From: Anaerostipes hadrus ATCC 29173 = JCM 17467
Lineage (GTDB): Bacteria > Bacillota > Clostridia > Lachnospirales > Lachnospiraceae
Length of the DNA: 64,000 nt
Assembly: GCF_030296915.1 (NCBI RefSeq)
Contig: NZ_AP028031.1
Span: 911,001 to 975,000, forward strand
Direction: 5' to 3'
Shown: one piece after another, positions 1 through 64,000 of the stretch
Layout: each line of letters begins with the position of its first letter
Position numbering within the stretch: the first letter of the stretch is position 1
Program-made: the position numbers and the translations under genes
Notes under the pieces: generated by a model
Seen by the model: the letters and a program-made list of their open reading frames with translations, nothing else
Databases searched by the model: none
What the model was told of the DNA's origin: nothing

Positions 1-1
1 A

Positions 2-340
2 GAATTAAACATCCTTCAGAGATGTGCTGGATATATGTTAAGTGAGACTGATATCATGGAATCAAGAAATCTTGGAGCATTTGCAGCTGTCAGTGCGATT
101 CGCGGAAAGAGTGGAAAAATGTCTGCAGTGCGAAGAATTTCAGATGATCCATATCAGGTAGAAATCGTACTTTCTGATCTGTCAAAGATTGCGAATTATG
201 AAAAGAAAGTTCCGATGGAATGGATCAATGAAGAAGGGAATGATATTAAAGACGAATTACTGACATATTTAAAACCGTTGATCCAAGGTGAAGTACAGAT
301 TCCATATGAAAATGGAATTCCAAAACGATTTATTTTATAA
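2..340 (+). CDS. 6-phosphofructokinase, C-terminal part (probably PPi-type)
   Basis: The frame is open from the window edge (base 2) to the stop at 338-340, so this is the last ~112 residues of a gene that begins outside the window. The tail reads like long PPi-type phosphofructokinases: LQRCAGY near the edge, then EKKVPMEWINEEG, LKPLIQGE and YENGIPKR just before the stop. In the family this enzyme phosphorylates fructose-6-phosphate to the 1,6-bisphosphate in glycolysis. The donor (PPi or ATP) cannot be decided because the active-site motifs lie off the window. An internal ATG at 35 would cut into the conserved LQRC stretch, so it is not a start. A strong hairpin terminator follows directly. 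Confidence 0.8.
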   Translation, partial: ELNILQRCAGYMLSETDIMESRNLGAFAAVSAIRGKSGKMSAVRRISDDPYQVEIVLSDLSKIANYEKKVPMEWINEEGNDIKDELLTYLKPLIQGEVQIPYENGIPKRFIL

Positions 341-346
341 AAGACA

Positions 347-377
347 AGAAAGAATCCTGCGGTGCAGGATTCTTTCT
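347..377. terminator. Bidirectional intrinsic terminator
   Basis: Perfect 14-bp stem (AGAAAGAATCCTGC, 347-360, and its complement 364-377) with a 3-nt loop. It ends the phosphofructokinase transcript on the plus strand and covers the stop codon of the convergent BrkB-family gene on the minus strand, so it probably serves both. Confidence 0.85.
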
Positions 378-1245
378 ATTTAAGTTCATATGGAATGTCA
401 GGTCTTTTGTTTCTTGGTTTTACAGGCTTTTTTGACGATTGTGAGATGAAATAATGATTGATCTCTGCACCGATAAAAAGCATCATCATACAAAAATACA
501 ACCAGAACAAAGTTAACAAGATACTGGTCAATCCTCCGTACATAGTACTAAAGAAAGAAAAATTATCAAAATACATTGAAAAGAAAAATGATAATACAAA
601 CCATGCAGCAGAACTAAAAAATGCTCCAGGAAGGATCTGCTTTGTTTTGAAATTTTCACTCGGTAAAAAACGATACATAATGATAAAAACGACCATAAAT
701 GTAAAAAATGCAAGGAAAAAACGGATCGTTGCAAAAAATACATGTTTATTCTCGAGGACTGGTTCAAAGCGATATAACTGAATGAGCAGGGAATTACCAA
801 ATAATAAAAGAATCAGACCGAATAATACTGCGATCGCGAAAAGTCCAATATAAATACTTGAGATAAAACGCAAAACAAAATAGTTTCTCTTTTCAGGAAT
901 TTCATGAATCGTATTAAGTCCAGTCATCAAGGATAAGATCCCTTTGGATGCAGACCACAATAATGTAAGAATTGTGATCGACATATACGTAGTAGTAAGT
1001 TTTCCGTTTAAAGATCGGATGATCGGGACTACCATACCACTGTACTTTGGTGGAAGATAGGTGCGTACCAGTTCGATCATATCATTCGGTGTGATAGGAA
1101 AATATCTTGTAAGACTAAGCAATACGATCATAAATGGAAAAAATGATAGGATCGTAAAGAATGCAGCCTGCGCAGAAAACGCTGTAACGTGGTCTTTCTG
1201 AGCTTTATCGATGACGGATCCAATCATAGAAATTAATTTTAACAT
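376..1245 (-). CDS. YihY/BrkB family inner-membrane protein
   Basis: 289-residue integral membrane protein of the YihY/BrkB (former RNase BN) family. Visible features are the N-terminal KDHVTAFSAQAAFFTILSFF stretch typical of the family and about six hydrophobic segments. The segment near residues 230-265 (YGGLTSILLTLFWLYFCMM followed by GAEIN) is the most conserved part of the family, and the tail is short and Lys/Arg/Pro-rich. The biochemical role of these proteins is unsettled, so none is assigned. It is transcribed alone from the minus strand, convergent with the phosphofructokinase gene. Confidence 0.85.
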   Translation of the reverse strand: MLKLISMIGSVIDKAQKDHVTAFSAQAAFFTILSFFPFMIVLLSLTRYFPITPNDMIELVRTYLPPKYSGMVVPIIRSLNGKLTTTYMSITILTLLWSASKGILSLMTGLNTIHEIPEKRNYFVLRFISSIYIGLFAIAVLFGLILLLFGNSLLIQLYRFEPVLENKHVFFATIRFFLAFFTFMVVFIIMYRFLPSENFKTKQILPGAFFSSAAWFVLSFFFSMYFDNFSFFSTMYGGLTSILLTLFWLYFCMMMLFIGAEINHYFISQSSKKPVKPRNKRPDIPYELK

Positions 1246-1272
1246 AATATCATACCTCTTAATTGATACCTC

Positions 1273-1301
1273 ATAATATCATAATTTGATTGATTATACA
1301 A
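1273..1301 (-). promoter_or_regulatory. Promoter of the BrkB-family gene
   Basis: On the minus strand TTGTAT (1296-1301) lies 17 bp from TATTAT (1273-1278), about 28 bp upstream of the ATG. Good spacing, imperfect hexamers. Confidence 0.5.
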
Positions 1302-1471
1302 GCATTCTAAAAGCAAAGGAATTGCGCCAAAAGAGAAAAAATATCTAAAACAGACAAAAAGACCTATTGCATAGTAAAGAAAATTGTGATATAGTTCCTA
1401 ACGGAGTCAAAAAAGAATTATAATTATTTAAAAAAAATAAATAAATTATAAAATAATTCTTAAATATTCTA

Positions 1472-1500
1472 TTGACAAAGTGAAGATACCTTGTTAAAAT
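1472..1500 (+). promoter_or_regulatory. Sigma-A promoter of the antiterminator/PTS operon
   Basis: TTGACA (1472-1477), 17-bp spacer, TAAAAT (1495-1500). Transcription would start near 1507, just ahead of the RAT element, as expected for a BglG/SacY-type switch. No second promoter is visible between the antiterminator gene and the PTS genes, so this one probably drives the whole operon. Confidence 0.75.
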
Positions 1501-1531
1501 GTAGACATAAGTTAACAGGAGATTACGAGGA

Positions 1532-1560
1532 GGATTGTTACTGGTAGTGCAGGCTAAACC
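1532..1560 (+). promoter_or_regulatory. RAT antiterminator element 1 (before licT-like gene)
   Basis: 29-nt match to the ribonucleic antiterminator of the BglG/SacY/LicT family: it opens GGATTGTTACTG and closes GCAGGCTAAACC. The last five bases (AAACC, 1556-1560) are also the left arm of the terminator that follows. Binding of the antiterminator and terminator folding are therefore mutually exclusive. Confidence 0.9.
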
Positions 1561-1611
1561 AACTTATTGAATTTCACAGAAGGGAAGTTTATAAGTGAGG
1601 TTTATTTTTTT
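1556..1611 (+). terminator. RAT-controlled terminator 1
   Basis: AAACC plus ACTTAT (1556-1567) can pair with ATAAGT plus GGTTT (1591-1603), followed by a T-rich run to 1611. It overlaps RAT element 1 and would stop transcription before the antiterminator gene unless its own product is active (autoregulation). Confidence 0.8.
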
Positions 1612-1661
1612 GTGAATGCGCAACAGGAAGTCTTTTCGTTAGAGAAGTATGAGGTAAAGTT

Positions 1662-2492
1662 GTGCAGATTACAAAAATTGTAAATAATAACATTGTAATT
1701 TCAGAGGACAAGAATCATAAAGAAGTTGTACTGATGGGAAAGGGCCTTGGCTTTCAAAAGCACAAGGGAGATGAGATTAAGTTGAGTCAGATTGAGAAGA
1801 CTTATGTCATGAAAGATCATGGTATGACACAGCGTTTTCAGGAGATGTTAACTGATATTCCGATCGAGAGAGTGAAGATTTGTAATAAGATCATTCAGTA
1901 TGCGAAGGATACATTACAGAAGAATATTAATGATAATATATATGTTTCACTTACAGACCACATCAATTTTGCGATTGAGAGAGTTGAGATGGGAGTACCA
2001 TTCCAGAATCCATTTTTATGGGAGATCAAGAAGTTTTATTATCAGGAATATCTGATCGGGAAAGTAGCGATCGGTATGATAGAGAAAGAACTGAAGGTTA
2101 CGCTTCCACAGGATGAAGCAGCGTTCATTGCATTGCATATTGTGAATGCGGAACTTGATCTGGACATGACAGAGATGGTTTCTATGACGAAGCTTGTGAA
2201 TGATATTTTGAAGATCGTGGATAAACATTTTGGAGAGCAGATTGATAAGGAGTCTGTTTTCTATGAGAGATTTATCACGCATCTGAAGTTCTTTGCACAA
2301 AGAGTTTATATTGGCAAAGAAGTGAAAAGTGATGATACAGAATTCCAGGAGATCATAAGGAATAAGTATCACGAATGTATTGAATGCGTAGATGAGATCA
2401 AAGACTACGTGAAGAAGACTTGCAATCATGATATTACAGATGAAGAACTTATGTATTTAACCGTACATATCAAGCGAGTTACGACAAGATAA
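1662..2492 (+). CDS. BglG/LicT family transcription antiterminator (CAT-PRD1-PRD2)
   Basis: 276-residue RNA-binding antiterminator. Residues 1-56 form the co-antiterminator (CAT) domain that binds RAT RNA, followed by two PTS-regulation domains (about 65-170 and 171-276). The PRD phosphorylation-site histidines are visible: H100 and H159 in PRD1, H207 and H269 in PRD2. In the family, phosphorylation by the cognate EIIB inactivates and by HPr activates, so the protein reports sugar and PTS status. The start is GTG at 1662, preceded by GAGGT at 1651-1655. RAT elements lie both before this gene and before the downstream mannose-family PTS, so it most likely controls both. The inducing sugar cannot be read from sequence. 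Confidence 0.92.
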   Translation: MQITKIVNNNIVISEDKNHKEVVLMGKGLGFQKHKGDEIKLSQIEKTYVMKDHGMTQRFQEMLTDIPIERVKICNKIIQYAKDTLQKNINDNIYVSLTDHINFAIERVEMGVPFQNPFLWEIKKFYYQEYLIGKVAIGMIEKELKVTLPQDEAAFIALHIVNAELDLDMTEMVSMTKLVNDILKIVDKHFGEQIDKESVFYERFITHLKFFAQRVYIGKEVKSDDTEFQEIIRNKYHECIECVDEIKDYVKKTCNHDITDEELMYLTVHIKRVTTR

Positions 2493-2511
2493 AAGTTTAT
2501 ATTGTTGATCA

Positions 2512-2540
2512 GGATTGTTACTGGTAATGCAGGCTAAACT
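2512..2540 (+). promoter_or_regulatory. RAT antiterminator element 2 (before PTS genes)
   Basis: Second RAT, differing from the first at only two positions (GTAATGC for GTAGTGC, and a final T). It sits 20 bp after the antiterminator stop codon. Bases 2536-2545 also form the left arm of the following terminator. Confidence 0.9.
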
Positions 2541-2647
2541 TGATTTGAATCATGGATTTTCCAGAGAGTCCAGGTTTCTTTGTGAAAGTATTTTTGCAGG
2601 GGAATTTGGATGGTGGAGATTTACAGGTTTGAATCAGGTTTTTTTAT
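2536..2647 (+). terminator. RAT-controlled terminator 2 (long loop)
   Basis: AAACTTGATT (2536-2545) pairs over 10 bp, one G-U included, with AATCAGGTTT (2632-2641), followed by a T run. It would block entry into the PTS genes unless the antiterminator holds RAT element 2 folded. The unusually long ~86-nt loop could hold extra structure. Confidence 0.7.
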
Positions 2648-2716
2648 TTATAAGAATTTTCTTATAATATATATAATTAATTAGCTTATGAAAATATAGA
2701 AAAGGAGGAATAAAAA

Positions 2717-3700
2717 ATGGTAGGAATTATTCTTGCTACACATGGTGATTTCGCCAAGGGTATCTTACAGTCCGGGTCCATGATTTTTGGTGACCAGCCA
2801 AATGTTGCGGCTTGTACATTACAGCCAAGTATGGGACCAGAAGACATCAAAAAACAGATGGAAGATGCCATTGCCGGATTCGAAAACCAGGATGAAGTGC
2901 TGATTATGGTTGATTTATGGGGTGGAACTCCATTTAATCAGGCTAACGGATTAATTGCCGGACATGAGGATAAATGGGCAATCGTTGCTGGATTAAATCT
3001 TCCAATGTTGATCGATGCATACGCATCTCGTATGATGATGGACACAGCACATGAAGTTGCAGCTCAGATTTCCGGAAGTGGAAAAGAAGGTGTGAGAATC
3101 TATCCAGAATCTCTAGAACCTAAGAAAGAAGAAGCTGCACCAGCTGCTGTGGCAGCACCTCAGGGAGCAATCCCAGAAGGAACAGTACTTGGAGACGGTC
3201 ACATCAAGATCGGTCTTACTCGTATCGACACACGTTTATTACATGGACAGGTGGCTACAACATGGACAAAGATGGTAAATCCAGACCGTATCATTGTTGT
3301 ATCTGATGCCGTATCAAAAGATGATCTTCGTAAGAGAATGATCATTGAGGCAGCACCTCCAGGAGTAAAAGCACACGTTATCCCAATCTGGAAGATGATC
3401 GAAGTATCAAAAGATCCAAGATTTGGTGAGACAAAAGCAATGCTTCTGTTTGAAACACCTCAGGATGTATTAAAAGCAATCGAAGGTGGAGTTGACATCA
3501 AAGAGGTTAACTTAGGATCACTTGCACATTCAACAGGTAAAGTAGTAGTAACAAAAGCTGTTGCGATGGGTAAAGAAGATGTAGAAACTTTCGAGAAACT
3601 GATCGACAAAGGTGTTACATTTAATGTACGTAAAGTACCAAGCGATTCTCCAGAAAACATGGGTGAAATGCTTAAGAAAGCGAAAGCAGAACTTAAATAA
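2717..3700 (+). CDS. manX: PTS mannose/fructose/sorbose family EIIAB
   Basis: 327-residue fused cytoplasmic EIIA-EIIB subunit. The IIA domain (1-125) carries the phospho-accepting H9 in ATHGDFA. An Ala/Pro-rich linker (about 132-155) leads to the IIB domain, whose phospho-histidine is H176 in DTRLLHGQV. Phosphate passes HPr to H9 to H176 to sugar while IIC/IID import it. Strong SD (AAAGGAGG) just upstream. It is first of three PTS genes and lies behind RAT element 2. The mannose-family type is clear; mannose or glucose as substrate is inferred from the downstream ManO and mannose-6-phosphate isomerase genes. Confidence 0.93.
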   Translation: MVGIILATHGDFAKGILQSGSMIFGDQPNVAACTLQPSMGPEDIKKQMEDAIAGFENQDEVLIMVDLWGGTPFNQANGLIAGHEDKWAIVAGLNLPMLIDAYASRMMMDTAHEVAAQISGSGKEGVRIYPESLEPKKEEAAPAAVAAPQGAIPEGTVLGDGHIKIGLTRIDTRLLHGQVATTWTKMVNPDRIIVVSDAVSKDDLRKRMIIEAAPPGVKAHVIPIWKMIEVSKDPRFGETKAMLLFETPQDVLKAIEGGVDIKEVNLGSLAHSTGKVVVTKAVAMGKEDVETFEKLIDKGVTFNVRKVPSDSPENMGEMLKKAKAELK

Positions 3701-3732
3701 TCAATTTAGAAAAATATATAGGAGGAATTATC

Positions 3733-4530
3733 ATGTCAGTTATTTCAATGGTATTAGTTGTTATCGTTGCATTCCTGGCTGGTATGGAAGGTGTTTTGGA
3801 TGAATTCCAGTTCCATCAGCCATTAGTAGCTTGTACATTAATCGGACTTGTAACCGGACAGCTTGTTCCTTGCATCATCCTTGGAGGTAGTCTTCAGATG
3901 ATCGCTTTAGGATGGGCTAACATCGGTGCAGCCGTTGCCCCAGATGCTGCATTAGCAGCCGTTGCATCTGCAATCATTCTTGTTCAGGGTGGACAGGGAA
4001 GAGCTGGTGTTGATACTGCCATCGCAGTAGCAATCCCATTAGCAGTAGCAGGATTATTCTTAACAATGATCGTTCGTACACTTTCCGTTATCTGTGTTCA
4101 TCAGATGGATGCAGCTGCTGCAAAAGGTAGCTTCAAAGGTGTAGAAGCATGGCATATCATTGCAGTTTGTTTACAGGGTATCCGTATCGCGATCCCAGCA
4201 GCAGCATTACTTGCAATTCCATCATCTGCCGTAGCTGCAGCATTAAATAGTATGCCAGCATGGTTAACAGATGGTATGTCCATCGGTGGTGGTATGGTCG
4301 TAGCCGTAGGTTACGCAATGGTTATCAACATGATGGCTACAAAAGAAGTATGGCCTTTCTTCGCAATTGGTTTCTGTCTGGCTGCTGTTTCAGACTTAAC
4401 ACTGATCGCATTAGGTGTTATCGCTGTATCTATGGCACTGATTTACCTGAAACTGTCTGAGAATGCAGGATCTGGTAACGGTGGAAGCAATACTGGTGAC
4501 CCATTAGGCGATATTTTAAATGATTATTGA
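3733..4530 (+). CDS. manY: PTS mannose/fructose/sorbose family EIIC
   Basis: 265-residue polytopic IIC subunit. The family pattern is visible in GMEGVLDEFQFHQPLVACTL near the N-terminus and in GGSLQMIALGWANIGAAVAP, which are characteristic of ManY-type proteins. Several Ala/Ile/Val-rich membrane segments follow, and the short Gly/Asn/Ser-rich C-terminus is cytoplasmic-looking. With IID it forms the membrane channel for the sugar. SD AGGAGG is at 3720-3725. The gene sits between IIAB and IID in the order usual for this PTS family. Confidence 0.93.
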   Translation: MSVISMVLVVIVAFLAGMEGVLDEFQFHQPLVACTLIGLVTGQLVPCIILGGSLQMIALGWANIGAAVAPDAALAAVASAIILVQGGQGRAGVDTAIAVAIPLAVAGLFLTMIVRTLSVICVHQMDAAAAKGSFKGVEAWHIIAVCLQGIRIAIPAAALLAIPSSAVAAALNSMPAWLTDGMSIGGGMVVAVGYAMVINMMATKEVWPFFAIGFCLAAVSDLTLIALGVIAVSMALIYLKLSENAGSGNGGSNTGDPLGDILNDY

Positions 4531-4550
4531 TTAAGAAGGAGGTAAGAAAA

Positions 4551-5465
4551 ATGGCAGAGAAAAAAGTTCAATTAAGTAAAAAAGATAGATTGTCTGTAGC
4601 ATTACGTTCTACTTTCCTTCAGGGTTCTTGGAACTATGAACGTATGCAGAATGGTGGTTGGTGTTTCGCAATGATCCCAGCTATCAAGAAATTATATACA
4701 ACAAAAGAAGATCAGATCGCAGCATTAAAACGTCATCTGGAATTCTTCAATACACATCCATATGTTGCATCTCCAGTTATCGGTGTTACACTGGCTCTGG
4801 AAGAAGATAAAGCAAATGGTGCACCTGTAGAAGACAGTGCGATCCAAGGTGTTAAAGTCGGAATGATGGGACCTTTAGCTGGTGTTGGTGATCCAGTATT
4901 CTGGTTCACAGCAAGACCTATCCTTGGAGCTTTAGGAGCTTCCCTTGCAATGGGTGGAAGTATCCTTGGACCAATCTTATTCTTCGTATTATGGAATGTA
5001 ATTCGTTGGGCATTCATGTGGTATACACAGGAATTTGGTTACAATGTAGGAACAAAGATCACAGAAGACTTATCAGGTGGATTACTTCAGAAAGTAACAA
5101 AAGGAGCATCTATCCTTGGTATGTTCGTCCTTGGTGCCTTGATCGAACGTTGGGTAAGTATCAACTTTACACCTGTAGTATCTAAGGTTACATTAAGTAA
5201 AGGAGCTTACATCGATTGGGCTAAACTTCCAGCAGGAGCAGAAGGAATCAAAACAGCATTAACACAGCAGGCATCCGGTATGGCACTTGATCCAACAAAA
5301 GTTACAACTCTTCAGGATAACTTAAACTCATTGATTCCTGGATTTGTACCATTACTGCTAACACTGTTATGCATGTGGTTATTAAAGAAAAACGTTTCTC
5401 CAATCATCATCATCATCGCATTATTTATTATTGGTATTGGTGGACACGTTATCGGATTATTATAA
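4551..5465 (+). CDS. manZ: PTS mannose/fructose/sorbose family EIID
   Basis: 304-residue IID subunit, unique to mannose-family PTS permeases. Recognisable stretches are RSTFLQGSWNYERMQNGGW, the FFNTHPY segment and GPLAGVGDPVFWFTARPIL, with hydrophobic C-terminal segments ending in IIIIIALFIIGIGGHVIGLL. The longest frame starts at 4527, overlapping the IIC stop, but a strong SD (AAGGAGGT, about 4536-4543) fits the ATG at 4551. Last gene before a strong terminator. Confidence 0.93.
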   Translation: MAEKKVQLSKKDRLSVALRSTFLQGSWNYERMQNGGWCFAMIPAIKKLYTTKEDQIAALKRHLEFFNTHPYVASPVIGVTLALEEDKANGAPVEDSAIQGVKVGMMGPLAGVGDPVFWFTARPILGALGASLAMGGSILGPILFFVLWNVIRWAFMWYTQEFGYNVGTKITEDLSGGLLQKVTKGASILGMFVLGALIERWVSINFTPVVSKVTLSKGAYIDWAKLPAGAEGIKTALTQQASGMALDPTKVTTLQDNLNSLIPGFVPLLLTLLCMWLLKKNVSPIIIIIALFIIGIGGHVIGLL

Positions 5466-5486
5466 GAGATGATCTAGCACATATAC

Positions 5487-5512
5487 AAAAGGCCCGGAAG
5501 TCCGGGCTTTTT
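5487..5512 (+). terminator. Intrinsic terminator of the PTS operon
   Basis: GC-rich 7-bp stem GCCCGGA (5492-5498) and TCCGGGC (5501-5507) with a 2-nt loop, preceded by A and followed by TTTTT. Confidence 0.9.
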
Positions 5513-5567
5513 GCTTATATAAGAAGAATATAAAAAATATATCGGTAAGAATGAACGAAAAGTCATC

Positions 5568-5596
5568 TTGTATAAGCAAAGAAAATTGTATAGAAT
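5568..5596 (+). promoter_or_regulatory. Promoter of manO-manA-ptsG-like operon
   Basis: TTGTAT (5568-5573), 17-bp spacer, TAGAAT (5591-5596), between the PTS terminator and the DUF956 gene. This suggests that the genes from 5633 are transcribed separately from the RAT-controlled operon. Confidence 0.5.
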
Positions 5597-5632
5597 AAAT
5601 AAAGAAGAACCTACAGAATCGGAGGAAAGCTT

Positions 5633-6019
5633 ATGGCACAATCAATTAATACAAGAGTTGATGTTGTTGTGGAAGCAACATCGTATCAGGGACTTACAAA
5701 CTATGGAAAGATCATGGTTGGAGACAAAGGATTTGAATTCTTTAATACAAGAAATGTCAATGATTATATTCAGATTCCATGGGAAGAAGTTGATTATGTG
5801 ATCGCATCTGTGATGTTTAAAGGAAAGAAAATCCCACGTTATGCGATCCAGACAAAGAAAAATGGAACATTTTCATTTGCATCAAAAGAACCTAAGAAAG
5901 TGTTACGTGCAATCAATCAGTATATACCATCCGAACGTCTGGTGCGTTCTCTAAGCTTTTTTGATGTGTTGAAACGTAATTTTATACCATCAAAGAAGAA
6001 TGCGAAAATCAAGAAATAA
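5633..6019 (+). CDS. manO: ManO, DUF956 family protein
   Basis: 128-residue soluble protein of the DUF956/ManO family, almost always found beside mannose-family PTS genes in Firmicutes and thought to modulate PTS expression or activity. Recognisable stretches are DVVVEATSYQGLTNYGKIMV, GFEFFNTRNV and IPWEEVDYV, with a basic Phe/Lys-rich tail. SD GGAGGAAAG is immediately upstream. Its position after the PTS genes but behind its own promoter suggests a role beyond the RAT-controlled operon. The mechanism is not known from the sequence. Confidence 0.85.
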   Translation: MAQSINTRVDVVVEATSYQGLTNYGKIMVGDKGFEFFNTRNVNDYIQIPWEEVDYVIASVMFKGKKIPRYAIQTKKNGTFSFASKEPKKVLRAINQYIPSERLVRSLSFFDVLKRNFIPSKKNAKIKK

Positions 6020-6055
6020 ATGTAGTTTTAGAGTTGAAAGGTGAAGAAGGTAGCT

Positions 6056-6991
6056 ATGGGACATATTTTAAGAATGAATCCAGTTTTTAAAGAAATGATC
6101 TGGGGTGGAACAAAATTAAAAGATATTTATGGATATGAGATTCCGAGTGATCACACAGGAGAGTGTTGGGCAATTTCTGCACATAAGAATGGAGATTGTA
6201 CGATCGCAGATGGAGAATATAAAGGAAAAACATTATCCTGGTTATTTGAAAACCACAGAGAATTATTTGGAAATATCGAAGGAGACCAGTTCCCATTACT
6301 TGTAAAGATCATTGACGCGAAAAATGACCTGTCTGTACAGGTGCATCCAGACGATGTGTATGCGAAGGAACATGAGAATTCTTTAGGAAAGACAGAATGT
6401 TGGTTTGTTCTTCAAGCGGATGAAGGAACAAAGATGGTCATGGGACACCATGCAAAGACAAAAGATGAATTCGTCAAAGCGATCGAGAATGATGATTATG
6501 ACAATCTGTTAAATTCATTCAAGATCAAAGCAGGAGATTTCTTCTATATTCCATCTGGAACATTACATGCGATCTGCAGCGGATCGCTGATCTATGAAGC
6601 ACAACAGTCTTCTGATATTACATATCGTGTTTATGATTATCATAGAAAAGATGCGGATGGAAATGAAAGGCAGCTTCATGTACAGCAGTCTATTGATGTG
6701 ACAAATGTACCAGCAGATATTGATCAGAACAAAGAATTTCCGCAGACAATTCTTGAGAATGGTACAAAGACAAGATATGTTGACAGTGAATTCTTTAAAG
6801 TGGATCGTTATCAGTTGAATGGAAAAAATGTGATCAAGAATGACGAACCATTTATGATGGTAAGCATCATAGAGGGAACAGGAATTTTTGAAGGAAATGA
6901 AGTAAAGAAAGGTGACCATTTTGTGATCTGTTCCGATCAGAAAGAAGTTACTTTTGATGGAGATATGGAAGTCATGATCTCCACATTATGA
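6056..6991 (+). CDS. manA: Mannose-6-phosphate isomerase, class I
   Basis: 311-residue zinc-dependent cupin isomerase that interconverts mannose-6-phosphate and fructose-6-phosphate, feeding imported mannose into glycolysis. Metal-binding motifs are visible: QVHPDD (Gln and His), GKTECWFVL (Glu) and SGTLHAICSG (His). The short Firmicutes type (about 310-320 residues) fits the length. The longest frame begins at a GTG (6041) with no good SD. The ATG at 6056 has GAAGG six bases upstream and gives the usual MGHILRMNPVFKE N-terminus. Confidence 0.93.
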   Translation: MGHILRMNPVFKEMIWGGTKLKDIYGYEIPSDHTGECWAISAHKNGDCTIADGEYKGKTLSWLFENHRELFGNIEGDQFPLLVKIIDAKNDLSVQVHPDDVYAKEHENSLGKTECWFVLQADEGTKMVMGHHAKTKDEFVKAIENDDYDNLLNSFKIKAGDFFYIPSGTLHAICSGSLIYEAQQSSDITYRVYDYHRKDADGNERQLHVQQSIDVTNVPADIDQNKEFPQTILENGTKTRYVDSEFFKVDRYQLNGKNVIKNDEPFMMVSIIEGTGIFEGNEVKKGDHFVICSDQKEVTFDGDMEVMISTL

Positions 6992-7049
6992 TCATGACCA
7001 TAATAGATAAAGAAGGATTATAAGAATATATAGAATAAGGAAGTTTTAT

Positions 7050-9140
7050 ATGAAGGAAACAGGAAAGGTATTTGGCGTCTTGCAAAGAGTCGGACGTGCA
7101 TTTATGCTTCCGATCGCTGTTTTGCCAGTTGCAGGTCTTTTGCTTGGAATTGGACGATCTTTGACAAATGAAACAATGCTTCGGGCCTATCATCTGATGG
7201 AGATCATGGGTCCGGGGACTATTTTGTATGGAGTAATTAAAGTTGGAAGTGATTGTGGAAGTATTATATTTGGCAATCTTCCGTTGATATTTGCAATGGG
7301 AGTTTCAATTGGGATGGCAAAGGCAGAGAAAGCGGTAGCAGCATTATCAGGGGCATTGTCTTTTTTCGTTATGCACGAAGCTATTTCATCGATGTTATCA
7401 TTGTATGGTGATACATATACAATGCATGCGGGAGCAACGGATCAGATTCTTGGAATAACATCACTACAGTTAGGTGTATTTGGAGGAATTCTTGTCGGAC
7501 TTGGTGTCGGGTATCTTCATAACCGTTTTTATAAAATAAAACTTCCAGAAGTTTTATCGTTTTTTGGCGGAACAAGGGCAGTGCCGGTTATTTGTACCAT
7601 TGTATATGTTGGAGTTGGAATATTAATGTTCTTTATCTGGCCTCCGATCCAGAATCTGATGTATTCCATTGGAGGAATTGTGAGAGCTTCAGGCTATTTA
7701 GGGACGTTTATTTATGGAGTGATGGAACGTGCATTGATCCCATTTGGACTTCATCATGTATTTTATCTCCCGTTCTGGCAGACATCGCTAGGTGGAACGA
7801 TGGAAGTTGCTGGGAAAATGATCGATGGGGCACAAAATATCTTTTTTGCTCAATTAGCAGATCCAGCAACAACACATTTTAATGTGGAAGCAACAAGATT
7901 TATGGCAGGAAAATTCCCATTGATGATCTTTGGATTGCCAGGAGCGGCATTTGCAATTTACCGTTGTGCCAGACCTGAACAGAGAAAAGTTGTCGGTGGA
8001 CTTATGATTTCAGCAGCATTAACATCAATGCTCACAGGAATTACGGAACCGTTGGAATTTACATTTTTATTTATTGCACCTGGATTATATGGAATACATT
8101 GTGTTTTTGCAGGACTTGCATATATGATGATGCATGTATTGAAGATTACAGTTGGATTAACATTTTCTGGAGGGCTTATCGATCTGTTCTTTTTTGGAAT
8201 CATGCAAGGACAAGAAAAAACAAACTGGATGATGGTCATTCCACTGGGAATTGTTTATTTCATAGTGTATTATTTCTTATTCCATTTTCTGATCTTGAAA
8301 TTTGATATCAAAACACCAGGAAGGGAAGAAGAACCAGCACAAGAATATGAAGAAGAGCCAGAATATGAATACAGAGAAGATTTTTCAGAAGAATTATTAG
8401 CAAAGATCGCAGCGGGACTTGGAGGCAAAAAGAATATCGGTGATATTGACTGTTGTGTTACAAGACTTCGATGTGGACTGAAAGATATAAGTCTGGTGGA
8501 TGATGCCATGATCAAAGAAACAGGATCAAGGGGAATTTTGAAACGAGGAAACAGCATTCAGATCATTTATGGTCCATATGTAACGGTGCTAAAATCAGAA
8601 CTGGAAGATTATTTAAGGACAAGACGAGCAAAGAAAGAAATCAAACAATTACTAAAAGAAAATACACATTCCAAAGATAAAATGCAACAGGAAAGTATCG
8701 CCTGTCCGATCAAAGGATGCGTGATTGAACTAGAAGAAGTTGGAGATGAGGCATTTTCTGGTGGAATGTTAGGGGAAGGCTTTGCAGTTAAACCAGAAGA
8801 AGGAAAACTATATGCACCAGTAGATGGGATCATCGCAGCAGTGTTTAGGACAAAACATGCCCTTGCTATGGAATCCAAAGATGGAGCAGAAGTTTTGATA
8901 CATCTTGGGCTTGATACAGTAAAGCGAGGTGGAAAAGGCTTCTATATGAAAGTAGAAGCTGGTCAGAAAGTAAAAAAAGGAGAGCTCATCTGTGAGTTCG
9001 ACTTAGAAGATATGAGAGTAGATGGATATGTTATGACGACTCCGGTAGTTATCAGTAATAATGCGGAATACGCAAGTATTTCATTGAAACATATTGGAGA
9101 GTGTAACGTAGGGGAAGAAATACTGACCCTTTATAAATAG
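7050..9140 (+). CDS. PTS glucose/maltose-type EIICBA
   Basis: 696-residue three-domain permease. IIC (about 1-420, ~10 membrane segments) has the glucose-family GITEPLEFTFLF signature with E333, and GLHHVFYLPFW. An acidic Glu/Tyr-rich linker (about 424-443) leads to IIB (about 445-520), with phospho-Cys C469 in CVTRLR. IIA (about 550-690) has phospho-His H618 in VLIHLGLDTV and a second conserved His at 603. It imports and phosphorylates a glucose-type sugar (glucose, maltose or another alpha-glucoside; not decidable here). SD AAGGAAG is at 7037-7043. It shares the manO-manA transcript and ends at a strong terminator. No antiterminator site of its own was seen. Confidence 0.9.
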   Translation: MKETGKVFGVLQRVGRAFMLPIAVLPVAGLLLGIGRSLTNETMLRAYHLMEIMGPGTILYGVIKVGSDCGSIIFGNLPLIFAMGVSIGMAKAEKAVAALSGALSFFVMHEAISSMLSLYGDTYTMHAGATDQILGITSLQLGVFGGILVGLGVGYLHNRFYKIKLPEVLSFFGGTRAVPVICTIVYVGVGILMFFIWPPIQNLMYSIGGIVRASGYLGTFIYGVMERALIPFGLHHVFYLPFWQTSLGGTMEVAGKMIDGAQNIFFAQLADPATTHFNVEATRFMAGKFPLMIFGLPGAAFAIYRCARPEQRKVVGGLMISAALTSMLTGITEPLEFTFLFIAPGLYGIHCVFAGLAYMMMHVLKITVGLTFSGGLIDLFFFGIMQGQEKTNWMMVIPLGIVYFIVYYFLFHFLILKFDIKTPGREEEPAQEYEEEPEYEYREDFSEELLAKIAAGLGGKKNIGDIDCCVTRLRCGLKDISLVDDAMIKETGSRGILKRGNSIQIIYGPYVTVLKSELEDYLRTRRAKKEIKQLLKENTHSKDKMQQESIACPIKGCVIELEEVGDEAFSGGMLGEGFAVKPEEGKLYAPVDGIIAAVFRTKHALAMESKDGAEVLIHLGLDTVKRGGKGFYMKVEAGQKVKKGELICEFDLEDMRVDGYVMTTPVVISNNAEYASISLKHIGECNVGEEILTLYK

Positions 9141-9179
9141 GTAACTATAAAATTAAATATAGATACAATTCTTAAACTT

Positions 9180-9238
9180 AAAAAGAAAGAATGTATTTAT
9201 GATCGATATCAGATCATAAGATGCATTCTTTCTTTTTA
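9180..9238 (+). terminator. Intrinsic terminator after EIICBA
   Basis: Long hairpin: AAAAAGAAAGAATG (from 9180) pairs with CATTCTTTCTTTTT (9224-9237), with an inner ATGATC/GATCAT stem. Confidence 0.88.
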
Positions 9239-9239
9239 C

Positions 9240-9268
9240 TTGCAGACAAAAAACTACCGTAGTAAAAT
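9240..9268 (+). promoter_or_regulatory. Promoter of the DMT transporter gene
   Basis: TTGCAG (9240-9245), 17 bp, TAAAAT (9263-9268), 38 bp before the ATG. Confidence 0.45.
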
Positions 9269-9306
9269 AAATTCAATATGCTAACGAAAGAGAAGGTTTG
9301 AAAAGT

Positions 9307-10188
9307 ATGAAAAAAGAACAGATCAAAGGATCATTATCATTATTTTTAGCTGCGATCATATGGGGCGCTGCATTTGTTGCACAAAGTGTTGGAATGGATT
9401 ATGTTGGACCATTTACATTTAATTGTGTTCGTACATTGATCGGAGGCATTGTATTGATTCCGTGTATTGCGTTTCTAAACAGAGGAAAAGTAAGGAAGAA
9501 AACATACTTCACGGAGAAAAAGAGATTGCTATTAGGCGGAATCTGTTGCGGAGTCGCATTAGCTACAGGAAGCACCTTGCAGCAATTTGGAATCATGTAT
9601 ACAACTGTAGGAAAAGCAGGATTTATTACAGCATTTTATATTATCATTGTTCCAATTTTGGGATTATTTTTAGGAAAAAAGTGCGGATTATCCGTCTGGA
9701 TCAGCGTTGTGATCGCACTTGCAGGACTTTATTTTTTATGCATTACGGACGGATTTTCGATTGGAAAAGGGGATATCTATGTATTTTTAGGTGCAATTGC
9801 ATTTTCGATTCATATTTTAGTGATCGATTATTTTACACAATTTAATGATGGAGTGAAAATGTCATGTATTCAGTTTTTTATCTGCGGGATTCTTTGTTTT
9901 GTTCCAATGATGCTTTTTGAACATCCGGAGATTAGCATGATCTTACTTGCATGGAAACCAATCTTATATGCAGGAGTGATGTCATGTGGAGTTGCTTATA
10001 CATTACAGATCGTGGGGCAGAAGAATATGAATCCTACGGTAGCATCGTTGATCCTTAGTCTGGAATCTGTGACCTCTGTGATCGCTGGCTTTTTAGTTCT
10101 GCATCAGAATTTGAGCCATAGAGAGTTGATAGGGTGTGGGTTGATGTTTATAGCAATCGTATTGGCACAACTTCCACAGAAAATTTAA
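9307..10188 (+). CDS. DMT/EamA family transporter
   Basis: 293-residue membrane protein with ten predicted hydrophobic segments in two repeated EamA halves. The first half has LAAIIWGAAFVAQSVGMDYV and TLQQFGIMYTTVGKAGFIT; the second has GVMSCGVAYTLQIVGQKNM and ASLILSLESVTSVIAGFLVL, the usual signature of RhaT/EamA exporters of metabolites or amino acids. The substrate cannot be read from sequence. The ATG at 9307 has AGAAGG at 9291-9296; the upstream TTG at 9298 lies too close to it. Monocistronic between a terminator and the pheST promoter. Confidence 0.9.
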   Translation: MKKEQIKGSLSLFLAAIIWGAAFVAQSVGMDYVGPFTFNCVRTLIGGIVLIPCIAFLNRGKVRKKTYFTEKKRLLLGGICCGVALATGSTLQQFGIMYTTVGKAGFITAFYIIIVPILGLFLGKKCGLSVWISVVIALAGLYFLCITDGFSIGKGDIYVFLGAIAFSIHILVIDYFTQFNDGVKMSCIQFFICGILCFVPMMLFEHPEISMILLAWKPILYAGVMSCGVAYTLQIVGQKNMNPTVASLILSLESVTSVIAGFLVLHQNLSHRELIGCGLMFIAIVLAQLPQKI

Positions 10189-10218
10189 TTGACAAATGCC
10201 ATAAGAATGTTATAGAAT
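10189..10218 (+). promoter_or_regulatory. Promoter of the pheST T-box transcript
   Basis: TTGACA (10189-10194) followed by TATAGAAT (10211-10218), spacing 16-18 depending on the register chosen. It overlaps the end of the DMT gene. Confidence 0.7.
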
Positions 10219-10237
10219 AATAACGTTAAAGGCATTG

Positions 10238-10477
10238 ATGGTGCACAGTAAGAAACCAAAAGTTTCCGAATTTCACACCGTAGCTGTATCTCTGAATGCG
10301 ATGCAACAATCATTTTCATATCATGTATCAGTAGGAGATAACGGAGTCTGCCCGTTATGCAGAGACTTAAGTGCTTATGGTAATTAAGAAGAAGTTTAAC
10401 GATACCATAGGAATTAGGGTGGTACCGCGAGTATATATTAAGAACTCGTCCCTTTGCGGACGGGTTCTTTTTCTTTT
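10238..10477 (+). promoter_or_regulatory. T-box riboswitch (tRNA-Phe), with very short Stem I
   Basis: Regulates pheST by sensing uncharged tRNA-Phe. The T-box core TGGTACCGCG is at 10420-10429. The terminator pairs 10440-10451 with 10458-10469 (12 bp, one G-U), followed by T-rich sequence. Upstream, ATGGTG (10238-10243) pairs with CACCGT (10276-10281), enclosing an AGTA box (10247-10250), a 5-bp hairpin GAAAC/GTTTC and a loop GAATTTCA. In that loop the Phe codon TTC (10272-10274) followed by A is a good specifier. A hairpin ATAACGG/CCGTTAT lies near 10340-10357, and TATGGTA/TACCATA just before the antiterminator. The specifier stem is only ~44 nt, far shorter than the canonical Stem I. Confidence 0.88.
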
Positions 10478-10547
10478 GCCTGAATACAGAAGAAAAAGTA
10501 ACCTGATCCGAGAATATAGAAAAGATCAATAAAGGAGAACTAAGCAG

Positions 10548-11567
10548 ATGAAAGAGAGATTAGAGGCAATCAAGAAAGCTGCCTTGGAGAAAATCGAGCA
10601 AGCAGATGCAATGGATAGTTTAAATGATATCCGTGTATCTGTACTGGGTAAAAAAGGTGAATTAACTCAGGTATTAAAAGGAATGAAGGACGTAGCCAAA
10701 GAAGAACGTCCGATCGTTGGACAGATGGTCAATGATACCAGAGCAGTCATCGAAGAAGCATTAGAAAAAGAGATGACATTATTAAAGAAAAAAGTTCGTG
10801 AAGAAAAGATGAAACGTGAAGTCATCGACGTTACATTACCTGGAAAAACTCATGAAAAAGGACATCGTCATCCAAACCAGATCGCGCTGGAAGATTTAGA
10901 GAGAGTATTTATCGGTATGGGATACGAAGTTGTCGAAGGACCAGAAGTAGAATACGATAAATACAACTTTGAAATGTTAAATATTCCTGCAAATCATCCT
11001 GCAAAAGATGAACAGGATACATTCTATATCAACAAAGATATCGTGTTAAGAACACAGACATCTCCTGTACAGGCTCGTATCATGGAAACAGGACAGATGC
11101 CAATTCGTATGATCGCACCTGGACGAGTATTCCGTTCTGACGAAGTAGATGCAACACATTCTCCATCTTTCCATCAGGTAGAAGGATTAGTTGTAGATAA
11201 AGGAATCACATTTGCAGACTTAAAAGGAACATTAGAACAGTTTGCAAAAGAATTCTTCGGACCAGATACCAAAGTAAAATTCCGTCCACATCATTTCCCA
11301 TTTACAGAGCCAAGTGCGGAAGTAGACGTGACATGTTTCAAATGTGGTGGAAAAGGATGCCGTATGTGTAAAGGAAGCGGATGGATCGAGATCTTAGGAT
11401 GTGGAATGGTTCACCCACACGTGCTTGAAATGTGCGGAATCGACCCAGAAGTATATTCAGGATTTGCATTTGGAATCGGTTTAGAGCGTGTCGCATTATT
11501 AAAATACGAGATCGACGATATGCGTCTGTTATACGAAAACGATAAGAGATTCTTATCACAGTTCTAA
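10548..11567 (+). CDS. pheS: Phenylalanyl-tRNA synthetase alpha subunit
   Basis: 339-residue catalytic subunit of the alpha2-beta2 enzyme that charges tRNA-Phe. An N-terminal coiled coil (about 1-90) precedes the class II catalytic core: motif 2 region [19 protein letters not shown], the [17 protein letters not shown] stretch, and motif 3 region [17 protein letters not shown] Cys-rich insert [17 protein letters not shown] (about 264-280) has four or more cysteines spaced like a small zinc knuckle, as in many Firmicutes PheS. SD AAAGGAG is upstream; pheT follows after 56 bp. Expression is set by the upstream T-box. Confidence 0.97.
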
Positions 11568-11623
11568 GAGAAACGATAAGAATATTTCGAATAGAGAAGA
11601 TAGAATAAAGGAGAATAAAAGTA

Positions 11624-14044
11624 ATGGATACACCAATTTCATGGATCAAAGCTTATGTGCCTGATCTTGATTGCACACCACAGGAATATGCAGATAAAAT
11701 GACATTATCTGGTTCCAACATGGAAAGTGTCACATATTTAGATAAAAACTTAGAAAAGATCGTAGTCGGAAAGATTGAGAAGATCGAAAAACATCCAGAC
11801 GCAGACAAACTGATCATCTGTCAGGTGAATGTTGGAGATGAAACAGTTCAGATCGTAACAGGAGCACCAAACGTATCAGAAGGAGACTTAGTACCAGTTG
11901 TCTTAGACGGTGGACGAGTTGCCGGAGGACATGACGGTGGAAAGAACCCAGAAGACGGAATTAAGATCAAAAAAGGAAAACTTCGTGGAGTAGAATCTTT
12001 TGGTATGATGTGTTCTATTGAAGAACTTGGAAGTTCCAGAGACATGTACCCAGAAGCACCGGAATATGGAATCTACATTTTCAATAAAGACGTAAAACCA
12101 GGAGATGATGCAGTTGAAGCTTTAGGACTTCGCGATGCAGTTGTCGAATTCGAGATCACATCAAACCGTGTAGACTGCTTCAGCATGATCGGTATGGCAA
12201 GAGAAGCAGCCGCTACATTTAAGAAAGACTTCTTTCCACCAGTTGTCACAAAGACTGGAAATGATGAAGATGTCAATGATTACATCAAAGTAAGAGTCGA
12301 AGACGAGGATCTTTGCCCAAGATACACAGCAAGAGTTGTAAAAAATATCAAATTAGCACCATCACCAGAATGGATGCAGAGAAGATTAGCTGCGATGGGA
12401 ATCCGCCCGATCAATAACCTGGTTGACATCACAAACTACGTGATGGAAGAATTCGGACAGCCAATGCATGCATACGATCTTGATACGATCGCAAACAAAG
12501 AGATCGTCGTACGCCGTGCAAAAGCAGGAGATAAATTCACTACATTAGATGGTGAAGAAAGAACAATGGATGAAAATGTCTTAATGATCTGTGATGGAGA
12601 AAAAGAAATTGGTATCGCAGGTATCATGGGTGGAGAAAACTCTATGGTAACAGATGATATCAAGACATTATTATTTGAAGCAGCATGCTTTGATGGAACC
12701 AATATCCGACTTTCTTCTAAGAGAATCGGTTTAAGAACCGATGCATCTGGTAAATTCGAAAAAGGATTAGACCCAGAAAATGCAATGGCAGCGATGGATC
12801 GTGCATGCCAGCTGATCGAAGAATTAGGAGCAGGAGAAGTTGTTGGAGGAGCCGTTGATGTTTATCCAAATCCAGTCAAACAGATCCGCCTTCCATTAGA
12901 AGTAGACAAGATGAATGCCCTTCTTGGAACAAATGTATCCAAAGAAGAAGTCTTAGAATATTTCGGAAGAATCGACCTTGGATATGATGAAGCAACAAAT
13001 GAAGTCATCGTACCATCCTTCCGTCAGGATCTTCACCGTATGGCAGACCTTGCAGAAGAAGTTGCAAGATTCTACGGATATGATAACATCCCAGTTACAT
13101 TACCAAACGGAGAATCCACAGCCGGTAAGAAACCATTCAAGATCCGTGTTGAAGATGTCTGCAGAAATGTAGCAGAACAGAACGGATTCTGTGGTGGAAT
13201 GACATATTCCTTCGAAAGTCCAAAAGTATTCGATAAATTATTATTAGATGAAAATGCAAAAGAACGTCAGGCAATCGAGATTTCAAACCCATTAGGAGAA
13301 GACTTCAGTATTATGAGAACAGTTTCCTTAAACGGAATGTTAACATCTCTGTCTACAAACTTAGCACACAGAAATAAAAATGTAAGATTATATGAATTTG
13401 GAAATATCTACATTCCAAAATCATTACCATTAACAGAATTACCAGATGAAAGAATGCAGATGACACTTGGAATGTACGGAGAATGTGATTTCTTCACATT
13501 AAAAGGTGTTGTAGAAGATATGCTTGATTCCTTAGGATTAGGTGGAAGATCTGAATATGCACCAACAGGTGAACATCCATTCTTACACCCAGGAAGAGCA
13601 GCAGATGTGACGATCGATGGAGAAAAAATCGCCTACATCGGACAGATTCATCCAGAAGTTATGGATAACTATAACATGAAAGGTGAAGTCTATGTAGCGG
13701 TCATTGACATGCCAACATTAGTACCGAAAGCAACCTTCGACCGCAAATACGAAGGAGTAGCCAAATTCCCAGCAATGAAACGTGACTTAAGTATGGTTAT
13801 GAAGAAAGACATCTTTGTTGGACAGCTTGAGAAGATCTTCAAAGATAAAGGTGGAAAACTTCTCGAATCCTACGAATTATTCGATGTCTACGAAGGAGAC
13901 CAGATCGAAAAAGGATATAAATCCGTAGCATACTCCTTAACATTCAGAGCAAAAGACCGTACATTAGAGGACGCAGAAGTATCTAAGATCGTTGAGAAGA
14001 TTCTTGATGAACTGAAGAAATTAGGCGTTGAATTACGTGCTTAA
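11624..14044 (+). CDS. pheT: Phenylalanyl-tRNA synthetase beta subunit
   Basis: 806-residue beta subunit. In order: B1/B2 tRNA-binding EMAP-like domain (about 40-155), B3/B4 editing domain (about 210-400, with NRVDCFSMIG before it and RAKAGDKFTTLDG inside it), B5 DNA-binding-like domain (about 410-480), inactive class II-like core, and the C-terminal ferredoxin-fold anticodon-binding domain (about 710-806, KFPAMKRDLSMV ... LTFRAKDRTL). It edits misacylated Tyr-tRNA-Phe and positions the tRNA. SD AAAGGAG precedes the ATG. Full length for the family; last gene of the T-box operon. Confidence 0.97.
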   Translation: MDTPISWIKAYVPDLDCTPQEYADKMTLSGSNMESVTYLDKNLEKIVVGKIEKIEKHPDADKLIICQVNVGDETVQIVTGAPNVSEGDLVPVVLDGGRVAGGHDGGKNPEDGIKIKKGKLRGVESFGMMCSIEELGSSRDMYPEAPEYGIYIFNKDVKPGDDAVEALGLRDAVVEFEITSNRVDCFSMIGMAREAAATFKKDFFPPVVTKTGNDEDVNDYIKVRVEDEDLCPRYTARVVKNIKLAPSPEWMQRRLAAMGIRPINNLVDITNYVMEEFGQPMHAYDLDTIANKEIVVRRAKAGDKFTTLDGEERTMDENVLMICDGEKEIGIAGIMGGENSMVTDDIKTLLFEAACFDGTNIRLSSKRIGLRTDASGKFEKGLDPENAMAAMDRACQLIEELGAGEVVGGAVDVYPNPVKQIRLPLEVDKMNALLGTNVSKEEVLEYFGRIDLGYDEATNEVIVPSFRQDLHRMADLAEEVARFYGYDNIPVTLPNGESTAGKKPFKIRVEDVCRNVAEQNGFCGGMTYSFESPKVFDKLLLDENAKERQAIEISNPLGEDFSIMRTVSLNGMLTSLSTNLAHRNKNVRLYEFGNIYIPKSLPLTELPDERMQMTLGMYGECDFFTLKGVVEDMLDSLGLGGRSEYAPTGEHPFLHPGRAADVTIDGEKIAYIGQIHPEVMDNYNMKGEVYVAVIDMPTLVPKATFDRKYEGVAKFPAMKRDLSMVMKKDIFVGQLEKIFKDKGGKLLESYELFDVYEGDQIEKGYKSVAYSLTFRAKDRTLEDAEVSKIVEKILDELKKLGVELRA

Positions 14045-14077
14045 TTGTGATCGAAAACAAAATAAAGTGAGAATTAA

Positions 14078-14114
14078 AATCCTCTGGCAGATAATAGTGT
14101 CAGGGGATTTTTTG
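14078..14114 (+). terminator. Intrinsic terminator after pheT
   Basis: AAATCCTCTGGCA (ending 14089) pairs over about 13 bp with TGTCAGGGGATTT (from 14098), followed by TTTTG. Confidence 0.88.
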
Positions 14115-14159
14115 TTCACCAGAAAGAAGTTTATATTCCAAAGGAAACTTTTTCTAAAA

Positions 14160-14220
14160 ATTATTGTTTTTCAATAATTTTTATGCTACAATAATCTTGA
14201 AATTATCGAAAAACAATAAT
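14160..14220 (+). promoter_or_regulatory. Promoter flanked by two operator dyads
   Basis: Two 21-bp arms, 14160-14180 and 14200-14220, are reverse complements of each other with one mismatch. Each arm is itself a dyad: ATTATTG-N5-CAATAAT on the left, ATTATCG-N5-CAATAAT on the right. Between and over them sits a promoter, TTGTTT (14164-14169), 17 bp, TACAAT (14187-14192). The right dyad covers the transcription start region and abuts the SD of the next gene. This is the layout expected for repression, plausibly by the HTH protein encoded two genes downstream. Confidence 0.65.
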
Positions 14221-14234
14221 TGGAGGTAGATAGG

Positions 14235-15206
14235 ATGAAATCAAACATAAATAAACTAATCCTGATCGAAGTCATCGCAGGAATCCTTTTTGCATTTATA
14301 GCAAGCAAAATCCTACATATGACAGCAGCACTACAGATCATGTACTTACCATTTGAACTCATAGGAAAAGGGCTAAGATTTCTATCCCTAAGTTCAGCAA
14401 TAGGAAATGTCATCGCGATCATCATATACGCAGTCATTTCAATGATACCAGCAATCTATATCATCTATCAGAGAAAAAGAGGAAGAACACAGAAAGAAGA
14501 CATATTACTTGTTGCATTCACAGGGCTATTATTTTATTCCATGTATATGTTCATCAATCCAGGACTCATGTATCAGAAAATGCCAGACATTTTTTCAATG
14601 GACCAGAATAGTCTGATTGTAATGAAAATTATTTACGCATTCATCATTTACAGCGTCCTGATTATGTGGTTGATCATGAAAGCAATCCGTTTTCTTGGAG
14701 ATGACAGCCAGAAGAATTGGAAAAGCCGCTTATATTTTGGGATGAAAGGACTCATTGCTGCGCTAGTCAGTTATTATACGCTTTTGATCACATATGCAAA
14801 GACATTCGAACTGCTTCATAAGAGCGAAAATAAACTGCAAAATGTATCTTCAATAGAATGGCTTAAATCAGTATTACAGTTATTACCAATCATTATGACA
14901 ATCCTGCTATTTATCAACATCATTCATGTAGTAAAAGCAATCGAAGATCATAAGGAAGAGCAGCAGATGATGACAGTGGCAAGACTCGCAAGTGTTGCAA
15001 AGGTTACCGCAGTGGTTACAGTCATATCAGATTTTATCCTGAATTTTTATCAGTTTTTATTAGGAGCAACCTTACAGAATGTAAATGTTACATTTGCACC
15101 AGATGTATCCATGGAACCATTGATCATAGCATTTGGAGCATTGATCTTCTATGAATACTTCAAGCGGACCAAACAACTAAAAGAAGAAAATGACCAGTTT
15201 ATATAG
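14235..15206 (+). CDS. Unknown integral membrane protein
   Basis: 323 residues with about seven hydrophobic segments (near residues 8-30, 60-82, 95-115, 135-155, 170-195, 215-235 and 275-300). A charged loop after the second segment contains YQRKRGRTQKED, and the C-terminus is basic and hydrophilic. I do not recognise the family. Genes of this layout, a multi-pass membrane protein followed by a ~75-residue Cro/CI-type HTH, recur in Firmicutes (DUF2975/YozG-type pairs); this protein may be a distant analogue. The ATG at 14235 has GGAGG at 14222-14226; the longer frame's TTG at 14220 lies upstream of that SD. First gene of a three-gene operon. Confidence 0.7.
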   Translation: MKSNINKLILIEVIAGILFAFIASKILHMTAALQIMYLPFELIGKGLRFLSLSSAIGNVIAIIIYAVISMIPAIYIIYQRKRGRTQKEDILLVAFTGLLFYSMYMFINPGLMYQKMPDIFSMDQNSLIVMKIIYAFIIYSVLIMWLIMKAIRFLGDDSQKNWKSRLYFGMKGLIAALVSYYTLLITYAKTFELLHKSENKLQNVSSIEWLKSVLQLLPIIMTILLFINIIHVVKAIEDHKEEQQMMTVARLASVAKVTAVVTVISDFILNFYQFLLGATLQNVNVTFAPDVSMEPLIIAFGALIFYEYFKRTKQLKEENDQFI

Positions 15207-15220
15207 AAGGAATGATAGTT

Positions 15221-15445
15221 ATGGCAATTAAAATACATTTGGATGACATCTTAAAAGAGCGAAATATGACATCCAAAGAATTATGTAAAAAAGTCCATAT
15301 TACAGAAGCAAACCTGTCAATCTTAAGAAGCGGCAAGGCAAAAGGAGTGCGTTTCTCAACGATCAATAAGATCTGCTATTATCTTGAGTGCGATGTTGGA
15401 GATATCTTGAAATTTGACGGGAGATTGGAGGAAGAAGATGAGTAG
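15221..15445 (+). CDS. Cro/CI-type HTH regulator (YozG-like)
   Basis: 74-residue single-domain DNA-binding protein. The helix-turn-helix spans about residues 8-64: LDDILKERNMTSKELCKKV, ITEANLSILRSGKAKGVRFS with the recognition helix, then the ICYYLECDVGDILKF end typical of YozG-type Xre regulators. The nearby in-frame ATG at 15212 is almost on top of the AGAAGG SD, so 15221 is the better start. It likely binds the paired dyads at 14160-14220 and autoregulates the operon (inference). Its stop overlaps the start of the lipoprotein gene by 8 bp, implying coupling. Confidence 0.85.
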   Translation: MAIKIHLDDILKERNMTSKELCKKVHITEANLSILRSGKAKGVRFSTINKICYYLECDVGDILKFDGRLEEEDE

Positions 15446-16286
15446 GGGAATCAGAAAAACAGGAATATTTATAGCGGTTATGCTTACGGTAGTAGTCTTA
15501 ACAGGATGCCAGATTGCAAAGAAGGACGAAAGTGGACAGGCGAAGGAAGAATTATATGGAGCTTATGCAGTTGTAGGGGACAGGATACCAGACGGTAAGA
15601 TAGCTGGAGTGAAAGATAAGAAAGGATTTGTGCATTTTAAGAAAATAAAAGGATATTTTCTATATAAATATATGCCAGAAAAAGATACTGTCAGTATGGA
15701 TGGAGATCCACAGTTGACACATTTTAATTTCGTATCAAACGTTGATGGACAAATGGATGATAAAAATAATATCACATCGAAGGAAAAAGAACAAAAAGTA
15801 AAGGCAACAATGTATGTTCAAGAAACAAAAGGCATAGTAACAACAAGTCTGGGAATGATTTGTAAAAGATCAGATGGAACAGTTTATTTAAAGAATGCAG
15901 ATGGATTTATGGGATGTGCATCAGTGCAGGATTTTGGAAAAGGTCAGTCAATGACACTAAACTTTTCATCGGATGTGGGAGATAAAAAAATCAGTTATGA
16001 AGTGGAATTTAAAGCAGACCATGCAGTAAGAAAGATTCAGATTATCGAAATGAACAAAGATGATGTCAAGATCAAAAAAACAGCCTATATTTCACCTAAA
16101 ATAAAACAATACCAGATGCAAAAAGATACAGCATATGTTATTATAAATGAACAGCTGATCGGTATGAAAGGTCAAACGATCAACAGACAGAAGATACATT
16201 CAGCAAAGAAGAATTTCACATATAAATGGAAGCAGCTTGGAGATAATGGAGTATTGACACCGACAGACTTGAAGTTTAAAAAGTAA
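15438..16286 (+). CDS. Putative lipoprotein, unknown function
   Basis: 282 residues. Basic N-terminus, hydrophobic stretch and lipobox LTGC with the lipidated Cys at residue 24, so it is probably anchored to the outer face of the membrane. The mature part is Lys-rich and beta-like, with no motif I recognise. The start at 15438 has GGAGGAAG just before it, inside the HTH gene; a longer frame from 15414 lacks an SD. It is translationally coupled to the HTH gene, suggesting that membrane protein, regulator and lipoprotein act together. Confidence 0.8.
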   Translation: MSRGIRKTGIFIAVMLTVVVLTGCQIAKKDESGQAKEELYGAYAVVGDRIPDGKIAGVKDKKGFVHFKKIKGYFLYKYMPEKDTVSMDGDPQLTHFNFVSNVDGQMDDKNNITSKEKEQKVKATMYVQETKGIVTTSLGMICKRSDGTVYLKNADGFMGCASVQDFGKGQSMTLNFSSDVGDKKISYEVEFKADHAVRKIQIIEMNKDDVKIKKTAYISPKIKQYQMQKDTAYVIINEQLIGMKGQTINRQKIHSAKKNFTYKWKQLGDNGVLTPTDLKFKK

Positions 16287-16309
16287 AATCAGGAGGATAA
16301 AATTAAAAT

Positions 16310-17635
16310 ATGAAAGATAAAAGAGAATCATTTAACAGCAGGTGGGGATTTATCCTCGCCTGCATTGGTTCGGCAGTTGGTATGGGAAATATATGGATGT
16401 TTCCGACAAGGGTATCTTTGTATGGAGGGGGTTCCTTTTTGATCCCATATTTTATCTTTGTCGTTGTGATCGCATCCACTGGTGTGATCGGAGAGATGAG
16501 TTTTGGACGTGCGGCAAGGTCTGGACCGATTGATGCATTTGGGATGGTCTGTGAGAAGAAAGGAAAGAGAAAAGTCGGGGAAGGGTTAGGAATGATACCA
16601 GTTCTTGGTTCTCTTGCTATGGCAATCGGATATACAGTTGTGATGGGGTGGATCTTAAAATATGCTGTTGGAACTTTCACAGGGGCAACACTTGCACCAA
16701 AGACGATCGAAGAATTTGGTGGACGTTTTGGAACAATGGCATCTGCATTTGGAAATAACATCTGGCAGATTCTTGCTTTGATCTTATGTATGTGTATTTT
16801 GATCTTTGGTGTAGGAGCAGGGATCGAGAAAGCCAATAAGATTTTAATGCCAATTTTCTTTGCGCTGTTTGTGATCCTTGGAATCTATGTGGCATTTCAG
16901 CCAGGGGCAGCAACGGGATATCAATATATTTTCAGAGTCGATAAGGCGGCCATCTTAGATCCAAAGACATGGATCTTTGCACTAGGACAGGCCTTCTTCT
17001 CCTTATCCGTCGCAGGAAATGGAACATTGATCTATGGATCGTATTTATCCGATGAAGAAGACATCCCATCATCTGCGGCAAGAGTTGCATTTTTTGACAC
17101 GCTCGCTGCGATGCTTGCAGCACTCGTGATCATCCCAGCTATGGCAACAACTGGAGCAACACTGGATCAAGGAGGACCGGGGCTGTTATTTATCTATCTT
17201 CCAAACTTGATCAGCTCCATGCCAGGAAGTACGATCATCGCGATCATCTTTTTCGTTGCAGTGCTTTTTGCGGGAATGACATCACTGATCAATCTCTACG
17301 AAGCACCAATTGCAACCGTACAGGAAAAGCTTCATGTAGGAAGAAAGACCGCCTGCGTGATCATCGCAGTGATCGGCGTGATCGTCTCCTTATTGATCCA
17401 GGGCATCGTATCTGACTGGATGGATATCCTATCCATTTACATCTGCCCACTAGGAGCAGGACTCGCAGGAATCATGTTTTTCTGGATCGCCGGAAAGAAA
17501 TATGTAGAAACACAGATAAACAAAGGAAGAGAAACAAAATTTACAAAGATGTATTATCCAATCTGCAAATATATTTATGTACCAATTTGTATTTTGGTAT
17601 TGGTGCTTGGGATTGCGTTAGGCGGAATTGGGTGA
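16310..17635 (+). CDS. Sodium-dependent transporter, SLC6/NSS family
   Basis: 441-residue neurotransmitter:sodium symporter-family protein with 11-12 membrane segments. The N-terminal signature RWGFILACIGSAVGMGNIWMF holds the unwound TM1 substrate- and Na+-binding region. It is followed by GGGSFLIPYF, IGEMSFGR in TM2, and the TM6/TM8 regions (FALGQAFFSLSVAGNGTLIYG, AGMTSLINLYEAPIA). Bacterial members such as LeuT and MhsT import hydrophobic amino acids with Na+; that role is likely here. SD AGGAGG (16291-16296) is 13 bp from the ATG, a little far. It ends at its own terminator. Confidence 0.93.
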   Translation: MKDKRESFNSRWGFILACIGSAVGMGNIWMFPTRVSLYGGGSFLIPYFIFVVVIASTGVIGEMSFGRAARSGPIDAFGMVCEKKGKRKVGEGLGMIPVLGSLAMAIGYTVVMGWILKYAVGTFTGATLAPKTIEEFGGRFGTMASAFGNNIWQILALILCMCILIFGVGAGIEKANKILMPIFFALFVILGIYVAFQPGAATGYQYIFRVDKAAILDPKTWIFALGQAFFSLSVAGNGTLIYGSYLSDEEDIPSSAARVAFFDTLAAMLAALVIIPAMATTGATLDQGGPGLLFIYLPNLISSMPGSTIIAIIFFVAVLFAGMTSLINLYEAPIATVQEKLHVGRKTACVIIAVIGVIVSLLIQGIVSDWMDILSIYICPLGAGLAGIMFFWIAGKKYVETQINKGRETKFTKMYYPICKYIYVPICILVLVLGIALGGIG

Positions 17636-17644
17636 GGAATGAAG

Positions 17645-17680
17645 AATCGTAGTTAAGGTATATCTTGGCTGCGATTTTTT
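17645..17680 (+). terminator. Intrinsic terminator after the SLC6 gene
   Basis: AATCGTAG (17645-17652) pairs with CTGCGATT (17669-17676), with an inner AAG/CTT step and a TTTTTT tail. Confidence 0.75.
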
Positions 17681-17741
17681 CTTATATGAAAGTAAACAAA
17701 TTAAGTTCCAAGAAATCATACGAAATTGCAAGAAAAGGATA

Positions 17742-17806
17742 TTTACATTTAAGAAGATTTTTGTTATGATATAACTATCAAAGTAGAAGTATCATCGAAT
17801 ATGATA
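17742..17806 (+). promoter_or_regulatory. Promoter and dyad operators before blaI-like gene
   Basis: TTTACA (17742-17747), 17 bp, TATGAT (17765-17770). Two dyads follow or overlap: TGATA-N4-TATCA (17767-17780) over the -10/start site, and TATCAT-N5-ATGATA (17790-17806) just downstream. BlaI-family repressors bind such short dyads over their own promoters, so these are likely autoregulatory operators (inference). Confidence 0.6.
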
Positions 17807-17852
17807 TGACTATAAATATAGAATAAATAACAAAGATAAAGGGGATTTAGCT

Positions 17853-18230
17853 ATGGAATTAAAAGAATTAACAAGTGCAGAACAGGTTGTGATGAAATGT
17901 ATCTGGGATTATGGAAAGGATATGCCATTACAGCAGCTGATTGAAAATCTAAAACAAGATTACGGAAAAGATTATAAAAGAACAACGATCCGTACATTTG
18001 TCCTTCATTTAGAAGAGAAAGGATATGTGACAACATATCAGATTGGGAAATATTCTTATATTAATTATCTGATCGAAGAGCAGGATTATAAAGAACAGGA
18101 ATTGGAAAAGACAAAGAATTTCTGGTACAAAGAATCTGGATTTGATCTGGTGAAGACATTATATAAAGGAAAATTAAATGAGGGGAAACTAAAGAAACTC
18201 AAAAAGTTGTTAGAAGAAATCGATGATTGA
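17853..18230 (+). CDS. BlaI/MecI/CopY family repressor
   Basis: 125-residue winged-helix repressor. The N-terminal DNA-binding part reads ELTSAEQVVMKCIWDYGKDM, then KDYKRTTIRTFVLHLEEKGYV, the family recognition helix with its Thr-rich TTIRTF. The Lys/Glu-rich C-terminal helix region (about 85-125) is the dimerisation part and the site where, in BlaI/MecI, proteolysis relieves repression. SD AAGGGG is upstream. It is paired with an M56 metalloprotease sensor 11 bp downstream, the standard blaI-blaR1 arrangement. No beta-lactamase or penicillin-binding protein gene is nearby, so the target is probably the secreted-protein genes that follow. Confidence 0.92.
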   Translation: MELKELTSAEQVVMKCIWDYGKDMPLQQLIENLKQDYGKDYKRTTIRTFVLHLEEKGYVTTYQIGKYSYINYLIEEQDYKEQELEKTKNFWYKESGFDLVKTLYKGKLNEGKLKKLKKLLEEIDD

Positions 18231-18241
18231 CAGGAGAAGAT

Positions 18242-19621
18242 ATGATAGACATAAGAGAGATATTGGTTAGGATATTTAGTGCGATATTTTTATCCATGTG
18301 CACTGGAAGCTGTATGTTTGTTTTCTGGATGGCACTAAGAAAGTTTTTTGCAGATAAGATTCGTCCAAAAGTCTATGATTTGATATTAAAGATCATTCTA
18401 ATTGCTTACTATGTTCCGGCAGGATATCTGTTGGTAAATATTTTTTTTGATAATGGGTATGTATTTGATTTTACAGGTACTATCATCAAGGCTTTTTATG
18501 CTATATCGTTGTTCTGGCTGGCTGGAGCAATTGCAACAGTTCTGAAGTTTGGAGAACGAACTTTTCGAATTAGAAGAGAAAAAGAAAGATGCTTTCCATG
18601 CAAGATGTATGTGCAAAAGATCTTTGAAGATTGTAAAAGAGAGCTTGGAATTCGCAGATCAATAGAAGTATTACAAGGATATCGCATTCAGATTCCAATG
18701 ACAGCAGGAATATTAAAACCATGTGTGTTTTTACCTGTGGAAGATATGGAAGAAGAACAATTAAAAACGTGTATTTACCATGAACTCACACATTATAAGA
18801 AGCACGATATATTTTGGAATTATATAGCATGTCTGATGGTATGTATTCACTGGTATTGCCCATGGATCAGAACTGTATTTCGTAAGAACGATGAATGGAG
18901 CGAGGTGATCTGTGATCTATCAGCGATTGGTTATGTAGGATCAGCGAAGCGTTATTTTACAACGATTTTTGAGATGAGTCAGAAAAGTCAGGGAATCAAA
19001 GCATATCGGGCAGCATGTCTGTTTGAAAGCCGAGATAGTTTAGAACAAAGAATCTACTATGCAATGATGTATCGAAAACAAAAGAAGATAAAATATGCTG
19101 CGGTGATTGCAATGACCGTGATATTTTGTGGAATGAGTGTAACCAGTATTTTGGCTGCAAGTAAGGGATATCAAAAGGCGTATACAAAATGGGTACAAGA
19201 AACGGAAGTAGAAATAGAAGAACCAGATGATGAGGAAGAGGAGAGAATATCGTATGAAGAAAAAACGGGAGTTTTGGGAAATGATAAGAGTGAAACGATA
19301 AAGAAGATAAATTTTAAAAAGATGGATGCGATGACATTGGAGACTTATGTAAAGGCAGGAAAAAGGCTTCGATATAAAGGATTAACTCCGAAACGAAATG
19401 AAAATATAGAAATTTTTATAACAAGTCAAAAAAATTTTAAGGGGATAAAAGTTGGGATTATTGATTCACAGAATAGGATTAGATACATACAGGACAGAGG
19501 GAGAGATTTAGTTGAACATAGATTTAAGATAGAAAAAGAGGGGAAATATGATGTGTTTATTGAAATGGAGGATAAGAAAGATGTAAAAATTGTTGGAATG
19601 ATTAATATTGATGATGATTAA
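18242..19621 (+). CDS. BlaR1/M56 family metalloprotease sensor with unusual outer domain
   Basis: 459-residue membrane protein. Four hydrophobic segments (about 8-30, 45-70, 80-100 and 286-305) frame a cytoplasmic gluzincin domain with zinc motif H180-E-L-T-H184 and a likely third ligand in SEVICD (E221). In BlaR1/MecR1 this domain cleaves the partner repressor after an outside signal. The extracellular part (306-459) is not a penicillin-binding domain. It has an acidic linker (about 320-336) and then a ~90-residue beta-rich domain whose pattern (KVGIIDSQNRIRYIQ ... HRFKIEKEGKYDVFI) recurs in the next gene's product. The ATG at 18242 has AGGAG at 18232-18236; the TTG at 18227 is upstream of this SD. 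Confidence 0.88.
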   Translation: MIDIREILVRIFSAIFLSMCTGSCMFVFWMALRKFFADKIRPKVYDLILKIILIAYYVPAGYLLVNIFFDNGYVFDFTGTIIKAFYAISLFWLAGAIATVLKFGERTFRIRREKERCFPCKMYVQKIFEDCKRELGIRRSIEVLQGYRIQIPMTAGILKPCVFLPVEDMEEEQLKTCIYHELTHYKKHDIFWNYIACLMVCIHWYCPWIRTVFRKNDEWSEVICDLSAIGYVGSAKRYFTTIFEMSQKSQGIKAYRAACLFESRDSLEQRIYYAMMYRKQKKIKYAAVIAMTVIFCGMSVTSILAASKGYQKAYTKWVQETEVEIEEPDDEEEERISYEEKTGVLGNDKSETIKKINFKKMDAMTLETYVKAGKRLRYKGLTPKRNENIEIFITSQKNFKGIKVGIIDSQNRIRYIQDRGRDLVEHRFKIEKEGKYDVFIEMEDKKDVKIVGMINIDDD

Positions 19622-19649
19622 AGAGATGGAGGAATAGGAGGAGAAAACG

Positions 19650-20096
19650 ATGATAAAATATATAAAAATAATGGTAACAGTATTTACACTTTTAATTAGT
19701 TGTTCAGTGACAAATATATTTGCAAGTGATACGAATGATGTTATAGAAGAAAAGATAGATATATCAGAAAATATTATTGATGAAGTTGGAGAGGAAGACT
19801 TTGAACTGTTGTCTAATTCGATAACAGTTAATTGGACAGTGAAAAATGGAGTTAGAAAGAAAACTAAAGAATTTTATAAAAAGAAAGGAAGTAGTATCAA
19901 TATTAGGTTACAGATAGCTCCAAAAACAAAAAGTGTCAAAGTAGGATATTTAGATGCAGATAAAGTAAAACATTATAAAACTGTTAAAGCAGAAATCAAT
20001 CACAATTTTATAATACAAAAAACAGGATATATAGAGGTGTTTGTTGAAAATAGTAGTGGAAAAACTGTAACGGCAAGTGGAACTTATACTAAGTAA
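19650..20096 (+). CDS. Small secreted protein sharing the M56 sensor's outer domain
   Basis: 148 residues. A signal peptide (about 1-25, cleaved near IFA-SD) and an acidic stretch (28-55) precede a beta-rich domain (about 57-146). The segment KVGYLDADKVKHYK ... HNFIIQKTGYIEVFV aligns by eye with KVGIIDSQNRIRYIQ ... HRFKIEKEGKYDVFI in the M56 sensor encoded upstream. No known family name. SD AGGAGG is upstream. Possible roles are ligand, decoy or co-receptor for the sensor, or an immunity-type partner of the helveticin-like protein; the sequence does not choose among them. Confidence 0.75.
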   Translation: MIKYIKIMVTVFTLLISCSVTNIFASDTNDVIEEKIDISENIIDEVGEEDFELLSNSITVNWTVKNGVRKKTKEFYKKKGSSINIRLQIAPKTKSVKVGYLDADKVKHYKTVKAEINHNFIIQKTGYIEVFVENSSGKTVTASGTYTK

Positions 20097-20151
20097 TATT
20101 TTATTTATAAATGTATTTTATAAGAGGTGATGCAATATGAACAATTAAAAA

Positions 20152-20219
20152 ATCCATGTAATACGAATGGCTGCCACCTACCTATCTGTAATATATACAG
20201 ATAGCTGTATCACATGGAT
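20152..20219 (+). repeat. Long imperfect hairpin before the helveticin-like gene
   Basis: Outer arms ATCCATGTAATAC (20152-20164) and GTATCACATGGAT (20207-20219) pair with one mismatch. Inner arms CTATCTGTA (20182-20190) and TACAGATAG (20196-20204) pair perfectly around a 5-nt loop. No T run follows, so it is not a clear terminator. It may be a processing site or mRNA-stabilising structure within the intergenic region. Just upstream a strong SD (AGAGGTGA) precedes ATG-AAC-AAT-TAA, a three-codon frame or the remnant of a gene start. Confidence 0.7.
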
Positions 20220-20273
20220 ACAATAATGATAGCAGAAAATGAGGGAAAATAAAAGAATGAAAGGAAAAAGTTT

Positions 20274-21431
20274 ATGAAATTAAAACAATTTGTATGTAAA
20301 GCAGCAAGTATTGCAATGTGTGCTATGATTATTGGAACAACTGTAGTTTCAGTGAATGTTAAGGCAGATACGAAAGCAACAGAAAGTACAGTAGCACTAG
20401 ATACACATGATGACGATGGTGTTGCGGGTATTTTGGAACAAGATGATTTTGATACACTAGAAGAATATCAGAAATATTTAGAGACACACCCAAAAGTACA
20501 GACACGGCAAAGTCGTGTATCAGCGAATAAAAATGTAAAAGCAGCAGCTACTTTAAGATATAAAATTAAAGGATTAACAAATACAGCTGCAATTCAAAAA
20601 ACATATATTGGATCTACATATATTTATGTGATTCAGAGAATTGGCTCAGACTCACGTTTATCAAGATGTTTGATTAATGGGTCAACAGCTACATATCAAG
20701 ATCATATGACATTAAAAAACTTTGGTCATGGACAGACTTTGGAATGGTTTGAACATAATTCTAAAGCATATTTCTGGGTTACATGTAAAGCAAATGAAGC
20801 GTATAAATTTAAATGGGGAACTCAAATTGGAAGAATACAATATAAAGCTAAAGGAAGTGTAGATTATACAGAAATCCCAAGATTTTCTCATATGAGTTAT
20901 GCAAATAAAAGTGGGACATCGATTGGAGAAGTGAAACGTGTAGATGCAGCATTGTCTAGTGATAGGAAAAAAGTATTTTTCTGGGTAATGGATAATACAG
21001 GAGAAATTCAATATAGTTTTTATAATGCGGAAAAATTAAATGCTGAATTGGATAAAAAAGAATCTGAAGAATCTAAATTTGTTCCATGTACATCAAGTGC
21101 AGTAAAATCAGCTTGTTATGGATCGTTTAGACAATCTGGAAGTAATCGTGTATTACCGAATGATTCATGTCAGGGATTAGAATTTTCTGATGGAGATTCT
21201 ATTTATATTATTGGAGGTGCTGCCGGACAAAAACCGGGAATAGCAAAGTTAACAGGAAGTGGATCAAGTTATAAATATTCTTGCCTTGTTACAGCTACAC
21301 ATAATAATTTTGGAGGTAATGCGGAATCTGAAGGAATTCAATTAAAGGGAGATTACGTATATTTCGGGATTAGTGATAAACAAAGTAGCGATAAAGCCTG
21401 TATTTATTCTATTCCAAAAAGTGCGTTTTAA
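20274..21431 (+). CDS. Helveticin-J-like secreted protein (possible class III bacteriocin)
   Basis: 385 residues. The signal peptide spans about 1-31 (hydrophobic AASIAMCAMIIGTTVVSV, cleaved after VKA), and the 32-95 region is acidic then basic, perhaps a propeptide. The C-terminal ~290 residues show the order of motifs I associate with helveticin J: LKNFGHGQTLEWF, KAYFWVTCKAN, WGTQIGRIQY, IGEVKRVDAALS and a run of beta-strand pairs, consistent with a propeller-like fold. Helveticin J is a large heat-labile lactobacillus bacteriocin. Bacteriolytic activity here is inferred from resemblance. It lies downstream of the BlaI/M56 pair and the small secreted protein, suggesting signal-controlled production. 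Confidence 0.68.
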   Translation: MKLKQFVCKAASIAMCAMIIGTTVVSVNVKADTKATESTVALDTHDDDGVAGILEQDDFDTLEEYQKYLETHPKVQTRQSRVSANKNVKAAATLRYKIKGLTNTAAIQKTYIGSTYIYVIQRIGSDSRLSRCLINGSTATYQDHMTLKNFGHGQTLEWFEHNSKAYFWVTCKANEAYKFKWGTQIGRIQYKAKGSVDYTEIPRFSHMSYANKSGTSIGEVKRVDAALSSDRKKVFFWVMDNTGEIQYSFYNAEKLNAELDKKESEESKFVPCTSSAVKSACYGSFRQSGSNRVLPNDSCQGLEFSDGDSIYIIGGAAGQKPGIAKLTGSGSSYKYSCLVTATHNNFGGNAESEGIQLKGDYVYFGISDKQSSDKACIYSIPKSAF

Positions 21432-21500
21432 TTTAAGTCTGGCTATGTTAAAATATATAATATAAACATTAATAAATTAAAATTATAAGGAGGTAGCAAG

Positions 21501-22739
21501 ATGGTAAGAAAACGTATGGTATCAACAGTCATGAGCTTAATGATGGCAGCAGCAGTACTGACGACAGTTCCAGTGACTAACAATGTAAAGGCAGCAGATA
21601 AAGAGATAACAAGTGGGGATTATACTTATGTGAAAGAAAGCAATGGAAAGACTTCCTATGCAGTGCTTACAAGCTATAGAGGAAGTGAGACAAATCTTGT
21701 CATTCCAGAAGAACTGGATGGATTACAGGTAAAAGCAATTTCACAGGGATTTGAAAAAAATCTGAAAATAAAAAGTATTATATTATCAAAAAATATTGCA
21801 CCAGCAAAAGAAACACACAGAGATTTGGAAGTGCTAAATGAAATTGAAACATTGGAAGAGATTCGTGTAGCAAAAGATAATCTGTCTTATCAGGCACAAG
21901 ATGGAGTTTTATATAGCAAAGATAAGAAACAATTGTTTAGCTATCCAAAATCTAAAAAGTCCGAAACATATAACATGCCTGCTTCTGTAAAAAAAGTAGA
22001 AGAATTCAATGCCCTAATAAATCTTAAATATTTAAAGAATCTTACATTATCAAAGAATTTATCAGTAACACCAAGCTGTAATGACAGTAGTATTGAATCT
22101 GTAACAATTCCGGGCCAGATAGGCGGTATTGATGAAAGCAGTTTTGAAAATTGCAACAAATTAAATAAAGTTACAATTACAAAAGGTCTGAGATTTATTA
22201 ATGATTATGCATTTTTTGAATGTAAAGCATTAAAAGAAATCAAACTGCCAGAAGGACTTCAAAGTATTGGAGTAGGAGTATTTTATAGAACAGGAATTAA
22301 ACAGCTGACAATCCCTGGATCTGTTGTAAAAATTGATGTAATTGACAAGAGTATAAAATTAAGTAAACCATCTTATTTGAAGAAATTCAAAAGAGACTCA
22401 GGTGCTATTTATTACGAAGCAAGAGCCACAATCAAAGCATCTGGCAAAAAAGCTGTCACATACAAAGCATCCAGAATTACAAAGATTAAAGCAAAAACAA
22501 GCAAAGTAACGATCCAAAAAGGAAAGACAACAAAACTACAGACTAGAGTATACATTTCCAAGAAACTGAAAAAAGGATACTTAGATCCAGAGATCTTAAA
22601 ATTCACAACATCCAATAAAAAAGTAGTGAAAGTATCCTCAAAAGGAACGATCAAAGGCTTGAAGAAAGGAAAAGCAACGGTCACAGTAAAACTTCGTACA
22701 ACAGGAAAGACATATAAAGTGAACGTGAAAGTAAAATAG
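21501..22739 (+). CDS. Secreted BspA-type leucine-rich-repeat protein with Ig-like domain
   Basis: 412 residues. Signal peptide (about 1-32, MMAAAVLTTVPV core). Residues 45-290 carry BspA/LRR_5-type repeats with phrases such as NLVIPEELDGLQVKAIS, ESVTIPGQIGGIDESSFENC and LKEIKLPEGLQSIGVGVF. The C-terminal ~80 residues form a bacterial Ig-like (Big_2) domain: TIQKGKTTKL ... TSNKKVVKVSSKGTIKGLKK ... ATVTVKL. Likely cell-surface or secreted and used in binding. No sortase motif was seen. SD AAGGAGG. Together with the helveticin-like gene it follows the sensor genes; a terminator ends the run. Confidence 0.85.
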   Translation: MVRKRMVSTVMSLMMAAAVLTTVPVTNNVKAADKEITSGDYTYVKESNGKTSYAVLTSYRGSETNLVIPEELDGLQVKAISQGFEKNLKIKSIILSKNIAPAKETHRDLEVLNEIETLEEIRVAKDNLSYQAQDGVLYSKDKKQLFSYPKSKKSETYNMPASVKKVEEFNALINLKYLKNLTLSKNLSVTPSCNDSSIESVTIPGQIGGIDESSFENCNKLNKVTITKGLRFINDYAFFECKALKEIKLPEGLQSIGVGVFYRTGIKQLTIPGSVVKIDVIDKSIKLSKPSYLKKFKRDSGAIYYEARATIKASGKKAVTYKASRITKIKAKTSKVTIQKGKTTKLQTRVYISKKLKKGYLDPEILKFTTSNKKVVKVSSKGTIKGLKKGKATVTVKLRTTGKTYKVNVKVK

Positions 22740-22768
22740 GAAACAATAAAGTAAAGATACATGGTAGA

Positions 22769-22808
22769 ACAGGACATTCCAGCGAAAGCAGGGATGTCCT
22801 GTGTTTTC
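22769..22808 (+). terminator. Intrinsic terminator after the LRR/Ig-like gene
   Basis: ACAGGACATTCC (22769-22780) pairs with GGGATGTCCTGT (22791-22802) around a 10-nt loop, with one G-U/mismatch step, followed by a T-rich stretch. Confidence 0.82.
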
Positions 22809-22929
22809 TTATGCAGCATTCCTTGTTATTTGCAATATCAAATGGTAGAATTAGGAATATTCAAAGTGAATCAATCTGTAATATGGAATGGAAAACAAAC
22901 TGATACAACAAAGGAGAAACGAAACAATC

Positions 22930-23601
22930 ATGCCAGGATACATTTTACATTTAACTGCTGCCCAGATGTTTCTAAAGACACAAAAAGGACAGAAATTTTT
23001 AAAGACAAAACAAGATAAAAATAATTTTCTGATCGGAAATCTTCTGCCAGATACAACAAAGATCAAAGCAAGATCCCATTTCAGAGATCCAAAATATCAC
23101 GATCGCATGATAGAATACCCGGAAACAAGCTGGTTTATCAAGAAATATAAGCATCTTCTATCAAACAGCAGTGTGGTCGGATATCTCTTTCATCTCTACA
23201 TCGATCGAAGATTTTTCAAATACTATATGCCAAGGATCGTAGAGTTTCGAAATGCACAAGATGAGAGAGAAGAAAGAAGAGATATGGTAAAAGATGTCTT
23301 ATTAAAACGGACAGGACAAAGATTATCAAAGCAGGATTTTTTCTCAGAGAAATACTACTATGGGGACTACACAAAGATGAATATGTACCTTGTAAATCGT
23401 TATCAGATTCCGACAACACTTGATCCCAATATATCAAATCCTGGGATCAAAGAAGTTGATTATGAGGATGTAAAGCAGGTGTTAAAAGAATTAAAAACAT
23501 ATATGAAAGTACCAAAAGATGCAGTAAAGAACGTGAGAGTTTTTGACGTGGAAGATCTTCTTTTCTTTTTGGAAAACGCAGTAGGTGTATTTAAAATCTA
23601 A
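22930..23601 (+). CDS. Zn-dependent phospholipase C family protein (paralogue 1)
   Basis: 223-residue protein resembling the zinc-dependent phospholipase C family. Candidate metal ligands are H7 (GYILHLTAA), D41 (GNLLPD), H50, H88 and D92 (GYLFHLYIDRRF). Such proteins in Clostridia are often of unproven activity. No signal peptide is seen; the N-terminus MPGYILH starts directly in the fold. The ATG at 22930 matches the family N-terminus and has AGGAG at 22912-22916, rather far; an upstream in-frame ATG at 22888 would add a Gln/Arg-rich leader without a good SD. A related gene lies at 51895. Confidence 0.75.
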   Translation: MPGYILHLTAAQMFLKTQKGQKFLKTKQDKNNFLIGNLLPDTTKIKARSHFRDPKYHDRMIEYPETSWFIKKYKHLLSNSSVVGYLFHLYIDRRFFKYYMPRIVEFRNAQDEREERRDMVKDVLLKRTGQRLSKQDFFSEKYYYGDYTKMNMYLVNRYQIPTTLDPNISNPGIKEVDYEDVKQVLKELKTYMKVPKDAVKNVRVFDVEDLLFFLENAVGVFKI

Positions 23602-23652
23602 GTTTGGATAACATACAAATACAGGAAATTTTTTCATTATATAACAAAAAAG

Positions 23653-23681
23653 TTGCAAATATTACAAAAATATGACATAAT
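23653..23681 (+). promoter_or_regulatory. Promoter of the sulfotransferase gene, with WalR-like box
   Basis: TTGCAA (23653-23658), 17 bp, CATAAT (23676-23681). Within it ATTACA-N5-ATGACA (23661-23677) is one base off the reverse complement of the WalR motif TGTWAH-N5-TGTWAH. A site lying between -35 and -10 would suit repression. Confidence 0.45.
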
Positions 23682-23710
23682 ACCATAGAAATAACTTTAA
23701 GGAGGACAAC

Positions 23711-25387
23711 ATGATGAAAACTGTAAAGGAAATTGTAAAGAGGGAACGTCAAAAGAGAAGAAGACGTGTGGGGATTATGATCGTATTGATCGCTTTATGT
23801 GCAACAGCAATTTTCTTTGGAACCAAAGCTTATCACAATTACAAGGAAGAGGAATTCTTCAAGAGTGTGAAAGAAAAAGAAATCAAAGTAACTCCAAAAA
23901 GCATAACGCACAAACAGACAGATATCTTTACACAAAGTTATCAAAAAGAAACGGATGATCAGTTGAAAGCATTAAAGAAAGGCAAAAATTATACTTTCAA
24001 TAAGCCCTTAATCGTCTGGAATGCATATGGAACATACACAACATCTTTGTACTATTATGCAAAAAATGATCGTGCATCTTATGCAGTATGTACTGTAGAA
24101 GCCAGCGAAGCAGGTGCGAGTCCATACAAACGTACATTGAAATCTGTATCTGGAAAGAAATATGTGACAACACATGAATATCAGATCAAAGGACTTGTTC
24201 CAGGAGCGAAGAATAAGATCACAATGCAATTCTTTAATGAAAATGGAAGAGCTGTCGGGAAAACACATTTCTACGTGACAGCACTGAAAGATGATGTCAT
24301 TCCTGCAATTCTTAAGAAGAATACAGGGACAAGCAAAGCAAAGATGAGCGATGGCCTGTTTTGCCTGTTTGGACATGATAAAGCGGATGTGTCAAACATC
24401 TATCTGTATGATAATAATGGAGTGAGCAGGGGAAGAATGCCTTTGAACAAATATCGTACAGACCGCTTTTTATTTATCAAAGGACAGCTGGTATATTCTT
24501 ATGACTATAATAAAATTGCATTTACGAATTGTATAGGAAAAGTGACAAGGACCATTGATATTGGGAATTATCAATTTCATCACGATTTCCGTTATGACAA
24601 GAAACACGATAAGATCATTTGTCTGGTAAATAATCTGGACAAAGATACGATTGAAGATACGATCGTACAGGTGGATGTAAAGACAGGAAAGACAAGTATG
24701 CTCTTTGACTGTGAAAAAATTCTGCCGTTAATGAGAAAACTGGCGATCCAGAGAAAAGGTGGTAGAAATACTTATGGAGGAACTGAACTAGACTGGATAC
24801 ACATTAATTCTTTTGATTTTCTAGATGATGGTAATAGTTTGGTCTTAAGCAGCAGAGAACAAAGTTCAATCCTTAAGATTAAAAATATTTACACAAAACC
24901 AGAATTAGACTATGTGATCCATCGTGGAACAATCTATAATGGAACAGATATTGCCAAATATCAGTTAAAACGAGAAGGAGACTTCGTTGCAAATGCAGGA
25001 CAGCATATGATCACTGTAGAATATGACGATTCCCTTCCAGAAGGACAATATTATTTATATATGTTTAATAACAACTATGGAAAGGCAACATCTATTCCAA
25101 CTTTTGACTGGAGTATGTATCCGAATGTGGGAAACTTTAAAAGTGGAACTTCTTATTACTCAAAATTTCTTGTAGATGAGAAGACAAGGACTTATAAACT
25201 TGCACAGCAATTTAGTTTGCCTTATTCGGCAATCGTAAGCAGTGTGCAGCATTTAGGGGGGAATATTCCGTTTAGTAGTGGAATGAGTAAGACATTTGGA
25301 GAGTATGATAAAGATGGAAAACTGATCAAGTCCTTTGAATATGAAGCAGATAAATATTCATATCGCGTGATGAAGTATGAATTTTAA
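23711..25387 (+). CDS. Membrane-anchored arylsulfate sulfotransferase (ASST family)
   Basis: 558 residues. A basic N-terminus and one hydrophobic segment (about 21-38) anchor it outside the cell. An N-terminal beta domain (about 60-195) precedes the propeller domain (about 205-558). The family active site is visible: H290/H291 (QFHHDFR), DWIHINS with H364, SSREQS with R382, and GQHMITVEY with H432. These match the catalytic and sulfate-binding His/Arg set known from E. coli ASST. The enzyme moves sulfate from one phenolic sulfate to another phenol without PAPS. SD AAGGAGG; two adjacent ATG codons (23711, 23714) are both possible starts. In a gut anaerobe this could act on dietary or host phenols (inference). 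Confidence 0.88.
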   Translation: MMKTVKEIVKRERQKRRRRVGIMIVLIALCATAIFFGTKAYHNYKEEEFFKSVKEKEIKVTPKSITHKQTDIFTQSYQKETDDQLKALKKGKNYTFNKPLIVWNAYGTYTTSLYYYAKNDRASYAVCTVEASEAGASPYKRTLKSVSGKKYVTTHEYQIKGLVPGAKNKITMQFFNENGRAVGKTHFYVTALKDDVIPAILKKNTGTSKAKMSDGLFCLFGHDKADVSNIYLYDNNGVSRGRMPLNKYRTDRFLFIKGQLVYSYDYNKIAFTNCIGKVTRTIDIGNYQFHHDFRYDKKHDKIICLVNNLDKDTIEDTIVQVDVKTGKTSMLFDCEKILPLMRKLAIQRKGGRNTYGGTELDWIHINSFDFLDDGNSLVLSSREQSSILKIKNIYTKPELDYVIHRGTIYNGTDIAKYQLKREGDFVANAGQHMITVEYDDSLPEGQYYLYMFNNNYGKATSIPTFDWSMYPNVGNFKSGTSYYSKFLVDEKTRTYKLAQQFSLPYSAIVSSVQHLGGNIPFSSGMSKTFGEYDKDGKLIKSFEYEADKYSYRVMKYEF

Positions 25388-25416
25388 GTTGTAAGTTGGC
25401 CAACTATAGTCTTTCA

Positions 25417-25648
25417 GTATATGATAAAAATTAAATAAGCAACCGAAAACGCAGCGGTGGAATTTTGCTCACATTTTGAACAAATCGCTTATCCGCCCAA
25501 TTTCCTACGAGAACTCGCTCTGAAGTTTTGTTTTAGACAAAAGTCTTTGAAGCTCAGACATTCGTCCAATTGGGCTGCGAATTTGTTCAAAATATGGCAA
25601 AATTCCAATGCTGCGTTTTCGGTTGCTTATTTAATTTTTATCATATAC
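25417..25648. repeat. 232-bp near-perfect palindrome (MITE-like)
   Basis: The outer arms begin GTATATGATAAAAATTAAAT at 25417 and end with its complement at 25648. Homology then continues inwards with small mismatches through AAGCAACCGAAAACGCAGC, GGAATTTTGC, ATTTTGAACAAAT and CCCAATT to a central TTTTGT-TTTAG-ACAAAA near 25530-25546. The whole element folds as a single hairpin. It fills the gap between the sulfotransferase and NlpC/P60 genes and codes for nothing convincing; the 83-residue frame inside it is an artefact of the palindrome. No flanking target duplication is clear. It resembles a non-autonomous (MITE-type) element. Confidence 0.85.
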
Positions 25649-25764
25649 CTGAAGTCTGGAGTGTGGACAATTACAAGATTGGACAATTTAAGTGAGTGTG
25701 TATGTTGAATGTTATCGGTTCTGTCGGAGTATAAGTATCAAGAAAAAACAATCCTCGACATAAT

Positions 25765-25801
25765 ATTACAAAAATAGACTAAATATTACAAAAATATTAC
25801 A
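25765..25801 (+). promoter_or_regulatory. WalR-like binding sites
   Basis: ATTACA-N5-ATTACA at 25785-25801 is an exact reverse complement of the WalR/YycF consensus TGTWAH-N5-TGTWAH. A further ATTACA half-site lies at 25765-25770. They sit about 20-55 bp upstream of the -35 of a cell-wall hydrolase gene, where WalR activates autolysin genes in Bacillus and Staphylococcus. Confidence 0.6.
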
Positions 25802-25819
25802 AAATAATAATCGAAAGTA

Positions 25820-25847
25820 TTGACATACTACATATAAGTGCTATAAT
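25820..25847 (+). promoter_or_regulatory. Promoter of the NlpC/P60 hydrolase gene
   Basis: Consensus TTGACA (25820-25825), 16 bp, TATAAT (25842-25847), with the start site ~40 bp before the SD. Confidence 0.8.
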
Positions 25848-25896
25848 ACACACATACTCGAGTTAACAAAATTGTAACATTTACAGGAGGGACATT

Positions 25897-27021
25897 ATGA
25901 TAACGAGGAAAATGAGACTGTCGATGGCGATGCTTACGATTGCTGCGAGTGTGTTGACGACAGGAAATATAAAAGCAGATGAGAAAGATACAACAAAAGA
26001 AACAAATACAGCAACGGAAAGTAAATATGCGAATAAAGCAGTTGCAGATATTTATTCTACAACAACATTAAATATCCGAAAAAAGGGTAGTATAAATGCA
26101 AAGATCGTAGGAAAAATGAAAAAGGGTAATATTGCAACTGTGCTGAAGAAAGGATCTGAATGGTCAAAAGTAAGATCAGGAAATGTTACAGGATATGTAA
26201 AAAATCAGTATCTTGTATTTGGCGATGAGATTGAAAACTTTGCGAAACAAAATGTGAAAAAGGTGGCGAAAGTTCAGACGGAAACATTAAGAGTTCGTAA
26301 GAAAGCATCTACGGATTCAAAGATTGTTACATTGGTATCTGAAGATGATAAATTAAAAGTGAAGAAACAGACCGATGACTGGGCAAAAGTCAAGGTTGAT
26401 GGCCAGACAGGATATGTGTCAAAAGATTATGCCAAAGTAACATACTCTTTTGGAAAAGCGAAATCCATGAAGCAGATTCAGGCAGAACAAGAGGCGAAGA
26501 AAAGAGCAGAAGAAGCAGCCAGAAATAAGCCAGTATCCACAACATCAAGCAGTCATACTTCTAATACTGGAACAACATCTGGAAGTACAACAGGTTCCAC
26601 ACAGACAACAAAGAAAGCTTCCGTATCCGTATCATCTAGTGGCTCATCAGCAACAGGAAGCAGGATCGTAAGTTATGCGCAGCAGTTTGTTGGAAATCCA
26701 TACCGATATGGTGGAAATAGCTTAACCAGCGGAATTGACTGTTCTGGATTTACGCAGCAGATTATGGCGAAATTTGGATACAGTATCAGTCGTACGAGCA
26801 GTTCCCAGTCTGGTGATGGAAGAGCAGTATCTACGAGCAATTTAAGAGCTGGTGATCTGGTATTCTATGGAGATGGTGGAAGCATTGATCATGTGGCACT
26901 TTATATCGGCGGTGGTCAGGTAGTACATGCAAGTAATTCCGCACCATATCCGCGAGGAGGAATTAAGATTTCAAACGTAAATTACAGAACACCAATCTGT
27001 GCAAGACGTATCATAGGATAG
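25897..27021 (+). CDS. Secreted SH3-SH3-NlpC/P60 peptidoglycan endopeptidase
   Basis: 374 residues. Signal peptide (about 1-27), two bacterial SH3 domains (about 47-106 and 123-183, each with a TLNIRKK or TLRVRKK start and a GYV end), an Ala/Lys helix (190-210) and a Ser/Thr-rich linker (212-255). The C-terminal NlpC/P60 domain (about 256-374) has catalytic C282 (GIDCSGFTQ), H332 (DHVALYIGGG) and a polar third residue, H344 (VVHASN). It cuts stem peptides (typically gamma-D-Glu-mesoDAP) during wall turnover. SD CAGGAGG. Upstream WalR-type boxes fit control with cell-wall growth. It ends at its own terminator. Confidence 0.94.
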   Translation: MITRKMRLSMAMLTIAASVLTTGNIKADEKDTTKETNTATESKYANKAVADIYSTTTLNIRKKGSINAKIVGKMKKGNIATVLKKGSEWSKVRSGNVTGYVKNQYLVFGDEIENFAKQNVKKVAKVQTETLRVRKKASTDSKIVTLVSEDDKLKVKKQTDDWAKVKVDGQTGYVSKDYAKVTYSFGKAKSMKQIQAEQEAKKRAEEAARNKPVSTTSSSHTSNTGTTSGSTTGSTQTTKKASVSVSSSGSSATGSRIVSYAQQFVGNPYRYGGNSLTSGIDCSGFTQQIMAKFGYSISRTSSSQSGDGRAVSTSNLRAGDLVFYGDGGSIDHVALYIGGGQVVHASNSAPYPRGGIKISNVNYRTPICARRIIG

Positions 27022-27051
27022 CTAGAAAAATTATCAATACAGTATTTATAT

Positions 27052-27109
27052 GGAAAGAGCGTAAAAGGAAGATTCATGCAGAATCATTCTTGTGCGCTCT
27101 TCCTTTTTT
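27052..27109 (+). terminator. Intrinsic terminator after the NlpC/P60 gene
   Basis: Two alternative pairings share the 3' arm: AAAAGGAAGA (27063-27072) with TCTTCCTTTT (27098-27107), or GGAAAGAGCG (27052-27061) with CGCTCTTCC. A T run ends at 27109. Confidence 0.75.
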
Positions 27110-27149
27110 GATATACCAGACATGAAAATAAAAAATTATATTTCCTATA

Positions 27150-27178
27150 TTGACATAACAATCCCATATTTATAGAAT
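27150..27178 (+). promoter_or_regulatory. Promoter of the MATE exporter gene
   Basis: TTGACA (27150-27155), 17 bp, TAGAAT (27173-27178). The predicted start near 27185 argues against the TTG codon at 27194 as translation start. Confidence 0.7.
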
Positions 27179-27238
27179 GTAAAAAGGTATATTTTGGTTA
27201 GGAAAATAAAGATAGAAAAGAGATGTAAAAAGAAAAAG

Positions 27239-28576
27239 ATGAAACAAAGACGATTTACAAACAAAAAGCTGATCGCCCTCATGTTACCACTGGCAGTTGA
27301 TCAGCTTTTAAATTCGTTTATGGGTACGGTAGATACCCTTGTAGTCAGCAATTTAGGATCAGCAGCGATTTCTGCTGTCAGTCTGGTAGATTCCATTAAT
27401 ATTCTGGTAGTTCAGGCATTTTTTGCACTGGCTTCAGGTGGTACGGTTGTTTGCTCTCATTATCTTGGATGTGAGAAGAAAGAGAGAGCAACGAATGCAG
27501 CCAGGCAGTTAGTGTTTATTACATTCGCAATGTCATTGGTCATTGCGATCGCGTGTCATTTATTCAGCGATCAGCTTCTTGGAGTGATATTTGGACAGGT
27601 GGAACCAGCGGTTATGGACAATGCGAAGAAGTATTTCTTCTTTTCGGCCATGTCTTATCCATTTATCGCATTGTACGATGACGGAGCCTGTATTTTAAGA
27701 GCACAGGAGAACAGCAAACTTCCGATGCAGATTTCTTTTGTTGCAAATGGCATTAATGTTGCATTGAATCTGATATTTGTATGGGTATTGCATTTGGGTG
27801 TAGCAGGTTCTTCTGCAGCGACGATGATCGCCAGAGCATTTGCAATGGTTGCGGTGCTTTATAAATTGAGAAATCCGAAGATGAAGATACAGCTTAGAGA
27901 CTATTTTTCGATTCGTCCAGAATGGGAAGAGATCAAACGAATCTTACATATCGGAGTTCCATCAGGAATTGAAAATGGAATGTTCCAATTTGGAAAGCTT
28001 GCGATCCAGTCAACGGTATCTTTGATGGGAACGGCGGCGATCGCGGCACAGGGAATGACCAATATCATCGAGAATTTGAATGGTATCATGTCGATCGGAA
28101 TGGGAATCGGATTGATGACAGTCGTTGGAGAATGTCTTGGAGCAGGAGAAAAAGAAGAAGCAGTTTATTATATAAAGAAGATTTCCATTGCAGCAGAAGT
28201 TGTATTGATCGCTACATGTCTTTTGATGTTTGGGCTTACTTATCCGATCACATATTTTGGAGGCATGGAACCAGAGAGTGCAAAACTTTGTATATTCATG
28301 GTAACATGTATCACGATCGTAAAACCGATCGTGTGGATCATGGCATTTATTCCACCATATGGATTCAGGGCAGCAGGAGATGTTAGATTTACAATGACGA
28401 CCTCCATGCTGTGCATGTGGCTTTGCAGAGTTGTACTTGCTATGGTACTTGCGAGAGTTTTTCATATGGGACCGATCGCAGTGTGGATCGGAATGTTTAC
28501 AGACTGGACGATCCGTGGAATTATTTATACAATACGATTTAAAAATAGAAAATGGCTTGCTCATCAGGTGATCTGA
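27239..28576 (+). CDS. MATE family efflux transporter
   Basis: 445-residue, 12-segment multidrug/toxin extrusion protein. Family marks are LPLAVDQLLNSFMGTVDTLVVSNLGSAA-type N-terminal sequence, SGGTVVCSHYLG, the second-half repeat GVPSGIENGMFQFGKLAIQS and GTAAIAAQGMTNIIENL. MATE proteins expel cationic drugs or metabolites using H+ or Na+; the substrate is unknown. The frame is open from a TTG at 27194. That codon lies within ~10 nt of the predicted transcription start, so the ATG at 27239 is preferred although its SD is weak. The basic N-terminus faces the cytoplasm. Confidence 0.9.
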   Translation: MKQRRFTNKKLIALMLPLAVDQLLNSFMGTVDTLVVSNLGSAAISAVSLVDSINILVVQAFFALASGGTVVCSHYLGCEKKERATNAARQLVFITFAMSLVIAIACHLFSDQLLGVIFGQVEPAVMDNAKKYFFFSAMSYPFIALYDDGACILRAQENSKLPMQISFVANGINVALNLIFVWVLHLGVAGSSAATMIARAFAMVAVLYKLRNPKMKIQLRDYFSIRPEWEEIKRILHIGVPSGIENGMFQFGKLAIQSTVSLMGTAAIAAQGMTNIIENLNGIMSIGMGIGLMTVVGECLGAGEKEEAVYYIKKISIAAEVVLIATCLLMFGLTYPITYFGGMEPESAKLCIFMVTCITIVKPIVWIMAFIPPYGFRAAGDVRFTMTTSMLCMWLCRVVLAMVLARVFHMGPIAVWIGMFTDWTIRGIIYTIRFKNRKWLAHQVI

Positions 28577-28582
28577 TGTTCG

Positions 28583-28611
28583 TTGCGGATGATGACGGTT
28601 CGTGTTATACT
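28583..28611 (+). promoter_or_regulatory. Promoter of queA
   Basis: TTGCGG (28583-28588), 17 bp, TATACT (28606-28611). Confidence 0.5.
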
Positions 28612-28660
28612 GAAATGTATTTGAATGATCAAGAAATAATATAGAAGGGATACAAATAAA

Positions 28661-29689
28661 ATGAAAGTATCAGATTTTACATTTGATTTACCAGAAGAAT
28701 TGATCGCTCAGGATCCACTTGAGGACAGATCAAGTTCCAGATTATTAACATTAGATAAAAATACAGGAGAGATCGGACATGATGTCTTCCATAATATTGT
28801 AAATTATTTAAAACCGGGAGACTGTCTTGTGTTGAATAACACAAAAGTAATTCCTGCAAGACTGATCGGAGCCAAAGAAGAGACTGGCGGTAAAGTTGAA
28901 GTTTTACTTCTCAAGAGAAAACAGGACAATGTATGGGAAACTCTTGTAAAGCCAGGGAAAAAAGCACGTCCGGGAGCAAGGATTTCTTTTGGAGATGGAA
29001 AATTAGTTGGAGAAGTCATTGATGTTGTTGATGAAGGAAATCGTTTGGTGAAGTTTGAATATGAAGGCATTTTTGAGGAAGTGTTAGACGAACTTGGACA
29101 GATGCCATTACCACCATATATCACACATCAATTAAAAGACAAGAATCGTTATCAGACAGTTTACGCCAAATATGATGGTTCAGCCGCAGCACCAACTGCC
29201 GGACTTCATTTTACAAAGGAATTATTACAACAGATCAAAGACATGGGAGTTAATATCGCATATGTAACACTTCATGTTGGACTTGGAACATTCCGTCCAG
29301 TAAAAGTTGATGATGTTTTAGAGCATCATATGCATTCTGAATTTTATAGAATTGAAGAGGAAGATGCAGAACTTATCAATGAGACAAAGAAAAACGGTGG
29401 AAGAGTTATTTCTGTTGGAACAACAAGTACAAGAACTTTGGAATCTGTTGCAGAAGAAGATGGAACTCTGCATGCAAAGAGCGGATGGACAGACATCTTC
29501 ATTTATCCAGGATACAAATTTAAAGTGATCGATGGACTGATCACAAACTTCCATCTGCCAGAATCTACATTATTAATGTTAGTTTCTGCACTCGCAGGAA
29601 GAGAACATATTTTAAATGCTTATAATATCGCTGTAAAAGAAAGATACAGATTCTTCTCTTTCGGGGATGCGATGTTCATTCATCCATAA
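28661..29689 (+). CDS. queA: S-adenosylmethionine:tRNA ribosyltransferase-isomerase
   Basis: 342-residue QueA. It moves the ribosyl group of S-adenosylmethionine onto preQ1 at position 34 of GUN-anticodon tRNAs, giving epoxyqueuosine. Family phrases: [20 protein letters not shown] at the start, [36 protein letters not shown]-like [14 protein letters not shown] and the C-terminal [17 protein letters not shown]. Full length for the family. SD AGAAGGG is upstream. The usual tgt neighbour is not in the window. Confidence 0.97.
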
Positions 29690-29730
29690 GAAGAATTTAT
29701 TATAAAAGGATATCTTAGAAAGGAGTCACA

Positions 29731-30741
29731 ATGGCAAATTTGATCGAAATTGGAAAAAGTGGAATAAAAGTACCATTCTTAGGAATGGGAACATGGGCGA
29801 TCGGTGGTGGAAGCTGGTGGGGAGACAATGATGACGAACTCTCTGTCAAAACGATTCAAAGGGCGATCGATCTTGGAATCAAATGGATCGACACAGCGCC
29901 AATTTATGGATTATATCACAGTGAAGATGTGGTGGGAAAAGCAATCAAAGGAAAAAGAGAGCAGATTATATTATCTACAAAGTGTGCACTGGAGTGGAGA
30001 CATGAAACACCAGTTTTTCATAAAGAAGTCGATGGAACGAAAGTCTATCGTGACCTTTCAAAGAAAAGTATCATTGAGGATTTAGATCATAGTCTTTTAA
30101 CACTTGGAACAGACTATATTGATGTGTTGTATACACACTGGCAGACAACAGATAAGAAACTTTATCCGATCGAAGAGACAATGGATGCATTGATGACACT
30201 TAAAAAACAGGGTAAGATCAGAGCTATTGGTGCGTCAAATGTTACAGAAGAAGATATCAGGGAATATTGTCAATATGGACAGCTTGATGTGATCCAGGAA
30301 AAATACAGTATTGTGACAAGAAAAGTGGAGAAAGAATTATTGCCAGTATGCAAGGAACTTGGTGTGTCAATACAGGCGTATTCTCCATTGGAACAAGGTC
30401 TGCTTACAGGTAAGTTTACAATGGATACAACATTTCCAAATGGAGATGTAAGAAATAATAATCCATCTTTTCAGCCTGAGACAAGAAAAAAGGTATTGGA
30501 TATCTTAGAGGACTGGAAAAAATATCTAGGAAAATATGAGTGCTCATACAGTAATCTAGTAATCGCATTGACTTCTCAGATGATGGATGGACTGCATATT
30601 CTTGGTGGAGCGAGGAAACCGAAGCAGATTGAAGATAATGCCAAGGCATTGGGCGTATCTTTGGAAGAGGCAGATATTGTTCAAATGAAAAAAAGATATA
30701 GAAACATTATTATAAGATATGAAATGGAGGAAAGCTTATGA
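29731..30741 (+). CDS. Aldo/keto reductase
   Basis: 336-residue NADPH-type aldo/keto reductase (TIM barrel). The catalytic tetrad is visible: D and Y in KWIDTAPIYGLYHSE, K in LSTKCALEW and H in LYTHWQTTD. The C-terminal cofactor-binding GGARKPKQIEDNAKAL is the family end motif. SD AAAGGAG. Its stop overlaps the start of the Gfo/Idh/MocA oxidoreductase by 4 bp (ATGA), so the two are coupled and probably act on the same carbohydrate-like substrate, which is unknown. Confidence 0.93.
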   Translation: MANLIEIGKSGIKVPFLGMGTWAIGGGSWWGDNDDELSVKTIQRAIDLGIKWIDTAPIYGLYHSEDVVGKAIKGKREQIILSTKCALEWRHETPVFHKEVDGTKVYRDLSKKSIIEDLDHSLLTLGTDYIDVLYTHWQTTDKKLYPIEETMDALMTLKKQGKIRAIGASNVTEEDIREYCQYGQLDVIQEKYSIVTRKVEKELLPVCKELGVSIQAYSPLEQGLLTGKFTMDTTFPNGDVRNNNPSFQPETRKKVLDILEDWKKYLGKYECSYSNLVIALTSQMMDGLHILGGARKPKQIEDNAKALGVSLEEADIVQMKKRYRNIIIRYEMEESL

Positions 30742-31766
30742 AACTTGCACTTATTGGAACAGGAAAGATTATTGAAGATGCATTGTTTGCAATGGAACCA
30801 GTAGAAACAATTGAGAGAACAGCGATTTTTGCAAGACCACATAGCAGAGATAAGGCGGAAAAACTTGCAAAACAGTATGCGATCAAAGAAGTTTACACAG
30901 ACTATGAAGAATTACTTGAAAAGACAGAAGCAGATACTGTTTACATAGGACTGATCAACAGTGCTCATTATCCATATGCAAAACAGGCATTATTGGCAGG
31001 AAAGAATGTCATCCTCGAGAAGCCATTTACTGGATTTTATGAAGAAACAAAGGATTTAGAGCAGATTGCAAATGACAAGAAATTATTTATCTTTGAAGCG
31101 ATCACAGTACTTCACAACGAAGTGTTTTATGAGATGAAAAAGAACCTGAATAAACTGGGAAATATCCGTATGGCACTTTGTAATTATTCTCAGTACTCCA
31201 GCCGTTACGATGCATATTTAGAAGGAGATATCACACATTCTTTTGATCCTGCATATTATGGAGGTTCATTATATGATATCAACGTCTATAATATTCATTA
31301 TTGTGTAGGATTATTTGGAGAGCCAAAGGATGCGACATATTATCCAAATATCGGACCAAATGGAATTGATACATCAGGAACACTTGTGATGCAGTATGAT
31401 GGATTCAGTGCGGTTTGTACAGGAAGTAAAGATTCAGACAGTCCAGGATACGTCTGTGTTCAGGGTGAAAAAGGTTTTATGAAAGTAGATTCTAAACCAA
31501 ACATTGCTTCTGAATTAAAGACGGTTTATGCAGATGAAAATATCAAAGAAAAAGTAAAAGATGCAGCAGGAGCGATGGTTCGTGCAACGATCACAGAAGA
31601 TTATAAGGCTCCAGAGCATCACCACCGCATGACACAGGAATTTACAGATTTTGCAAGAGTCATTGATGAAAAAGATTATGAGACGGCAAAAGAATTTTTG
31701 GAGGAGACAGTTGCGGTTGTGAAAGTACTTGAGACAGCACGAAAGAAAGCTGGAATTGAATTTTAG
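30738..31766 (+). CDS. Gfo/Idh/MocA family oxidoreductase
   Basis: 342-residue NAD(P)-dependent dehydrogenase. The N-terminal Rossmann fold has an unusual glycine motif, LIGTGKIIEDAL. The family Lys is in VILEKPFTG, and the C-terminal substrate domain contains the GGSLYDINVYNIHY stretch near residue 175. Such enzymes oxidise or reduce sugars and cyclitols. It starts inside the aldo/keto reductase stop (ATGA) with GGAGG upstream, so the pair is translationally coupled. Confidence 0.92.
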   Translation: MKLALIGTGKIIEDALFAMEPVETIERTAIFARPHSRDKAEKLAKQYAIKEVYTDYEELLEKTEADTVYIGLINSAHYPYAKQALLAGKNVILEKPFTGFYEETKDLEQIANDKKLFIFEAITVLHNEVFYEMKKNLNKLGNIRMALCNYSQYSSRYDAYLEGDITHSFDPAYYGGSLYDINVYNIHYCVGLFGEPKDATYYPNIGPNGIDTSGTLVMQYDGFSAVCTGSKDSDSPGYVCVQGEKGFMKVDSKPNIASELKTVYADENIKEKVKDAAGAMVRATITEDYKAPEHHHRMTQEFTDFARVIDEKDYETAKEFLEETVAVVKVLETARKKAGIEF

Positions 31767-31794
31767 AATTAAATTAAATAGAAGGAAGTAATCT

Positions 31795-33012
31795 ATGAAA
31801 GTGATCATTATCGGTGGCGGAGCTGCCGGCATGATGGCTGCATATCAGGCAGCAAAATGTGGAAACGATGTTTCCTTATATGAAAAAAATGAAAAATTAG
31901 GAAAGAAGATTTTTATCACAGGAAAAGGACGCTGTAATGTGACAAATGCCTGTGAGATCGAAGAGCTGTTAGATCACGTTGTGACCAACAAAGAATTTTT
32001 ATACAGTGGTTTCTATTCTTTTACAAATGATGCAATGATGGAATTCTTGGAAGAACTTGGATGCCCTCTGAAAGTGGAACGAGGAAATCGTGTATTCCCT
32101 GTATCTGATCATTCTTCTGATGTTATTGCAGCATTACAAAGAGGTCTTAGAAAAGAAAATGTTGACATATATTTCAATACAACTGTCAAAAAGATTCTGA
32201 TCGAAGATGGAATTGTAACAGGAGTAAGATTGGCATCTGGAGACACAGTGAAGGCAGATAAAGTCGTTGTTGCAACAGGAGGTATGTCCTATCAGGCAAC
32301 CGGATCGACTGGAGATGGATATGATTTTGCAAGAAAAGCAGGACATAAAGTGACAAAACTTACGCCTGCACTTGTTCCGTTTGAGATCAAAGAAGATTAT
32401 TGTAAACAGTTGATGGGATTATCTTTAAGAAATGTCGCAGTGACAATGACTGCAGATGGAAAGAAGATTTACGAAGATTTTGGGGAAATGCTCTTTACAC
32501 ACTTTGGAATCAGTGGACCAGTTGTTTTAAGTGCAAGTAGTTATATTGGAAGATATCAGGGCAAAGAATTAAAATTTATCATTGATTTGAAACCAGCACT
32601 TAACAAAGAACAGTTAGATCACAGAGTATTAAAAGATTTTAATAAGACATTAAACAAAGATTTTGTAAATTCCTTAGATCATCTTTTGCCGAAGAAGCTG
32701 ATTCCTGTTATGATAGAGTTATCAGGAATTCCAGAGCATAAGAAAGTCAACGAGATCACAAAGAAGGAAAGAGAACGATTTGTTTCTTTATTAAAGCATT
32801 TAGAACTTACAATTACAGGAGTTCGTGGATTTAAAGAAGCGATCATTACACAAGGCGGAGTTAACGTCAAAGAGATCGATCCGGGGACGATGGAATCAAA
32901 GAAGATCAAAGGATTATATTTTGCAGGGGAAGTATTAGATCTTGATGCGGTCACAGGTGGGTTTAACCTTCAGATCGCATGGTCAACAGGATATCTTGCA
33001 GGAATGAATTAA
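31795..33012 (+). CDS. NAD(P)/FAD-dependent oxidoreductase, HI0933/BaiN family
   Basis: 405-residue flavoprotein. The FAD-binding GxGxxG is at the N-terminus (VIIIGGGAAGMMAAYQA), followed by the family hallmark KLGKKIFITGKGRCNVTNA, then VVATGGMSYQATGSTGDGYD. The C-terminal AGEVLDLDAVTGGFNLQIAWSTG is the second FAD site. The family (HI0933/YhiN) includes BaiN, reported in gut clostridia to act in bile-acid dehydroxylation, but most members are uncharacterised and this gene is not near other bai genes. SD AAGGAAG. It precedes cmk and ispH-rpsA, a gene order common in Clostridia. Confidence 0.92.
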   Translation: MKVIIIGGGAAGMMAAYQAAKCGNDVSLYEKNEKLGKKIFITGKGRCNVTNACEIEELLDHVVTNKEFLYSGFYSFTNDAMMEFLEELGCPLKVERGNRVFPVSDHSSDVIAALQRGLRKENVDIYFNTTVKKILIEDGIVTGVRLASGDTVKADKVVVATGGMSYQATGSTGDGYDFARKAGHKVTKLTPALVPFEIKEDYCKQLMGLSLRNVAVTMTADGKKIYEDFGEMLFTHFGISGPVVLSASSYIGRYQGKELKFIIDLKPALNKEQLDHRVLKDFNKTLNKDFVNSLDHLLPKKLIPVMIELSGIPEHKKVNEITKKERERFVSLLKHLELTITGVRGFKEAIITQGGVNVKEIDPGTMESKKIKGLYFAGEVLDLDAVTGGFNLQIAWSTGYLAGMN

Positions 33013-33044
33013 TATATTAGGAAGCAGATCAGGAGGAAAAGATA

Positions 33045-33707
33045 ATGTATAGTATTGCGATTGATGGACCAGCAGGAGCAGGAAAAAGCACGATTGCAAA
33101 AACAATTGCAAAGAAATTAGAATTTATTTATGTGGATACAGGAGCAATGTACCGTGCGATGGCTCTTTATTTCATCAGACATGAGATCGATCCAAAGGAT
33201 GAAGAGGCAATCAACAAAGCATGTCCAGATATTCATGTAAGTATCAACTATGAAGATGGAGTGCAGCAGGTGTTATTAAACGGGGAAAATGTAAATGGAC
33301 TGATCCGTACCGAGGAAGTTGGAAATATGGCTTCGAAGACATCTGCATATAAAATGGTAAGAGCAACACTATTAGATCTTCAGAGAGATCTTGCCAAGAC
33401 GGCTAATATCTTAATGGATGGAAGAGATATCGGAACAAACGTACTGCCAAATGCCGATTTAAAGATTTATTTAACTGCATCATCTAAAGTAAGAGCCGAG
33501 CGCCGCTACAAAGAATTGGTAGAAAAAGGTGTAGAGGCTGATTTCGATAAGATTGAGGAAGATATCATTATCCGTGACCGTCAGGATATGGAACGTGAGA
33601 TCGCACCGCTAAAACAGGCAGAAGATGCAGTGCTGGTTGATTCTTCTGATATGACGATCGAAGAAGTTGTTGATGCGATCGTTGCAGAATTTGAAAAAGT
33701 AAAATAA
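33045..33707 (+). CDS. cmk: (d)CMP kinase
   Basis: 220-residue cytidylate kinase, making CDP/dCDP from CMP/dCMP. P-loop GPAGAGKST at 6-14, then YVDTGAMYRAMALYF, the NMP-binding region with LLDLQRDLA, LMDGRDIGTNVLPNADLKIYL, and the lid RRYKELVEKG ... IIIRDRQDMEREIAPLK. SD AGGAGG. 33 bp after the HI0933-type gene and followed closely by ispH-rpsA: a conserved clostridial cluster. Confidence 0.97.
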   Translation: MYSIAIDGPAGAGKSTIAKTIAKKLEFIYVDTGAMYRAMALYFIRHEIDPKDEEAINKACPDIHVSINYEDGVQQVLLNGENVNGLIRTEEVGNMASKTSAYKMVRATLLDLQRDLAKTANILMDGRDIGTNVLPNADLKIYLTASSKVRAERRYKELVEKGVEADFDKIEEDIIIRDRQDMEREIAPLKQAEDAVLVDSSDMTIEEVVDAIVAEFEKVK

Positions 33708-33740
33708 TAAAAAGTTTATTTGCAAGCAGTGAGGATAAAG

Positions 33741-35639
33741 ATGGAAGTTATTTTAGCAAAAACAGCAGGGTTTTGTTTTGGCGTGAAGCGTGCTGTTGAC
33801 ACTGTATATAAAGAAGCAGGAAAGAAAAATGTATACACATACGGGCCGATCATTCACAATTCAGAGGTTGTTAATGATCTGAAGAAAAAGGGCGTGGAAG
33901 TGATCAATTCCAGAGAAGAATTAGAAGCTTTGGAAGAAGGAACGGTTATCATACGTTCCCATGGAGTTGCGAGAGAAATTTATGATCTGATCCATGAAAA
34001 AGGATTGGAATTAGTTGATGCAACATGTCCATTTGTCAGAAAGATCCATAAGATCGTAGAGAAAGCGGGCAACGATGGTGATCAGGTGATCATCGTTGGA
34101 AGTGAGCACCACCCAGAAGTTCAGGGAATCAAAGGATGGTGTACTGGAGAAGTGCATATTATCTCAGATGCAGAGCAGTTTGAAGGGATCAATCTTAACA
34201 AGCCGACGACTCTTGTATCACAAACGACATTTAATTACAAGAAATTTCAAGATTTAGTTGAAATTCTGAATAAAAAGGGTTATGATATAGGAGTATGTAA
34301 TACAATATGTAATGCCACGGAAGAGCGTCAACTGGAAGCAAAGTCTATCGCTAAGGGTGTAGATGCAATGGTTGTGATCGGAGATAAGCAAAGCTCCAAC
34401 AGCCAGAAGTTATATGAGATTAGTAAGAAAGAGTGTGAGAACACCTTTTTTGTGCAGACACTTAGAGACCTGGATTTGAAACTTTTTGAATCGACTGGTA
34501 AGGTAGGTATTACAGCGGGGGCCTCAACCCCACAGAAAATTATCAAGGAGGTTCATGCTAGCATGACAGAAAAGAGTTTTGAAGAATTATTAGAGGAAAG
34601 TTTTGTGACAATTCACAACGGAGAGGTAGTGAAAGGTACAGTTATCGATGTGAAACCAGATGAGATCATCTTAAACATCGGATACAAAGCAGATGGTATC
34701 TTAACAAGAAGTGAATACTCTAATGATTCAGCCAACGTAGATTTAACAACTGTTGCTAAAGTTGGTGATACTATGGAGACTAAGGTATTAAAAGTGAATG
34801 ATGGAGAAGGACAGGTTCTTCTTACTTATAAGAGATTAGCAGCTGAAAAAGGAAACAAACGTTTAGAAGAAGCTTTCGAGAATAAAGAAGTCTTAAAAGC
34901 ACCTGTAGCTCAGGTTTTAGATGGTGGATTAAGCGTACTGATCGAAGAAGCACGTGTATTCATCCCTGCAAGCTTAGTTTCTGATTCTTATGAAAGAGAC
35001 TTAAAGAAATACGAAGGACAGGAAATCGAATTCGTTATCAGCGAGTTCAACCCTCGTAAGAGAAGAGTCATCGGAGACCGCAAACAGTTATTAGTAGCTG
35101 CTAAGAAAGAAAAACAGAAAGAATTATTCGAGAAGATCGAAGCAGGAATGAAAGTAGAAGGAGTTGTTAAGAATGTAACAGACTTCGGTGCATTCATCGA
35201 TTTAGGTGGAGCAGACGGACTTCTTCACATTTCTGAAATGTCTTGGGGACGTGTTGAAAACCCTAAGAAGGTCTTCAATATTGGAGATAAAGTAACAGTT
35301 CTGATCAAGGATATTCAGGGAGAAAAGATTGCATTAAGCTTAAAATTCCCAGAAGAGAATCCATGGTTAAAAGCAGAAGAGAAATACAAAGTAGGAAGTG
35401 TTGTAACAGGTAAAGTTGCACGTATGACAGATTTCGGAGCATTCGTTGAGTTAGAATCAGGAATCGATGCACTTCTTCACGTTTCTCAGATCGCAAAAGA
35501 ACATATCGACAAACCATCTGACGTATTAAGCGTTGGACAGGAAATCGAAGCTAAAGTAGTTGACTTCAAGAAAGACGATAAGAAGATCAGCTTAAGTATG
35601 AAAGCATTAGCTAACGAAGAAGAAAAAACAGAAGAATAA
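33741..35639 (+). CDS. ispH: HMBPP reductase IspH fused to ribosomal protein S1-type domains
   Basis: 632-residue fusion. Residues 1-285 are IspH, the [4Fe-4S] enzyme that makes IPP/DMAPP at the end of the MEP pathway. Its three cluster cysteines are C12 (GFCFGV), C96 (ATCPFV) and C190 (NTICNATEERQ). Residues 294-625 hold four S1 RNA-binding repeats, the last two very typical (TDFGAFIDLGGADGLLHISE and TDFGAFVELESGIDALLHVS). Such IspH-S1 fusions are common in Clostridia and may supply the ribosomal S1 function. The frame is open from TTG 33720, but GAGG followed by the ATG at 33741 gives the family N-terminus MEVILAKTAGFC. It is followed by a terminator. Confidence 0.96.
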   Translation: MEVILAKTAGFCFGVKRAVDTVYKEAGKKNVYTYGPIIHNSEVVNDLKKKGVEVINSREELEALEEGTVIIRSHGVAREIYDLIHEKGLELVDATCPFVRKIHKIVEKAGNDGDQVIIVGSEHHPEVQGIKGWCTGEVHIISDAEQFEGINLNKPTTLVSQTTFNYKKFQDLVEILNKKGYDIGVCNTICNATEERQLEAKSIAKGVDAMVVIGDKQSSNSQKLYEISKKECENTFFVQTLRDLDLKLFESTGKVGITAGASTPQKIIKEVHASMTEKSFEELLEESFVTIHNGEVVKGTVIDVKPDEIILNIGYKADGILTRSEYSNDSANVDLTTVAKVGDTMETKVLKVNDGEGQVLLTYKRLAAEKGNKRLEEAFENKEVLKAPVAQVLDGGLSVLIEEARVFIPASLVSDSYERDLKKYEGQEIEFVISEFNPRKRRVIGDRKQLLVAAKKEKQKELFEKIEAGMKVEGVVKNVTDFGAFIDLGGADGLLHISEMSWGRVENPKKVFNIGDKVTVLIKDIQGEKIALSLKFPEENPWLKAEEKYKVGSVVTGKVARMTDFGAFVELESGIDALLHVSQIAKEHIDKPSDVLSVGQEIEAKVVDFKKDDKKISLSMKALANEEEKTEE

Positions 35640-35650
35640 GATCTTTATCA

Positions 35651-35688
35651 AAGAATCCTGATTTTTATAAATCAGGGTTCTTTTTTCG
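35651..35688 (+). terminator. Intrinsic terminator after ispH-rpsA
   Basis: AAGAATCCTGATTT (35651-35664) and AAATCAGGGTTCTT (35669-35682), 14 bp with a G-U pair and a 4-nt loop, then TTTT. Confidence 0.9.
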
Positions 35689-35696
35689 TACAAGTA

Positions 35697-35725
35697 TTGT
35701 AAAAAAACAAGTTTTGCGATATAAT
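35697..35725 (+). promoter_or_regulatory. Promoter of pyc
   Basis: TTGTAA (35697-35702), 17 bp, TATAAT (35720-35725). Confidence 0.7.
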
Positions 35726-35780
35726 CAGTTTTAAAAATACATTTTTTTAAAATGATAAACCTCGAAAAGGAGTTATGACC

Positions 35781-38700
35781 ATGGAATTAAAGAAGTTTAA
35801 AAAAGTATTGGTTGCAAACCGTGGTGAGATTGCGATCCGAGTTTTCCGAGCTTTAAATGAACTTGGAATTACAACGGTTGGTGTCTTTTCAAAAGAAGAC
35901 CGTTATGCCTTATTCCGTTCTAAAGCTGATGAATCTTATCAGTTGAATCCGGACAAAGGACCAATCGATGCCTATCTTGACATCAATACGATCATTCGTA
36001 TTGCAAAAGAGAAGAACGTAGATGCAATTCATCCAGGTTATGGATTTTTATCAGAGAATCCTGACTTTGTAGATGCCTGTGAGAAGAATGGAATCACATT
36101 TATCGGACCATCCTCAAGCTTAATGCGTAAGATGGGAGATAAGATTTCTTCCAAACAGATGGCAATTGAAGCTGATGTTCCAATCATTCCTGGTGTAGAC
36201 CATGCGGTTCACGGACTGGAAGAAGTGACTAAGATTGCGAACCAAGTTGGATATCCTGTAATGTTAAAGGCTTCCAATGGTGGTGGAGGACGTGGAATGC
36301 GTATCGTTCATTCAGCCGAAGAGATGCCAAAAGAATATGCAGAAGCAAGAGATGAATCCAAGAAAGCATTTGGAGACGATCAGATTTTCGTTGAAAAATA
36401 CTTAAAGAGTCCAAAACATATCGAGGTTCAGATCATTGGTGACCAGTATGGACATGTTGTTCATTTATATGACCGTGACTGCTCTGTACAGAGAAGACAT
36501 CAGAAGGTTGTAGAATATGCACCAGCATTCAGCGTGCCAGAAGAAGTAAGACAGCAGATTTTTGAAGCATCTATCCGTCTTGCAAAACATGTAGGATATA
36601 AGAATGCTGGAACATTAGAGTTCCTGGTAGATGCAGATAATAATGCATACTTTATCGAGATGAACCCTCGTGTACAGGTAGAACATACGATCACAGAGAT
36701 GGTAACAGGAATCGATATCGTACAGACACAGGTTCTTGTAGCAGAAGGATATTCTTTAGATTCTGAAGAGATCGGTATTGGATCTCAGGAGGAAGTGACA
36801 TGTAATGGATACTCTATTCAGACACGTATCACAACAGAAGATCCAATGAATAACTTCCTGCCAGACACAGGTAAGATCACGGTATATCGTTCTGGAGCTG
36901 GTAACGGTATTCGATTAGATGGTGGTAACGCATATGCAGGAGCAGAGATTACACCATACTATGACAGCTTATTGGTAAAAGCGATCTCTCATGATCGTAC
37001 ATTTGGAAGAGCGGTTGACAAATCTATCCGTGTATTAAAAGAGATTCGTATTCGTGGAGTTAAGACAAATATCCCATTCTTGATCAATGTATTAAATAAT
37101 GAGACATTCCGTGAGGGAAGATGCTATACAACATTTATTGAAGAAACGCCAGAATTATTCTTACTTCCAGAAAGTCAGGACAGAGCAACAAAGATCCTTG
37201 AATTTTTAGGAAATAAGATGGTGAATGTGCAGAAAGCCGTTCTTGACAAACCAGATTTTGAAGCAAGAATTCTTCCAAAGTATGATACAGAGAAGAAGAT
37301 TTATGGTTCCAGAGACAAGTTCTTAGAGATGGGAGCTAAAGACTTCACACAGAGCCTGTTAAATGAGAAGAGATTACTGATCACAGATACAACAATGCGT
37401 GATGCACAGCAGTCTTTAATGGCAACACGTATGAGAACAAAAGATCTGATCGGAGCATCTGATGCGACAAACGCATTTATGGAGAATGCATTCTCTGTAG
37501 AGGCATGGGGTGGGGCTACTTATGATACAGCTTATCGTTTCTTAAAAGAGTCTCCATGGAAGAGATTAAAATTATTAAGACAACATATGCCAAATACATT
37601 GATCCAGATGTTACTTCGAGCATCCAATGCTGTAGGATACAGCAACTATCCAGATAATGTTGTTAAGAAATTCATCGAAGAAGCATCACAAAAAGGTGTA
37701 GATGTGTTCCGTATTTTCGACAGCTTAAACTGGGTTGAGAATATGAAGATGCCGATCGAGACAGCATTAAAGACAGGTAAGATCGTAGAAGGAACGATCT
37801 GCTACACAGGAGATATCACAGATCCAAACGAGACAAAATATACATTAGATTACTATGTAAAGAAAGCCAAAGAATTAGAAAGCTTAGGTGTTCATATCTT
37901 TACGATCAAAGATATGGCAGGTCTTGTAAAACCATATGCAGCGAAGAAACTTATTAGTGCATTAAAAGAAGAATTAAATATTCCAGTTAATCTTCATACA
38001 CATGATTCTACTGGAAATGGTGTCAGCACATTATTAATGGCATCTGAAGCAGGACTAGATATCGCTGACTGTGCGATTGGTTCTATGAGTTCTATGACAA
38101 GTAACCCATGTATGAATTCATTAGTAGAAGCATTAAAAGGAACAGAGCGAGATACAGGACTTAATCCAGATGAATTAACAGAATTAAGTCAGTACTATGC
38201 AAGAATCCGTCCAATCTACAAACAGTTTGAGAGCGGAATGGATGCGCCAAATACAGAGATTTACAAATATGAGATTCCAGGTGGACAGTACTCTAATCTG
38301 TTAGCACAGGTAAAAGAAATGGGTGCAGCGGAAGACTTTGAAGAGATCAAAGGTTTATATAAAGATGCGAACCAGCTGCTTGGAAATATCGTTAAAGTAA
38401 CACCATCATCTAAAGTTGTTGGAGACTTTGCGATCTTTATGTTCAAGAATGGATTAACAAAAGAGAATATCTTAGAAGTTGGTAAAGATTTATCTTATCC
38501 AGATTCTGTTGTAGAATATTTTGAAGGTATGATCGGACAGCCAGAAGGTGGATTCCCAGAAGAATTACAGAAGATCGTATTAAAAGATAAGAAACCGATT
38601 GATGTGCGTCCAGGAAGTTTATTACCAGATGAAGATTTTGATTATATCGCAAAGGGATTAAAAGAAAACTTCTATACAGAGAATATGGAAGATCCAGATG

Positions 38701-39242
38701 TCTTAAGTCAGAAGACATTAAGCTATGCGTTATATCCAAAAGTATATGAAGATTACTGTAGACATTTTGAGGCTTACAATGATGTAACAGGACTTGAAAG
38801 TCACGTATATTTCTATGGATTAAGAAAAGGTGAAGAGACAACACTGAAATTAGATGAAGGTAAATATCTGATCATCAAATTTATCGATATGACAGAGCCT
38901 GATGAAGATGGATACCGACTGTTAGACTTTGAAGTAAATGGATCTATCCGTGAGATCAAAGTTCTTGATAAGAATTTAGAGGTTAAGACAGACCGAAGAG
39001 TTAAAGCAGATAAATCTAATCCTGCACATCTTGGATCCACAATTCCAGGAACAGTTGGTAAAGTTCTTGTCAATGAAGGTGATGAGGTCACAGTGAATAT
39101 GCCGCTGATGACAGTTGAAGCTATGAAGATGGAGACAACTGTTGTTTCTACCGTCAATGGTAAAGTTGATAAGATCTATGTCAAAGAAGGAGAACAGGTA
39201 AATCAGGAAGATCTGTTAATCTCTTTTGAAATTGATGAATAG
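35781..39242 (+). CDS. pyc: Pyruvate carboxylase
   Basis: 1153-residue single-chain, biotin-dependent enzyme that carboxylates pyruvate to oxaloacetate. Domains in order: biotin carboxylase (about 1-455; ATP-grasp GGGGRGMRIV, catalytic EMNPRVQVEHT), carboxyltransferase TIM barrel (about 530-800; metal/substrate motif LITDTTMRDAQQSLMATR, HTHDSTGNG), allosteric/linker PycB part, and C-terminal biotin carrier (about 1080-1153) with biotinyl K1116 in VEAMKMETTV. The first ATG (35775) is 2 bp from the SD AAAGGAG; the ATG at 35781 has normal spacing. Monocistronic between promoter and terminator. Confidence 0.97.
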   Translation: MELKKFKKVLVANRGEIAIRVFRALNELGITTVGVFSKEDRYALFRSKADESYQLNPDKGPIDAYLDINTIIRIAKEKNVDAIHPGYGFLSENPDFVDACEKNGITFIGPSSSLMRKMGDKISSKQMAIEADVPIIPGVDHAVHGLEEVTKIANQVGYPVMLKASNGGGGRGMRIVHSAEEMPKEYAEARDESKKAFGDDQIFVEKYLKSPKHIEVQIIGDQYGHVVHLYDRDCSVQRRHQKVVEYAPAFSVPEEVRQQIFEASIRLAKHVGYKNAGTLEFLVDADNNAYFIEMNPRVQVEHTITEMVTGIDIVQTQVLVAEGYSLDSEEIGIGSQEEVTCNGYSIQTRITTEDPMNNFLPDTGKITVYRSGAGNGIRLDGGNAYAGAEITPYYDSLLVKAISHDRTFGRAVDKSIRVLKEIRIRGVKTNIPFLINVLNNETFREGRCYTTFIEETPELFLLPESQDRATKILEFLGNKMVNVQKAVLDKPDFEARILPKYDTEKKIYGSRDKFLEMGAKDFTQSLLNEKRLLITDTTMRDAQQSLMATRMRTKDLIGASDATNAFMENAFSVEAWGGATYDTAYRFLKESPWKRLKLLRQHMPNTLIQMLLRASNAVGYSNYPDNVVKKFIEEASQKGVDVFRIFDSLNWVENMKMPIETALKTGKIVEGTICYTGDITDPNETKYTLDYYVKKAKELESLGVHIFTIKDMAGLVKPYAAKKLISALKEELNIPVNLHTHDSTGNGVSTLLMASEAGLDIADCAIGSMSSMTSNPCMNSLVEALKGTERDTGLNPDELTELSQYYARIRPIYKQFESGMDAPNTEIYKYEIPGGQYSNLLAQVKEMGAAEDFEEIKGLYKDANQLLGNIVKVTPSSKVVGDFAIFMFKNGLTKENILEVGKDLSYPDSVVEYFEGMIGQPEGGFPEELQKIVLKDKKPIDVRPGSLLPDEDFDYIAKGLKENFYTENMEDPDVLSQKTLSYALYPKVYEDYCRHFEAYNDVTGLESHVYFYGLRKGEETTLKLDEGKYLIIKFIDMTEPDEDGYRLLDFEVNGSIREIKVLDKNLEVKTDRRVKADKSNPAHLGSTIPGTVGKVLVNEGDEVTVNMPLMTVEAMKMETTVVSTVNGKVDKIYVKEGEQVNQEDLLISFEIDE

Positions 39243-39264
39243 AAATTGAATTAGATTTCATACT

Positions 39265-39300
39265 AAAGAAGGAAGTAAGAAGATGCTTCCTTCTTTTTTT
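39265..39300 (+). terminator. Intrinsic terminator after pyc
   Basis: AAAGAAGGAAG (39265-39275) and CTTCCTTCTTT (39286-39296) followed by TTTT. Confidence 0.9.
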
Positions 39301-39371
39301 AGTGCAAATTGCAGAGCATCGTTCTAAATAATAAAGATAAAAAATATGATACAGGAAGGTAAGATTTTGGT

Positions 39372-40022
39372 ATGAAAGATAATGAGAGACAAGAAATAGA
39401 AAAATTTGGACAGTTGCAGGAAAATGGGATTTTTACAATGACTATCATTGGTGAGATCGAAGGGCATCAGTTATCTGCACAAAATGCAAAGACAACAAAA
39501 TATGAACATATGATACCGGCTTTAGCAAAGGTTGAGCAGGATGAAAGTATAAAAGGAATCTTAATTTTGATCAATACGATCGGTGGAGATGTAGAATGTG
39601 GACTTGCGATCGCAGAGCTTATCGCATCTCTAAGCAAACCAACCGTATCGCTTGTTCTTGGAGGAAGTCATTCGATCGGAGTACCGCTTGCTGTGGCAGC
39701 AGATCATTCTTTTATTGTGAAAAGCGCAACAATGATGATTCATCCAGTGAGAAGTTCTGGAACATTTATCGGAGTTATTCAAAGTTATCGTAATATTGAA
39801 AAGATTCAAGATCGGATTACGACATTTATTAGTGATCATTGTAAAATGAAAAAGGAAAGAGTTGAAGAATTGATGCTTCATATTGGACAGCAGGTAAAAG
39901 ATGTTGGTATGATCCTTTCAGGGGAGGAGGCAGTGAAAGAAGGATTGATCGATGAGATGGGTGGAATAAAAGAAGCAACAGACAGATTGATTGAAATAAT
40001 TAATCAGTCTGAAAATAAATAG
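39372..40022 (+). CDS. ClpP/TepA-like serine protease
   Basis: 216-residue protein of the ClpP/crotonase fold, TepA (YmfB) branch. It has the ILILINTIGGDVECGLAIAELI stretch in two pieces, the nucleophile region LGGSHSIGVPLAVAADH with Ser, and a His in TMMIHPVRSSG. Related proteins process exported proteins or signal peptides; no signal peptide or membrane segment is visible here. SD AGGAAGGT at 39353-39360. In Firmicutes tepA is often directly before the ftsK/spoIIIE gene; here a hydrogenase gene lies between them. Confidence 0.85.
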   Translation: MKDNERQEIEKFGQLQENGIFTMTIIGEIEGHQLSAQNAKTTKYEHMIPALAKVEQDESIKGILILINTIGGDVECGLAIAELIASLSKPTVSLVLGGSHSIGVPLAVAADHSFIVKSATMMIHPVRSSGTFIGVIQSYRNIEKIQDRITTFISDHCKMKKERVEELMLHIGQQVKDVGMILSGEEAVKEGLIDEMGGIKEATDRLIEIINQSENK

Positions 40023-40144
40023 AAAATTTGAATAAAAAACAGATAATACCTTTATAAAATTCCTGTTTTGGTATATGATAAGAATAACAAGTATGTTAAA
40101 AAAAACACAAACTATCTTAAGGCATCATTAGAGGAGGGAATATC

Positions 40145-41632
40145 ATGAGAGGAATACAGACACCAGTTCGGAATGTGAGAAGAAGAATTTTCAAAGAGAT
40201 CGCAAAGTTTGGCTACGAACAAAGGAACCTACAGGATCTTGAAGATCTTCCATATGAGATCATACCTGGAGAAGTTGCAAAATATCGAGATAGCATTTAC
40301 AGAGAACGAGCGATCGTAGGTGAGAGATTGAGGCTTGCCATGGGAATGTCATTAAATCCAGCGGATAAACCAACAAGAATTACGAAAGAAATTGATGAGA
40401 GCAATATTTCAGAGAAATATTATGAGCCGCCACTTCTTCAGGTAATTCCATCTGCATGCAATGAATGTAAGGAGAAGGCATTTATTGTAGGAGAGCAGTG
40501 CCAGGGATGCATGGCACATCCGTGTATGGAAGTTTGTCCGAAGAAGGCAATTAGTTTTAAGGATGGATATTCTTATATCGATCAGGAAAAATGTATCAAA
40601 TGTGGACAATGTAAAAAGGTTTGTCCATATGGTGCGATTTATGAAAGAAAACGTCCTTGTGCAAATGCCTGTGGGGTTGGAGCGATTGAAACAGATTATG
40701 CAGGAAGAGCTAAGATCAATCCAGATAAATGTGTTTCTTGTGGTATGTGTATGGTAAATTGTCCGTTTGGAGCAATTGCAGATAAATCCCAGATTTACCA
40801 GTTGATCAAGGCAATGAACGAAGGTGCGGAAGTGATCGCGATCTTAGCACCTGCATTTGTCGGACAATTTGGACCAAAAGCAACGCCAAATAAGATTAAA
40901 GCTGCACTTTTTGATATTGGGTTTGCAGATGTGTGGGAAGTTGCAGTTGGAGCAGACGCAGGGGCACTAGAAGAGGCAAAGCATTATGTTCAAAGTGTAG
41001 CTACAGGGAAACTACCATTCTTGCTGACATCATGCTGCCCATCATGGTCTATGCTTGGAAAGAAATATTTTCCAGAGGTGATCGATGAAATTTCTAATGC
41101 ACTAACACCAATGGTAGCAACGGCAAGAGCGGCAAGGATTACATCTCCAAATGCAAAAATTGTTTTTGTAGGGCCATGTGTTGCCAAAAAGTTAGAAGCA
41201 TCCAGACGGACAGTGCGAAGTGAGGTCGATTTTGTGATCACATTTGAAGAACTGGCTGGAATGTTTGATGCGAAAGAAATTGATTTTAACACATATGAAA
41301 AAGAAGAAGAGTTAAATGATGCCTTTGGAGCAGGACGTGGGTATGCGGTTGCGAGCGGAGTAGCTGGAGCGATCAAGGCATGTATTGATGAATACTATCC
41401 TGGAACAGAAGTAAAGATCGATCATGTGGAAGGACTCGCAGAGTGTAAGAAGATGCTTCTACAGGCGAAAGCAGGGAAGAAAAAGGGCTATCTGATCGAA
41501 GGAATGGGATGTCCAGGTGGATGTGTTGCAGGAGCCGGAACTAATATACCTGTTGTGAAAGCACAAATTCAGGTTAAGAAATTTGTAAAAGAAGCGGAAG
41601 ATTTTGTACCTCCAGAAACTGCACAATATTAA
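40145..41632 (+). CDS. Monomeric [FeFe] hydrogenase with ferredoxin-type clusters
   Basis: 495 residues. An N-terminal unknown part (1-100) precedes a Cys-rich ferredoxin region (about 105-210) with several CxxCxxC...CP sets binding three to four [4Fe-4S] clusters. The catalytic H-cluster domain (about 225-480) has L1 TSCCPSW (C297, C298), L2 GPCVAKK (C345) and L3 EGMGCPGGC (C456, C460). All four ligands of the H-cluster cubane and the proton-transfer Cys are present. L2 has GPC where the well-studied enzymes have MPC, which points to the less-studied monomeric group (group B-like). Likely roles are ferredoxin-linked H2 production or H2/redox sensing. SD GAGGAGG. HydEFG maturases are not in the window. 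Confidence 0.9.
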   Translation: MRGIQTPVRNVRRRIFKEIAKFGYEQRNLQDLEDLPYEIIPGEVAKYRDSIYRERAIVGERLRLAMGMSLNPADKPTRITKEIDESNISEKYYEPPLLQVIPSACNECKEKAFIVGEQCQGCMAHPCMEVCPKKAISFKDGYSYIDQEKCIKCGQCKKVCPYGAIYERKRPCANACGVGAIETDYAGRAKINPDKCVSCGMCMVNCPFGAIADKSQIYQLIKAMNEGAEVIAILAPAFVGQFGPKATPNKIKAALFDIGFADVWEVAVGADAGALEEAKHYVQSVATGKLPFLLTSCCPSWSMLGKKYFPEVIDEISNALTPMVATARAARITSPNAKIVFVGPCVAKKLEASRRTVRSEVDFVITFEELAGMFDAKEIDFNTYEKEEELNDAFGAGRGYAVASGVAGAIKACIDEYYPGTEVKIDHVEGLAECKKMLLQAKAGKKKGYLIEGMGCPGGCVAGAGTNIPVVKAQIQVKKFVKEAEDFVPPETAQY

Positions 41633-41643
41633 GATGTTAAAAG

Positions 41644-41683
41644 AAAAGGGAAATGTATGGGAGATAAATACATTTCCCTTTTT
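41644..41683 (+). terminator. Intrinsic terminator after the hydrogenase gene
   Basis: AAAAGGGAAATGTAT (41644-41658) pairs perfectly with ATACATTTCCCTTTT (41668-41682): a 15-bp stem. Confidence 0.9.
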
Positions 41684-41694
41684 CACGGTGGGAC

Positions 41695-41762
41695 TTGCGT
41701 ATTTTGATAATTAATTGTAAAATAAGAAAATACGCAGATTATGTATACAAAATGTATACAAA
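41695..41762 (+). promoter_or_regulatory. Promoter of ftsK with tandem TGTATACA palindromes
   Basis: TTGCGT (41695-41700), 17 bp, TAAAAT (41718-41723). Downstream, ATGTATACAAA occurs twice in exact tandem (41741-41751, 41752-41762), each copy holding the 8-bp palindrome TGTATACA. The 11-bp period puts both on one face of the helix in the 5' leader, right before the SD at 41763-41769, as expected of an operator. Confidence 0.55.
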
Positions 41763-41779
41763 GAGAGGTAACAATTTCT

Positions 41780-44179
41780 ATGGCAACAAAGAAGACAAGA
41801 AAGAGGAAGACATCTTCTGCAAAGAAACGGACACGCACAAGACAAAAAGATTTTGCACCGTTTTATAAAGAGATTGCAGTATTAGTTGTTTTTGCTCTTT
41901 TCATTTTTTTATTTTTAAGTAATTTTGGAATATGCGGATACATAGGAAACAGCATCAGTACATTTTTCTTTGGAGCGTTTGGAACGACTCATTACATCAT
42001 TCCGGCGGTAAGCTTTATTCTGGCAATTTTATTGATCTCCAATGATTACAGCAGTCTTGCAGTGAAGAAGACATGTTTTGCGATCCTGCTGTTATGTATG
42101 GTATCCACAATTTTTCAGATGATATATAATATAGAAGTAAGAGATGCTTATTCAGCCTTTGTATTTAGTGGAAGAACCCACAGAGGAGGCGGGTATCTGG
42201 GTGCATTGATCTGTTCAATCCTTTATAAGGAACTGGGAGGGGCAGGAAGTGTTTTGGTTGTTTTATTGATTTCTGTAATCTCATTGATCCTTGTAACAGA
42301 GAGATCCTTACTTTCTTTCCTTAAGAAAGCAGTTGATTTCTTTACAGTAGAAGGATATGAAGAAGATATAGAAGAACGACTAGCGAAGAAGAAACGAAAA
42401 GCAAAAGAGGTGTCCAAAGAGGATAAAGAAACAGCACCGAGAAAGAAACGATCGATGCATATTCCGGATTTGCGATCTGGAAGACCGAAACCATCACAGG
42501 CATCTCCAATGCCTCCTATGGAACCAGAAGAGAAAACAAAACAAACACCGATACAGAAGGATTTTGATGATCTGATCGTTCAAGAAGAAACAGACAAAGA
42601 ACCAAAAGAAATATTTGAACCAGTACAGCCGAATGCATCGAAGAAATCTTTTGTGAATAAGGATAAGAATACACCATCGAAACCAGTGGAGATTCTTCCG
42701 CAGGTTCGGACTAAAGAAGGAGATTATAAGTTTCCACCAGTATCTTTATTGGAGAAAGGAAAGAAAACAGCGGGAAATAACAAAGAAGAACTTCGTCAGA
42801 CTGCACAAAAACTGCAAAAAACATTGGAAGATTTCGGAGTTCATGTTACAATTACCAATATTAGCTGTGGACCATCCGTTACACAGTTTGAATTACATCC
42901 AGAACAAGGTGTGAAAGTCAGCAAGATCGTAAATCTTGCGGATGATATTAAGTTAAATCTTGCAGCAGCAGATATTCGAATTGAAGCACCGATTCCAGGT
43001 AAATCAGCAATTGGAATCGAAGTTCCGAATAAGACAAACCAGATGGTAATGTTCAGGGAACTGATCGAGAATCAGGAATTTGCACAGGCAAGATCAAAGA
43101 TTGCATTTGCAGTAGGAAAGAACCTTGCTGGACAGGTGATCGTGTCAGATATTTCCAAGATGCCGCATCTTTTGATCGCAGGAGCAACAGGTTCTGGTAA
43201 GTCAGTTTGTATTAATACATTGATCATGAGTATTTTATACAAGGCAACGCCAGATGAAGTGAAACTGATCATGATCGATCCAAAGGTCGTAGAATTAAGT
43301 GCATATCAGGGAATTCCACACTTGCTGATTCCGGTCGTTACAGATCCGAAGCAGGCATCCAGTGCGTTAAACTGGGCTGTGATGGAGATGGGAGAGCGAT
43401 ATAAGAAGTTTGCAGAAGTGAATGTAAGAAACTTAACTGGATATAATGAGAAGGTCGAGGAATCGATCAAGAATGGTATGGAAGGGGAAGATTTTAAGAA
43501 ACTTCCGCAGATCGTTATCATTGTAGATGAGCTTGCGGACCTTATGATGGTTGCACCGGGTGAAGTAGAAGATGCGATCGTGCGCCTGTCACAGCTTGCC
43601 AGGGCAGCAGGAATTCATCTGGTGATCGCAACACAGAGACCATCTGTTAACGTCATTACAGGCCTGATCAAAGCGAATGTACCTTCAAGAATTGCATTTT
43701 CAGTATCATCAGGAGTCGATTCAAGAACAATTATCGATATGAATGGTGCAGAAAAGTTATTAGGAAAAGGTGATATGCTGTTTTATCCATCTGGATATCA
43801 GAAACCAATCCGTGTACAAGGTGCATTTGTCAGTGATGAAGAAGTCAGCAAGGTTGTAGAATTCTTAAAGGAAGAAAATAATGCCGAAGACAGCTATGGT
43901 GCAGACATTCAGGAAAAGATTCAGACAGCTGCGGTCAAAGCAGCAACATCGCAGGAAAGGGATGAATATTTTGAAAAAGCAGCTGAGTTTATTATTGACA
44001 AAGACAAGGCTTCGATCGCAAGTCTTCAAAGAGTCTTTAAGATTGGATTTAACCGTGCAGCCAGACTAATGGATCAGTTATGCGAAGCAGGAATCGTCGG
44101 AGAAGAAGAAGGAACCAAGCCAAGGAAAGTTCTTATGAGCGAAGAACAATTTGAACAATACAAAGAAGATTATCTATAG
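41780..44179 (+). CDS. ftsK: DNA translocase FtsK/SpoIIIE
   Basis: 799-residue DNA pump that moves chromosome ends through the division or sporulation septum. A basic N-terminus and four to five membrane segments (about 28-175) are followed by a charged Pro/Lys linker (about 190-340), the alpha-beta motor with Walker A GATGSGKS (468-475) and Walker [13 protein letters not shown]. The C-terminal gamma winged helix (about 735-795; [20 protein letters not shown]) reads KOPS/SRS-type DNA. The longest frame begins at 41741, but GAGAGGT (41763-41769) fits the ATG at 41780. fhs starts 13 bp after its stop. Confidence 0.96.
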
Positions 44180-44192
44180 AAAGGAAACTATT

Positions 44193-45866
44193 ATGAAAAC
44201 AGATATTGAAATTGCACAGGAAGCCACATTATTACCGATCAAAGAAGTTGCAGCGAATATCGGAATCAAAGAAGACGACCTTGAATTATATGGAAAATAC
44301 AAGGCCAAATTTGATTCTCATTTCATGGATGAAGTTAAGAATAACGAAGATGGGAAACTTGTTCTTGTGACAGCGATCAACCCAACTCCAGCAGGTGAAG
44401 GAAAGACAACAACAAGTGTCGGAGTATCCCAGGCGTTAAACAAACTTGGAAAGAAAACAATCTGTGCTCTTCGTGAGCCATCTCTTGGACCATGTTTTGG
44501 TATCAAAGGTGGAGCAGCCGGTGGTGGATATGCACAGGTTGTACCAATGGAAGATTTAAACCTTCATTTTACAGGGGATTTTCATGCGATCACATCTGCA
44601 AACAACTTATTAGCAGCAATGCTTGATAATCACATTCAGCAGGGAAACAAATTAAATATCGATACAAGAGATGTTGTATGGAAGAGATGTATTGATATGA
44701 ATGATCGTGCATTAAGAAATACAGTCATCGGACTTGGACGTCGTGTGGATGGTGTTGTCCGTGAGGATCATTTTGTCATCACAGTAGCATCTGAGATCAT
44801 GGCAATTCTTTGCCTTGCAAATGATATGGCAGATTTAAAAGAACGTTTAGGAAAGATCATCGTTGCATACAACATGGACCGTGAACCAGTCACAGCCAAA
44901 GACTTGAATGCAGTTGGAGCTATGGCGGCATTATTAAAAGATGCTATTAAACCAAATATGATCCAGACATTAGAGCATACACCAGCATTCGTACATGGTG
45001 GACCATTTGCCAATATCGCACATGGATGTAATAGCGTACAGGCTACAAAATTAGCGTTAAAATTAGCAGATATCGCAATTACAGAAGCAGGATTCGGTGC
45101 TGACCTTGGTGCAGAGAAATTTATGGATATTAAGTGTCAGATGGCTGATCTTCACCCAGATGCAGTTGTATTAGTAGCAACTGTACGTGCTTTAAAATAC
45201 AATGGTGGAGTTCCAAAAGACAATCTGGCAGAAGAAAATATCGATGCGTTAAGCAAAGGTATCGTAAATCTTGAAAAACATATCGAGAACTTAAAATTGT
45301 TTGGAGTTCCTGTTGTTGTAACATTAAACCAGTTTGCAACAGATACAGAGGCAGAACTTACATTTATCAAGAATTTCTGCGAAGAAAGAGATTGTGATTT
45401 TGCATTATCTCAGGTATGGGAAAAAGGTGGAGAAGGTGGAATCGAACTTGCCAAAGCAATCCTTCGTACATTAGATAATAAAGAAAGCAATTACAAACCA
45501 TTATATACATATGATGATACAACGATAGAAGAAAAGATCGAAACGATCGCAACTAAGATTTATGGAGCAGATAAAGTTGTATACACAGCAGCTGCAGCAC
45601 GTCAGAAGAAGAGACTGACTGAACTTGGGTATGGAAATCTTCCAATCTGTATGGCGAAGAACCAGTATTCTTTATCTGATGATCCTAAGAAGCTTGGACG
45701 CCCAGAAGGATTTGATATTACGATCCGTGAGATCTATGTCAATGCAGGTGCAGGATTCTTAGTAGCCTTGACAGGTGATGTCATGACAATGCCTGGACTT
45801 CCAAAGAAACCAGCAGCAGAAGGAATCGATGTAAATGACGATGGAGTTATCACAGGATTATTCTAA
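44193..45866 (+). CDS. fhs: Formate-tetrahydrofolate ligase
   Basis: 557-residue enzyme: formate + THF + ATP to 10-formyl-THF, the entry of the methyl branch of the Wood-Ljungdahl pathway and of folate C1 metabolism. P-loop [13 protein letters not shown], then [34 protein letters not shown], and the C-terminal [30 protein letters not shown] is before the ATG at 44193; the longer frame from 44151 overlaps ftsK and has no SD. folD follows, making a C1 pair. Confidence 0.97.
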
Positions 45867-45917
45867 TCAACAAAAATAAAGCCAATATATACTTAAAAGA
45901 AATGACGAGGAAATACA

Positions 45918-46763
45918 ATGCAGATTATTGATGGAAAGAAGATTTCTCAGGAAATCAAAGATGAAGTAAAAGAAGAAGTAGCGCAGCTGAAAGCAGAGGG
46001 AAAAGATATTGCGCTTGCTGTTATTCAGGTAGGAGCAGATCCTGCATCAAGTGTTTACGTACGCAATAAAAAACGTGCCTGCGAGTATGTAGGAATCGAG
46101 TCTGTAAGCTATGAGCTTCCAGAAGAGACAACACAGGAAGAATTAATGGCGATCGTGGATAAATGCAATAAGGATCCTAAGATCAACGGAATCCTAGTAC
46201 AGCTTCCACTTCCAAAACATTTGGATGAAGATGAAGTATTATTAGCAATCGATCCTAAGAAAGATGTTGACGGATTCCATCCAGTCAGTGTTGGAAATAT
46301 GGTGATCGGAGAAAAAGGATTCTTACCATGCACACCAGCCGGAGTGATCCAGTTATTAAAACGTTCTGGTGTCGAAATTGATGGGAAAGAATGTGTGGTA
46401 GTCGGAAGAAGTAACATTGTAGGAAAACCTATGGCAATGTTATTATTACGTGAGAACGGAACAGTGACTGTATGCCATTCTCATACAAAAGACTTAAAAG
46501 AAGTCTGCAAACGTGCAGATATCTTGGTTGTAGCAATTGGTAAACCAAAATTTATTGATGATTCTTATGTAAAAGATGGAGCAGTTGTCATTGATGTTGG
46601 AATCCACAGAAATGAAAATAACAAACTTTGTGGTGACGTAGATTATGACAAAGTTGCACCAAAGACATCTGCGATCACACCAGTTCCAGGTGGAGTTGGA
46701 CCAATGACGATCGCAATGTTAATGAAAAACTGTGTAGAATCTAAGAAATTGTTTGGAGAGTAA
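45918..46763 (+). CDS. folD: Bifunctional methylene-THF dehydrogenase/cyclohydrolase
   Basis: 281-residue FolD, interconverting 5,10-methylene-, methenyl- and 10-formyl-THF with NADP. Substrate-side catalytic motif SSVYVRNKKRACE (Tyr, Lys), then LVQLPLPKHL and DVDGFHP. The NADP Rossmann part has VVGRSNIVGKPMAMLLL and the C-terminal TPVPGGVGPMTIAML. SD GAGGAAA. It follows fhs, so the two together convert formate to methylene-THF. rimO starts 5 bp after its stop. Confidence 0.97.
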   Translation: MQIIDGKKISQEIKDEVKEEVAQLKAEGKDIALAVIQVGADPASSVYVRNKKRACEYVGIESVSYELPEETTQEELMAIVDKCNKDPKINGILVQLPLPKHLDEDEVLLAIDPKKDVDGFHPVSVGNMVIGEKGFLPCTPAGVIQLLKRSGVEIDGKECVVVGRSNIVGKPMAMLLLRENGTVTVCHSHTKDLKEVCKRADILVVAIGKPKFIDDSYVKDGAVVIDVGIHRNENNKLCGDVDYDKVAPKTSAITPVPGGVGPMTIAMLMKNCVESKKLFGE

Positions 46764-46768
46764 GAGAA

Positions 46769-48115
46769 ATGAAGATATTATTTATTTCGCTTGGATGTGA
46801 TAAAAACTTAGTAGACAGTGAAGTTATGCTTGGCCTTTTGACCAAGCATGGCTACACTTTGACCGACGATGAGACACAGGCAGATGTTATTGTAATTAAT
46901 ACATGCTGTTTCATCCATGATGCCAAAGAAGAAAGTATCAATACGATCTTAGAGATGGCACAGTATAAAGAACAGAATCTGAAGGCATTGGTTGTTGCTG
47001 GATGCCTCGCAGAACGTTATAAAGACGATATCTTAAAAGAGATTCCAGAGATTGATGCAGTTCTTGGAACAACAAGTTATGATTCTATCGTAGAAGCAGT
47101 GAATACCGCATTAGAAGAAAATACAGGGGAACATTTTGAACATTACGAAAGTATTGATTATCTTCCAGATAATTCTGAAGTAGAACGTGTTGTAACAACA
47201 GGAAATCACATGGCATATTTAAAAATTGCTGAAGGTTGTGACAAGCGATGCAGCTATTGTATCATTCCAAAGATCCGCGGACGTTTCAGAAGTGTTCCAA
47301 TGCAAGAACTGTTGAATGAGGCAAAGCGTTTAGCATCTGAAGGAGTGAAAGAATTAGTACTGGTAGCTCAGGAAACAACACTGTATGGCAAAGACCTGAC
47401 AGGAGAAAAACAGCTTCCGTTATTACTTCATGAACTTTGCAAGATCGAAGGGATTGAATGGATCCGCCTGTTATACTGCTACCCAGAAGAGATCACAGAT
47501 GAGCTGATCAAAGTGATCAAGACAGAAGAGAAAGTCTGCAATTACATTGACATGCCGATTCAGCATAGTGAGAATCGTATCTTACAGAGAATGGGAAGAA
47601 GAACATCAAGAGAAGATCTTGTAGCAGTGATCAAGAAACTTCGTAAAGAGATTCCTGATATCACGATCCGTACAACACTGATCACTGGATTTCCAGGAGA
47701 AAGCCAAGAAGATCATGAAGGATTAATGAACTTTGTAGAAGAATGTCAATTTGATCGTTTAGGAGTCTTTACTTATTCACCGGAAGAAGATACACTGGCA
47801 GCAACATTTGAGGATCAGATCGACGAAGAAGTCAAAGAAGAACGAAGAGATGAACTGATGAGTCTTCAGCAGGAGATTTCCTATGAACATACCCAGCAGT
47901 TAGTCGGTAAAACGATCAAAGTCATGGTAGAAGGATATTTATTTGAAGATGATATCTACGTTGGACGTTCTTATATGGATGCACCAAAGGTAGATGGATG
48001 TGTTTTTATAAATTCTCCAGAAGAATTGATGACAGGAGACTTTGTTTATGTTAAAATTACTCAGGGTAGAGAATATGATGTGATAGGAGAAGTAGATTAT
48101 GAATTTACCAAATAA
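46769..48115 (+). CDS. rimO: Ribosomal protein S12 methylthiotransferase
   Basis: 448-residue radical-SAM enzyme that adds a methylthio group to the conserved Asp of ribosomal protein S12. The N-terminal UPF0004 domain has its second-cluster cysteines at C10 (SLGCDKNLVDSE), about C46 (NTCCF) and AGCLAERY. The radical-SAM motif is CDKRCSYC (EGCDKRCSYCIIPKIRG). A C-terminal TRAM domain spans about 375-445. The N-terminal LGCDKNLVDSE distinguishes RimO from MiaB. The end overlaps pgsA by 17 bp. Confidence 0.96.
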   Translation: MKILFISLGCDKNLVDSEVMLGLLTKHGYTLTDDETQADVIVINTCCFIHDAKEESINTILEMAQYKEQNLKALVVAGCLAERYKDDILKEIPEIDAVLGTTSYDSIVEAVNTALEENTGEHFEHYESIDYLPDNSEVERVVTTGNHMAYLKIAEGCDKRCSYCIIPKIRGRFRSVPMQELLNEAKRLASEGVKELVLVAQETTLYGKDLTGEKQLPLLLHELCKIEGIEWIRLLYCYPEEITDELIKVIKTEEKVCNYIDMPIQHSENRILQRMGRRTSREDLVAVIKKLRKEIPDITIRTTLITGFPGESQEDHEGLMNFVEECQFDRLGVFTYSPEEDTLAATFEDQIDEEVKEERRDELMSLQQEISYEHTQQLVGKTIKVMVEGYLFEDDIYVGRSYMDAPKVDGCVFINSPEELMTGDFVYVKITQGREYDVIGEVDYEFTK

Positions 48116-48641
48116 GTTAACAATTTTAAGAACACTTATGATCCCGGTATTCTTATTTTTCTTGCTGACAGATTGTGCAGGGGATTATAGCAAGTGGATC
48201 GCAGTTGTTGTATTTATTCTAGCGAGTCTTACAGACTTTTTAGATGGACATATTGCAAGAAAATACAATCTGGTAACAAACTTCGGAAAATTTATGGATC
48301 CATTGGCAGACAAATTATTAGTTTGTTCTGCAATGATCGCATTAGTTGGAATGCACCGTTTATCATCTATCGTAGCGATCATTATTATTGCAAGAGAATT
48401 TATCATTAGTGGATTCCGCCTGATCGCCTCTGATAATGGAATCGTTATCGCAGCCAGCTACTGGGGAAAATTTAAGACAAACTTTCAGATGTTTATGATC
48501 ATTATGCTGATCATTGATCTTGGGACAAGCACAGCTGTGATGATCGAGAATATTTTGATCGTCATTGCAACAGCCCTGACAATCATTTCTTTAGTTGATT
48601 ATTTGGTGAAGAATAAACAGGTATTATCTGAAGGAAATTAG
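48099..48641 (+). CDS. pgsA: CDP-diacylglycerol-glycerol-3-phosphate 3-phosphatidyltransferase
   Basis: 180-residue membrane enzyme making phosphatidylglycerol-phosphate. The CDP-alcohol phosphotransferase motif DG-x2-AR-x8-G-x3-D-x3-D is seen in LTDFLDGHIARKYNLVTNFG followed by KFMDPLADK. About four to five membrane segments. It starts 17 bp inside rimO, with GGAGAAG as SD, so expression is coupled. rimO-pgsA-cinA order is widely conserved in Firmicutes. Confidence 0.96.
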   Translation: MNLPNKLTILRTLMIPVFLFFLLTDCAGDYSKWIAVVVFILASLTDFLDGHIARKYNLVTNFGKFMDPLADKLLVCSAMIALVGMHRLSSIVAIIIIAREFIISGFRLIASDNGIVIAASYWGKFKTNFQMFMIIMLIIDLGTSTAVMIENILIVIATALTIISLVDYLVKNKQVLSEGN

Positions 48642-48662
48642 ATCCAGAAAGGAACAACAATT

Positions 48663-49910
48663 ATGACAGCAGAAATTATTTGCGTAGGAACAGAGATTTT
48701 ATTAGGAAACATCGTGAATACCAATGCTGCCTACTTATCAGAACGCTTAGCCTCATTGGGGATAAGCGTTTTTTTTGAGACGACAGTAGGCGACAATCCA
48801 GAAAGATTAGAAAATGTGATCAGACAGGGACTTGAAAGATCTGATATTTTGATCTTATCTGGTGGACTTGGACCAACGAAAGACGATCTTACAAAGGAAA
48901 TTGCAACGAAAGCATGTGGACAGGAGCTTGTAGAAGATGAAGAAGCACTAAGACGCTTGAAAGAATATTTTGCGAGAAGTCATCGTAACATGACAGAGAA
49001 TAATTTAAAACAGGCATTAGTGCCAGAAGATTGTACTGTTTTATATAACGAAAATGGAACAGCACCGGGAATGGTCATTCATGCAAAAGAAGGGAAGAAA
49101 GTAGTTTTACTCCCAGGGCCTCCAAATGAACTGCTTCCAATGTTCCATGATCAGGTAGAACCGATCATAAAAGAATTAAGTTCAGAGGTATTATACTCCG
49201 ATGTTGTGAAGATTGATTGTATGGGAGAAAGCCGCGTTGCAGCAGAGATTGAAGATTTGATCGAAAAGCAGACGAATCCTACAGTTGCCCCATATGCCAA
49301 ATTAGGAGAAGTTCATCTTCGAGTGACAGCAAAAGCGGTAAGTGAAGATGAAGCAAAGAAGCTTGTTACACCAATAACAGAAGAATTATACAGAAGATTT
49401 GGTCATAAGATATTTACGACAAAAGAAGATGAAACATTAGAAGATGTTGTGGTTGATATGCTAAGTAAACATCATTATACGATCGCAGCAGCAGAATCCT
49501 GTACAGCAGGAATGTTTACAGCAAGGTTAGTTAATGTTGCAGGAGCATCGGATGTCTTAAATGAAAGTTTTATTACATATGCAAATGAAGCTAAGATGAA
49601 ATATCTTGGAGTAAAAGAAGAAACTCTAAATACCGTTGGAGCAGTTTCAGAAGATACGGCAAGACAGATGGCGGAAGGTGTTGCACGACAGGCTGGTTCA
49701 AATGTCGGTGTTGGAATCACAGGTCTTGCTGGACCGGGCGGTGAAACACCTGAGAAGAAGGCAGGACTTGTTTACATCGGTGTCAGTGTTAATGGAAAGA
49801 CGAAAGTAAACAAATACCAGTTAAACGGTAACAGACAGAAAGTCAGAGAAACAGCTGTATGCAGAGCGTTAACTATGGTAAGACATGCATTGGTTGAAGA
49901 GTTTCTATGA
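48663..49910 (+). CDS. cinA: CinA family protein (competence/damage-inducible, NMN deamidase type)
   Basis: 415 residues. The N-terminal MoCF/COG1058 domain (about 1-170) has CVGTEILLGNIVNTNAAYLS and LSGGLGPTKDDLTKE. The C-terminal CinA domain (about 255-412) has AAAESCTAGMFTARLVNVAG and GVGITGLAGPGGETPEKKAG, the region that deamidates NMN in pyridine-nucleotide recycling. SD AAAGGAA. Last gene of the ftsK-to-cinA run and upstream of recA, its usual neighbour. Confidence 0.96.
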   Translation: MTAEIICVGTEILLGNIVNTNAAYLSERLASLGISVFFETTVGDNPERLENVIRQGLERSDILILSGGLGPTKDDLTKEIATKACGQELVEDEEALRRLKEYFARSHRNMTENNLKQALVPEDCTVLYNENGTAPGMVIHAKEGKKVVLLPGPPNELLPMFHDQVEPIIKELSSEVLYSDVVKIDCMGESRVAAEIEDLIEKQTNPTVAPYAKLGEVHLRVTAKAVSEDEAKKLVTPITEELYRRFGHKIFTTKEDETLEDVVVDMLSKHHYTIAAAESCTAGMFTARLVNVAGASDVLNESFITYANEAKMKYLGVKEETLNTVGAVSEDTARQMAEGVARQAGSNVGVGITGLAGPGGETPEKKAGLVYIGVSVNGKTKVNKYQLNGNRQKVRETAVCRALTMVRHALVEEFL

Positions 49911-49945
49911 GAATCATCATAAGAAAAAGGATCACGAATAAAAAT

Positions 49946-49998
49946 CGAACAAATATTCGTTCGAACACTTGTTTTTTAGTGTAAGGATATGCTATACT
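49946..49998 (+). promoter_or_regulatory. recA promoter with two LexA-type SOS boxes
   Basis: CGAAC-N4-ATTCG (49946-49959) and CGAAC-N4-GTTTT (49962-49975) resemble the Gram-positive LexA/DinR box CGAAC-N4-GTTYG. They lie 16 bp apart. The promoter TTGTTT (49969-49974), 18 bp, TATACT (49993-49998) is overlapped by the second box, so LexA binding would block it. Confidence 0.75.
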
Positions 49999-50065
49999 CT
50001 AAACAGGAAATTAAAAGATAGAAGAATATAAGATAAATATTTGAAATTAAAAGGAGTAAACATAT

Positions 50066-51121
50066 ATGAAACAGGAAGAAAAATTAAAGGCATTGGATGC
50101 CGCATTGGTTAAGATCGAGAAAGACTATGGTAAGGGATCTGTCATGAAACTTGGAGAGTACCAGGCAGACCGTACGATTGAAGTAACACCAACAGGTTCT
50201 ATCAGTCTTGATATCGCATTAGGAGTAGGTGGAGTACCTAAGGGACGTATCATCGAGATTTATGGACCTGAATCTAGTGGTAAGACAACAGTAGCACTTC
50301 ATATGGTAGCTGAAGTCCAGAAGAGAGGCGGGATTGCAGGATTTATTGATGCAGAGCATGCCCTTGATCCGGTCTATGCAAAGAATATCGGGGTTGACAT
50401 TGATAACCTTTATATCTCTCAGCCAGATACAGGAGAGCAGGGACTTGAAATCACAGAGACAATGGTAAGATCTGGAGCGATCGACATCATTATCGTCGAT
50501 TCTGTAGCTGCATTAGTACCGAAGGCAGAGATTGATGGAGATATGGGAGATTCGCACGTAGGTCTTCAGGCAAGATTGATGTCACAGGCACTTCGTAAGT
50601 TAACAGGTGTTGTAAGTAAGTTTAACTGCACAGTTATCTTTATCAATCAGTTGCGTGAGAAAGTTGGAGTCATGTTTGGAAACCCAGAGACAACAACTGG
50701 TGGACGTGCACTTAAGTTCTATTCATCTATCCGTTTAGATGTCAGAAGAACAGAGACATTAAAACAGGCAGGAGAGATGATCGGTAACAGAACAAGGATT
50801 AAAGTAGTGAAGAATAAGGTAGCTCCTCCGTTTAAACAAGCAGAATTTGATATTATGTTTGGAAAAGGAATTTCCAAGTATGGAGATATTTTAGATCTTG
50901 CAGCAGATGCAGATATCATTCATAAGAGTGGTGCATGGTATGCATACAACGGAGAGAAGATTGGACAGGGTAGAGAGAACAGCAAGAAGTACTTAGAAGA
51001 TCACCCGGATATCGCAGAGACAGTGGAACATGCAATCCGTGTCCAATATGGACTGTTAGAGGAAGATGCTGAGAATGCCAACAACGATCCTAAGGCAGAG
51101 GCTCAGGTTTCTGAAGAATAA
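50066..51121 (+). CDS. recA: Recombinase RecA
   Basis: 351-residue recombinase for homologous repair and LexA co-cleavage. Walker [10 protein letters not shown] near residues 66-74, Walker [17 protein letters not shown]2 loop region [16 protein letters not shown], and the acidic C-terminal tail. SD AAAGGAG. It is under the tandem LexA-type boxes and overlaps recX by one base (TAATG). Confidence 0.98.
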
Positions 51122-51723
51122 TGATCATTACGAAACTAGATAAAGTAGGAACAAAGCAGGTCAGGCTTTTCTTCGATGAAGAAAAGTACTGCCTGCTTTA
51201 CTATAATGAGATAAGACGATTGGGATTCCATGAACAAGACGAGATCGGACAGGAAGAATTTGAAGAATTAAACAAATTACTGTTGCATCGGGCGAAGTTA
51301 AAAGCTATGTCATTGTTAAAATATCAGGATCGTACAAAAAAGGAATTAAAAGAACGTCTTATGAGAGCAGAATTTCCAGAATTTATTACGGAAGGGGCAG
51401 TTGCGTATGTGGAGTCATTTGGATATATCAATGATGAAGAATATGTACGCCGCTACATGGAATACAAGTCAGGAAGTAAGAGTAAGATTCAGATTAAGAT
51501 GGACCTTCGGAAGAAAGGAATCACTGCGGAGACATTAGAGAGGGTCTTTGAGGAATATGAATACGAAGAAGATGATATCTTGGAAGAACAGGTTAAGAAG
51601 AGGATCCGGCAAAAGGGTTCCGTCACTAAGGAGAATTTTCAGAAATATTACGGATATTTTGCGAGAAAAGGATTTAATAGCGGCAAAATATTAGATTTAT
51701 TACGGAAATACATGGAAGATTAA
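51121..51723 (+). CDS. recX: Regulatory protein RecX
   Basis: 200-residue all-helical modulator that caps RecA filaments. Three RecX repeats: LKAMSLLKYQDRTKKELKERL, YVESFGYINDEEYVRRYME and the C-terminal KRIRQKGSVTKENFQKYYGYFARKGF-type unit. It starts in the recA stop codon (TAATG), so it is translationally coupled and shares SOS control. Confidence 0.92.
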   Translation: MIITKLDKVGTKQVRLFFDEEKYCLLYYNEIRRLGFHEQDEIGQEEFEELNKLLLHRAKLKAMSLLKYQDRTKKELKERLMRAEFPEFITEGAVAYVESFGYINDEEYVRRYMEYKSGSKSKIQIKMDLRKKGITAETLERVFEEYEYEEDDILEEQVKKRIRQKGSVTKENFQKYYGYFARKGFNSGKILDLLRKYMED

Positions 51724-51772
51724 ATAAATTACAGGCTAAATATTAAAAAAATATAAAGAATTCATCATTTGG

Positions 51773-51801
51773 TTGCATATTGACAGATAAAATTATATAA
51801 T
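51773..51801 (+). promoter_or_regulatory. Promoter of the second Zn-PLC-family gene
   Basis: TTGCAT (51773-51778), 17 bp, TATAAT (51796-51801). A TTGACA at 51780 is only 10 bp from the -10 and so is not the -35. Confidence 0.6.
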
Positions 51802-51894
51802 TTGAGTCAAAGGGTGTAACAAAGCAGATGACGACGATATCTGGAAGGAATATATGATCCGGATATGGTTCCAATTATAAGGAGTATCATTTAT

Positions 51895-52488
51895 ATGAGA
51901 AAGAAATCACATATTTCATTAGCAGGGCAGATTATGGATTCTATGGAACTTGACAATGTATTCGATTATAGATTACCGTTTTATGTAGGAAGTATCTGGC
52001 CAGACTGCAGACCATCATTTGTGACGACACCTCATAAGTTTGATATTACATTTGATGATATTGAACGTAAGATTTCAAAATTTATTGCCAATTACGATAA
52101 AGATAAGGGAATGAATATGCGACGTTGTGCAGGTCTTGGTGTGATCATTCATTACATTGCAGATTATTTTACATTCCCACATAATGATCATTATCCAGGC
52201 AATGTAAAGGATCATTGCTATTATGAACGTGATCTGAAGTTTGGAATGAGAGCATTTCTTCAGACAGAAGAAGCAGCACAGATCAAGGAGCATGTTGCGG
52301 CATATGATTCTGTGGAAGAATTGACATCATATATTAGAAGTATTCATAATTCTTATATGAAGCTTGCACATACAGTAGAAGAAGATATCAGATATATCGT
52401 ACATGCATGTACAACTGTTGTGAAGAGTGTAATGAACATGGTAAGTTATGCAGTTGGTACAAGTGTGATGAATATTCAGTATGTATAG
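51895..52488 (+). CDS. Zn-dependent phospholipase C family protein (paralogue 2)
   Basis: 197 residues, same family as the gene at 22930. Candidate zinc ligands are H6, D37 (GSIWPDCRPS), H47 (TTPHKFD), H86 and D90 (IIHYIADYFTFPH), H96, H99 and E111, a fuller set than in paralogue 1. No signal peptide, so probably cytoplasmic and possibly not a true phospholipase. The longest frame starts at 51865; the ATG at 51895 has AAGGAG at 51879-51884. Monocistronic with its own promoter and terminator. Confidence 0.82.
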   Translation: MRKKSHISLAGQIMDSMELDNVFDYRLPFYVGSIWPDCRPSFVTTPHKFDITFDDIERKISKFIANYDKDKGMNMRRCAGLGVIIHYIADYFTFPHNDHYPGNVKDHCYYERDLKFGMRAFLQTEEAAQIKEHVAAYDSVEELTSYIRSIHNSYMKLAHTVEEDIRYIVHACTTVVKSVMNMVSYAVGTSVMNIQYV

Positions 52489-52517
52489 GACAAGGAATTG
52501 AAGATAAAATAATAAAG

Positions 52518-52563
52518 AAAAAGGGCAAAGACAGACAGAGATGATTTGTTTTTGCTCTTTTTA
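52518..52563 (+). terminator. Intrinsic terminator
   Basis: AAAAAGGGCAAAGACA (52518-52533) pairs over about 16 bp, two G-U included, with TGTTTTTGCTCTTTTT (52547-52562). Confidence 0.85.
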
Positions 52564-52593
52564 TTGAAATCAGTTTGTAAAAAATGATAAAAA

Positions 52594-52628
52594 TATGATG
52601 CAAGTATGATGCAAAGAATTCGTAAAAT
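52594..52628 (+). promoter_or_regulatory. Direct-repeat site and -10 before the two-component operon
   Basis: TATGATGCAA occurs at 52594-52603 and 52605-52614, an 11-bp period typical of OmpR/PhoB-type response-regulator sites. A -10 (TAAAAT, 52623-52628) lacks a proper -35, whose place is taken by the second repeat. This suggests activator-dependent, probably autoregulated transcription. Confidence 0.55.
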
Positions 52629-52694
52629 AGAAAAGGTTTTGGGCAGCATACAAAAACAATAAGGAAAATCAATAAAACAATAAGGAGAACAATT

Positions 52695-53354
52695 ATGGTG
52701 AACATCATGGTCGTAGAAGATGAAAAGCCAATTTCAAATCTGATCGCACTAAGTTTAAAGAAAGCCGGCTATCATAGTGAATGTGCTTATGATGGGTTAG
52801 AAGCAATTGATATGCTGGAAAAGAATTATCCAGATTTGATCTTACTAGATATCATGCTGCCCGGGGCTGATGGGTTTGAAATTTTAGAATACGTAAAACC
52901 ATTAGAGATACCAGTCATTTTCCTGACAGCAAAAGGAGATCTTAATGACAGAGTAAATGGTCTGCGATATGGAGCAGAAGACTATATTGTAAAACCATTT
53001 GAGATTATGGAATTATTGGCAAGGATTGAGGTTGTATTAAGACGATATCACAAATTAGATCGTATCATCAATATATTAGGTTTAGAAATCGACACAGATG
53101 CAATGTGCGTAAAAAAAGAAGGGAAAGAAATTAACTTGACCAAGAAGGAATATGATACATTATTGCTGTTTGCAAGGAATCCAGGAAATGTATTATTCAG
53201 GGAAATAATTTATGAACGTGTTTGGGGTGGAGATTACATTGCGGGAAGCAGGACGGTAGATCTTCATGTGCAGAGAGTTCGAAAGAAAGTTGGCTGGGAA
53301 GATTTTTTGATCACTGTGCCCAAGATGGGATACCGTCTGGAGGTACCAAGATGA
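52695..53354 (+). CDS. OmpR-family response regulator
   Basis: 219 residues. Receiver domain 1-115 with acidic pocket E8/D9, phospho-acceptor D52 (LLDIMLPGADG), Thr in FLTAKG and Lys in DYIVKPFE. C-terminal winged-helix DNA-binding domain about 125-219 (LTKKEYDTLLLFARNPGNVL, RTVDLHVQRVRKKVG). SD AAGGAG. Overlaps the kinase gene by 4 bp (ATGA). The signal and targets are unknown; the direct repeats upstream are a candidate site for autoregulation. Confidence 0.95.
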   Translation: MVNIMVVEDEKPISNLIALSLKKAGYHSECAYDGLEAIDMLEKNYPDLILLDIMLPGADGFEILEYVKPLEIPVIFLTAKGDLNDRVNGLRYGAEDYIVKPFEIMELLARIEVVLRRYHKLDRIINILGLEIDTDAMCVKKEGKEINLTKKEYDTLLLFARNPGNVLFREIIYERVWGGDYIAGSRTVDLHVQRVRKKVGWEDFLITVPKMGYRLEVPR

Positions 53355-54778
53355 AATTTCGTTGGAAATTAATGATCATAACAATGTTGATCGTTTCATT
53401 TTCATTTGGATTTGGAGGAATGTTGCTGATTCAATATTCATATCAAGCATCTATCAAACAAGAAAAAAGAGCAGCAAGGAATTCTTACGAAATGATCTTA
53501 AGAATGTTAAAAGAAATTAATGAGATGGATGATACGTATCAGAATCAAACATTTGCGAGTGTATTGAAACGATTAAACTGGCAGGGCTTGCTAAGAGACA
53601 GCTCAGTTCGATTATTAAAGGAACAACATGGAGAGGTTCAATGGAAGCAGCCACTTTATTACAATCGTAAAAATGATAATTTTAGGAGAAGCAATGGTTT
53701 TTCAACGAAACAGGGAAAAGCGGTAGTATTCCAAAATAAAAATAAAGTATATTATCAGATCACTAGTAAGATTTCTTATGGAAAGGAAACTATGGTTTTT
53801 CAGGGAGCATATGATATTTCAGAAGTATATGCGACAAGGCATCAGCAGTTGGTAAGTTTTCGTAAGATTTTTGTATTAGTAATAGGAATTGAGATTGTAG
53901 TATCCTATTTTCTGGCAATGATCCTTACAAGACCATTACAGAAATTGTCGCAGGTTTCGAAGCAGATTGCAGATGGTGATTATTCTGTCAGGGTTCCAGT
54001 GCATACAGAAGATGAAATTGGAGAACTTTCAGCCAGTTTTAATTATATGACAGAACAATTGATAGAAAAGTTAATGAAATTGGATCAATTGTTAAAAAAC
54101 CAGGAAGAATTTATGGGAAGTTTTGCTCATGAAATGAAGACACCACTTACATCGATCATAGGGTATGCAGATCTGATGCGGATGGAAGCTCTTTCGAAAG
54201 AAGAGCAAAAAGAAGCCTGTGGGTATATTTATTCAGAAGGAAAACGATTACAGAATTTATCATTAAAATTAATGAAACTTCTTGTTTTGAAAAATCAACA
54301 GTTTCAGATGAAAAAACAAGATTTAGAGCCAATGATTCAAGAAGCAGTTACATCCATGCAGTATCGTTTAAAAGAACAAGATATTCTTGTGAATTTAAAT
54401 TTAAAAAAAGCAATTTGTAAGATAGAGCCGGATTTATTGAAATCATTAATATTAAATTTGATCGATAATGCATTAAAATCAATGAATTCGGGTGGAATAT
54501 TAACGGTTGAGGATCGAGCAACACAAGAAGGAGCCAAGATTTATATTTCGGATACTGGATGCGGAATGCCAAAGGATGAGATAAGTAAGATCACGGAAGC
54601 GTTTTACCGGATAGATAAGTCAAGGTCAAGAAAACAAGGTGGAGTAGGTTTAGGGCTTGCTATATGTAAAGAAATCGTGAGGATCCATCAAGGAGAGATG
54701 CGATTTATCAGTCAGCAAGGGAAAGGAACAACTGTGATCATAACAATTGGAGGAGGAGCTTATGAAAAAACAAATTAG
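53351..54778 (+). CDS. Membrane sensor histidine kinase
   Basis: 475 residues. Two membrane segments (about 7-29 and 173-193) enclose a ~140-residue extracellular sensor. HAMP domain (about 193-245), HisKA with phospho-His H260 (GSFAHEMKTPLTS), and HATPase with N box NLIDNALKS, G1 DTGCGMP and G2 GVGLGLAI. The frame is open from 53222, inside the regulator gene, but SD GGAGG (about 53338) fits the ATG at 53351. It overlaps the next gene by 17 bp, so all three genes are coupled. Confidence 0.95.
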   Translation: MKFRWKLMIITMLIVSFSFGFGGMLLIQYSYQASIKQEKRAARNSYEMILRMLKEINEMDDTYQNQTFASVLKRLNWQGLLRDSSVRLLKEQHGEVQWKQPLYYNRKNDNFRRSNGFSTKQGKAVVFQNKNKVYYQITSKISYGKETMVFQGAYDISEVYATRHQQLVSFRKIFVLVIGIEIVVSYFLAMILTRPLQKLSQVSKQIADGDYSVRVPVHTEDEIGELSASFNYMTEQLIEKLMKLDQLLKNQEEFMGSFAHEMKTPLTSIIGYADLMRMEALSKEEQKEACGYIYSEGKRLQNLSLKLMKLLVLKNQQFQMKKQDLEPMIQEAVTSMQYRLKEQDILVNLNLKKAICKIEPDLLKSLILNLIDNALKSMNSGGILTVEDRATQEGAKIYISDTGCGMPKDEISKITEAFYRIDKSRSRKQGGVGLGLAICKEIVRIHQGEMRFISQQGKGTTVIITIGGGAYEKTN

Positions 54779-55583
54779 GAATGCTCTTCTTGTTGTGGCG
54801 GCTTTATTACTTGTGGTCTTGTTTTACTTTTTACCAAATATTCAGGCAGCTCTGGTGGACAAAAAAACGTTTGGGCAGAGTGAGGATCTATCCTTAAATC
54901 CAGTAGAGATTTCGGTAGAGGCTACTCAGACAACTCTGGAAAAATTAAAGATCATCAATAATCATATTTTGAGTGTTGCAGTAAGACCTTCATCAAGAAC
55001 TGTGGATGGAAGAGATGTAGAAAAAACTGCAAAAAAACAGACGAATCTATTATTAAAAAAAATGAAAATTGCTTATCGGGTAGATGAAGACTGGAAGATT
55101 ACATATAAAAAATTATACACTTATATCAAGAAAAAGGATGATATGATCGATGAAGGTTCCGTATCTAATATTTCAAATGTCAAAAATCTTCTGGTATGGT
55201 ATATTACATTATCACCAGAATCGTCGGAGGATGAAATAGTGAATCTTATTATGGATGCGTATACGGATCAGATTTTAGCGATTGATGTGTACTCTTATGA
55301 TTACACAAAAGATTGGAAAGATATCGCAGATCATTTGGAAGATATTCCGGCTGGATTTTTGTCTTATCTGAATCTGAAACAGTCAGAGTATAATTTGAAG
55401 AAGCGTTTGATGGGCAATGTCAATGTAACAGAACAATACCAAAAAGCAAAGTCAGCAAAGGGATCTTATTCTCAGATTTCGGGCAGAATAGGTATTTATG
55501 CGATACAAAATAAAAAACAGACATACATTCCAATCGAATGGAGTGGTTATGGATTTATGATTAACAATGTATACAACAACTGA
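54762..55583 (+). CDS. Membrane-anchored protein co-encoded with the two-component system
   Basis: 273 residues. An N-terminal hydrophobic segment (about 7-27) looks like an uncleaved anchor or signal peptide, and the rest is an extracytoplasmic alpha/beta domain with no motif I know. It starts 17 bp inside the kinase gene with a strong SD (GGAGGAGG), so it is made in step with the kinase. By position it may sense with, or restrain, the kinase, as the YycH/YycI proteins do for WalK; that is analogy only, with no sequence likeness seen. Confidence 0.75.
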   Translation: MKKQIRNALLVVAALLLVVLFYFLPNIQAALVDKKTFGQSEDLSLNPVEISVEATQTTLEKLKIINNHILSVAVRPSSRTVDGRDVEKTAKKQTNLLLKKMKIAYRVDEDWKITYKKLYTYIKKKDDMIDEGSVSNISNVKNLLVWYITLSPESSEDEIVNLIMDAYTDQILAIDVYSYDYTKDWKDIADHLEDIPAGFLSYLNLKQSEYNLKKRLMGNVNVTEQYQKAKSAKGSYSQISGRIGIYAIQNKKQTYIPIEWSGYGFMINNVYNN

Positions 55584-55603
55584 TGCAAAATAAAGATTTG
55601 CTC

Positions 55604-55632
55604 TTGTATTTTGAAAGCTTTCTCTCTATAAT
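55604..55632 (+). promoter_or_regulatory. Promoter of the rhodanese-TtcA-like gene
   Basis: TTGTAT (55604-55609), 17 bp, TATAAT (55627-55632). It lies inside the longest open frame of the next gene, which supports the later start at 55685. Confidence 0.65.
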
Positions 55633-55684
55633 AAATAAACGGAACCCTACAAATATAGTAGGATACGAAAGAAAGGTTGAAAGC

Positions 55685-56899
55685 ATGAGCAATATTAATA
55701 TTTCATATAAAGAATTAAAACAGTTAGAAAAAGGGAGTTATCAGCTTCTTGATATGAGAGATGAATCAAACACATCTTATGGAATGATCCCTGGAGCTGT
55801 TGTGGCAGCAGGTGAAGATGAGCTTGGAACACAGGCAAAGGAATATATTGATCAGGGTAAGAAAGTTATTTTATATTGTACCAAGGGAATTTTCAGCAAG
55901 GAGGCAGCAGAAAAATTAGCGGAAGAAGGAATCAATGTCCTTAGTTTGGAAGGCGGATACACAGGATGGTTGTTATCCTTGATGAAAGAAGAACAGGAAA
56001 ACGATCAGAAAACAGAACAAAATAACAAAGAAGCCGAAGGAAAAGGCAAGAAAAAAGAACTGACAAGAACACAGGAGATTGAAAAGAGCATCCGTAAGAA
56101 GTTTCACAAACAGATATTCTCCAAGTTTGTAAAAGCAATCAAGACATATGATCTAGTGCAGGAGAATGATAAGATCGCCATCTGTATCTCTGGGGGAAAA
56201 GATTCCATGTTGATGGCGAAATTATTTCAGGAATTAAAACGCCATAACAAATTCCATTTTGATCTTGTATTTTTAGTCATGGATCCAGGATATAATGAAA
56301 TGAATCGACAAATCATAGAGAATAATGCCAAATTATTAGATATTCCGATCACAGTCTTTGAATCTGATATTTTCGATGCTGTTTATGAGATTGAGAAATC
56401 GCCATGTTATCTGTGTGCAAGAATGCGTCGTGGATATTTATACAGCAAGGCTAAAGAGCTTGGATGCAATAAGATTGCGTTGGGACATCACTATGATGAT
56501 GTCATTGAGACGATCCTTATGGGAATGCTTTATGGAGCACAGGTACAGACGATGATGCCAAAACTTCACAGTACAAACTTTGAAGGAATGGAACTGATCC
56601 GTCCGATGTATCTGATCCGAGAGGATGATATAAAGCATTGGAGAGATTACAATGGATTACATTTTATCCAGTGTGCATGTAAGTTTACAGATACTTGTAC
56701 AACATGTAATCCAGACGGTGTTACGAAATCCAAGAGAATGGAGACAAAACAGTTGATCGCGAAGATGAAAGAGATCAATCCGTATGTAGAGTCCAATATT
56801 TTCAAGAGTGTAGAAAATGTCAATTTAAAGACGATCATTGCATATAAGAAAGATGGAGTAAAACATTCGTTCTTAGATACTTACGATCAGGAAAATTAA
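55685..56899 (+). CDS. Rhodanese-TtcA-like fusion (tRNA thiolation-type ATPase)
   Basis: 404 residues. Residues 1-100 form a rhodanese domain with a candidate persulfide Cys, C65 (LYCTKGIFS). A Glu/Lys linker (101-135) leads to a PP-loop ATPase domain with SGGKDSM (169-175), CYLCARMRRG (CxxC), GHHYDDVIETILM, and a Cys-rich tail CACKFTDTCTTC. The pattern matches the TtcA family (2-thiocytidine at tRNA position 32), usually an Fe-S enzyme fed with sulfur by a separate protein. Here the sulfur donor may be built in. The ATG at 55685 (AAAGG upstream) follows the promoter; the frame is open from 55583. Confidence 0.88.
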   Translation: MSNINISYKELKQLEKGSYQLLDMRDESNTSYGMIPGAVVAAGEDELGTQAKEYIDQGKKVILYCTKGIFSKEAAEKLAEEGINVLSLEGGYTGWLLSLMKEEQENDQKTEQNNKEAEGKGKKKELTRTQEIEKSIRKKFHKQIFSKFVKAIKTYDLVQENDKIAICISGGKDSMLMAKLFQELKRHNKFHFDLVFLVMDPGYNEMNRQIIENNAKLLDIPITVFESDIFDAVYEIEKSPCYLCARMRRGYLYSKAKELGCNKIALGHHYDDVIETILMGMLYGAQVQTMMPKLHSTNFEGMELIRPMYLIREDDIKHWRDYNGLHFIQCACKFTDTCTTCNPDGVTKSKRMETKQLIAKMKEINPYVESNIFKSVENVNLKTIIAYKKDGVKHSFLDTYDQEN

Positions 56900-56907
56900 A
56901 TAAGAAT

Positions 56908-56945
56908 AAAAACACAGAGATTGGTGATAAAATCTCTGTGTTTTT
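56908..56945. terminator. Bidirectional intrinsic terminator
   Basis: AAAAACACAGAGATT (56908-56922) and AATCTCTGTGTTTTT (56931-56945) form a perfect 15-bp stem. It lies between convergent genes and works in both directions. Confidence 0.9.
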
Positions 56946-56961
56946 GTTTAGAACTATGAAA

Positions 56962-58590
56962 TTATTCGTCGTCTTCTTCAATCTCAACAATCTGACGTTT
57001 TCTGGCAGCTTCGTCATTTTCCAGATATTCGTCGTAAGTACATTCTTTGTCAATCAGACCATTCGGAGTGATTTCCATGATACGATTAGCTGTTGTCTGT
57101 ACAAACTGATGATCCTGAGAAGTAAACAATAATGCACCAGTGAAATCTTTTAATGCTTCATTTAAAGCAGTGATAGATTCCATATCTAAGTGGTTGGTAG
57201 GCTCATCAAGAAGTAAGATGTTGGCTCCGCTGATCATTAATTTAGATAGCATACAACGAACTTTCTCTCCTCCAGATAAAATACCAACTTTCTTTAATGC
57301 ATCTTCTCCAGAGAATAACATACGTCCAAGGAATCCACGGACAAATGTTGCATCTTTATCTTCAGAATACTGAGTCAGCCATTCAACGATCGTTTCATCC
57401 TGACTGAAATCTTTTGTATTATCTTTTGGGAAATAAGACTGCGTTGTAGTCACTCCCCATTTGTAAGAACCAGAATCAGGTTCCATTTCTCCGGATAAGA
57501 TCTTAAATAATGTTGTAGCAGCCAATGTATTAGGACCTACGAAAGCAATCTTATCCGTTGGTTTCATTAAGAAAGAAATATTATCTAAGACTTTTACGCC
57601 ATCGATCGTCTTTGTAAGATTTTCAACAACTAAAGCATCATTTCCGATTTCGCGGTTTGGCTTGAAGTTGATATATGGGTATTTACGGCTGGATGGTTTT
57701 AACTCATCTAGCTGGATCTTATCTAAAGCTTTCTTTCTTGAAGTAGCCTGTTTGGATTTGGAAGCATTGGCACTGAATCTTGCGATAAAGTCCTGTAATT
57801 CCTTCATCTTTTCTTCTTTTTTCTTGTTGGCTTCCTTCATCTGTTTTGTAAGAAGCTGGCTGGATTCATACCAGAAATCATAGTTTCCAGAGAATAACTG
57901 AATTTTCGCATAATCGATATCTGCGATATGAGTACATACCTTATTTAAGAAATAACGGTCATGGGATACAACGATGACCGTGTTGTCAAAGTTGATCAGG
58001 AATTCTTCTAACCAGTAAATAGCGTCTAAGTCTAAGTGGTTGGTAGGCTCGTCAAGCAGCAGGATATCTGGATTTCCGAATAAAGCCTGTGCAAGTAAGA
58101 CTTTGACTTTCTGAGAACCGTTTAAGTCAGCCATCTTTGTATAATGGATATCGCTAGGAATTCCAAGACCATTTAATAAGGTAGCAGCATCAGATTCTGC
58201 TTCCCATCCATTCATATCAGCAAATTCGCCTTCTAATTCACTAGCACGGATGCCGTCTTCGTCTGTGAAGTCTTCCTTCGCATATAAAGCTTCTTTTTCT
58301 TTCATGATCTCGTATAATCTTTGGTTACCCATCATAACCGTATCAAGGACGATATGATCATCATACTGGTAGTGATCCTGTTTCAAAACAGAAAGACGCT
58401 GTCCAGAAGTAATGGATACATCTCCTTTTGAAGGTTCGATCTCTCCGGAAAGAATTTTTAAGAAAGTGGATTTACCTGCTCCATTGGCACCGATCAGTCC
58501 ATAGCAGTTACCTTCTGTGAATTTAATATTTACATCTTCGAATAAAGCACGTTTTCCTAAACGTAAAGTTACATTATTTGCCTGAATCAT
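56962..58590 (-). CDS. ABC-F family ATP-binding protein
   Basis: 542 residues, two ABC ATPase domains and no membrane segment. Walker A of the first is GANGAGKST (about 33-41), with signature NGSQKVKVLLAQAL and Walker B LLLDEPTNHLDLDAIYWLE. The second has Walker A-like GPNTLAATTLFK, signature SGGEKVRCMLSKL and LLLDEPTNHLDMES. A charged linker (about 240-300) separates them. The second Walker A (GPNTLAATT) departs from the GxxxxGK[ST] consensus, with no Lys. ABC-F proteins act at the ribosome in translation or antibiotic resistance; this resembles the YbiT/Uup-type housekeeping group. The acidic tail is EEDDE. Confidence 0.92.
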   Translation of the reverse strand: MIQANNVTLRLGKRALFEDVNIKFTEGNCYGLIGANGAGKSTFLKILSGEIEPSKGDVSITSGQRLSVLKQDHYQYDDHIVLDTVMMGNQRLYEIMKEKEALYAKEDFTDEDGIRASELEGEFADMNGWEAESDAATLLNGLGIPSDIHYTKMADLNGSQKVKVLLAQALFGNPDILLLDEPTNHLDLDAIYWLEEFLINFDNTVIVVSHDRYFLNKVCTHIADIDYAKIQLFSGNYDFWYESSQLLTKQMKEANKKKEEKMKELQDFIARFSANASKSKQATSRKKALDKIQLDELKPSSRKYPYINFKPNREIGNDALVVENLTKTIDGVKVLDNISFLMKPTDKIAFVGPNTLAATTLFKILSGEMEPDSGSYKWGVTTTQSYFPKDNTKDFSQDETIVEWLTQYSEDKDATFVRGFLGRMLFSGEDALKKVGILSGGEKVRCMLSKLMISGANILLLDEPTNHLDMESITALNEALKDFTGALLFTSQDHQFVQTTANRIMEITPNGLIDKECTYDEYLENDEAARKRQIVEIEEDDE

Positions 58591-58635
58591 TGTATAACCT
58601 TTCTTTTTGATTTATAATAATAGAATGCTCTTTTC

Positions 58636-58663
58636 ATTTTACAGAAAAGCCAGAGTTTTTCAA
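58636..58663 (-). promoter_or_regulatory. Promoter of the ABC-F gene
   Basis: On the minus strand TTGAAA (58658-58663), 16 bp, TAAAAT (58636-58641). Confidence 0.6.
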
Positions 58664-58693
58664 GTAAAATTTGCATTGTGCAAGTAAAAATAC

Positions 58694-58722
58694 TTGACAA
58701 AGGCAGTGAAATTCGCTAAACT
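58694..58722 (+). promoter_or_regulatory. Promoter of the ylxM-ffh operon
   Basis: TTGACA (58694-58699), 17 bp, TAAACT (58717-58722), divergent from the ABC-F promoter within the 170-bp gap. Confidence 0.7.
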
Positions 58723-58761
58723 AACATCTGGTAAAGGAAAATTGCTTTACAGGAGTATCAG

Positions 58762-59115
58762 ATGGAACGAATCGTAGAACAGAATTTATTATATGATTTT
58801 TACGGCGAATTGCTGACAGCACATCAGAAGGAGATATATGGTGAACATATTTTGAATGATATGACAGCCACAGAGATTGCAGCTGAGTTTGGAATTACCA
58901 GACAGGCGGTGCATGATATGATCCGAAGATGTGATAAGATCTTGGCAGATTATGAAGCAAGACTTCATCTGGTAGCGAAGTTTTTGACGGCCAAGGAGAA
59001 GATCAAAGAGATCCATACCTTATCCAGAAGGCTTCTTAAAGAAGATAAAGAGCAGATGGAAGAAGATATCAGACAAATAGAATCTGTATGTAATCAGGTT
59101 TTAGAAGATTTATAA
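58762..59115 (+). CDS. ylxM: YlxM/p13-type helix-turn-helix protein
   Basis: 117 residues. Sigma-70 region-4-like HTH in LLTAHQKEIYGEHILNDMTA and TEIAAEFGITRQAVHDMIRR, followed by a long charged helix. YlxM proteins are encoded directly before ffh in Firmicutes and are linked to the signal recognition particle. The SD (CAGGAG) is close to the ATG. 18 bp separate it from ffh. Confidence 0.92.
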   Translation: MERIVEQNLLYDFYGELLTAHQKEIYGEHILNDMTATEIAAEFGITRQAVHDMIRRCDKILADYEARLHLVAKFLTAKEKIKEIHTLSRRLLKEDKEQMEEDIRQIESVCNQVLEDL

Positions 59116-59133
59116 CTTAGATGAGGTGAATCA

Positions 59134-60474
59134 ATGGCATTTGAAAGTTTATCCGAGAAACTTCAGGGTGTATTTAAGAACTTAAGAAGTAAGGGCCGTT
59201 TAACAGAAGATGATGTAAAAGCGGCAATGAGAGAAGTTAAAAGAGCTTTACTTGAAGCTGATGTTAACTTCAAAGTTGTAAAGACATTTATCAAATCTGT
59301 ACAGGAAAGAGCTGTAGGACAAGATGTTCTGAATGGTTTGAATCCGGGACAGATGGTGATCAAGATCGTAAAAGAAGAGATGGAAGCATTAATGGGATCA
59401 ACGATGACAGAGATTCAGCTTCGTCCAGGTAATGAAATTACGATTATTTTGATGGCAGGTCTTCAAGGTGCTGGTAAGACAACAACATGTGCAAAACTTG
59501 CCGGACAGTATAAGAAGAAAGGAAAACGACCATTATTGGTAGCCTGTGATGTATATCGCCCAGCGGCGATCAAACAGCTTCAGGTCAATGGAGAGAAGGT
59601 CGGAGTACCAGTATTTACAATGGGAGATAAGCAGAATCCAGTGGATATTGCAAAGGCTTCCGTAGAACACGCACAGAAGAATGGAAACAATATCGTGATC
59701 CTAGATACAGCAGGACGTCTTCATATTGATGAGAATATGATGACAGAGCTGGTTGAGATCAAAGAGAATGTGGATGTATTCCAGAGTATTCTCGTCGTTG
59801 ATGCCATGACAGGACAGGATGCTGTCAATGTGGCAAAAGAATTTAATGAGAAAGTCGGCGTCGATGGAATTATCATCACGAAGATGGATGGTGACACCCG
59901 AGGTGGTGCAGCACTTTCTATTCGTTCTGTAACAGGAAAGCCGATTTTATATGTAGGTATGGGAGAAAAACTGGAAGATCTTCAGCAGTTCTATCCAGAC
60001 CGAATGACAAGCCGAATCCTTGGTATGGGAGATGTATTGTCACTGATCGAGAAAGCAGAGCAGACGATCAATGAGGAAGACGCACTTCGTATGACTGAGA
60101 AGATGAAGAAGGCTGAGTTTGATTTTAACGATTTTCTTGATCAGATGGATCAGATGAAGAAGATGGGTGGATTATCCAATCTGTTATCTATGATCCCTGG
60201 TGTCGGAAACAAGATGCAGGGACTTGATATTGATGATGGTATGATGGATAAGACAGCGGCGATCATTTATTCCATGACTAAAGAAGAACGTGCTAATCCT
60301 AAGATCATCAATGCTTCAAGAAAGAGAAGAATCGCAGCAGGAGCAGGAGTTCCAATCGCGGAAGTTAACCGCTTATGCAAACAGGTTCAGAATCAGAAAC
60401 AGATGATGAAGCAGATGTCAGGTATGTTTGGTGGCAAAGGTGGTAAAAGAGGTGGATTTAAATTACCTTTTTAG
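59134..60474 (+). CDS. ffh: Signal recognition particle protein Ffh
   Basis: 446 residues. N domain (1-90); G domain with P-loop GLQGAGKTTT, VACDVYRPAAIKQLQ, DTAGR and TKMDGDTRGGAALS; then the Met-rich M domain (about 300-446) ending in KQMMKQMSGMFGGKGGKRGG. Binds signal peptides and SRP RNA and docks on FtsY. SD GAGGTGA. The SRP RNA gene is not in the window. Confidence 0.98.
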   Translation: MAFESLSEKLQGVFKNLRSKGRLTEDDVKAAMREVKRALLEADVNFKVVKTFIKSVQERAVGQDVLNGLNPGQMVIKIVKEEMEALMGSTMTEIQLRPGNEITIILMAGLQGAGKTTTCAKLAGQYKKKGKRPLLVACDVYRPAAIKQLQVNGEKVGVPVFTMGDKQNPVDIAKASVEHAQKNGNNIVILDTAGRLHIDENMMTELVEIKENVDVFQSILVVDAMTGQDAVNVAKEFNEKVGVDGIIITKMDGDTRGGAALSIRSVTGKPILYVGMGEKLEDLQQFYPDRMTSRILGMGDVLSLIEKAEQTINEEDALRMTEKMKKAEFDFNDFLDQMDQMKKMGGLSNLLSMIPGVGNKMQGLDIDDGMMDKTAAIIYSMTKEERANPKIINASRKRRIAAGAGVPIAEVNRLCKQVQNQKQMMKQMSGMFGGKGGKRGGFKLPF

Positions 60475-60540
60475 GCCTTAGTTATAGAAAATAATAATTA
60501 ATTTAAATTACAAAGAAAGATTTTTGGAGGTAAAAACAAA

Positions 60541-60786
60541 ATGGCAGTAAAAATGAGATTAAAAAGAATGGGACAGAAGAAAGCACCTTTTTATAGAGTA
60601 GTAGTAGCAGATGCTAGATCCCCTAGAGATGGTAGATTTATTGAAGAAATCGGAACATATGATCCAAATCAGGATCCTAGCGTGATCAAATTTGACGAAG
60701 AAGCTGCTAAGAAATGGTTAGCAACAGGTGCTCAGCCTACAGATACAGTAGCTAAATTATTAAAAGCTGCAGGAATCGAAAAATAG
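60541..60786 (+). CDS. rpsP: 30S ribosomal protein S16
   Basis: 81 residues, full length, starting [20 protein letters not shown] and containing [20 protein letters not shown], the S16 signature. SD GGAGGT. Follows ffh after 66 bp and precedes khpA. Confidence 0.98.
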
Positions 60787-60811
60787 TCAGATTTAAGACA
60801 GGAGGCAGTGC

Positions 60812-61039
60812 ATGAAACATTTATTAGAAGTGATTGCAAAAGCCCTCGTTGATCAGCCAGATAAAGTGACAGTTACAGAGAAAGAAACTGCCGATGCAGT
60901 CGTATTAGAACTTCATGTTGCCGAAGGTGATATGGGGAAAGTAATTGGAAAACAGGGAAGGATTGCAAAGGCGATCAGAACTGTTGTCAAGGCTTCGGTT
61001 GACAAAGGTGACAAGAAGATTGTCGTTGATATTCAATAG
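60812..61039 (+). CDS. khpA: KH-domain RNA-binding protein KhpA
   Basis: 75 residues, a single KH domain with its GxxG loop in GDMGKVIGKQGRIAKAIRTVV. Forms a complex with KhpB in other Firmicutes and affects cell division and RNA metabolism. SD AGGAGG. In many relatives rimM, trmD and rplS follow; here a terminator comes directly after it. Confidence 0.95.
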   Translation: MKHLLEVIAKALVDQPDKVTVTEKETADAVVLELHVAEGDMGKVIGKQGRIAKAIRTVVKASVDKGDKKIVVDIQ

Positions 61040-61045
61040 AAGATT

Positions 61046-61096
61046 AAAAGCTCACAGGAAAGTGTACAGAAGATGTATAAAACTGTGGGCTTTTTG
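61046..61096 (+). terminator. Intrinsic terminator after khpA
   Basis: AAAAGCTCACAG (61046-61057) pairs with CTGTGGGCTTTT (61083-61094), one G-U pair, with a ~25-nt loop and a T tail. Confidence 0.8.
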
Positions 61097-61124
61097 TTAT
61101 GTATAAATTCGAGAAAGTAAGAAA

Positions 61125-61152
61125 GCCCTTGAAACCATTTCATTTCAAGGGC
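61125..61152 (-). terminator. Terminator of the minus-strand unknown gene
   Basis: GCCCTTGAAA (61125-61134) and TTTCAAGGGC (61143-61152) form a perfect 10-bp stem with an 8-nt loop. It lies 15 bp past the stop of the minus-strand gene and is followed on that strand by TTTC. Confidence 0.75.
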
Positions 61153-61166
61153 AATTTTTATAAATA

Positions 61167-61637
61167 TTAATCTTCTGGCAGATCAAGTTTATCAGATTTC
61201 TCAAATAAGGATTGAATTTCAACAAGAGATTCTTCCAGAGAATCCTCAATGGACTCTAATTTATCTGCATCAACGTTATAATTTAAAAACAGCTGTTCGA
61301 TATTTTCTGTAATATGATGACCAAGATGGGAAATTAAAAGGAAAGTATTAAAATTGTGACTATTCTTTGCATTTTCAAAACGCTTTAAGTCTGCTGTAAT
61401 AAAATCGATAATTTCCTGATCACTGGCGAATTTACCATGGACCATTGCATATGGCTGCATACGTTGTAAAAAGTATTTATTATGTCGTGTAATATTAAAA
61501 ACATAAGAAACAATTAATCCATCACCAAGATCGAATTCAGCAATGTGCATGATGCTGTTAAACTCCTTGATAGAAGTAGCGCCTAACTGACGCAGATTGA
61601 TATTAATATAATCTCCGGTTACGGTATTTTGATTCAT
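61167..61637 (-). CDS. Conserved-looking protein of unknown function
   Basis: 156 residues, soluble, no signal peptide or membrane segment. The N-terminal half is beta-like (ININLRQLGATSIKEFNS, EFDLGDGLIVSYVFNITRHN). The C-terminal half is helical and acidic (HITENIEQLFLNYNVDADKL, EESLVEIQSLFEKSD). I do not recognise it. A good SD (GAGAGGAGCG) precedes the ATG on the minus strand. It lies downstream of the permease on the same strand, 45 bp apart, and may share its transcript. Confidence 0.8.
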   Translation of the reverse strand: MNQNTVTGDYININLRQLGATSIKEFNSIMHIAEFDLGDGLIVSYVFNITRHNKYFLQRMQPYAMVHGKFASDQEIIDFITADLKRFENAKNSHNFNTFLLISHLGHHITENIEQLFLNYNVDADKLESIEDSLEESLVEIQSLFEKSDKLDLPED

Positions 61638-61681
61638 AAGATCACGCTCCTCTCCTAAATATTATAATCCATAATTTTTTA

Positions 61682-62950
61682 TTAAGCAAATCGAATCAAA
61701 AGAAATACGGAACATACGATGATCGATAAGATCATCATTGGGAATCCGATCTTAAAATATTGACCGAATGTAATTGGATGTCCGTTATTTTTACTGATAC
61801 CAGACAAAACAACGTTTGCAGAAGCACCGATCAGTGTTCCATTTCCACCTAAACAAGCACCGAGTGACAATGCCCACCAGATTGGAGCGACATCCATTCC
61901 CTCGGACTGCATCGTAAGAATCATAGGGATTAATGTTGCAACAAATGGGATGTTGTCGAGGAAAGAAGATACAATAGCGGAAACCCATAAGATTACCATC
62001 ATTGTAACCACCATATTACCATGAGTGATAGAAATCAATCCATTTGCAAGCATTGTGATGACACCTACTTTTTTCATCCCACCGACAACAATAAATAATC
62101 CAATAAAGAAAAGAATGGTAGGCCATTCAACGTCTGCAATGATTTCTTCAGGTTCCTGACCGCCGATTAAAAGCATGATACATGCTGCAGCAATAGCAAC
62201 AGTACAAGACTGTACGCCTAACTGGTCATGGAAAATAAAGCATAATGCGACTAGGATGATAACGATAACACTTTCATGCATAAGTTTTCGGTCCTTGATC
62301 GCTTTGTTTTCATCTAACTGCATAACCTTTGCAATTGATTCGTCTGTAACAAATAACTTTCTTCCGTATATAAAATACATACAGATCAGACCAACAATGA
62401 TAACAAATACAGTGGCCACCCCTGTATTTAAAATAAAATCTACGAAACTTAATTTGGCCGCACTACCGATCATAATGTTAGGTGGGTCACCGATCAATGT
62501 AGCGGTACCACCGATATTGGAAGCCATGATCTGTGTGATGATATATGGTACGGGATCAACTTTCAAGATATTTGTGATTGCCAGAGTCATTGGTCCTACT
62601 AGCAAGACTGTGGTAACGTTATCAAGCATTCCAGAACATACGGCGGTGATCAAAATAAAGATCACCATGATTGGCCATGGACGACCTTTTGCGATTTTTG
62701 CAGCTTTGATCGCTATGTATTCGAAAATACCAGAATTCTTGATAACAGCAACCAAAAGCATCATTCCGACTAGAATACAGATTGTTTCAACATCGACTGC
62801 GTCAATACAATCTTCAATCGAAAGAATGTGGGTGAGGACCAGACAGGCAGCACCGGTTAATGAGGCAACCGTGTTGTGGACCTTCCCTGTGATGATAGCG
62901 CCCATCGTACATAAAAAGATGATGATCGCTATGATTTGTTGTAATGACAT
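61682..62950 (-). CDS. ArsB/NhaD-type ion transporter (IT superfamily)
   Basis: 422 residues, about 11-12 membrane segments in two halves. Each half has a conserved re-entrant motif: GMLDNVTTVLLVGPMT (about 111-126) and SSFLDNIPFVATLIPMI (about 313-329), plus GDPPNIMIGSAA and GGNGTLIGASANVV. This pattern marks the ArsB/NhaD/SLC13-like permeases, which move arsenite, Na+/H+ or organic anions; the substrate is unknown. No arsR or arsenate reductase is nearby, which weakens an arsenite role. SD AGGAGGAAA on the minus strand. Confidence 0.9.
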   Translation of the reverse strand: MSLQQIIAIIIFLCTMGAIITGKVHNTVASLTGAACLVLTHILSIEDCIDAVDVETICILVGMMLLVAVIKNSGIFEYIAIKAAKIAKGRPWPIMVIFILITAVCSGMLDNVTTVLLVGPMTLAITNILKVDPVPYIITQIMASNIGGTATLIGDPPNIMIGSAAKLSFVDFILNTGVATVFVIIVGLICMYFIYGRKLFVTDESIAKVMQLDENKAIKDRKLMHESVIVIILVALCFIFHDQLGVQSCTVAIAAACIMLLIGGQEPEEIIADVEWPTILFFIGLFIVVGGMKKVGVITMLANGLISITHGNMVVTMMVILWVSAIVSSFLDNIPFVATLIPMILTMQSEGMDVAPIWWALSLGACLGGNGTLIGASANVVLSGISKNNGHPITFGQYFKIGFPMMILSIIVCSVFLLIRFA

Positions 62951-63020
62951 AACAATTTCCTCCTAAAAATAAACTCATTATTATAATAGACCTCTTTTCA
63001 AATATTGCAAGTATAAAATG

Positions 63021-63053
63021 AAAAAAGAAGTCGTAGAAAACGACTTCTTTTTT
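63021..63053 (-). terminator. Terminator of the Cys-rich gene
   Basis: AAAAAAGAAGTCGT (63021-63034) and ACGACTTCTTTTTT (63040-63053), a perfect 14-bp stem, 40 bp past the stop of the minus-strand small gene. It is symmetrical, so it could work in both directions. Confidence 0.85.
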
Positions 63054-63094
63054 AGAAAAATTTCACATCTTATATAAATATGATATAGGTGTGA

Positions 63095-63295
63095 TTATAA
63101 ATTTGTAACAATCTGATCGTACAGATCAAGCTGACAGTGCTGCTCAGACACAGAAAAGTGTTTACAGTTTAAACAGCTAGGTGCTTTTGTGTCATCTCCG
63201 GTACTGACGTTCTTTACGGAATGGTCACAGCCACAAGGACAGTACTGACTGCATTCTTCAGCAACTTCCTGATACACTTTATTCTGGTTTTCCAT
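63095..63295 (-). CDS. Small cysteine-rich protein
   Basis: 66 residues with seven cysteines in two groups: ECSQYCPCGCDHS and APSCLNCKHF...HCQL. This suggests binding of zinc or another metal. No signal peptide. I do not recognise the family. Good SD (AAGGAGGC) on the minus strand. It lies downstream of luxS on the same strand, separated by a hairpin. Confidence 0.8.
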   Translation of the reverse strand: MENQNKVYQEVAEECSQYCPCGCDHSVKNVSTGDDTKAPSCLNCKHFSVSEQHCQLDLYDQIVTNL

Positions 63296-63319
63296 AATAT
63301 AAAAGCCTCCTTATAATAA

Positions 63320-63357
63320 GTACTCACAGAATCACTTGGAAAGAATTCTGTGAGTAC
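63320..63357 (-). terminator. Hairpin between luxS and the Cys-rich gene
   Basis: GTACTCACAGAAT (63320-63332) and ATTCTGTGAGTAC (63345-63357) pair perfectly over 13 bp. On the minus strand it lies 31 bp past the luxS stop, but the following sequence (TTATTATAAGG) is not a strong U run. It may be a weak terminator or processing site that lets some transcripts reach the small gene. Confidence 0.6.
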
Positions 63358-63388
63358 GACAATTGATACCTTTATATTATGTACAGAT

Positions 63389-63868
63389 TTACTCAGGATA
63401 ATTCAGATTTTTATCATCTGCAACGTATAAAGCGTTTTTAAGATAGTGATCTGCAAGATAATTTGCCATCGGAAGATTCATATCAAGATAGTTACCACAA
63501 TCCTTAGCACTGGCTCCAGGAACATCACCTTTAAAATCACGAATAAATTCAAAAGTACTTATAATAAGAGGTAATATATCCTTTGAAGTAAGATCGCCAG
63601 CTAAAATAAGATAGAATCCAGTACGACAGCCCATTGGGCCAAAATAGATGATCTTATCCTGCCATTCTTTGTTATTTCTTAAATAAGTAGCGGCAAGATG
63701 CTCGATCGCATGCATCTCTGCGGTATTCATAACAGGCTCACGATTTGGGGCTGTCATACGAAGATCAAATGTTGTTAAAGTCTCAGAACCAACGGCATCT
63801 TTACGAGAAACATAAACACCGGGTAACAGTTTTAAATGATTAATTGTAAAACTTGCTATTTTTTCCAT
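63389..63868 (-). CDS. luxS: S-ribosylhomocysteine lyase
   Basis: 159 residues. It splits S-ribosylhomocysteine into homocysteine and DPD, the AI-2 precursor, as part of the activated methyl cycle. Metal ligands are H53, H57 (EMHAIEH) and C124 (AKDCGNYLDM), with catalytic C81 (GPMGCRTGFY) and E56. The N-terminus SFTINHLKLLPGVYVS is typical. SD AGAAAGGAAA on the minus strand. The usual partner genes (mtn/pfs, metK) are not in the window. Confidence 0.97.
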   Translation of the reverse strand: MEKIASFTINHLKLLPGVYVSRKDAVGSETLTTFDLRMTAPNREPVMNTAEMHAIEHLAATYLRNNKEWQDKIIYFGPMGCRTGFYLILAGDLTSKDILPLIISTFEFIRDFKGDVPGASAKDCGNYLDMNLPMANYLADHYLKNALYVADDKNLNYPE

Positions 63869-63910
63869 GATGGATTTCCTTTCTTATATAAAATGTGTTA
63901 TCACTATAGG

Positions 63911-63976
63911 GATGATTTTGAAATCGTTCACTATTATGCGATTTAGAATCATCTTAAATTTTCATATCATATTATA
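63911..63976 (-). promoter_or_regulatory. luxS promoter -10 and leader hairpin
   Basis: On the minus strand a TATAAT (63971-63976) lies ~100 bp upstream of the ATG; the window edge cuts off a clear -35. In the leader, GATGATT...AAATCG (63911-63926) and CGATTTAGAATCATC (63939-63953) form an imperfect ~15-bp hairpin around a 12-nt loop. It is not a known riboswitch that I can name. Confidence 0.5.
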
Positions 63977-64000
63977 GCGTGAAAATACAAGAAAATCTAT

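Follow-up and report, generated by a model that had tools for sequence, protein, structure and literature searches.

Five co-directional genes of Anaerostipes hadrus may, with a likelihood that we put at about even, form one operon controlled by a BlaI repressor and an M56 sensor, in which a soluble copy of the sensor ectodomain and a leader RNA gate exported antagonism or surface proteins. The gene order, the domain homology, the structure and linkage of the leader and the predicted export of the outputs are directly established. The window, i.e. the whole stretch of DNA analysed, is 64,000 nucleotides long, and the features below are numbered from its first base.

17742..17770, + strand: promoter-like site before BlaI (TTTACA, 17 bases, TATGAT, extended -10 TG), a consensus match only
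17790..17806, no strand: dyad TATCAT-N5-ATGATA between promoter and BlaI, candidate BlaI operator (dyad scan)
17853..18230, + strand: BlaI-type repressor (Penicillinase_R; Pfam 57.7 bits, cut-off 22.6)
18227..19621, + strand: M56 BlaR1-type membrane zinc protease with four hydrophobic segments (Pfam)
19298..19597, + strand: sensor ectodomain, approximately residues 358-457, after the fourth hydrophobic segment (sequence comparison)
19650..20096, + strand: free secreted ectodomain copy with N-terminal signal-like segment (homology to sensor tail, model)
20122..20148, + strand: Shine-Dalgarno-like GAGGTG and mini-ORF ATG AAC AAT TAA immediately upstream of the hairpin (found under a permissive rule, with no chance control)
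20147..20223, + strand: structured leader element, long outer stem and inner hairpin (covariation, no Rfam match)
20274..21431, + strand: secreted helveticin-J-like protein, beta-propeller from approximately residue 86 in the model (Pfam 38.2 bits)
21501..22739, + strand: secreted BspA-type LRR_5 and Big_2 protein (Pfam)
22769..22806, + strand: intrinsic terminator closing the proposed operon, a long stem then T-rich sequence (sequence reading and scan)

ORF calls and Pfam matches place BlaI, M56, the small secreted protein, Helveticin_J and LRR_5/Big_2 in that order on the + strand, as the sequence-only reading had proposed. That reading also saw no clear terminator before 22769. None is listed in the gap before the helveticin gene; within the five genes the scan gives a + strand terminator-like match inside M56 at 18416-18434 and one on the - strand inside the helveticin gene. 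The scan also lists the core of the ~22769-22806 stem at 22788-22802. As the scan of 16000-24500 gives 5 terminator-like matches where shuffles give 3.2, single matches carry little weight. No promoter-like site was listed at the scan threshold in 20097-20273 or 21432-21500. The earlier account is amended at the 177-base gap before helveticin, which contains a conserved structured element. A shared BlaI operator was rejected, as the upstream regions of the cassette BlaI genes, when printed and scanned for perfect dyads, gave none in common.

The Penicillinase_R winged-helix domain of BlaI spans residues 6-122, above the profile cut-off. The M56 gene has a TTG start and overlaps BlaI by 4 bases. 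Its product matches Peptidase_M56 (PF05569) at 99.4 bits (cut-off 31) and carries a HELTH motif at residue 185, of which H185, E186 and H189 are invariant in 10/10 aligned sequences. In BlaR1 the HExxH lies between hydrophobic segments three and four, with a C-terminal domain beyond the fourth. The window sensor has the same HExxH placement and C-terminal domain and, with its gene overlapping that of a BlaI-type repressor, resembles the BlaI/BlaR1 and MecI/MecR1 systems. Unlike BlaR1 and MecR1, its outer domain is of ~100 residues and is not penicillin-binding, and a free secreted copy follows; the absence of a penicillin-binding domain, already noted, is borne out by the lack of any penicillin-binding or transpeptidase Pfam match in the M56 protein. 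The sensor reaches only 102.4 bits against the blaR1_generic cut-off of 400 (matching residues 93-309), and a sequence search of solved structures gave 0 matches. Moreover, the genes behind the pair encode exported proteins and not, as in bla/mec relays, a beta-lactamase. The A. hadrus genome holds seven M56 genes, several of which adjoin genes for exported proteins or transporters. The closest relatives of the window M56 in the genus (genome G404, C12:4697 and genome G405, C27:105964; 41%) both precede an ABC transporter and not helveticin.

The protein at 20274, which had been read as helveticin-J-like, matches PF17312 at 38.2 bits (cut-off 25.5), with its best stretch at residues 142-268, and so shares a family match above the cut-off with the Helveticin J class III bacteriocins. 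It differs from these in its signal-like N-terminus and its pairing with an LRR_5/Big_2 protein, and its activity is only predicted. Homologues numbered 126; among the 120 listed, all but one (P0155) carry PF17312, and several bear the source annotation 'helveticin J family class III bacteriocin'. The structural model matches the receptor-binding propellers of staphylococcal phages phi11, 80alpha and P68 at 11-14% identity, although the window protein is a free secreted bacterial protein. On the strength of the model it is probably a propeller of the cell-wall- or receptor-binding type, so that a bacteriolysin role is only conjectural. No match was found in 50,697 phage records; a plasmid search gave 10 records, none covering 80%, and a sequence search of solved structures gave 5 rows at what look like chance levels (E 0.03 to 0.07). 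The next protein, at 21501-22739, matches LRR_5 at 79.6 bits (cut-off 27.7) and Big_2 at 32.6 (cut-off 22.8). An LRR protein follows helveticin in 5/5 genomes of the genus having helveticin, as a remnant only in G402.

The BlaI-M56-free copy layout (the cassette) recurs in 6 other genomes of the genus and at two further A. hadrus sites, at one of which a stop interrupts the free copy. The genes behind these cassettes differ, being helveticin, RHS, DUF6345 (38.7 bits) or small secreted proteins, one of the latter accompanied by an ABC transporter. RHS follows the cassette in three genomes, with scores of 119.6 and 138.1 bits for 2 of 3 proteins scanned. Separate from the window locus, a BlaI/M56 pair of another type in A. 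hadrus precedes a lactococcin-972-type ABC: its TIGR03608-like ATPase scores 254.7 bits, just below the cut-off of 254.85, and the pair also precedes a TIGR01654-like membrane protein at 133 bits, below the cut-off of 189.35. The outputs could instead be self-surface proteins, with the propeller binding the cell's own wall glycopolymer, the LRR/Ig protein acting as an adhesin and the relay reporting envelope stress or wall state. We regard this as possible but doubtful, as the RHS genes behind sister cassettes and the lactococcin-972-type ABC behind the other pair point to antagonism.

The sensor ectodomain is homologous to the small secreted protein of the next gene (29% over 91 aa, E 8e-7), a link also recovered by searching the genome against itself; a Pfam scan of the secreted protein gave nothing above cut-off. 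In the proposed survey of M56 sensors sharing this C-terminal domain, the domain recurs in 41/397 genomes of the family, A. hadrus included, in ORFs of either M56 size or free-copy size. Exported genes commonly follow such tail-type sensors. With the free copy set aside and a rough signal-peptide rule applied, 49 of these sensors yielded 37 cases, and the first downstream gene was signal-peptide-like in 19/37 against 33/430 background ORFs. A free copy directly downstream is rare outside the genus (3/35 tail-type sensors); a further 7 of the 40 stretches there have a free-size copy placed elsewhere or lacking a recognised tail-type M56. The free protein could be an immunity or inhibitor protein and not part of sensing, given a modelled fold that may resemble the lysozyme inhibitor PliG. 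This appears unlikely, for GOLD (10.2) and PPC (~8) score nearly alike in the same fold comparison, the protein is homologous in sequence to the domain of the sensor itself, and the free copy accompanies unrelated outputs.

The structured element lies between the free-copy and helveticin genes. At gathering level Rfam returned only a T-box elsewhere in the window and no match to the hairpin, and, once the threshold was relaxed, two matches that fall far short of their cut-offs (24.7 vs 100 and 23.6 vs 44). An alignment of 13 copies has 90.5% of cells paired against 20-44% in slid controls, and 8/19 pairs changed on both sides against 3.9 in shuffles. Searching 11 Anaerostipes genomes with the model gave 13 matches at E < 1e-10, in 7 genomes. 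Nine of these built the model; 4 did not, namely G404 C60, G403 C20, G405 C27 (a near copy of that of G404) and G402 C1:243565. Weak matches (E 0.001 to 0.7) occur elsewhere in the genus, and the 4 genomes lacking tail-type sensors have none better than E 0.04. Eleven of the 13 lie behind a BlaI-M56-free copy cassette, one between an orphan BlaI and helveticin, and one without BlaI. Among the 15 tail-type sensors of the genus, the leader accompanies all 11 that have a free copy and none of the 4 that lack one. The copy at G402 C1:243565 has a 12-of-12 promoter match of its own, and neither BlaI nor M56 occurs within the 15 kb fetched; thus the leader does not belong strictly to the BlaI relay. 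It was not found at the helveticin genes of G401, G404 and G405, nor, in other genera, in 40 stretches surrounding tail domains. Under stricter filters, with 12 candidates scored per genome, matches at E 0.01 came from 4/397 genomes of the family, A. hadrus being one. That of G176 looks real and precedes a 139-aa protein and Amidase_6; those of G166 and G297 resemble intrinsic terminators by eye and were rejected. A start with an SD-like stretch within 15 bases occurs in 9/14 copies under a permissive rule with no chance control. A conserved leader peptide was rejected, as frames differ and starts are absent in several copies, so that structure and not peptide looks conserved.

The expected conservation of the neighbourhood was found only in part: BlaI adjoins helveticin in 3/5 genomes of the genus that have it, but M56 does so only in A. 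hadrus (1/5). In G404 and G405 a LytTR/GHKL system flanks helveticin, and the stretch fetched contains no BlaI. An alignment-based scan of genome contigs gave 31 named helveticin loci (a single-protein scan found none), and BlaI was seen at one of them. The link between helveticin and the BlaI/M56 pair is not a tight one. Such varied neighbours, and an M56 linkage confined to A. hadrus, would suit a helveticin/LRR pair that is a separate unit adjoining the regulatory cassette by chance. We consider this quite improbable: the BlaI genes preceding helveticin belong to separate lineages (single clade rejected, p-AU 1.7e-5), BlaI and helveticin have the leader between them in A. hadrus as well as in G402, where an orphan BlaI and the leader directly precede helveticin, and the gap holds no listed promoter-like site or terminator. 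There is similarly little chance that the hairpin is a DNA site (an operator, or a recombination site allowing outputs to be swapped behind the regulators), for while its outer stem is palindromic, different output genes follow it and one copy lies away from BlaI, its orientation is that of the downstream gene in 13/13 genus copies, the inner hairpin covaries, and in L153 a 12-of-12 promoter match stands ~97 bases upstream of the element, which would fall within a 5′ leader should this promoter be genuine.

Under the proposed single operon, BlaI would repress the promoter before its own gene in the off state, as in its family. The small ectodomain of M56, a predicted beta-sandwich, would read an extracellular or envelope signal, and the cytosolic zinc site of M56 would then remove BlaI, by analogy with BlaR1. 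The resulting transcript would span the sensor, free copy, leader, helveticin and LRR genes as far as the terminator at 22769. The free copy most likely competes for the sensor's ligand or pairs with the sensor, which would set a threshold or feedback. The leader, with its upstream SD and mini-ORF, may adjust the exported gene's stability or translation independently of the regulators. Judging from fold and family, the propeller and its LRR partner would act at cell surfaces, probably in competition.

Among titles, abstract starts and passages, with most subscription papers outside this scope, we found no account of BlaI/M56 controlling exported bacteriocin-like proteins. The passages seen of one report describe C. 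difficile plasmids carrying BlaR1/BlaI with an unknown target (PMC6807378). Two apparent links between lactococcin 972 and BlaI (PMC12345188, PMC13289728) were discarded, as 'BlaI' in the parts seen is from author names.

The locus suggests an alternative role for BlaI/M56; it also provides a specific sensor domain that has a soluble counterpart, and a candidate leader RNA that is new. More tentatively, it could be a sense-and-respond module for interbacterial antagonism, in which the ectodomain of a BlaI/M56 relay doubles as a soluble decoy or co-receptor and a new leader RNA tags exported effectors that can be exchanged for one another (helveticin, RHS, amidase-like and small bacteriocin-like proteins). 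Reuse of the arrangement before other exported proteins suggests a way to trigger competition weapons. If true, this would explain how gut commensals time the release of exported competition proteins. BlaI/M56 pairs are usually named regulators of beta-lactam resistance, and many unexplained annotations of this kind could then be reread.

In the single-contig 2.80 Mb genome, of which the window covers bases 911001-975000, all five genes of the locus were found on the + strand where the sequence-only reading had placed them, the BlaI and M56 genes overlapping by 4 bases:

17853-18230, +, BlaI-type repressor (Pfam, 57.7 bits)
18227-19621, +, M56 sensor (Pfam, 99.4 bits)
19650-20096, +, free copy, a small secreted homologue of the sensor ectodomain (nothing above cut-off in the Pfam search)
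20274-21431, +, helveticin-like protein
21501-22739, +, LRR/Ig-like protein (Pfam LRR_5, 79.6 bits; Big_2, 32.6 bits)

The helveticin J assignment was confirmed by Pfam profile (Helveticin_J, 38.2 bits, cut-off 25.5, best stretch residues 142-268). The whole genome holds seven M56 genes and one helveticin; its top-scoring M56 gene (L008 7330-8922) has no recognised BlaI alongside and a different C-terminal region. Shortly 3' of the operon lies an ASST (arylsulfotransferase) family protein with an N-terminal Ig-like domain (23711-25387, 174.8 bits). Elsewhere in the window a T-box leader (10226-10456, 96.2 bits) precedes a gene at 11624 that is presumably phenylalanyl-tRNA synthetase beta-like.

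A survey of the sensor's C-terminal (tail) domain, which the sequence-only reading had proposed, found it in 41 of 397 family genomes, including that of the window. Behind the cassette of BlaI, tail-type M56 sensor and free copy, the output varies. In the window it is helveticin and the LRR protein; in three Anaerostipes genomes it is an RHS protein of about 2,400 residues (RHS_repeat in the two scanned, 119.6 and 138.1 bits), and other outputs are a DUF6345 protein (38.7 bits) and a number of secreted proteins without a name, one of them accompanied by an ABC transporter. Forty stretches, covering 45 of the 68 tail-domain places listed outside the window genome, contained 35 tail-type M56 genes, with BlaI directly upstream in 23 and, under a narrow distance rule, a free copy directly downstream in 3. 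Seven further stretches (L201, L206, L213, L219, L224, L227, L230) held a free-size copy elsewhere or without a recognised tail-type M56.

Pooling with the genus loci gave 49 sensors, the truncated one of L009 being left out and the two tandem sensors of L088 sharing one downstream gene. Of the 49, 37 are followed by some gene other than the free copy. By home-made rules, 19 of these 37 genes have a signal-peptide-like start (33/430 background ORFs) and 4 have other membrane segments (106/430). Fisher's test of downstream genes against background gave p = 1e-10, a value that is too small, given the home-made rule and the shared ancestry of rows from close relatives. An ABC ATPase was present in 11 of the 49 gene chains (six genes at most); such ATPases made up 1.9% of single background ORFs. 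At six loci from other genera (L191, L195, L197, L202, L210, L223) a tail-type M56 is followed by a secreted protein and after that by membrane or secreted proteins together with an ABC ATPase; L197 includes one small protein with a peptidoglycan-binding domain (39.6 bits).

Comparison of intergenic regions 3' of cassettes revealed a structured element, a candidate leader RNA (20147-20223 in the window), positioned between the output gene and the free copy or BlaI. When 13 copies are aligned by plain MAFFT, 90.5% of cells in the two helices are paired and 8 of 19 pairs show both-side changes (3.9 in shuffles). Pairing fell to 20-44% in slid controls, which are somewhat flattering as the structure was drawn from the same sequences. 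For the first nine copies the figures were 91.2% and 7 pairs changed on both sides. No Rfam family fits the window copy. Searched against 11 genus genomes, the nine-copy model gave 13 matches at E < 1e-10 in 7 genomes; nine are the model's own copies, matching by construction, leaving four outside it (G404 C60, G403 C20, G402 C1:243565 and G405 C27, the last nearly the same as that of G404). In the four genus genomes without a tail-type sensor the best match was no better than E 0.04, and genomes with cassettes also give weak matches (E 0.001 to 0.7). The element was found neither in the 40 stretches from other genera nor at the helveticin loci of genomes G401, G404 and G405.

Eleven of the 13 leader RNAs come after a complete cassette, and the same 11 sensors are those with a free copy; the four sensors without one (L009, G404 C12:4697, G405 C27:105964, G399 515521) have no leader RNA. 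In G402 (L039) the twelfth copy has an orphan BlaI on one side and helveticin on the other. The thirteenth (L153), with no BlaI or M56 within the 15 kb examined, sits about 97 bases 3' of a 12-of-12 promoter match. It precedes genes for a Peptidase_C92 protein (41.9 bits) and for a secreted protein sharing 34% identity over 325 residues with that behind the L010 cassette. The leader RNA is thus associated with the exported gene at least as closely as with the relay. Another genus probably also has a copy (G176, L158 8852-8918), with a Shine-Dalgarno (SD) stretch and mini-ORF; an ORF that by eye resembles a recombinase lies upstream of it, and genes for a 139-aa protein and for an Amidase_6 protein (86.3 bits) come after it. 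Across these 14 copies a permissive scan, run with no chance control, turned up 10 with a start codon preceded by an SD-like stretch, 9 of these starts being no more than 15 bases from the element; the mini-ORFs they open span two to 28 codons (in the window ATG AAC AAT TAA, 20137-20148).

Helveticin itself occurs in 5 of 11 genus genomes and is rare family-wide (4/397). Its neighbourhood is conserved in part: BlaI is directly upstream in three of the five (window, G401, G402), M56 in the window alone, and the helveticin genes of G401 and G402 are broken. In a tree of 20 BlaI proteins, that of the window groups with G404 C12a and G405 C27a, apart from the orphan BlaI of G401 and G402. Because a single clade of the three helveticin-linked BlaI proteins is rejected (p-AU 1.7e-5, for a group named with the tree in view), BlaI was placed before helveticin more than once, or exchanged, which favours a functional link. 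Counting against such a link, helveticin in G404 and G405 has a divergent LytTR/GHKL system alongside, and BlaI adjoins helveticin in 1 of 31 named loci (A. hominis, up to 8 kb each side); three of these loci, L125, L097 and L100, are records of G401, G405 and G404 and so not independent of the genus set. In two Anaerostipes MAGs with this arrangement (L038 6666-10116, L040 3792-6902), helveticin is flanked by divergent genes for a LytTR response regulator and a GHKL kinase; ahead of helveticin in L038, inspection by eye again shows an SD and a mini-ORF, with a hairpin of another kind.

The LRR protein is a steadier partner of helveticin than BlaI/M56. It lies 3' of helveticin in 8 of the 31 named loci, in one case after a remnant of helveticin, and all eight carry the name Anaerostipes, Lachnospiraceae, Eubacterium or Eubacteriaceae. 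Moreover, 10 of the 120 homologues listed are single proteins of 626 to 672 residues that combine helveticin with a BspA-type LRR (LRR_5) (P0113, P0115, P0116, P0119, P0120, P0123, P0128, P0130, P0148, P0150).

The window genome also carries a BlaI/M56 pair of another type (L011 5699-10859; G000:C1 about 442700-447860) with a small W-rich secreted protein, followed by a 148-aa secreted protein. The membrane protein and ABC ATPase 3' of this pair are of lactococcin-972 type, although both score below cut-off (ABC ATPase, 254.7 bits against 254.85; membrane protein, 133 against 189.35). Resembling pairs occur in L012, L094 and L095.

By analogy with BlaR1, a signal would be received on the M56 ectodomain, BlaI would then be cleaved, and transcription would proceed until the 22769 terminator. 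The free copy of the ectodomain may act as a decoy or co-receptor, while the leader RNA may work independently, either as a brake or as a stabiliser. The portions of the literature available to our search contain no description of a BlaI/M56 relay with this combination of parts. This kind of protease relay is already known; the novelty here lies in a sensor domain that has a soluble twin, in the exported nature of the outputs and in the candidate leader RNA.
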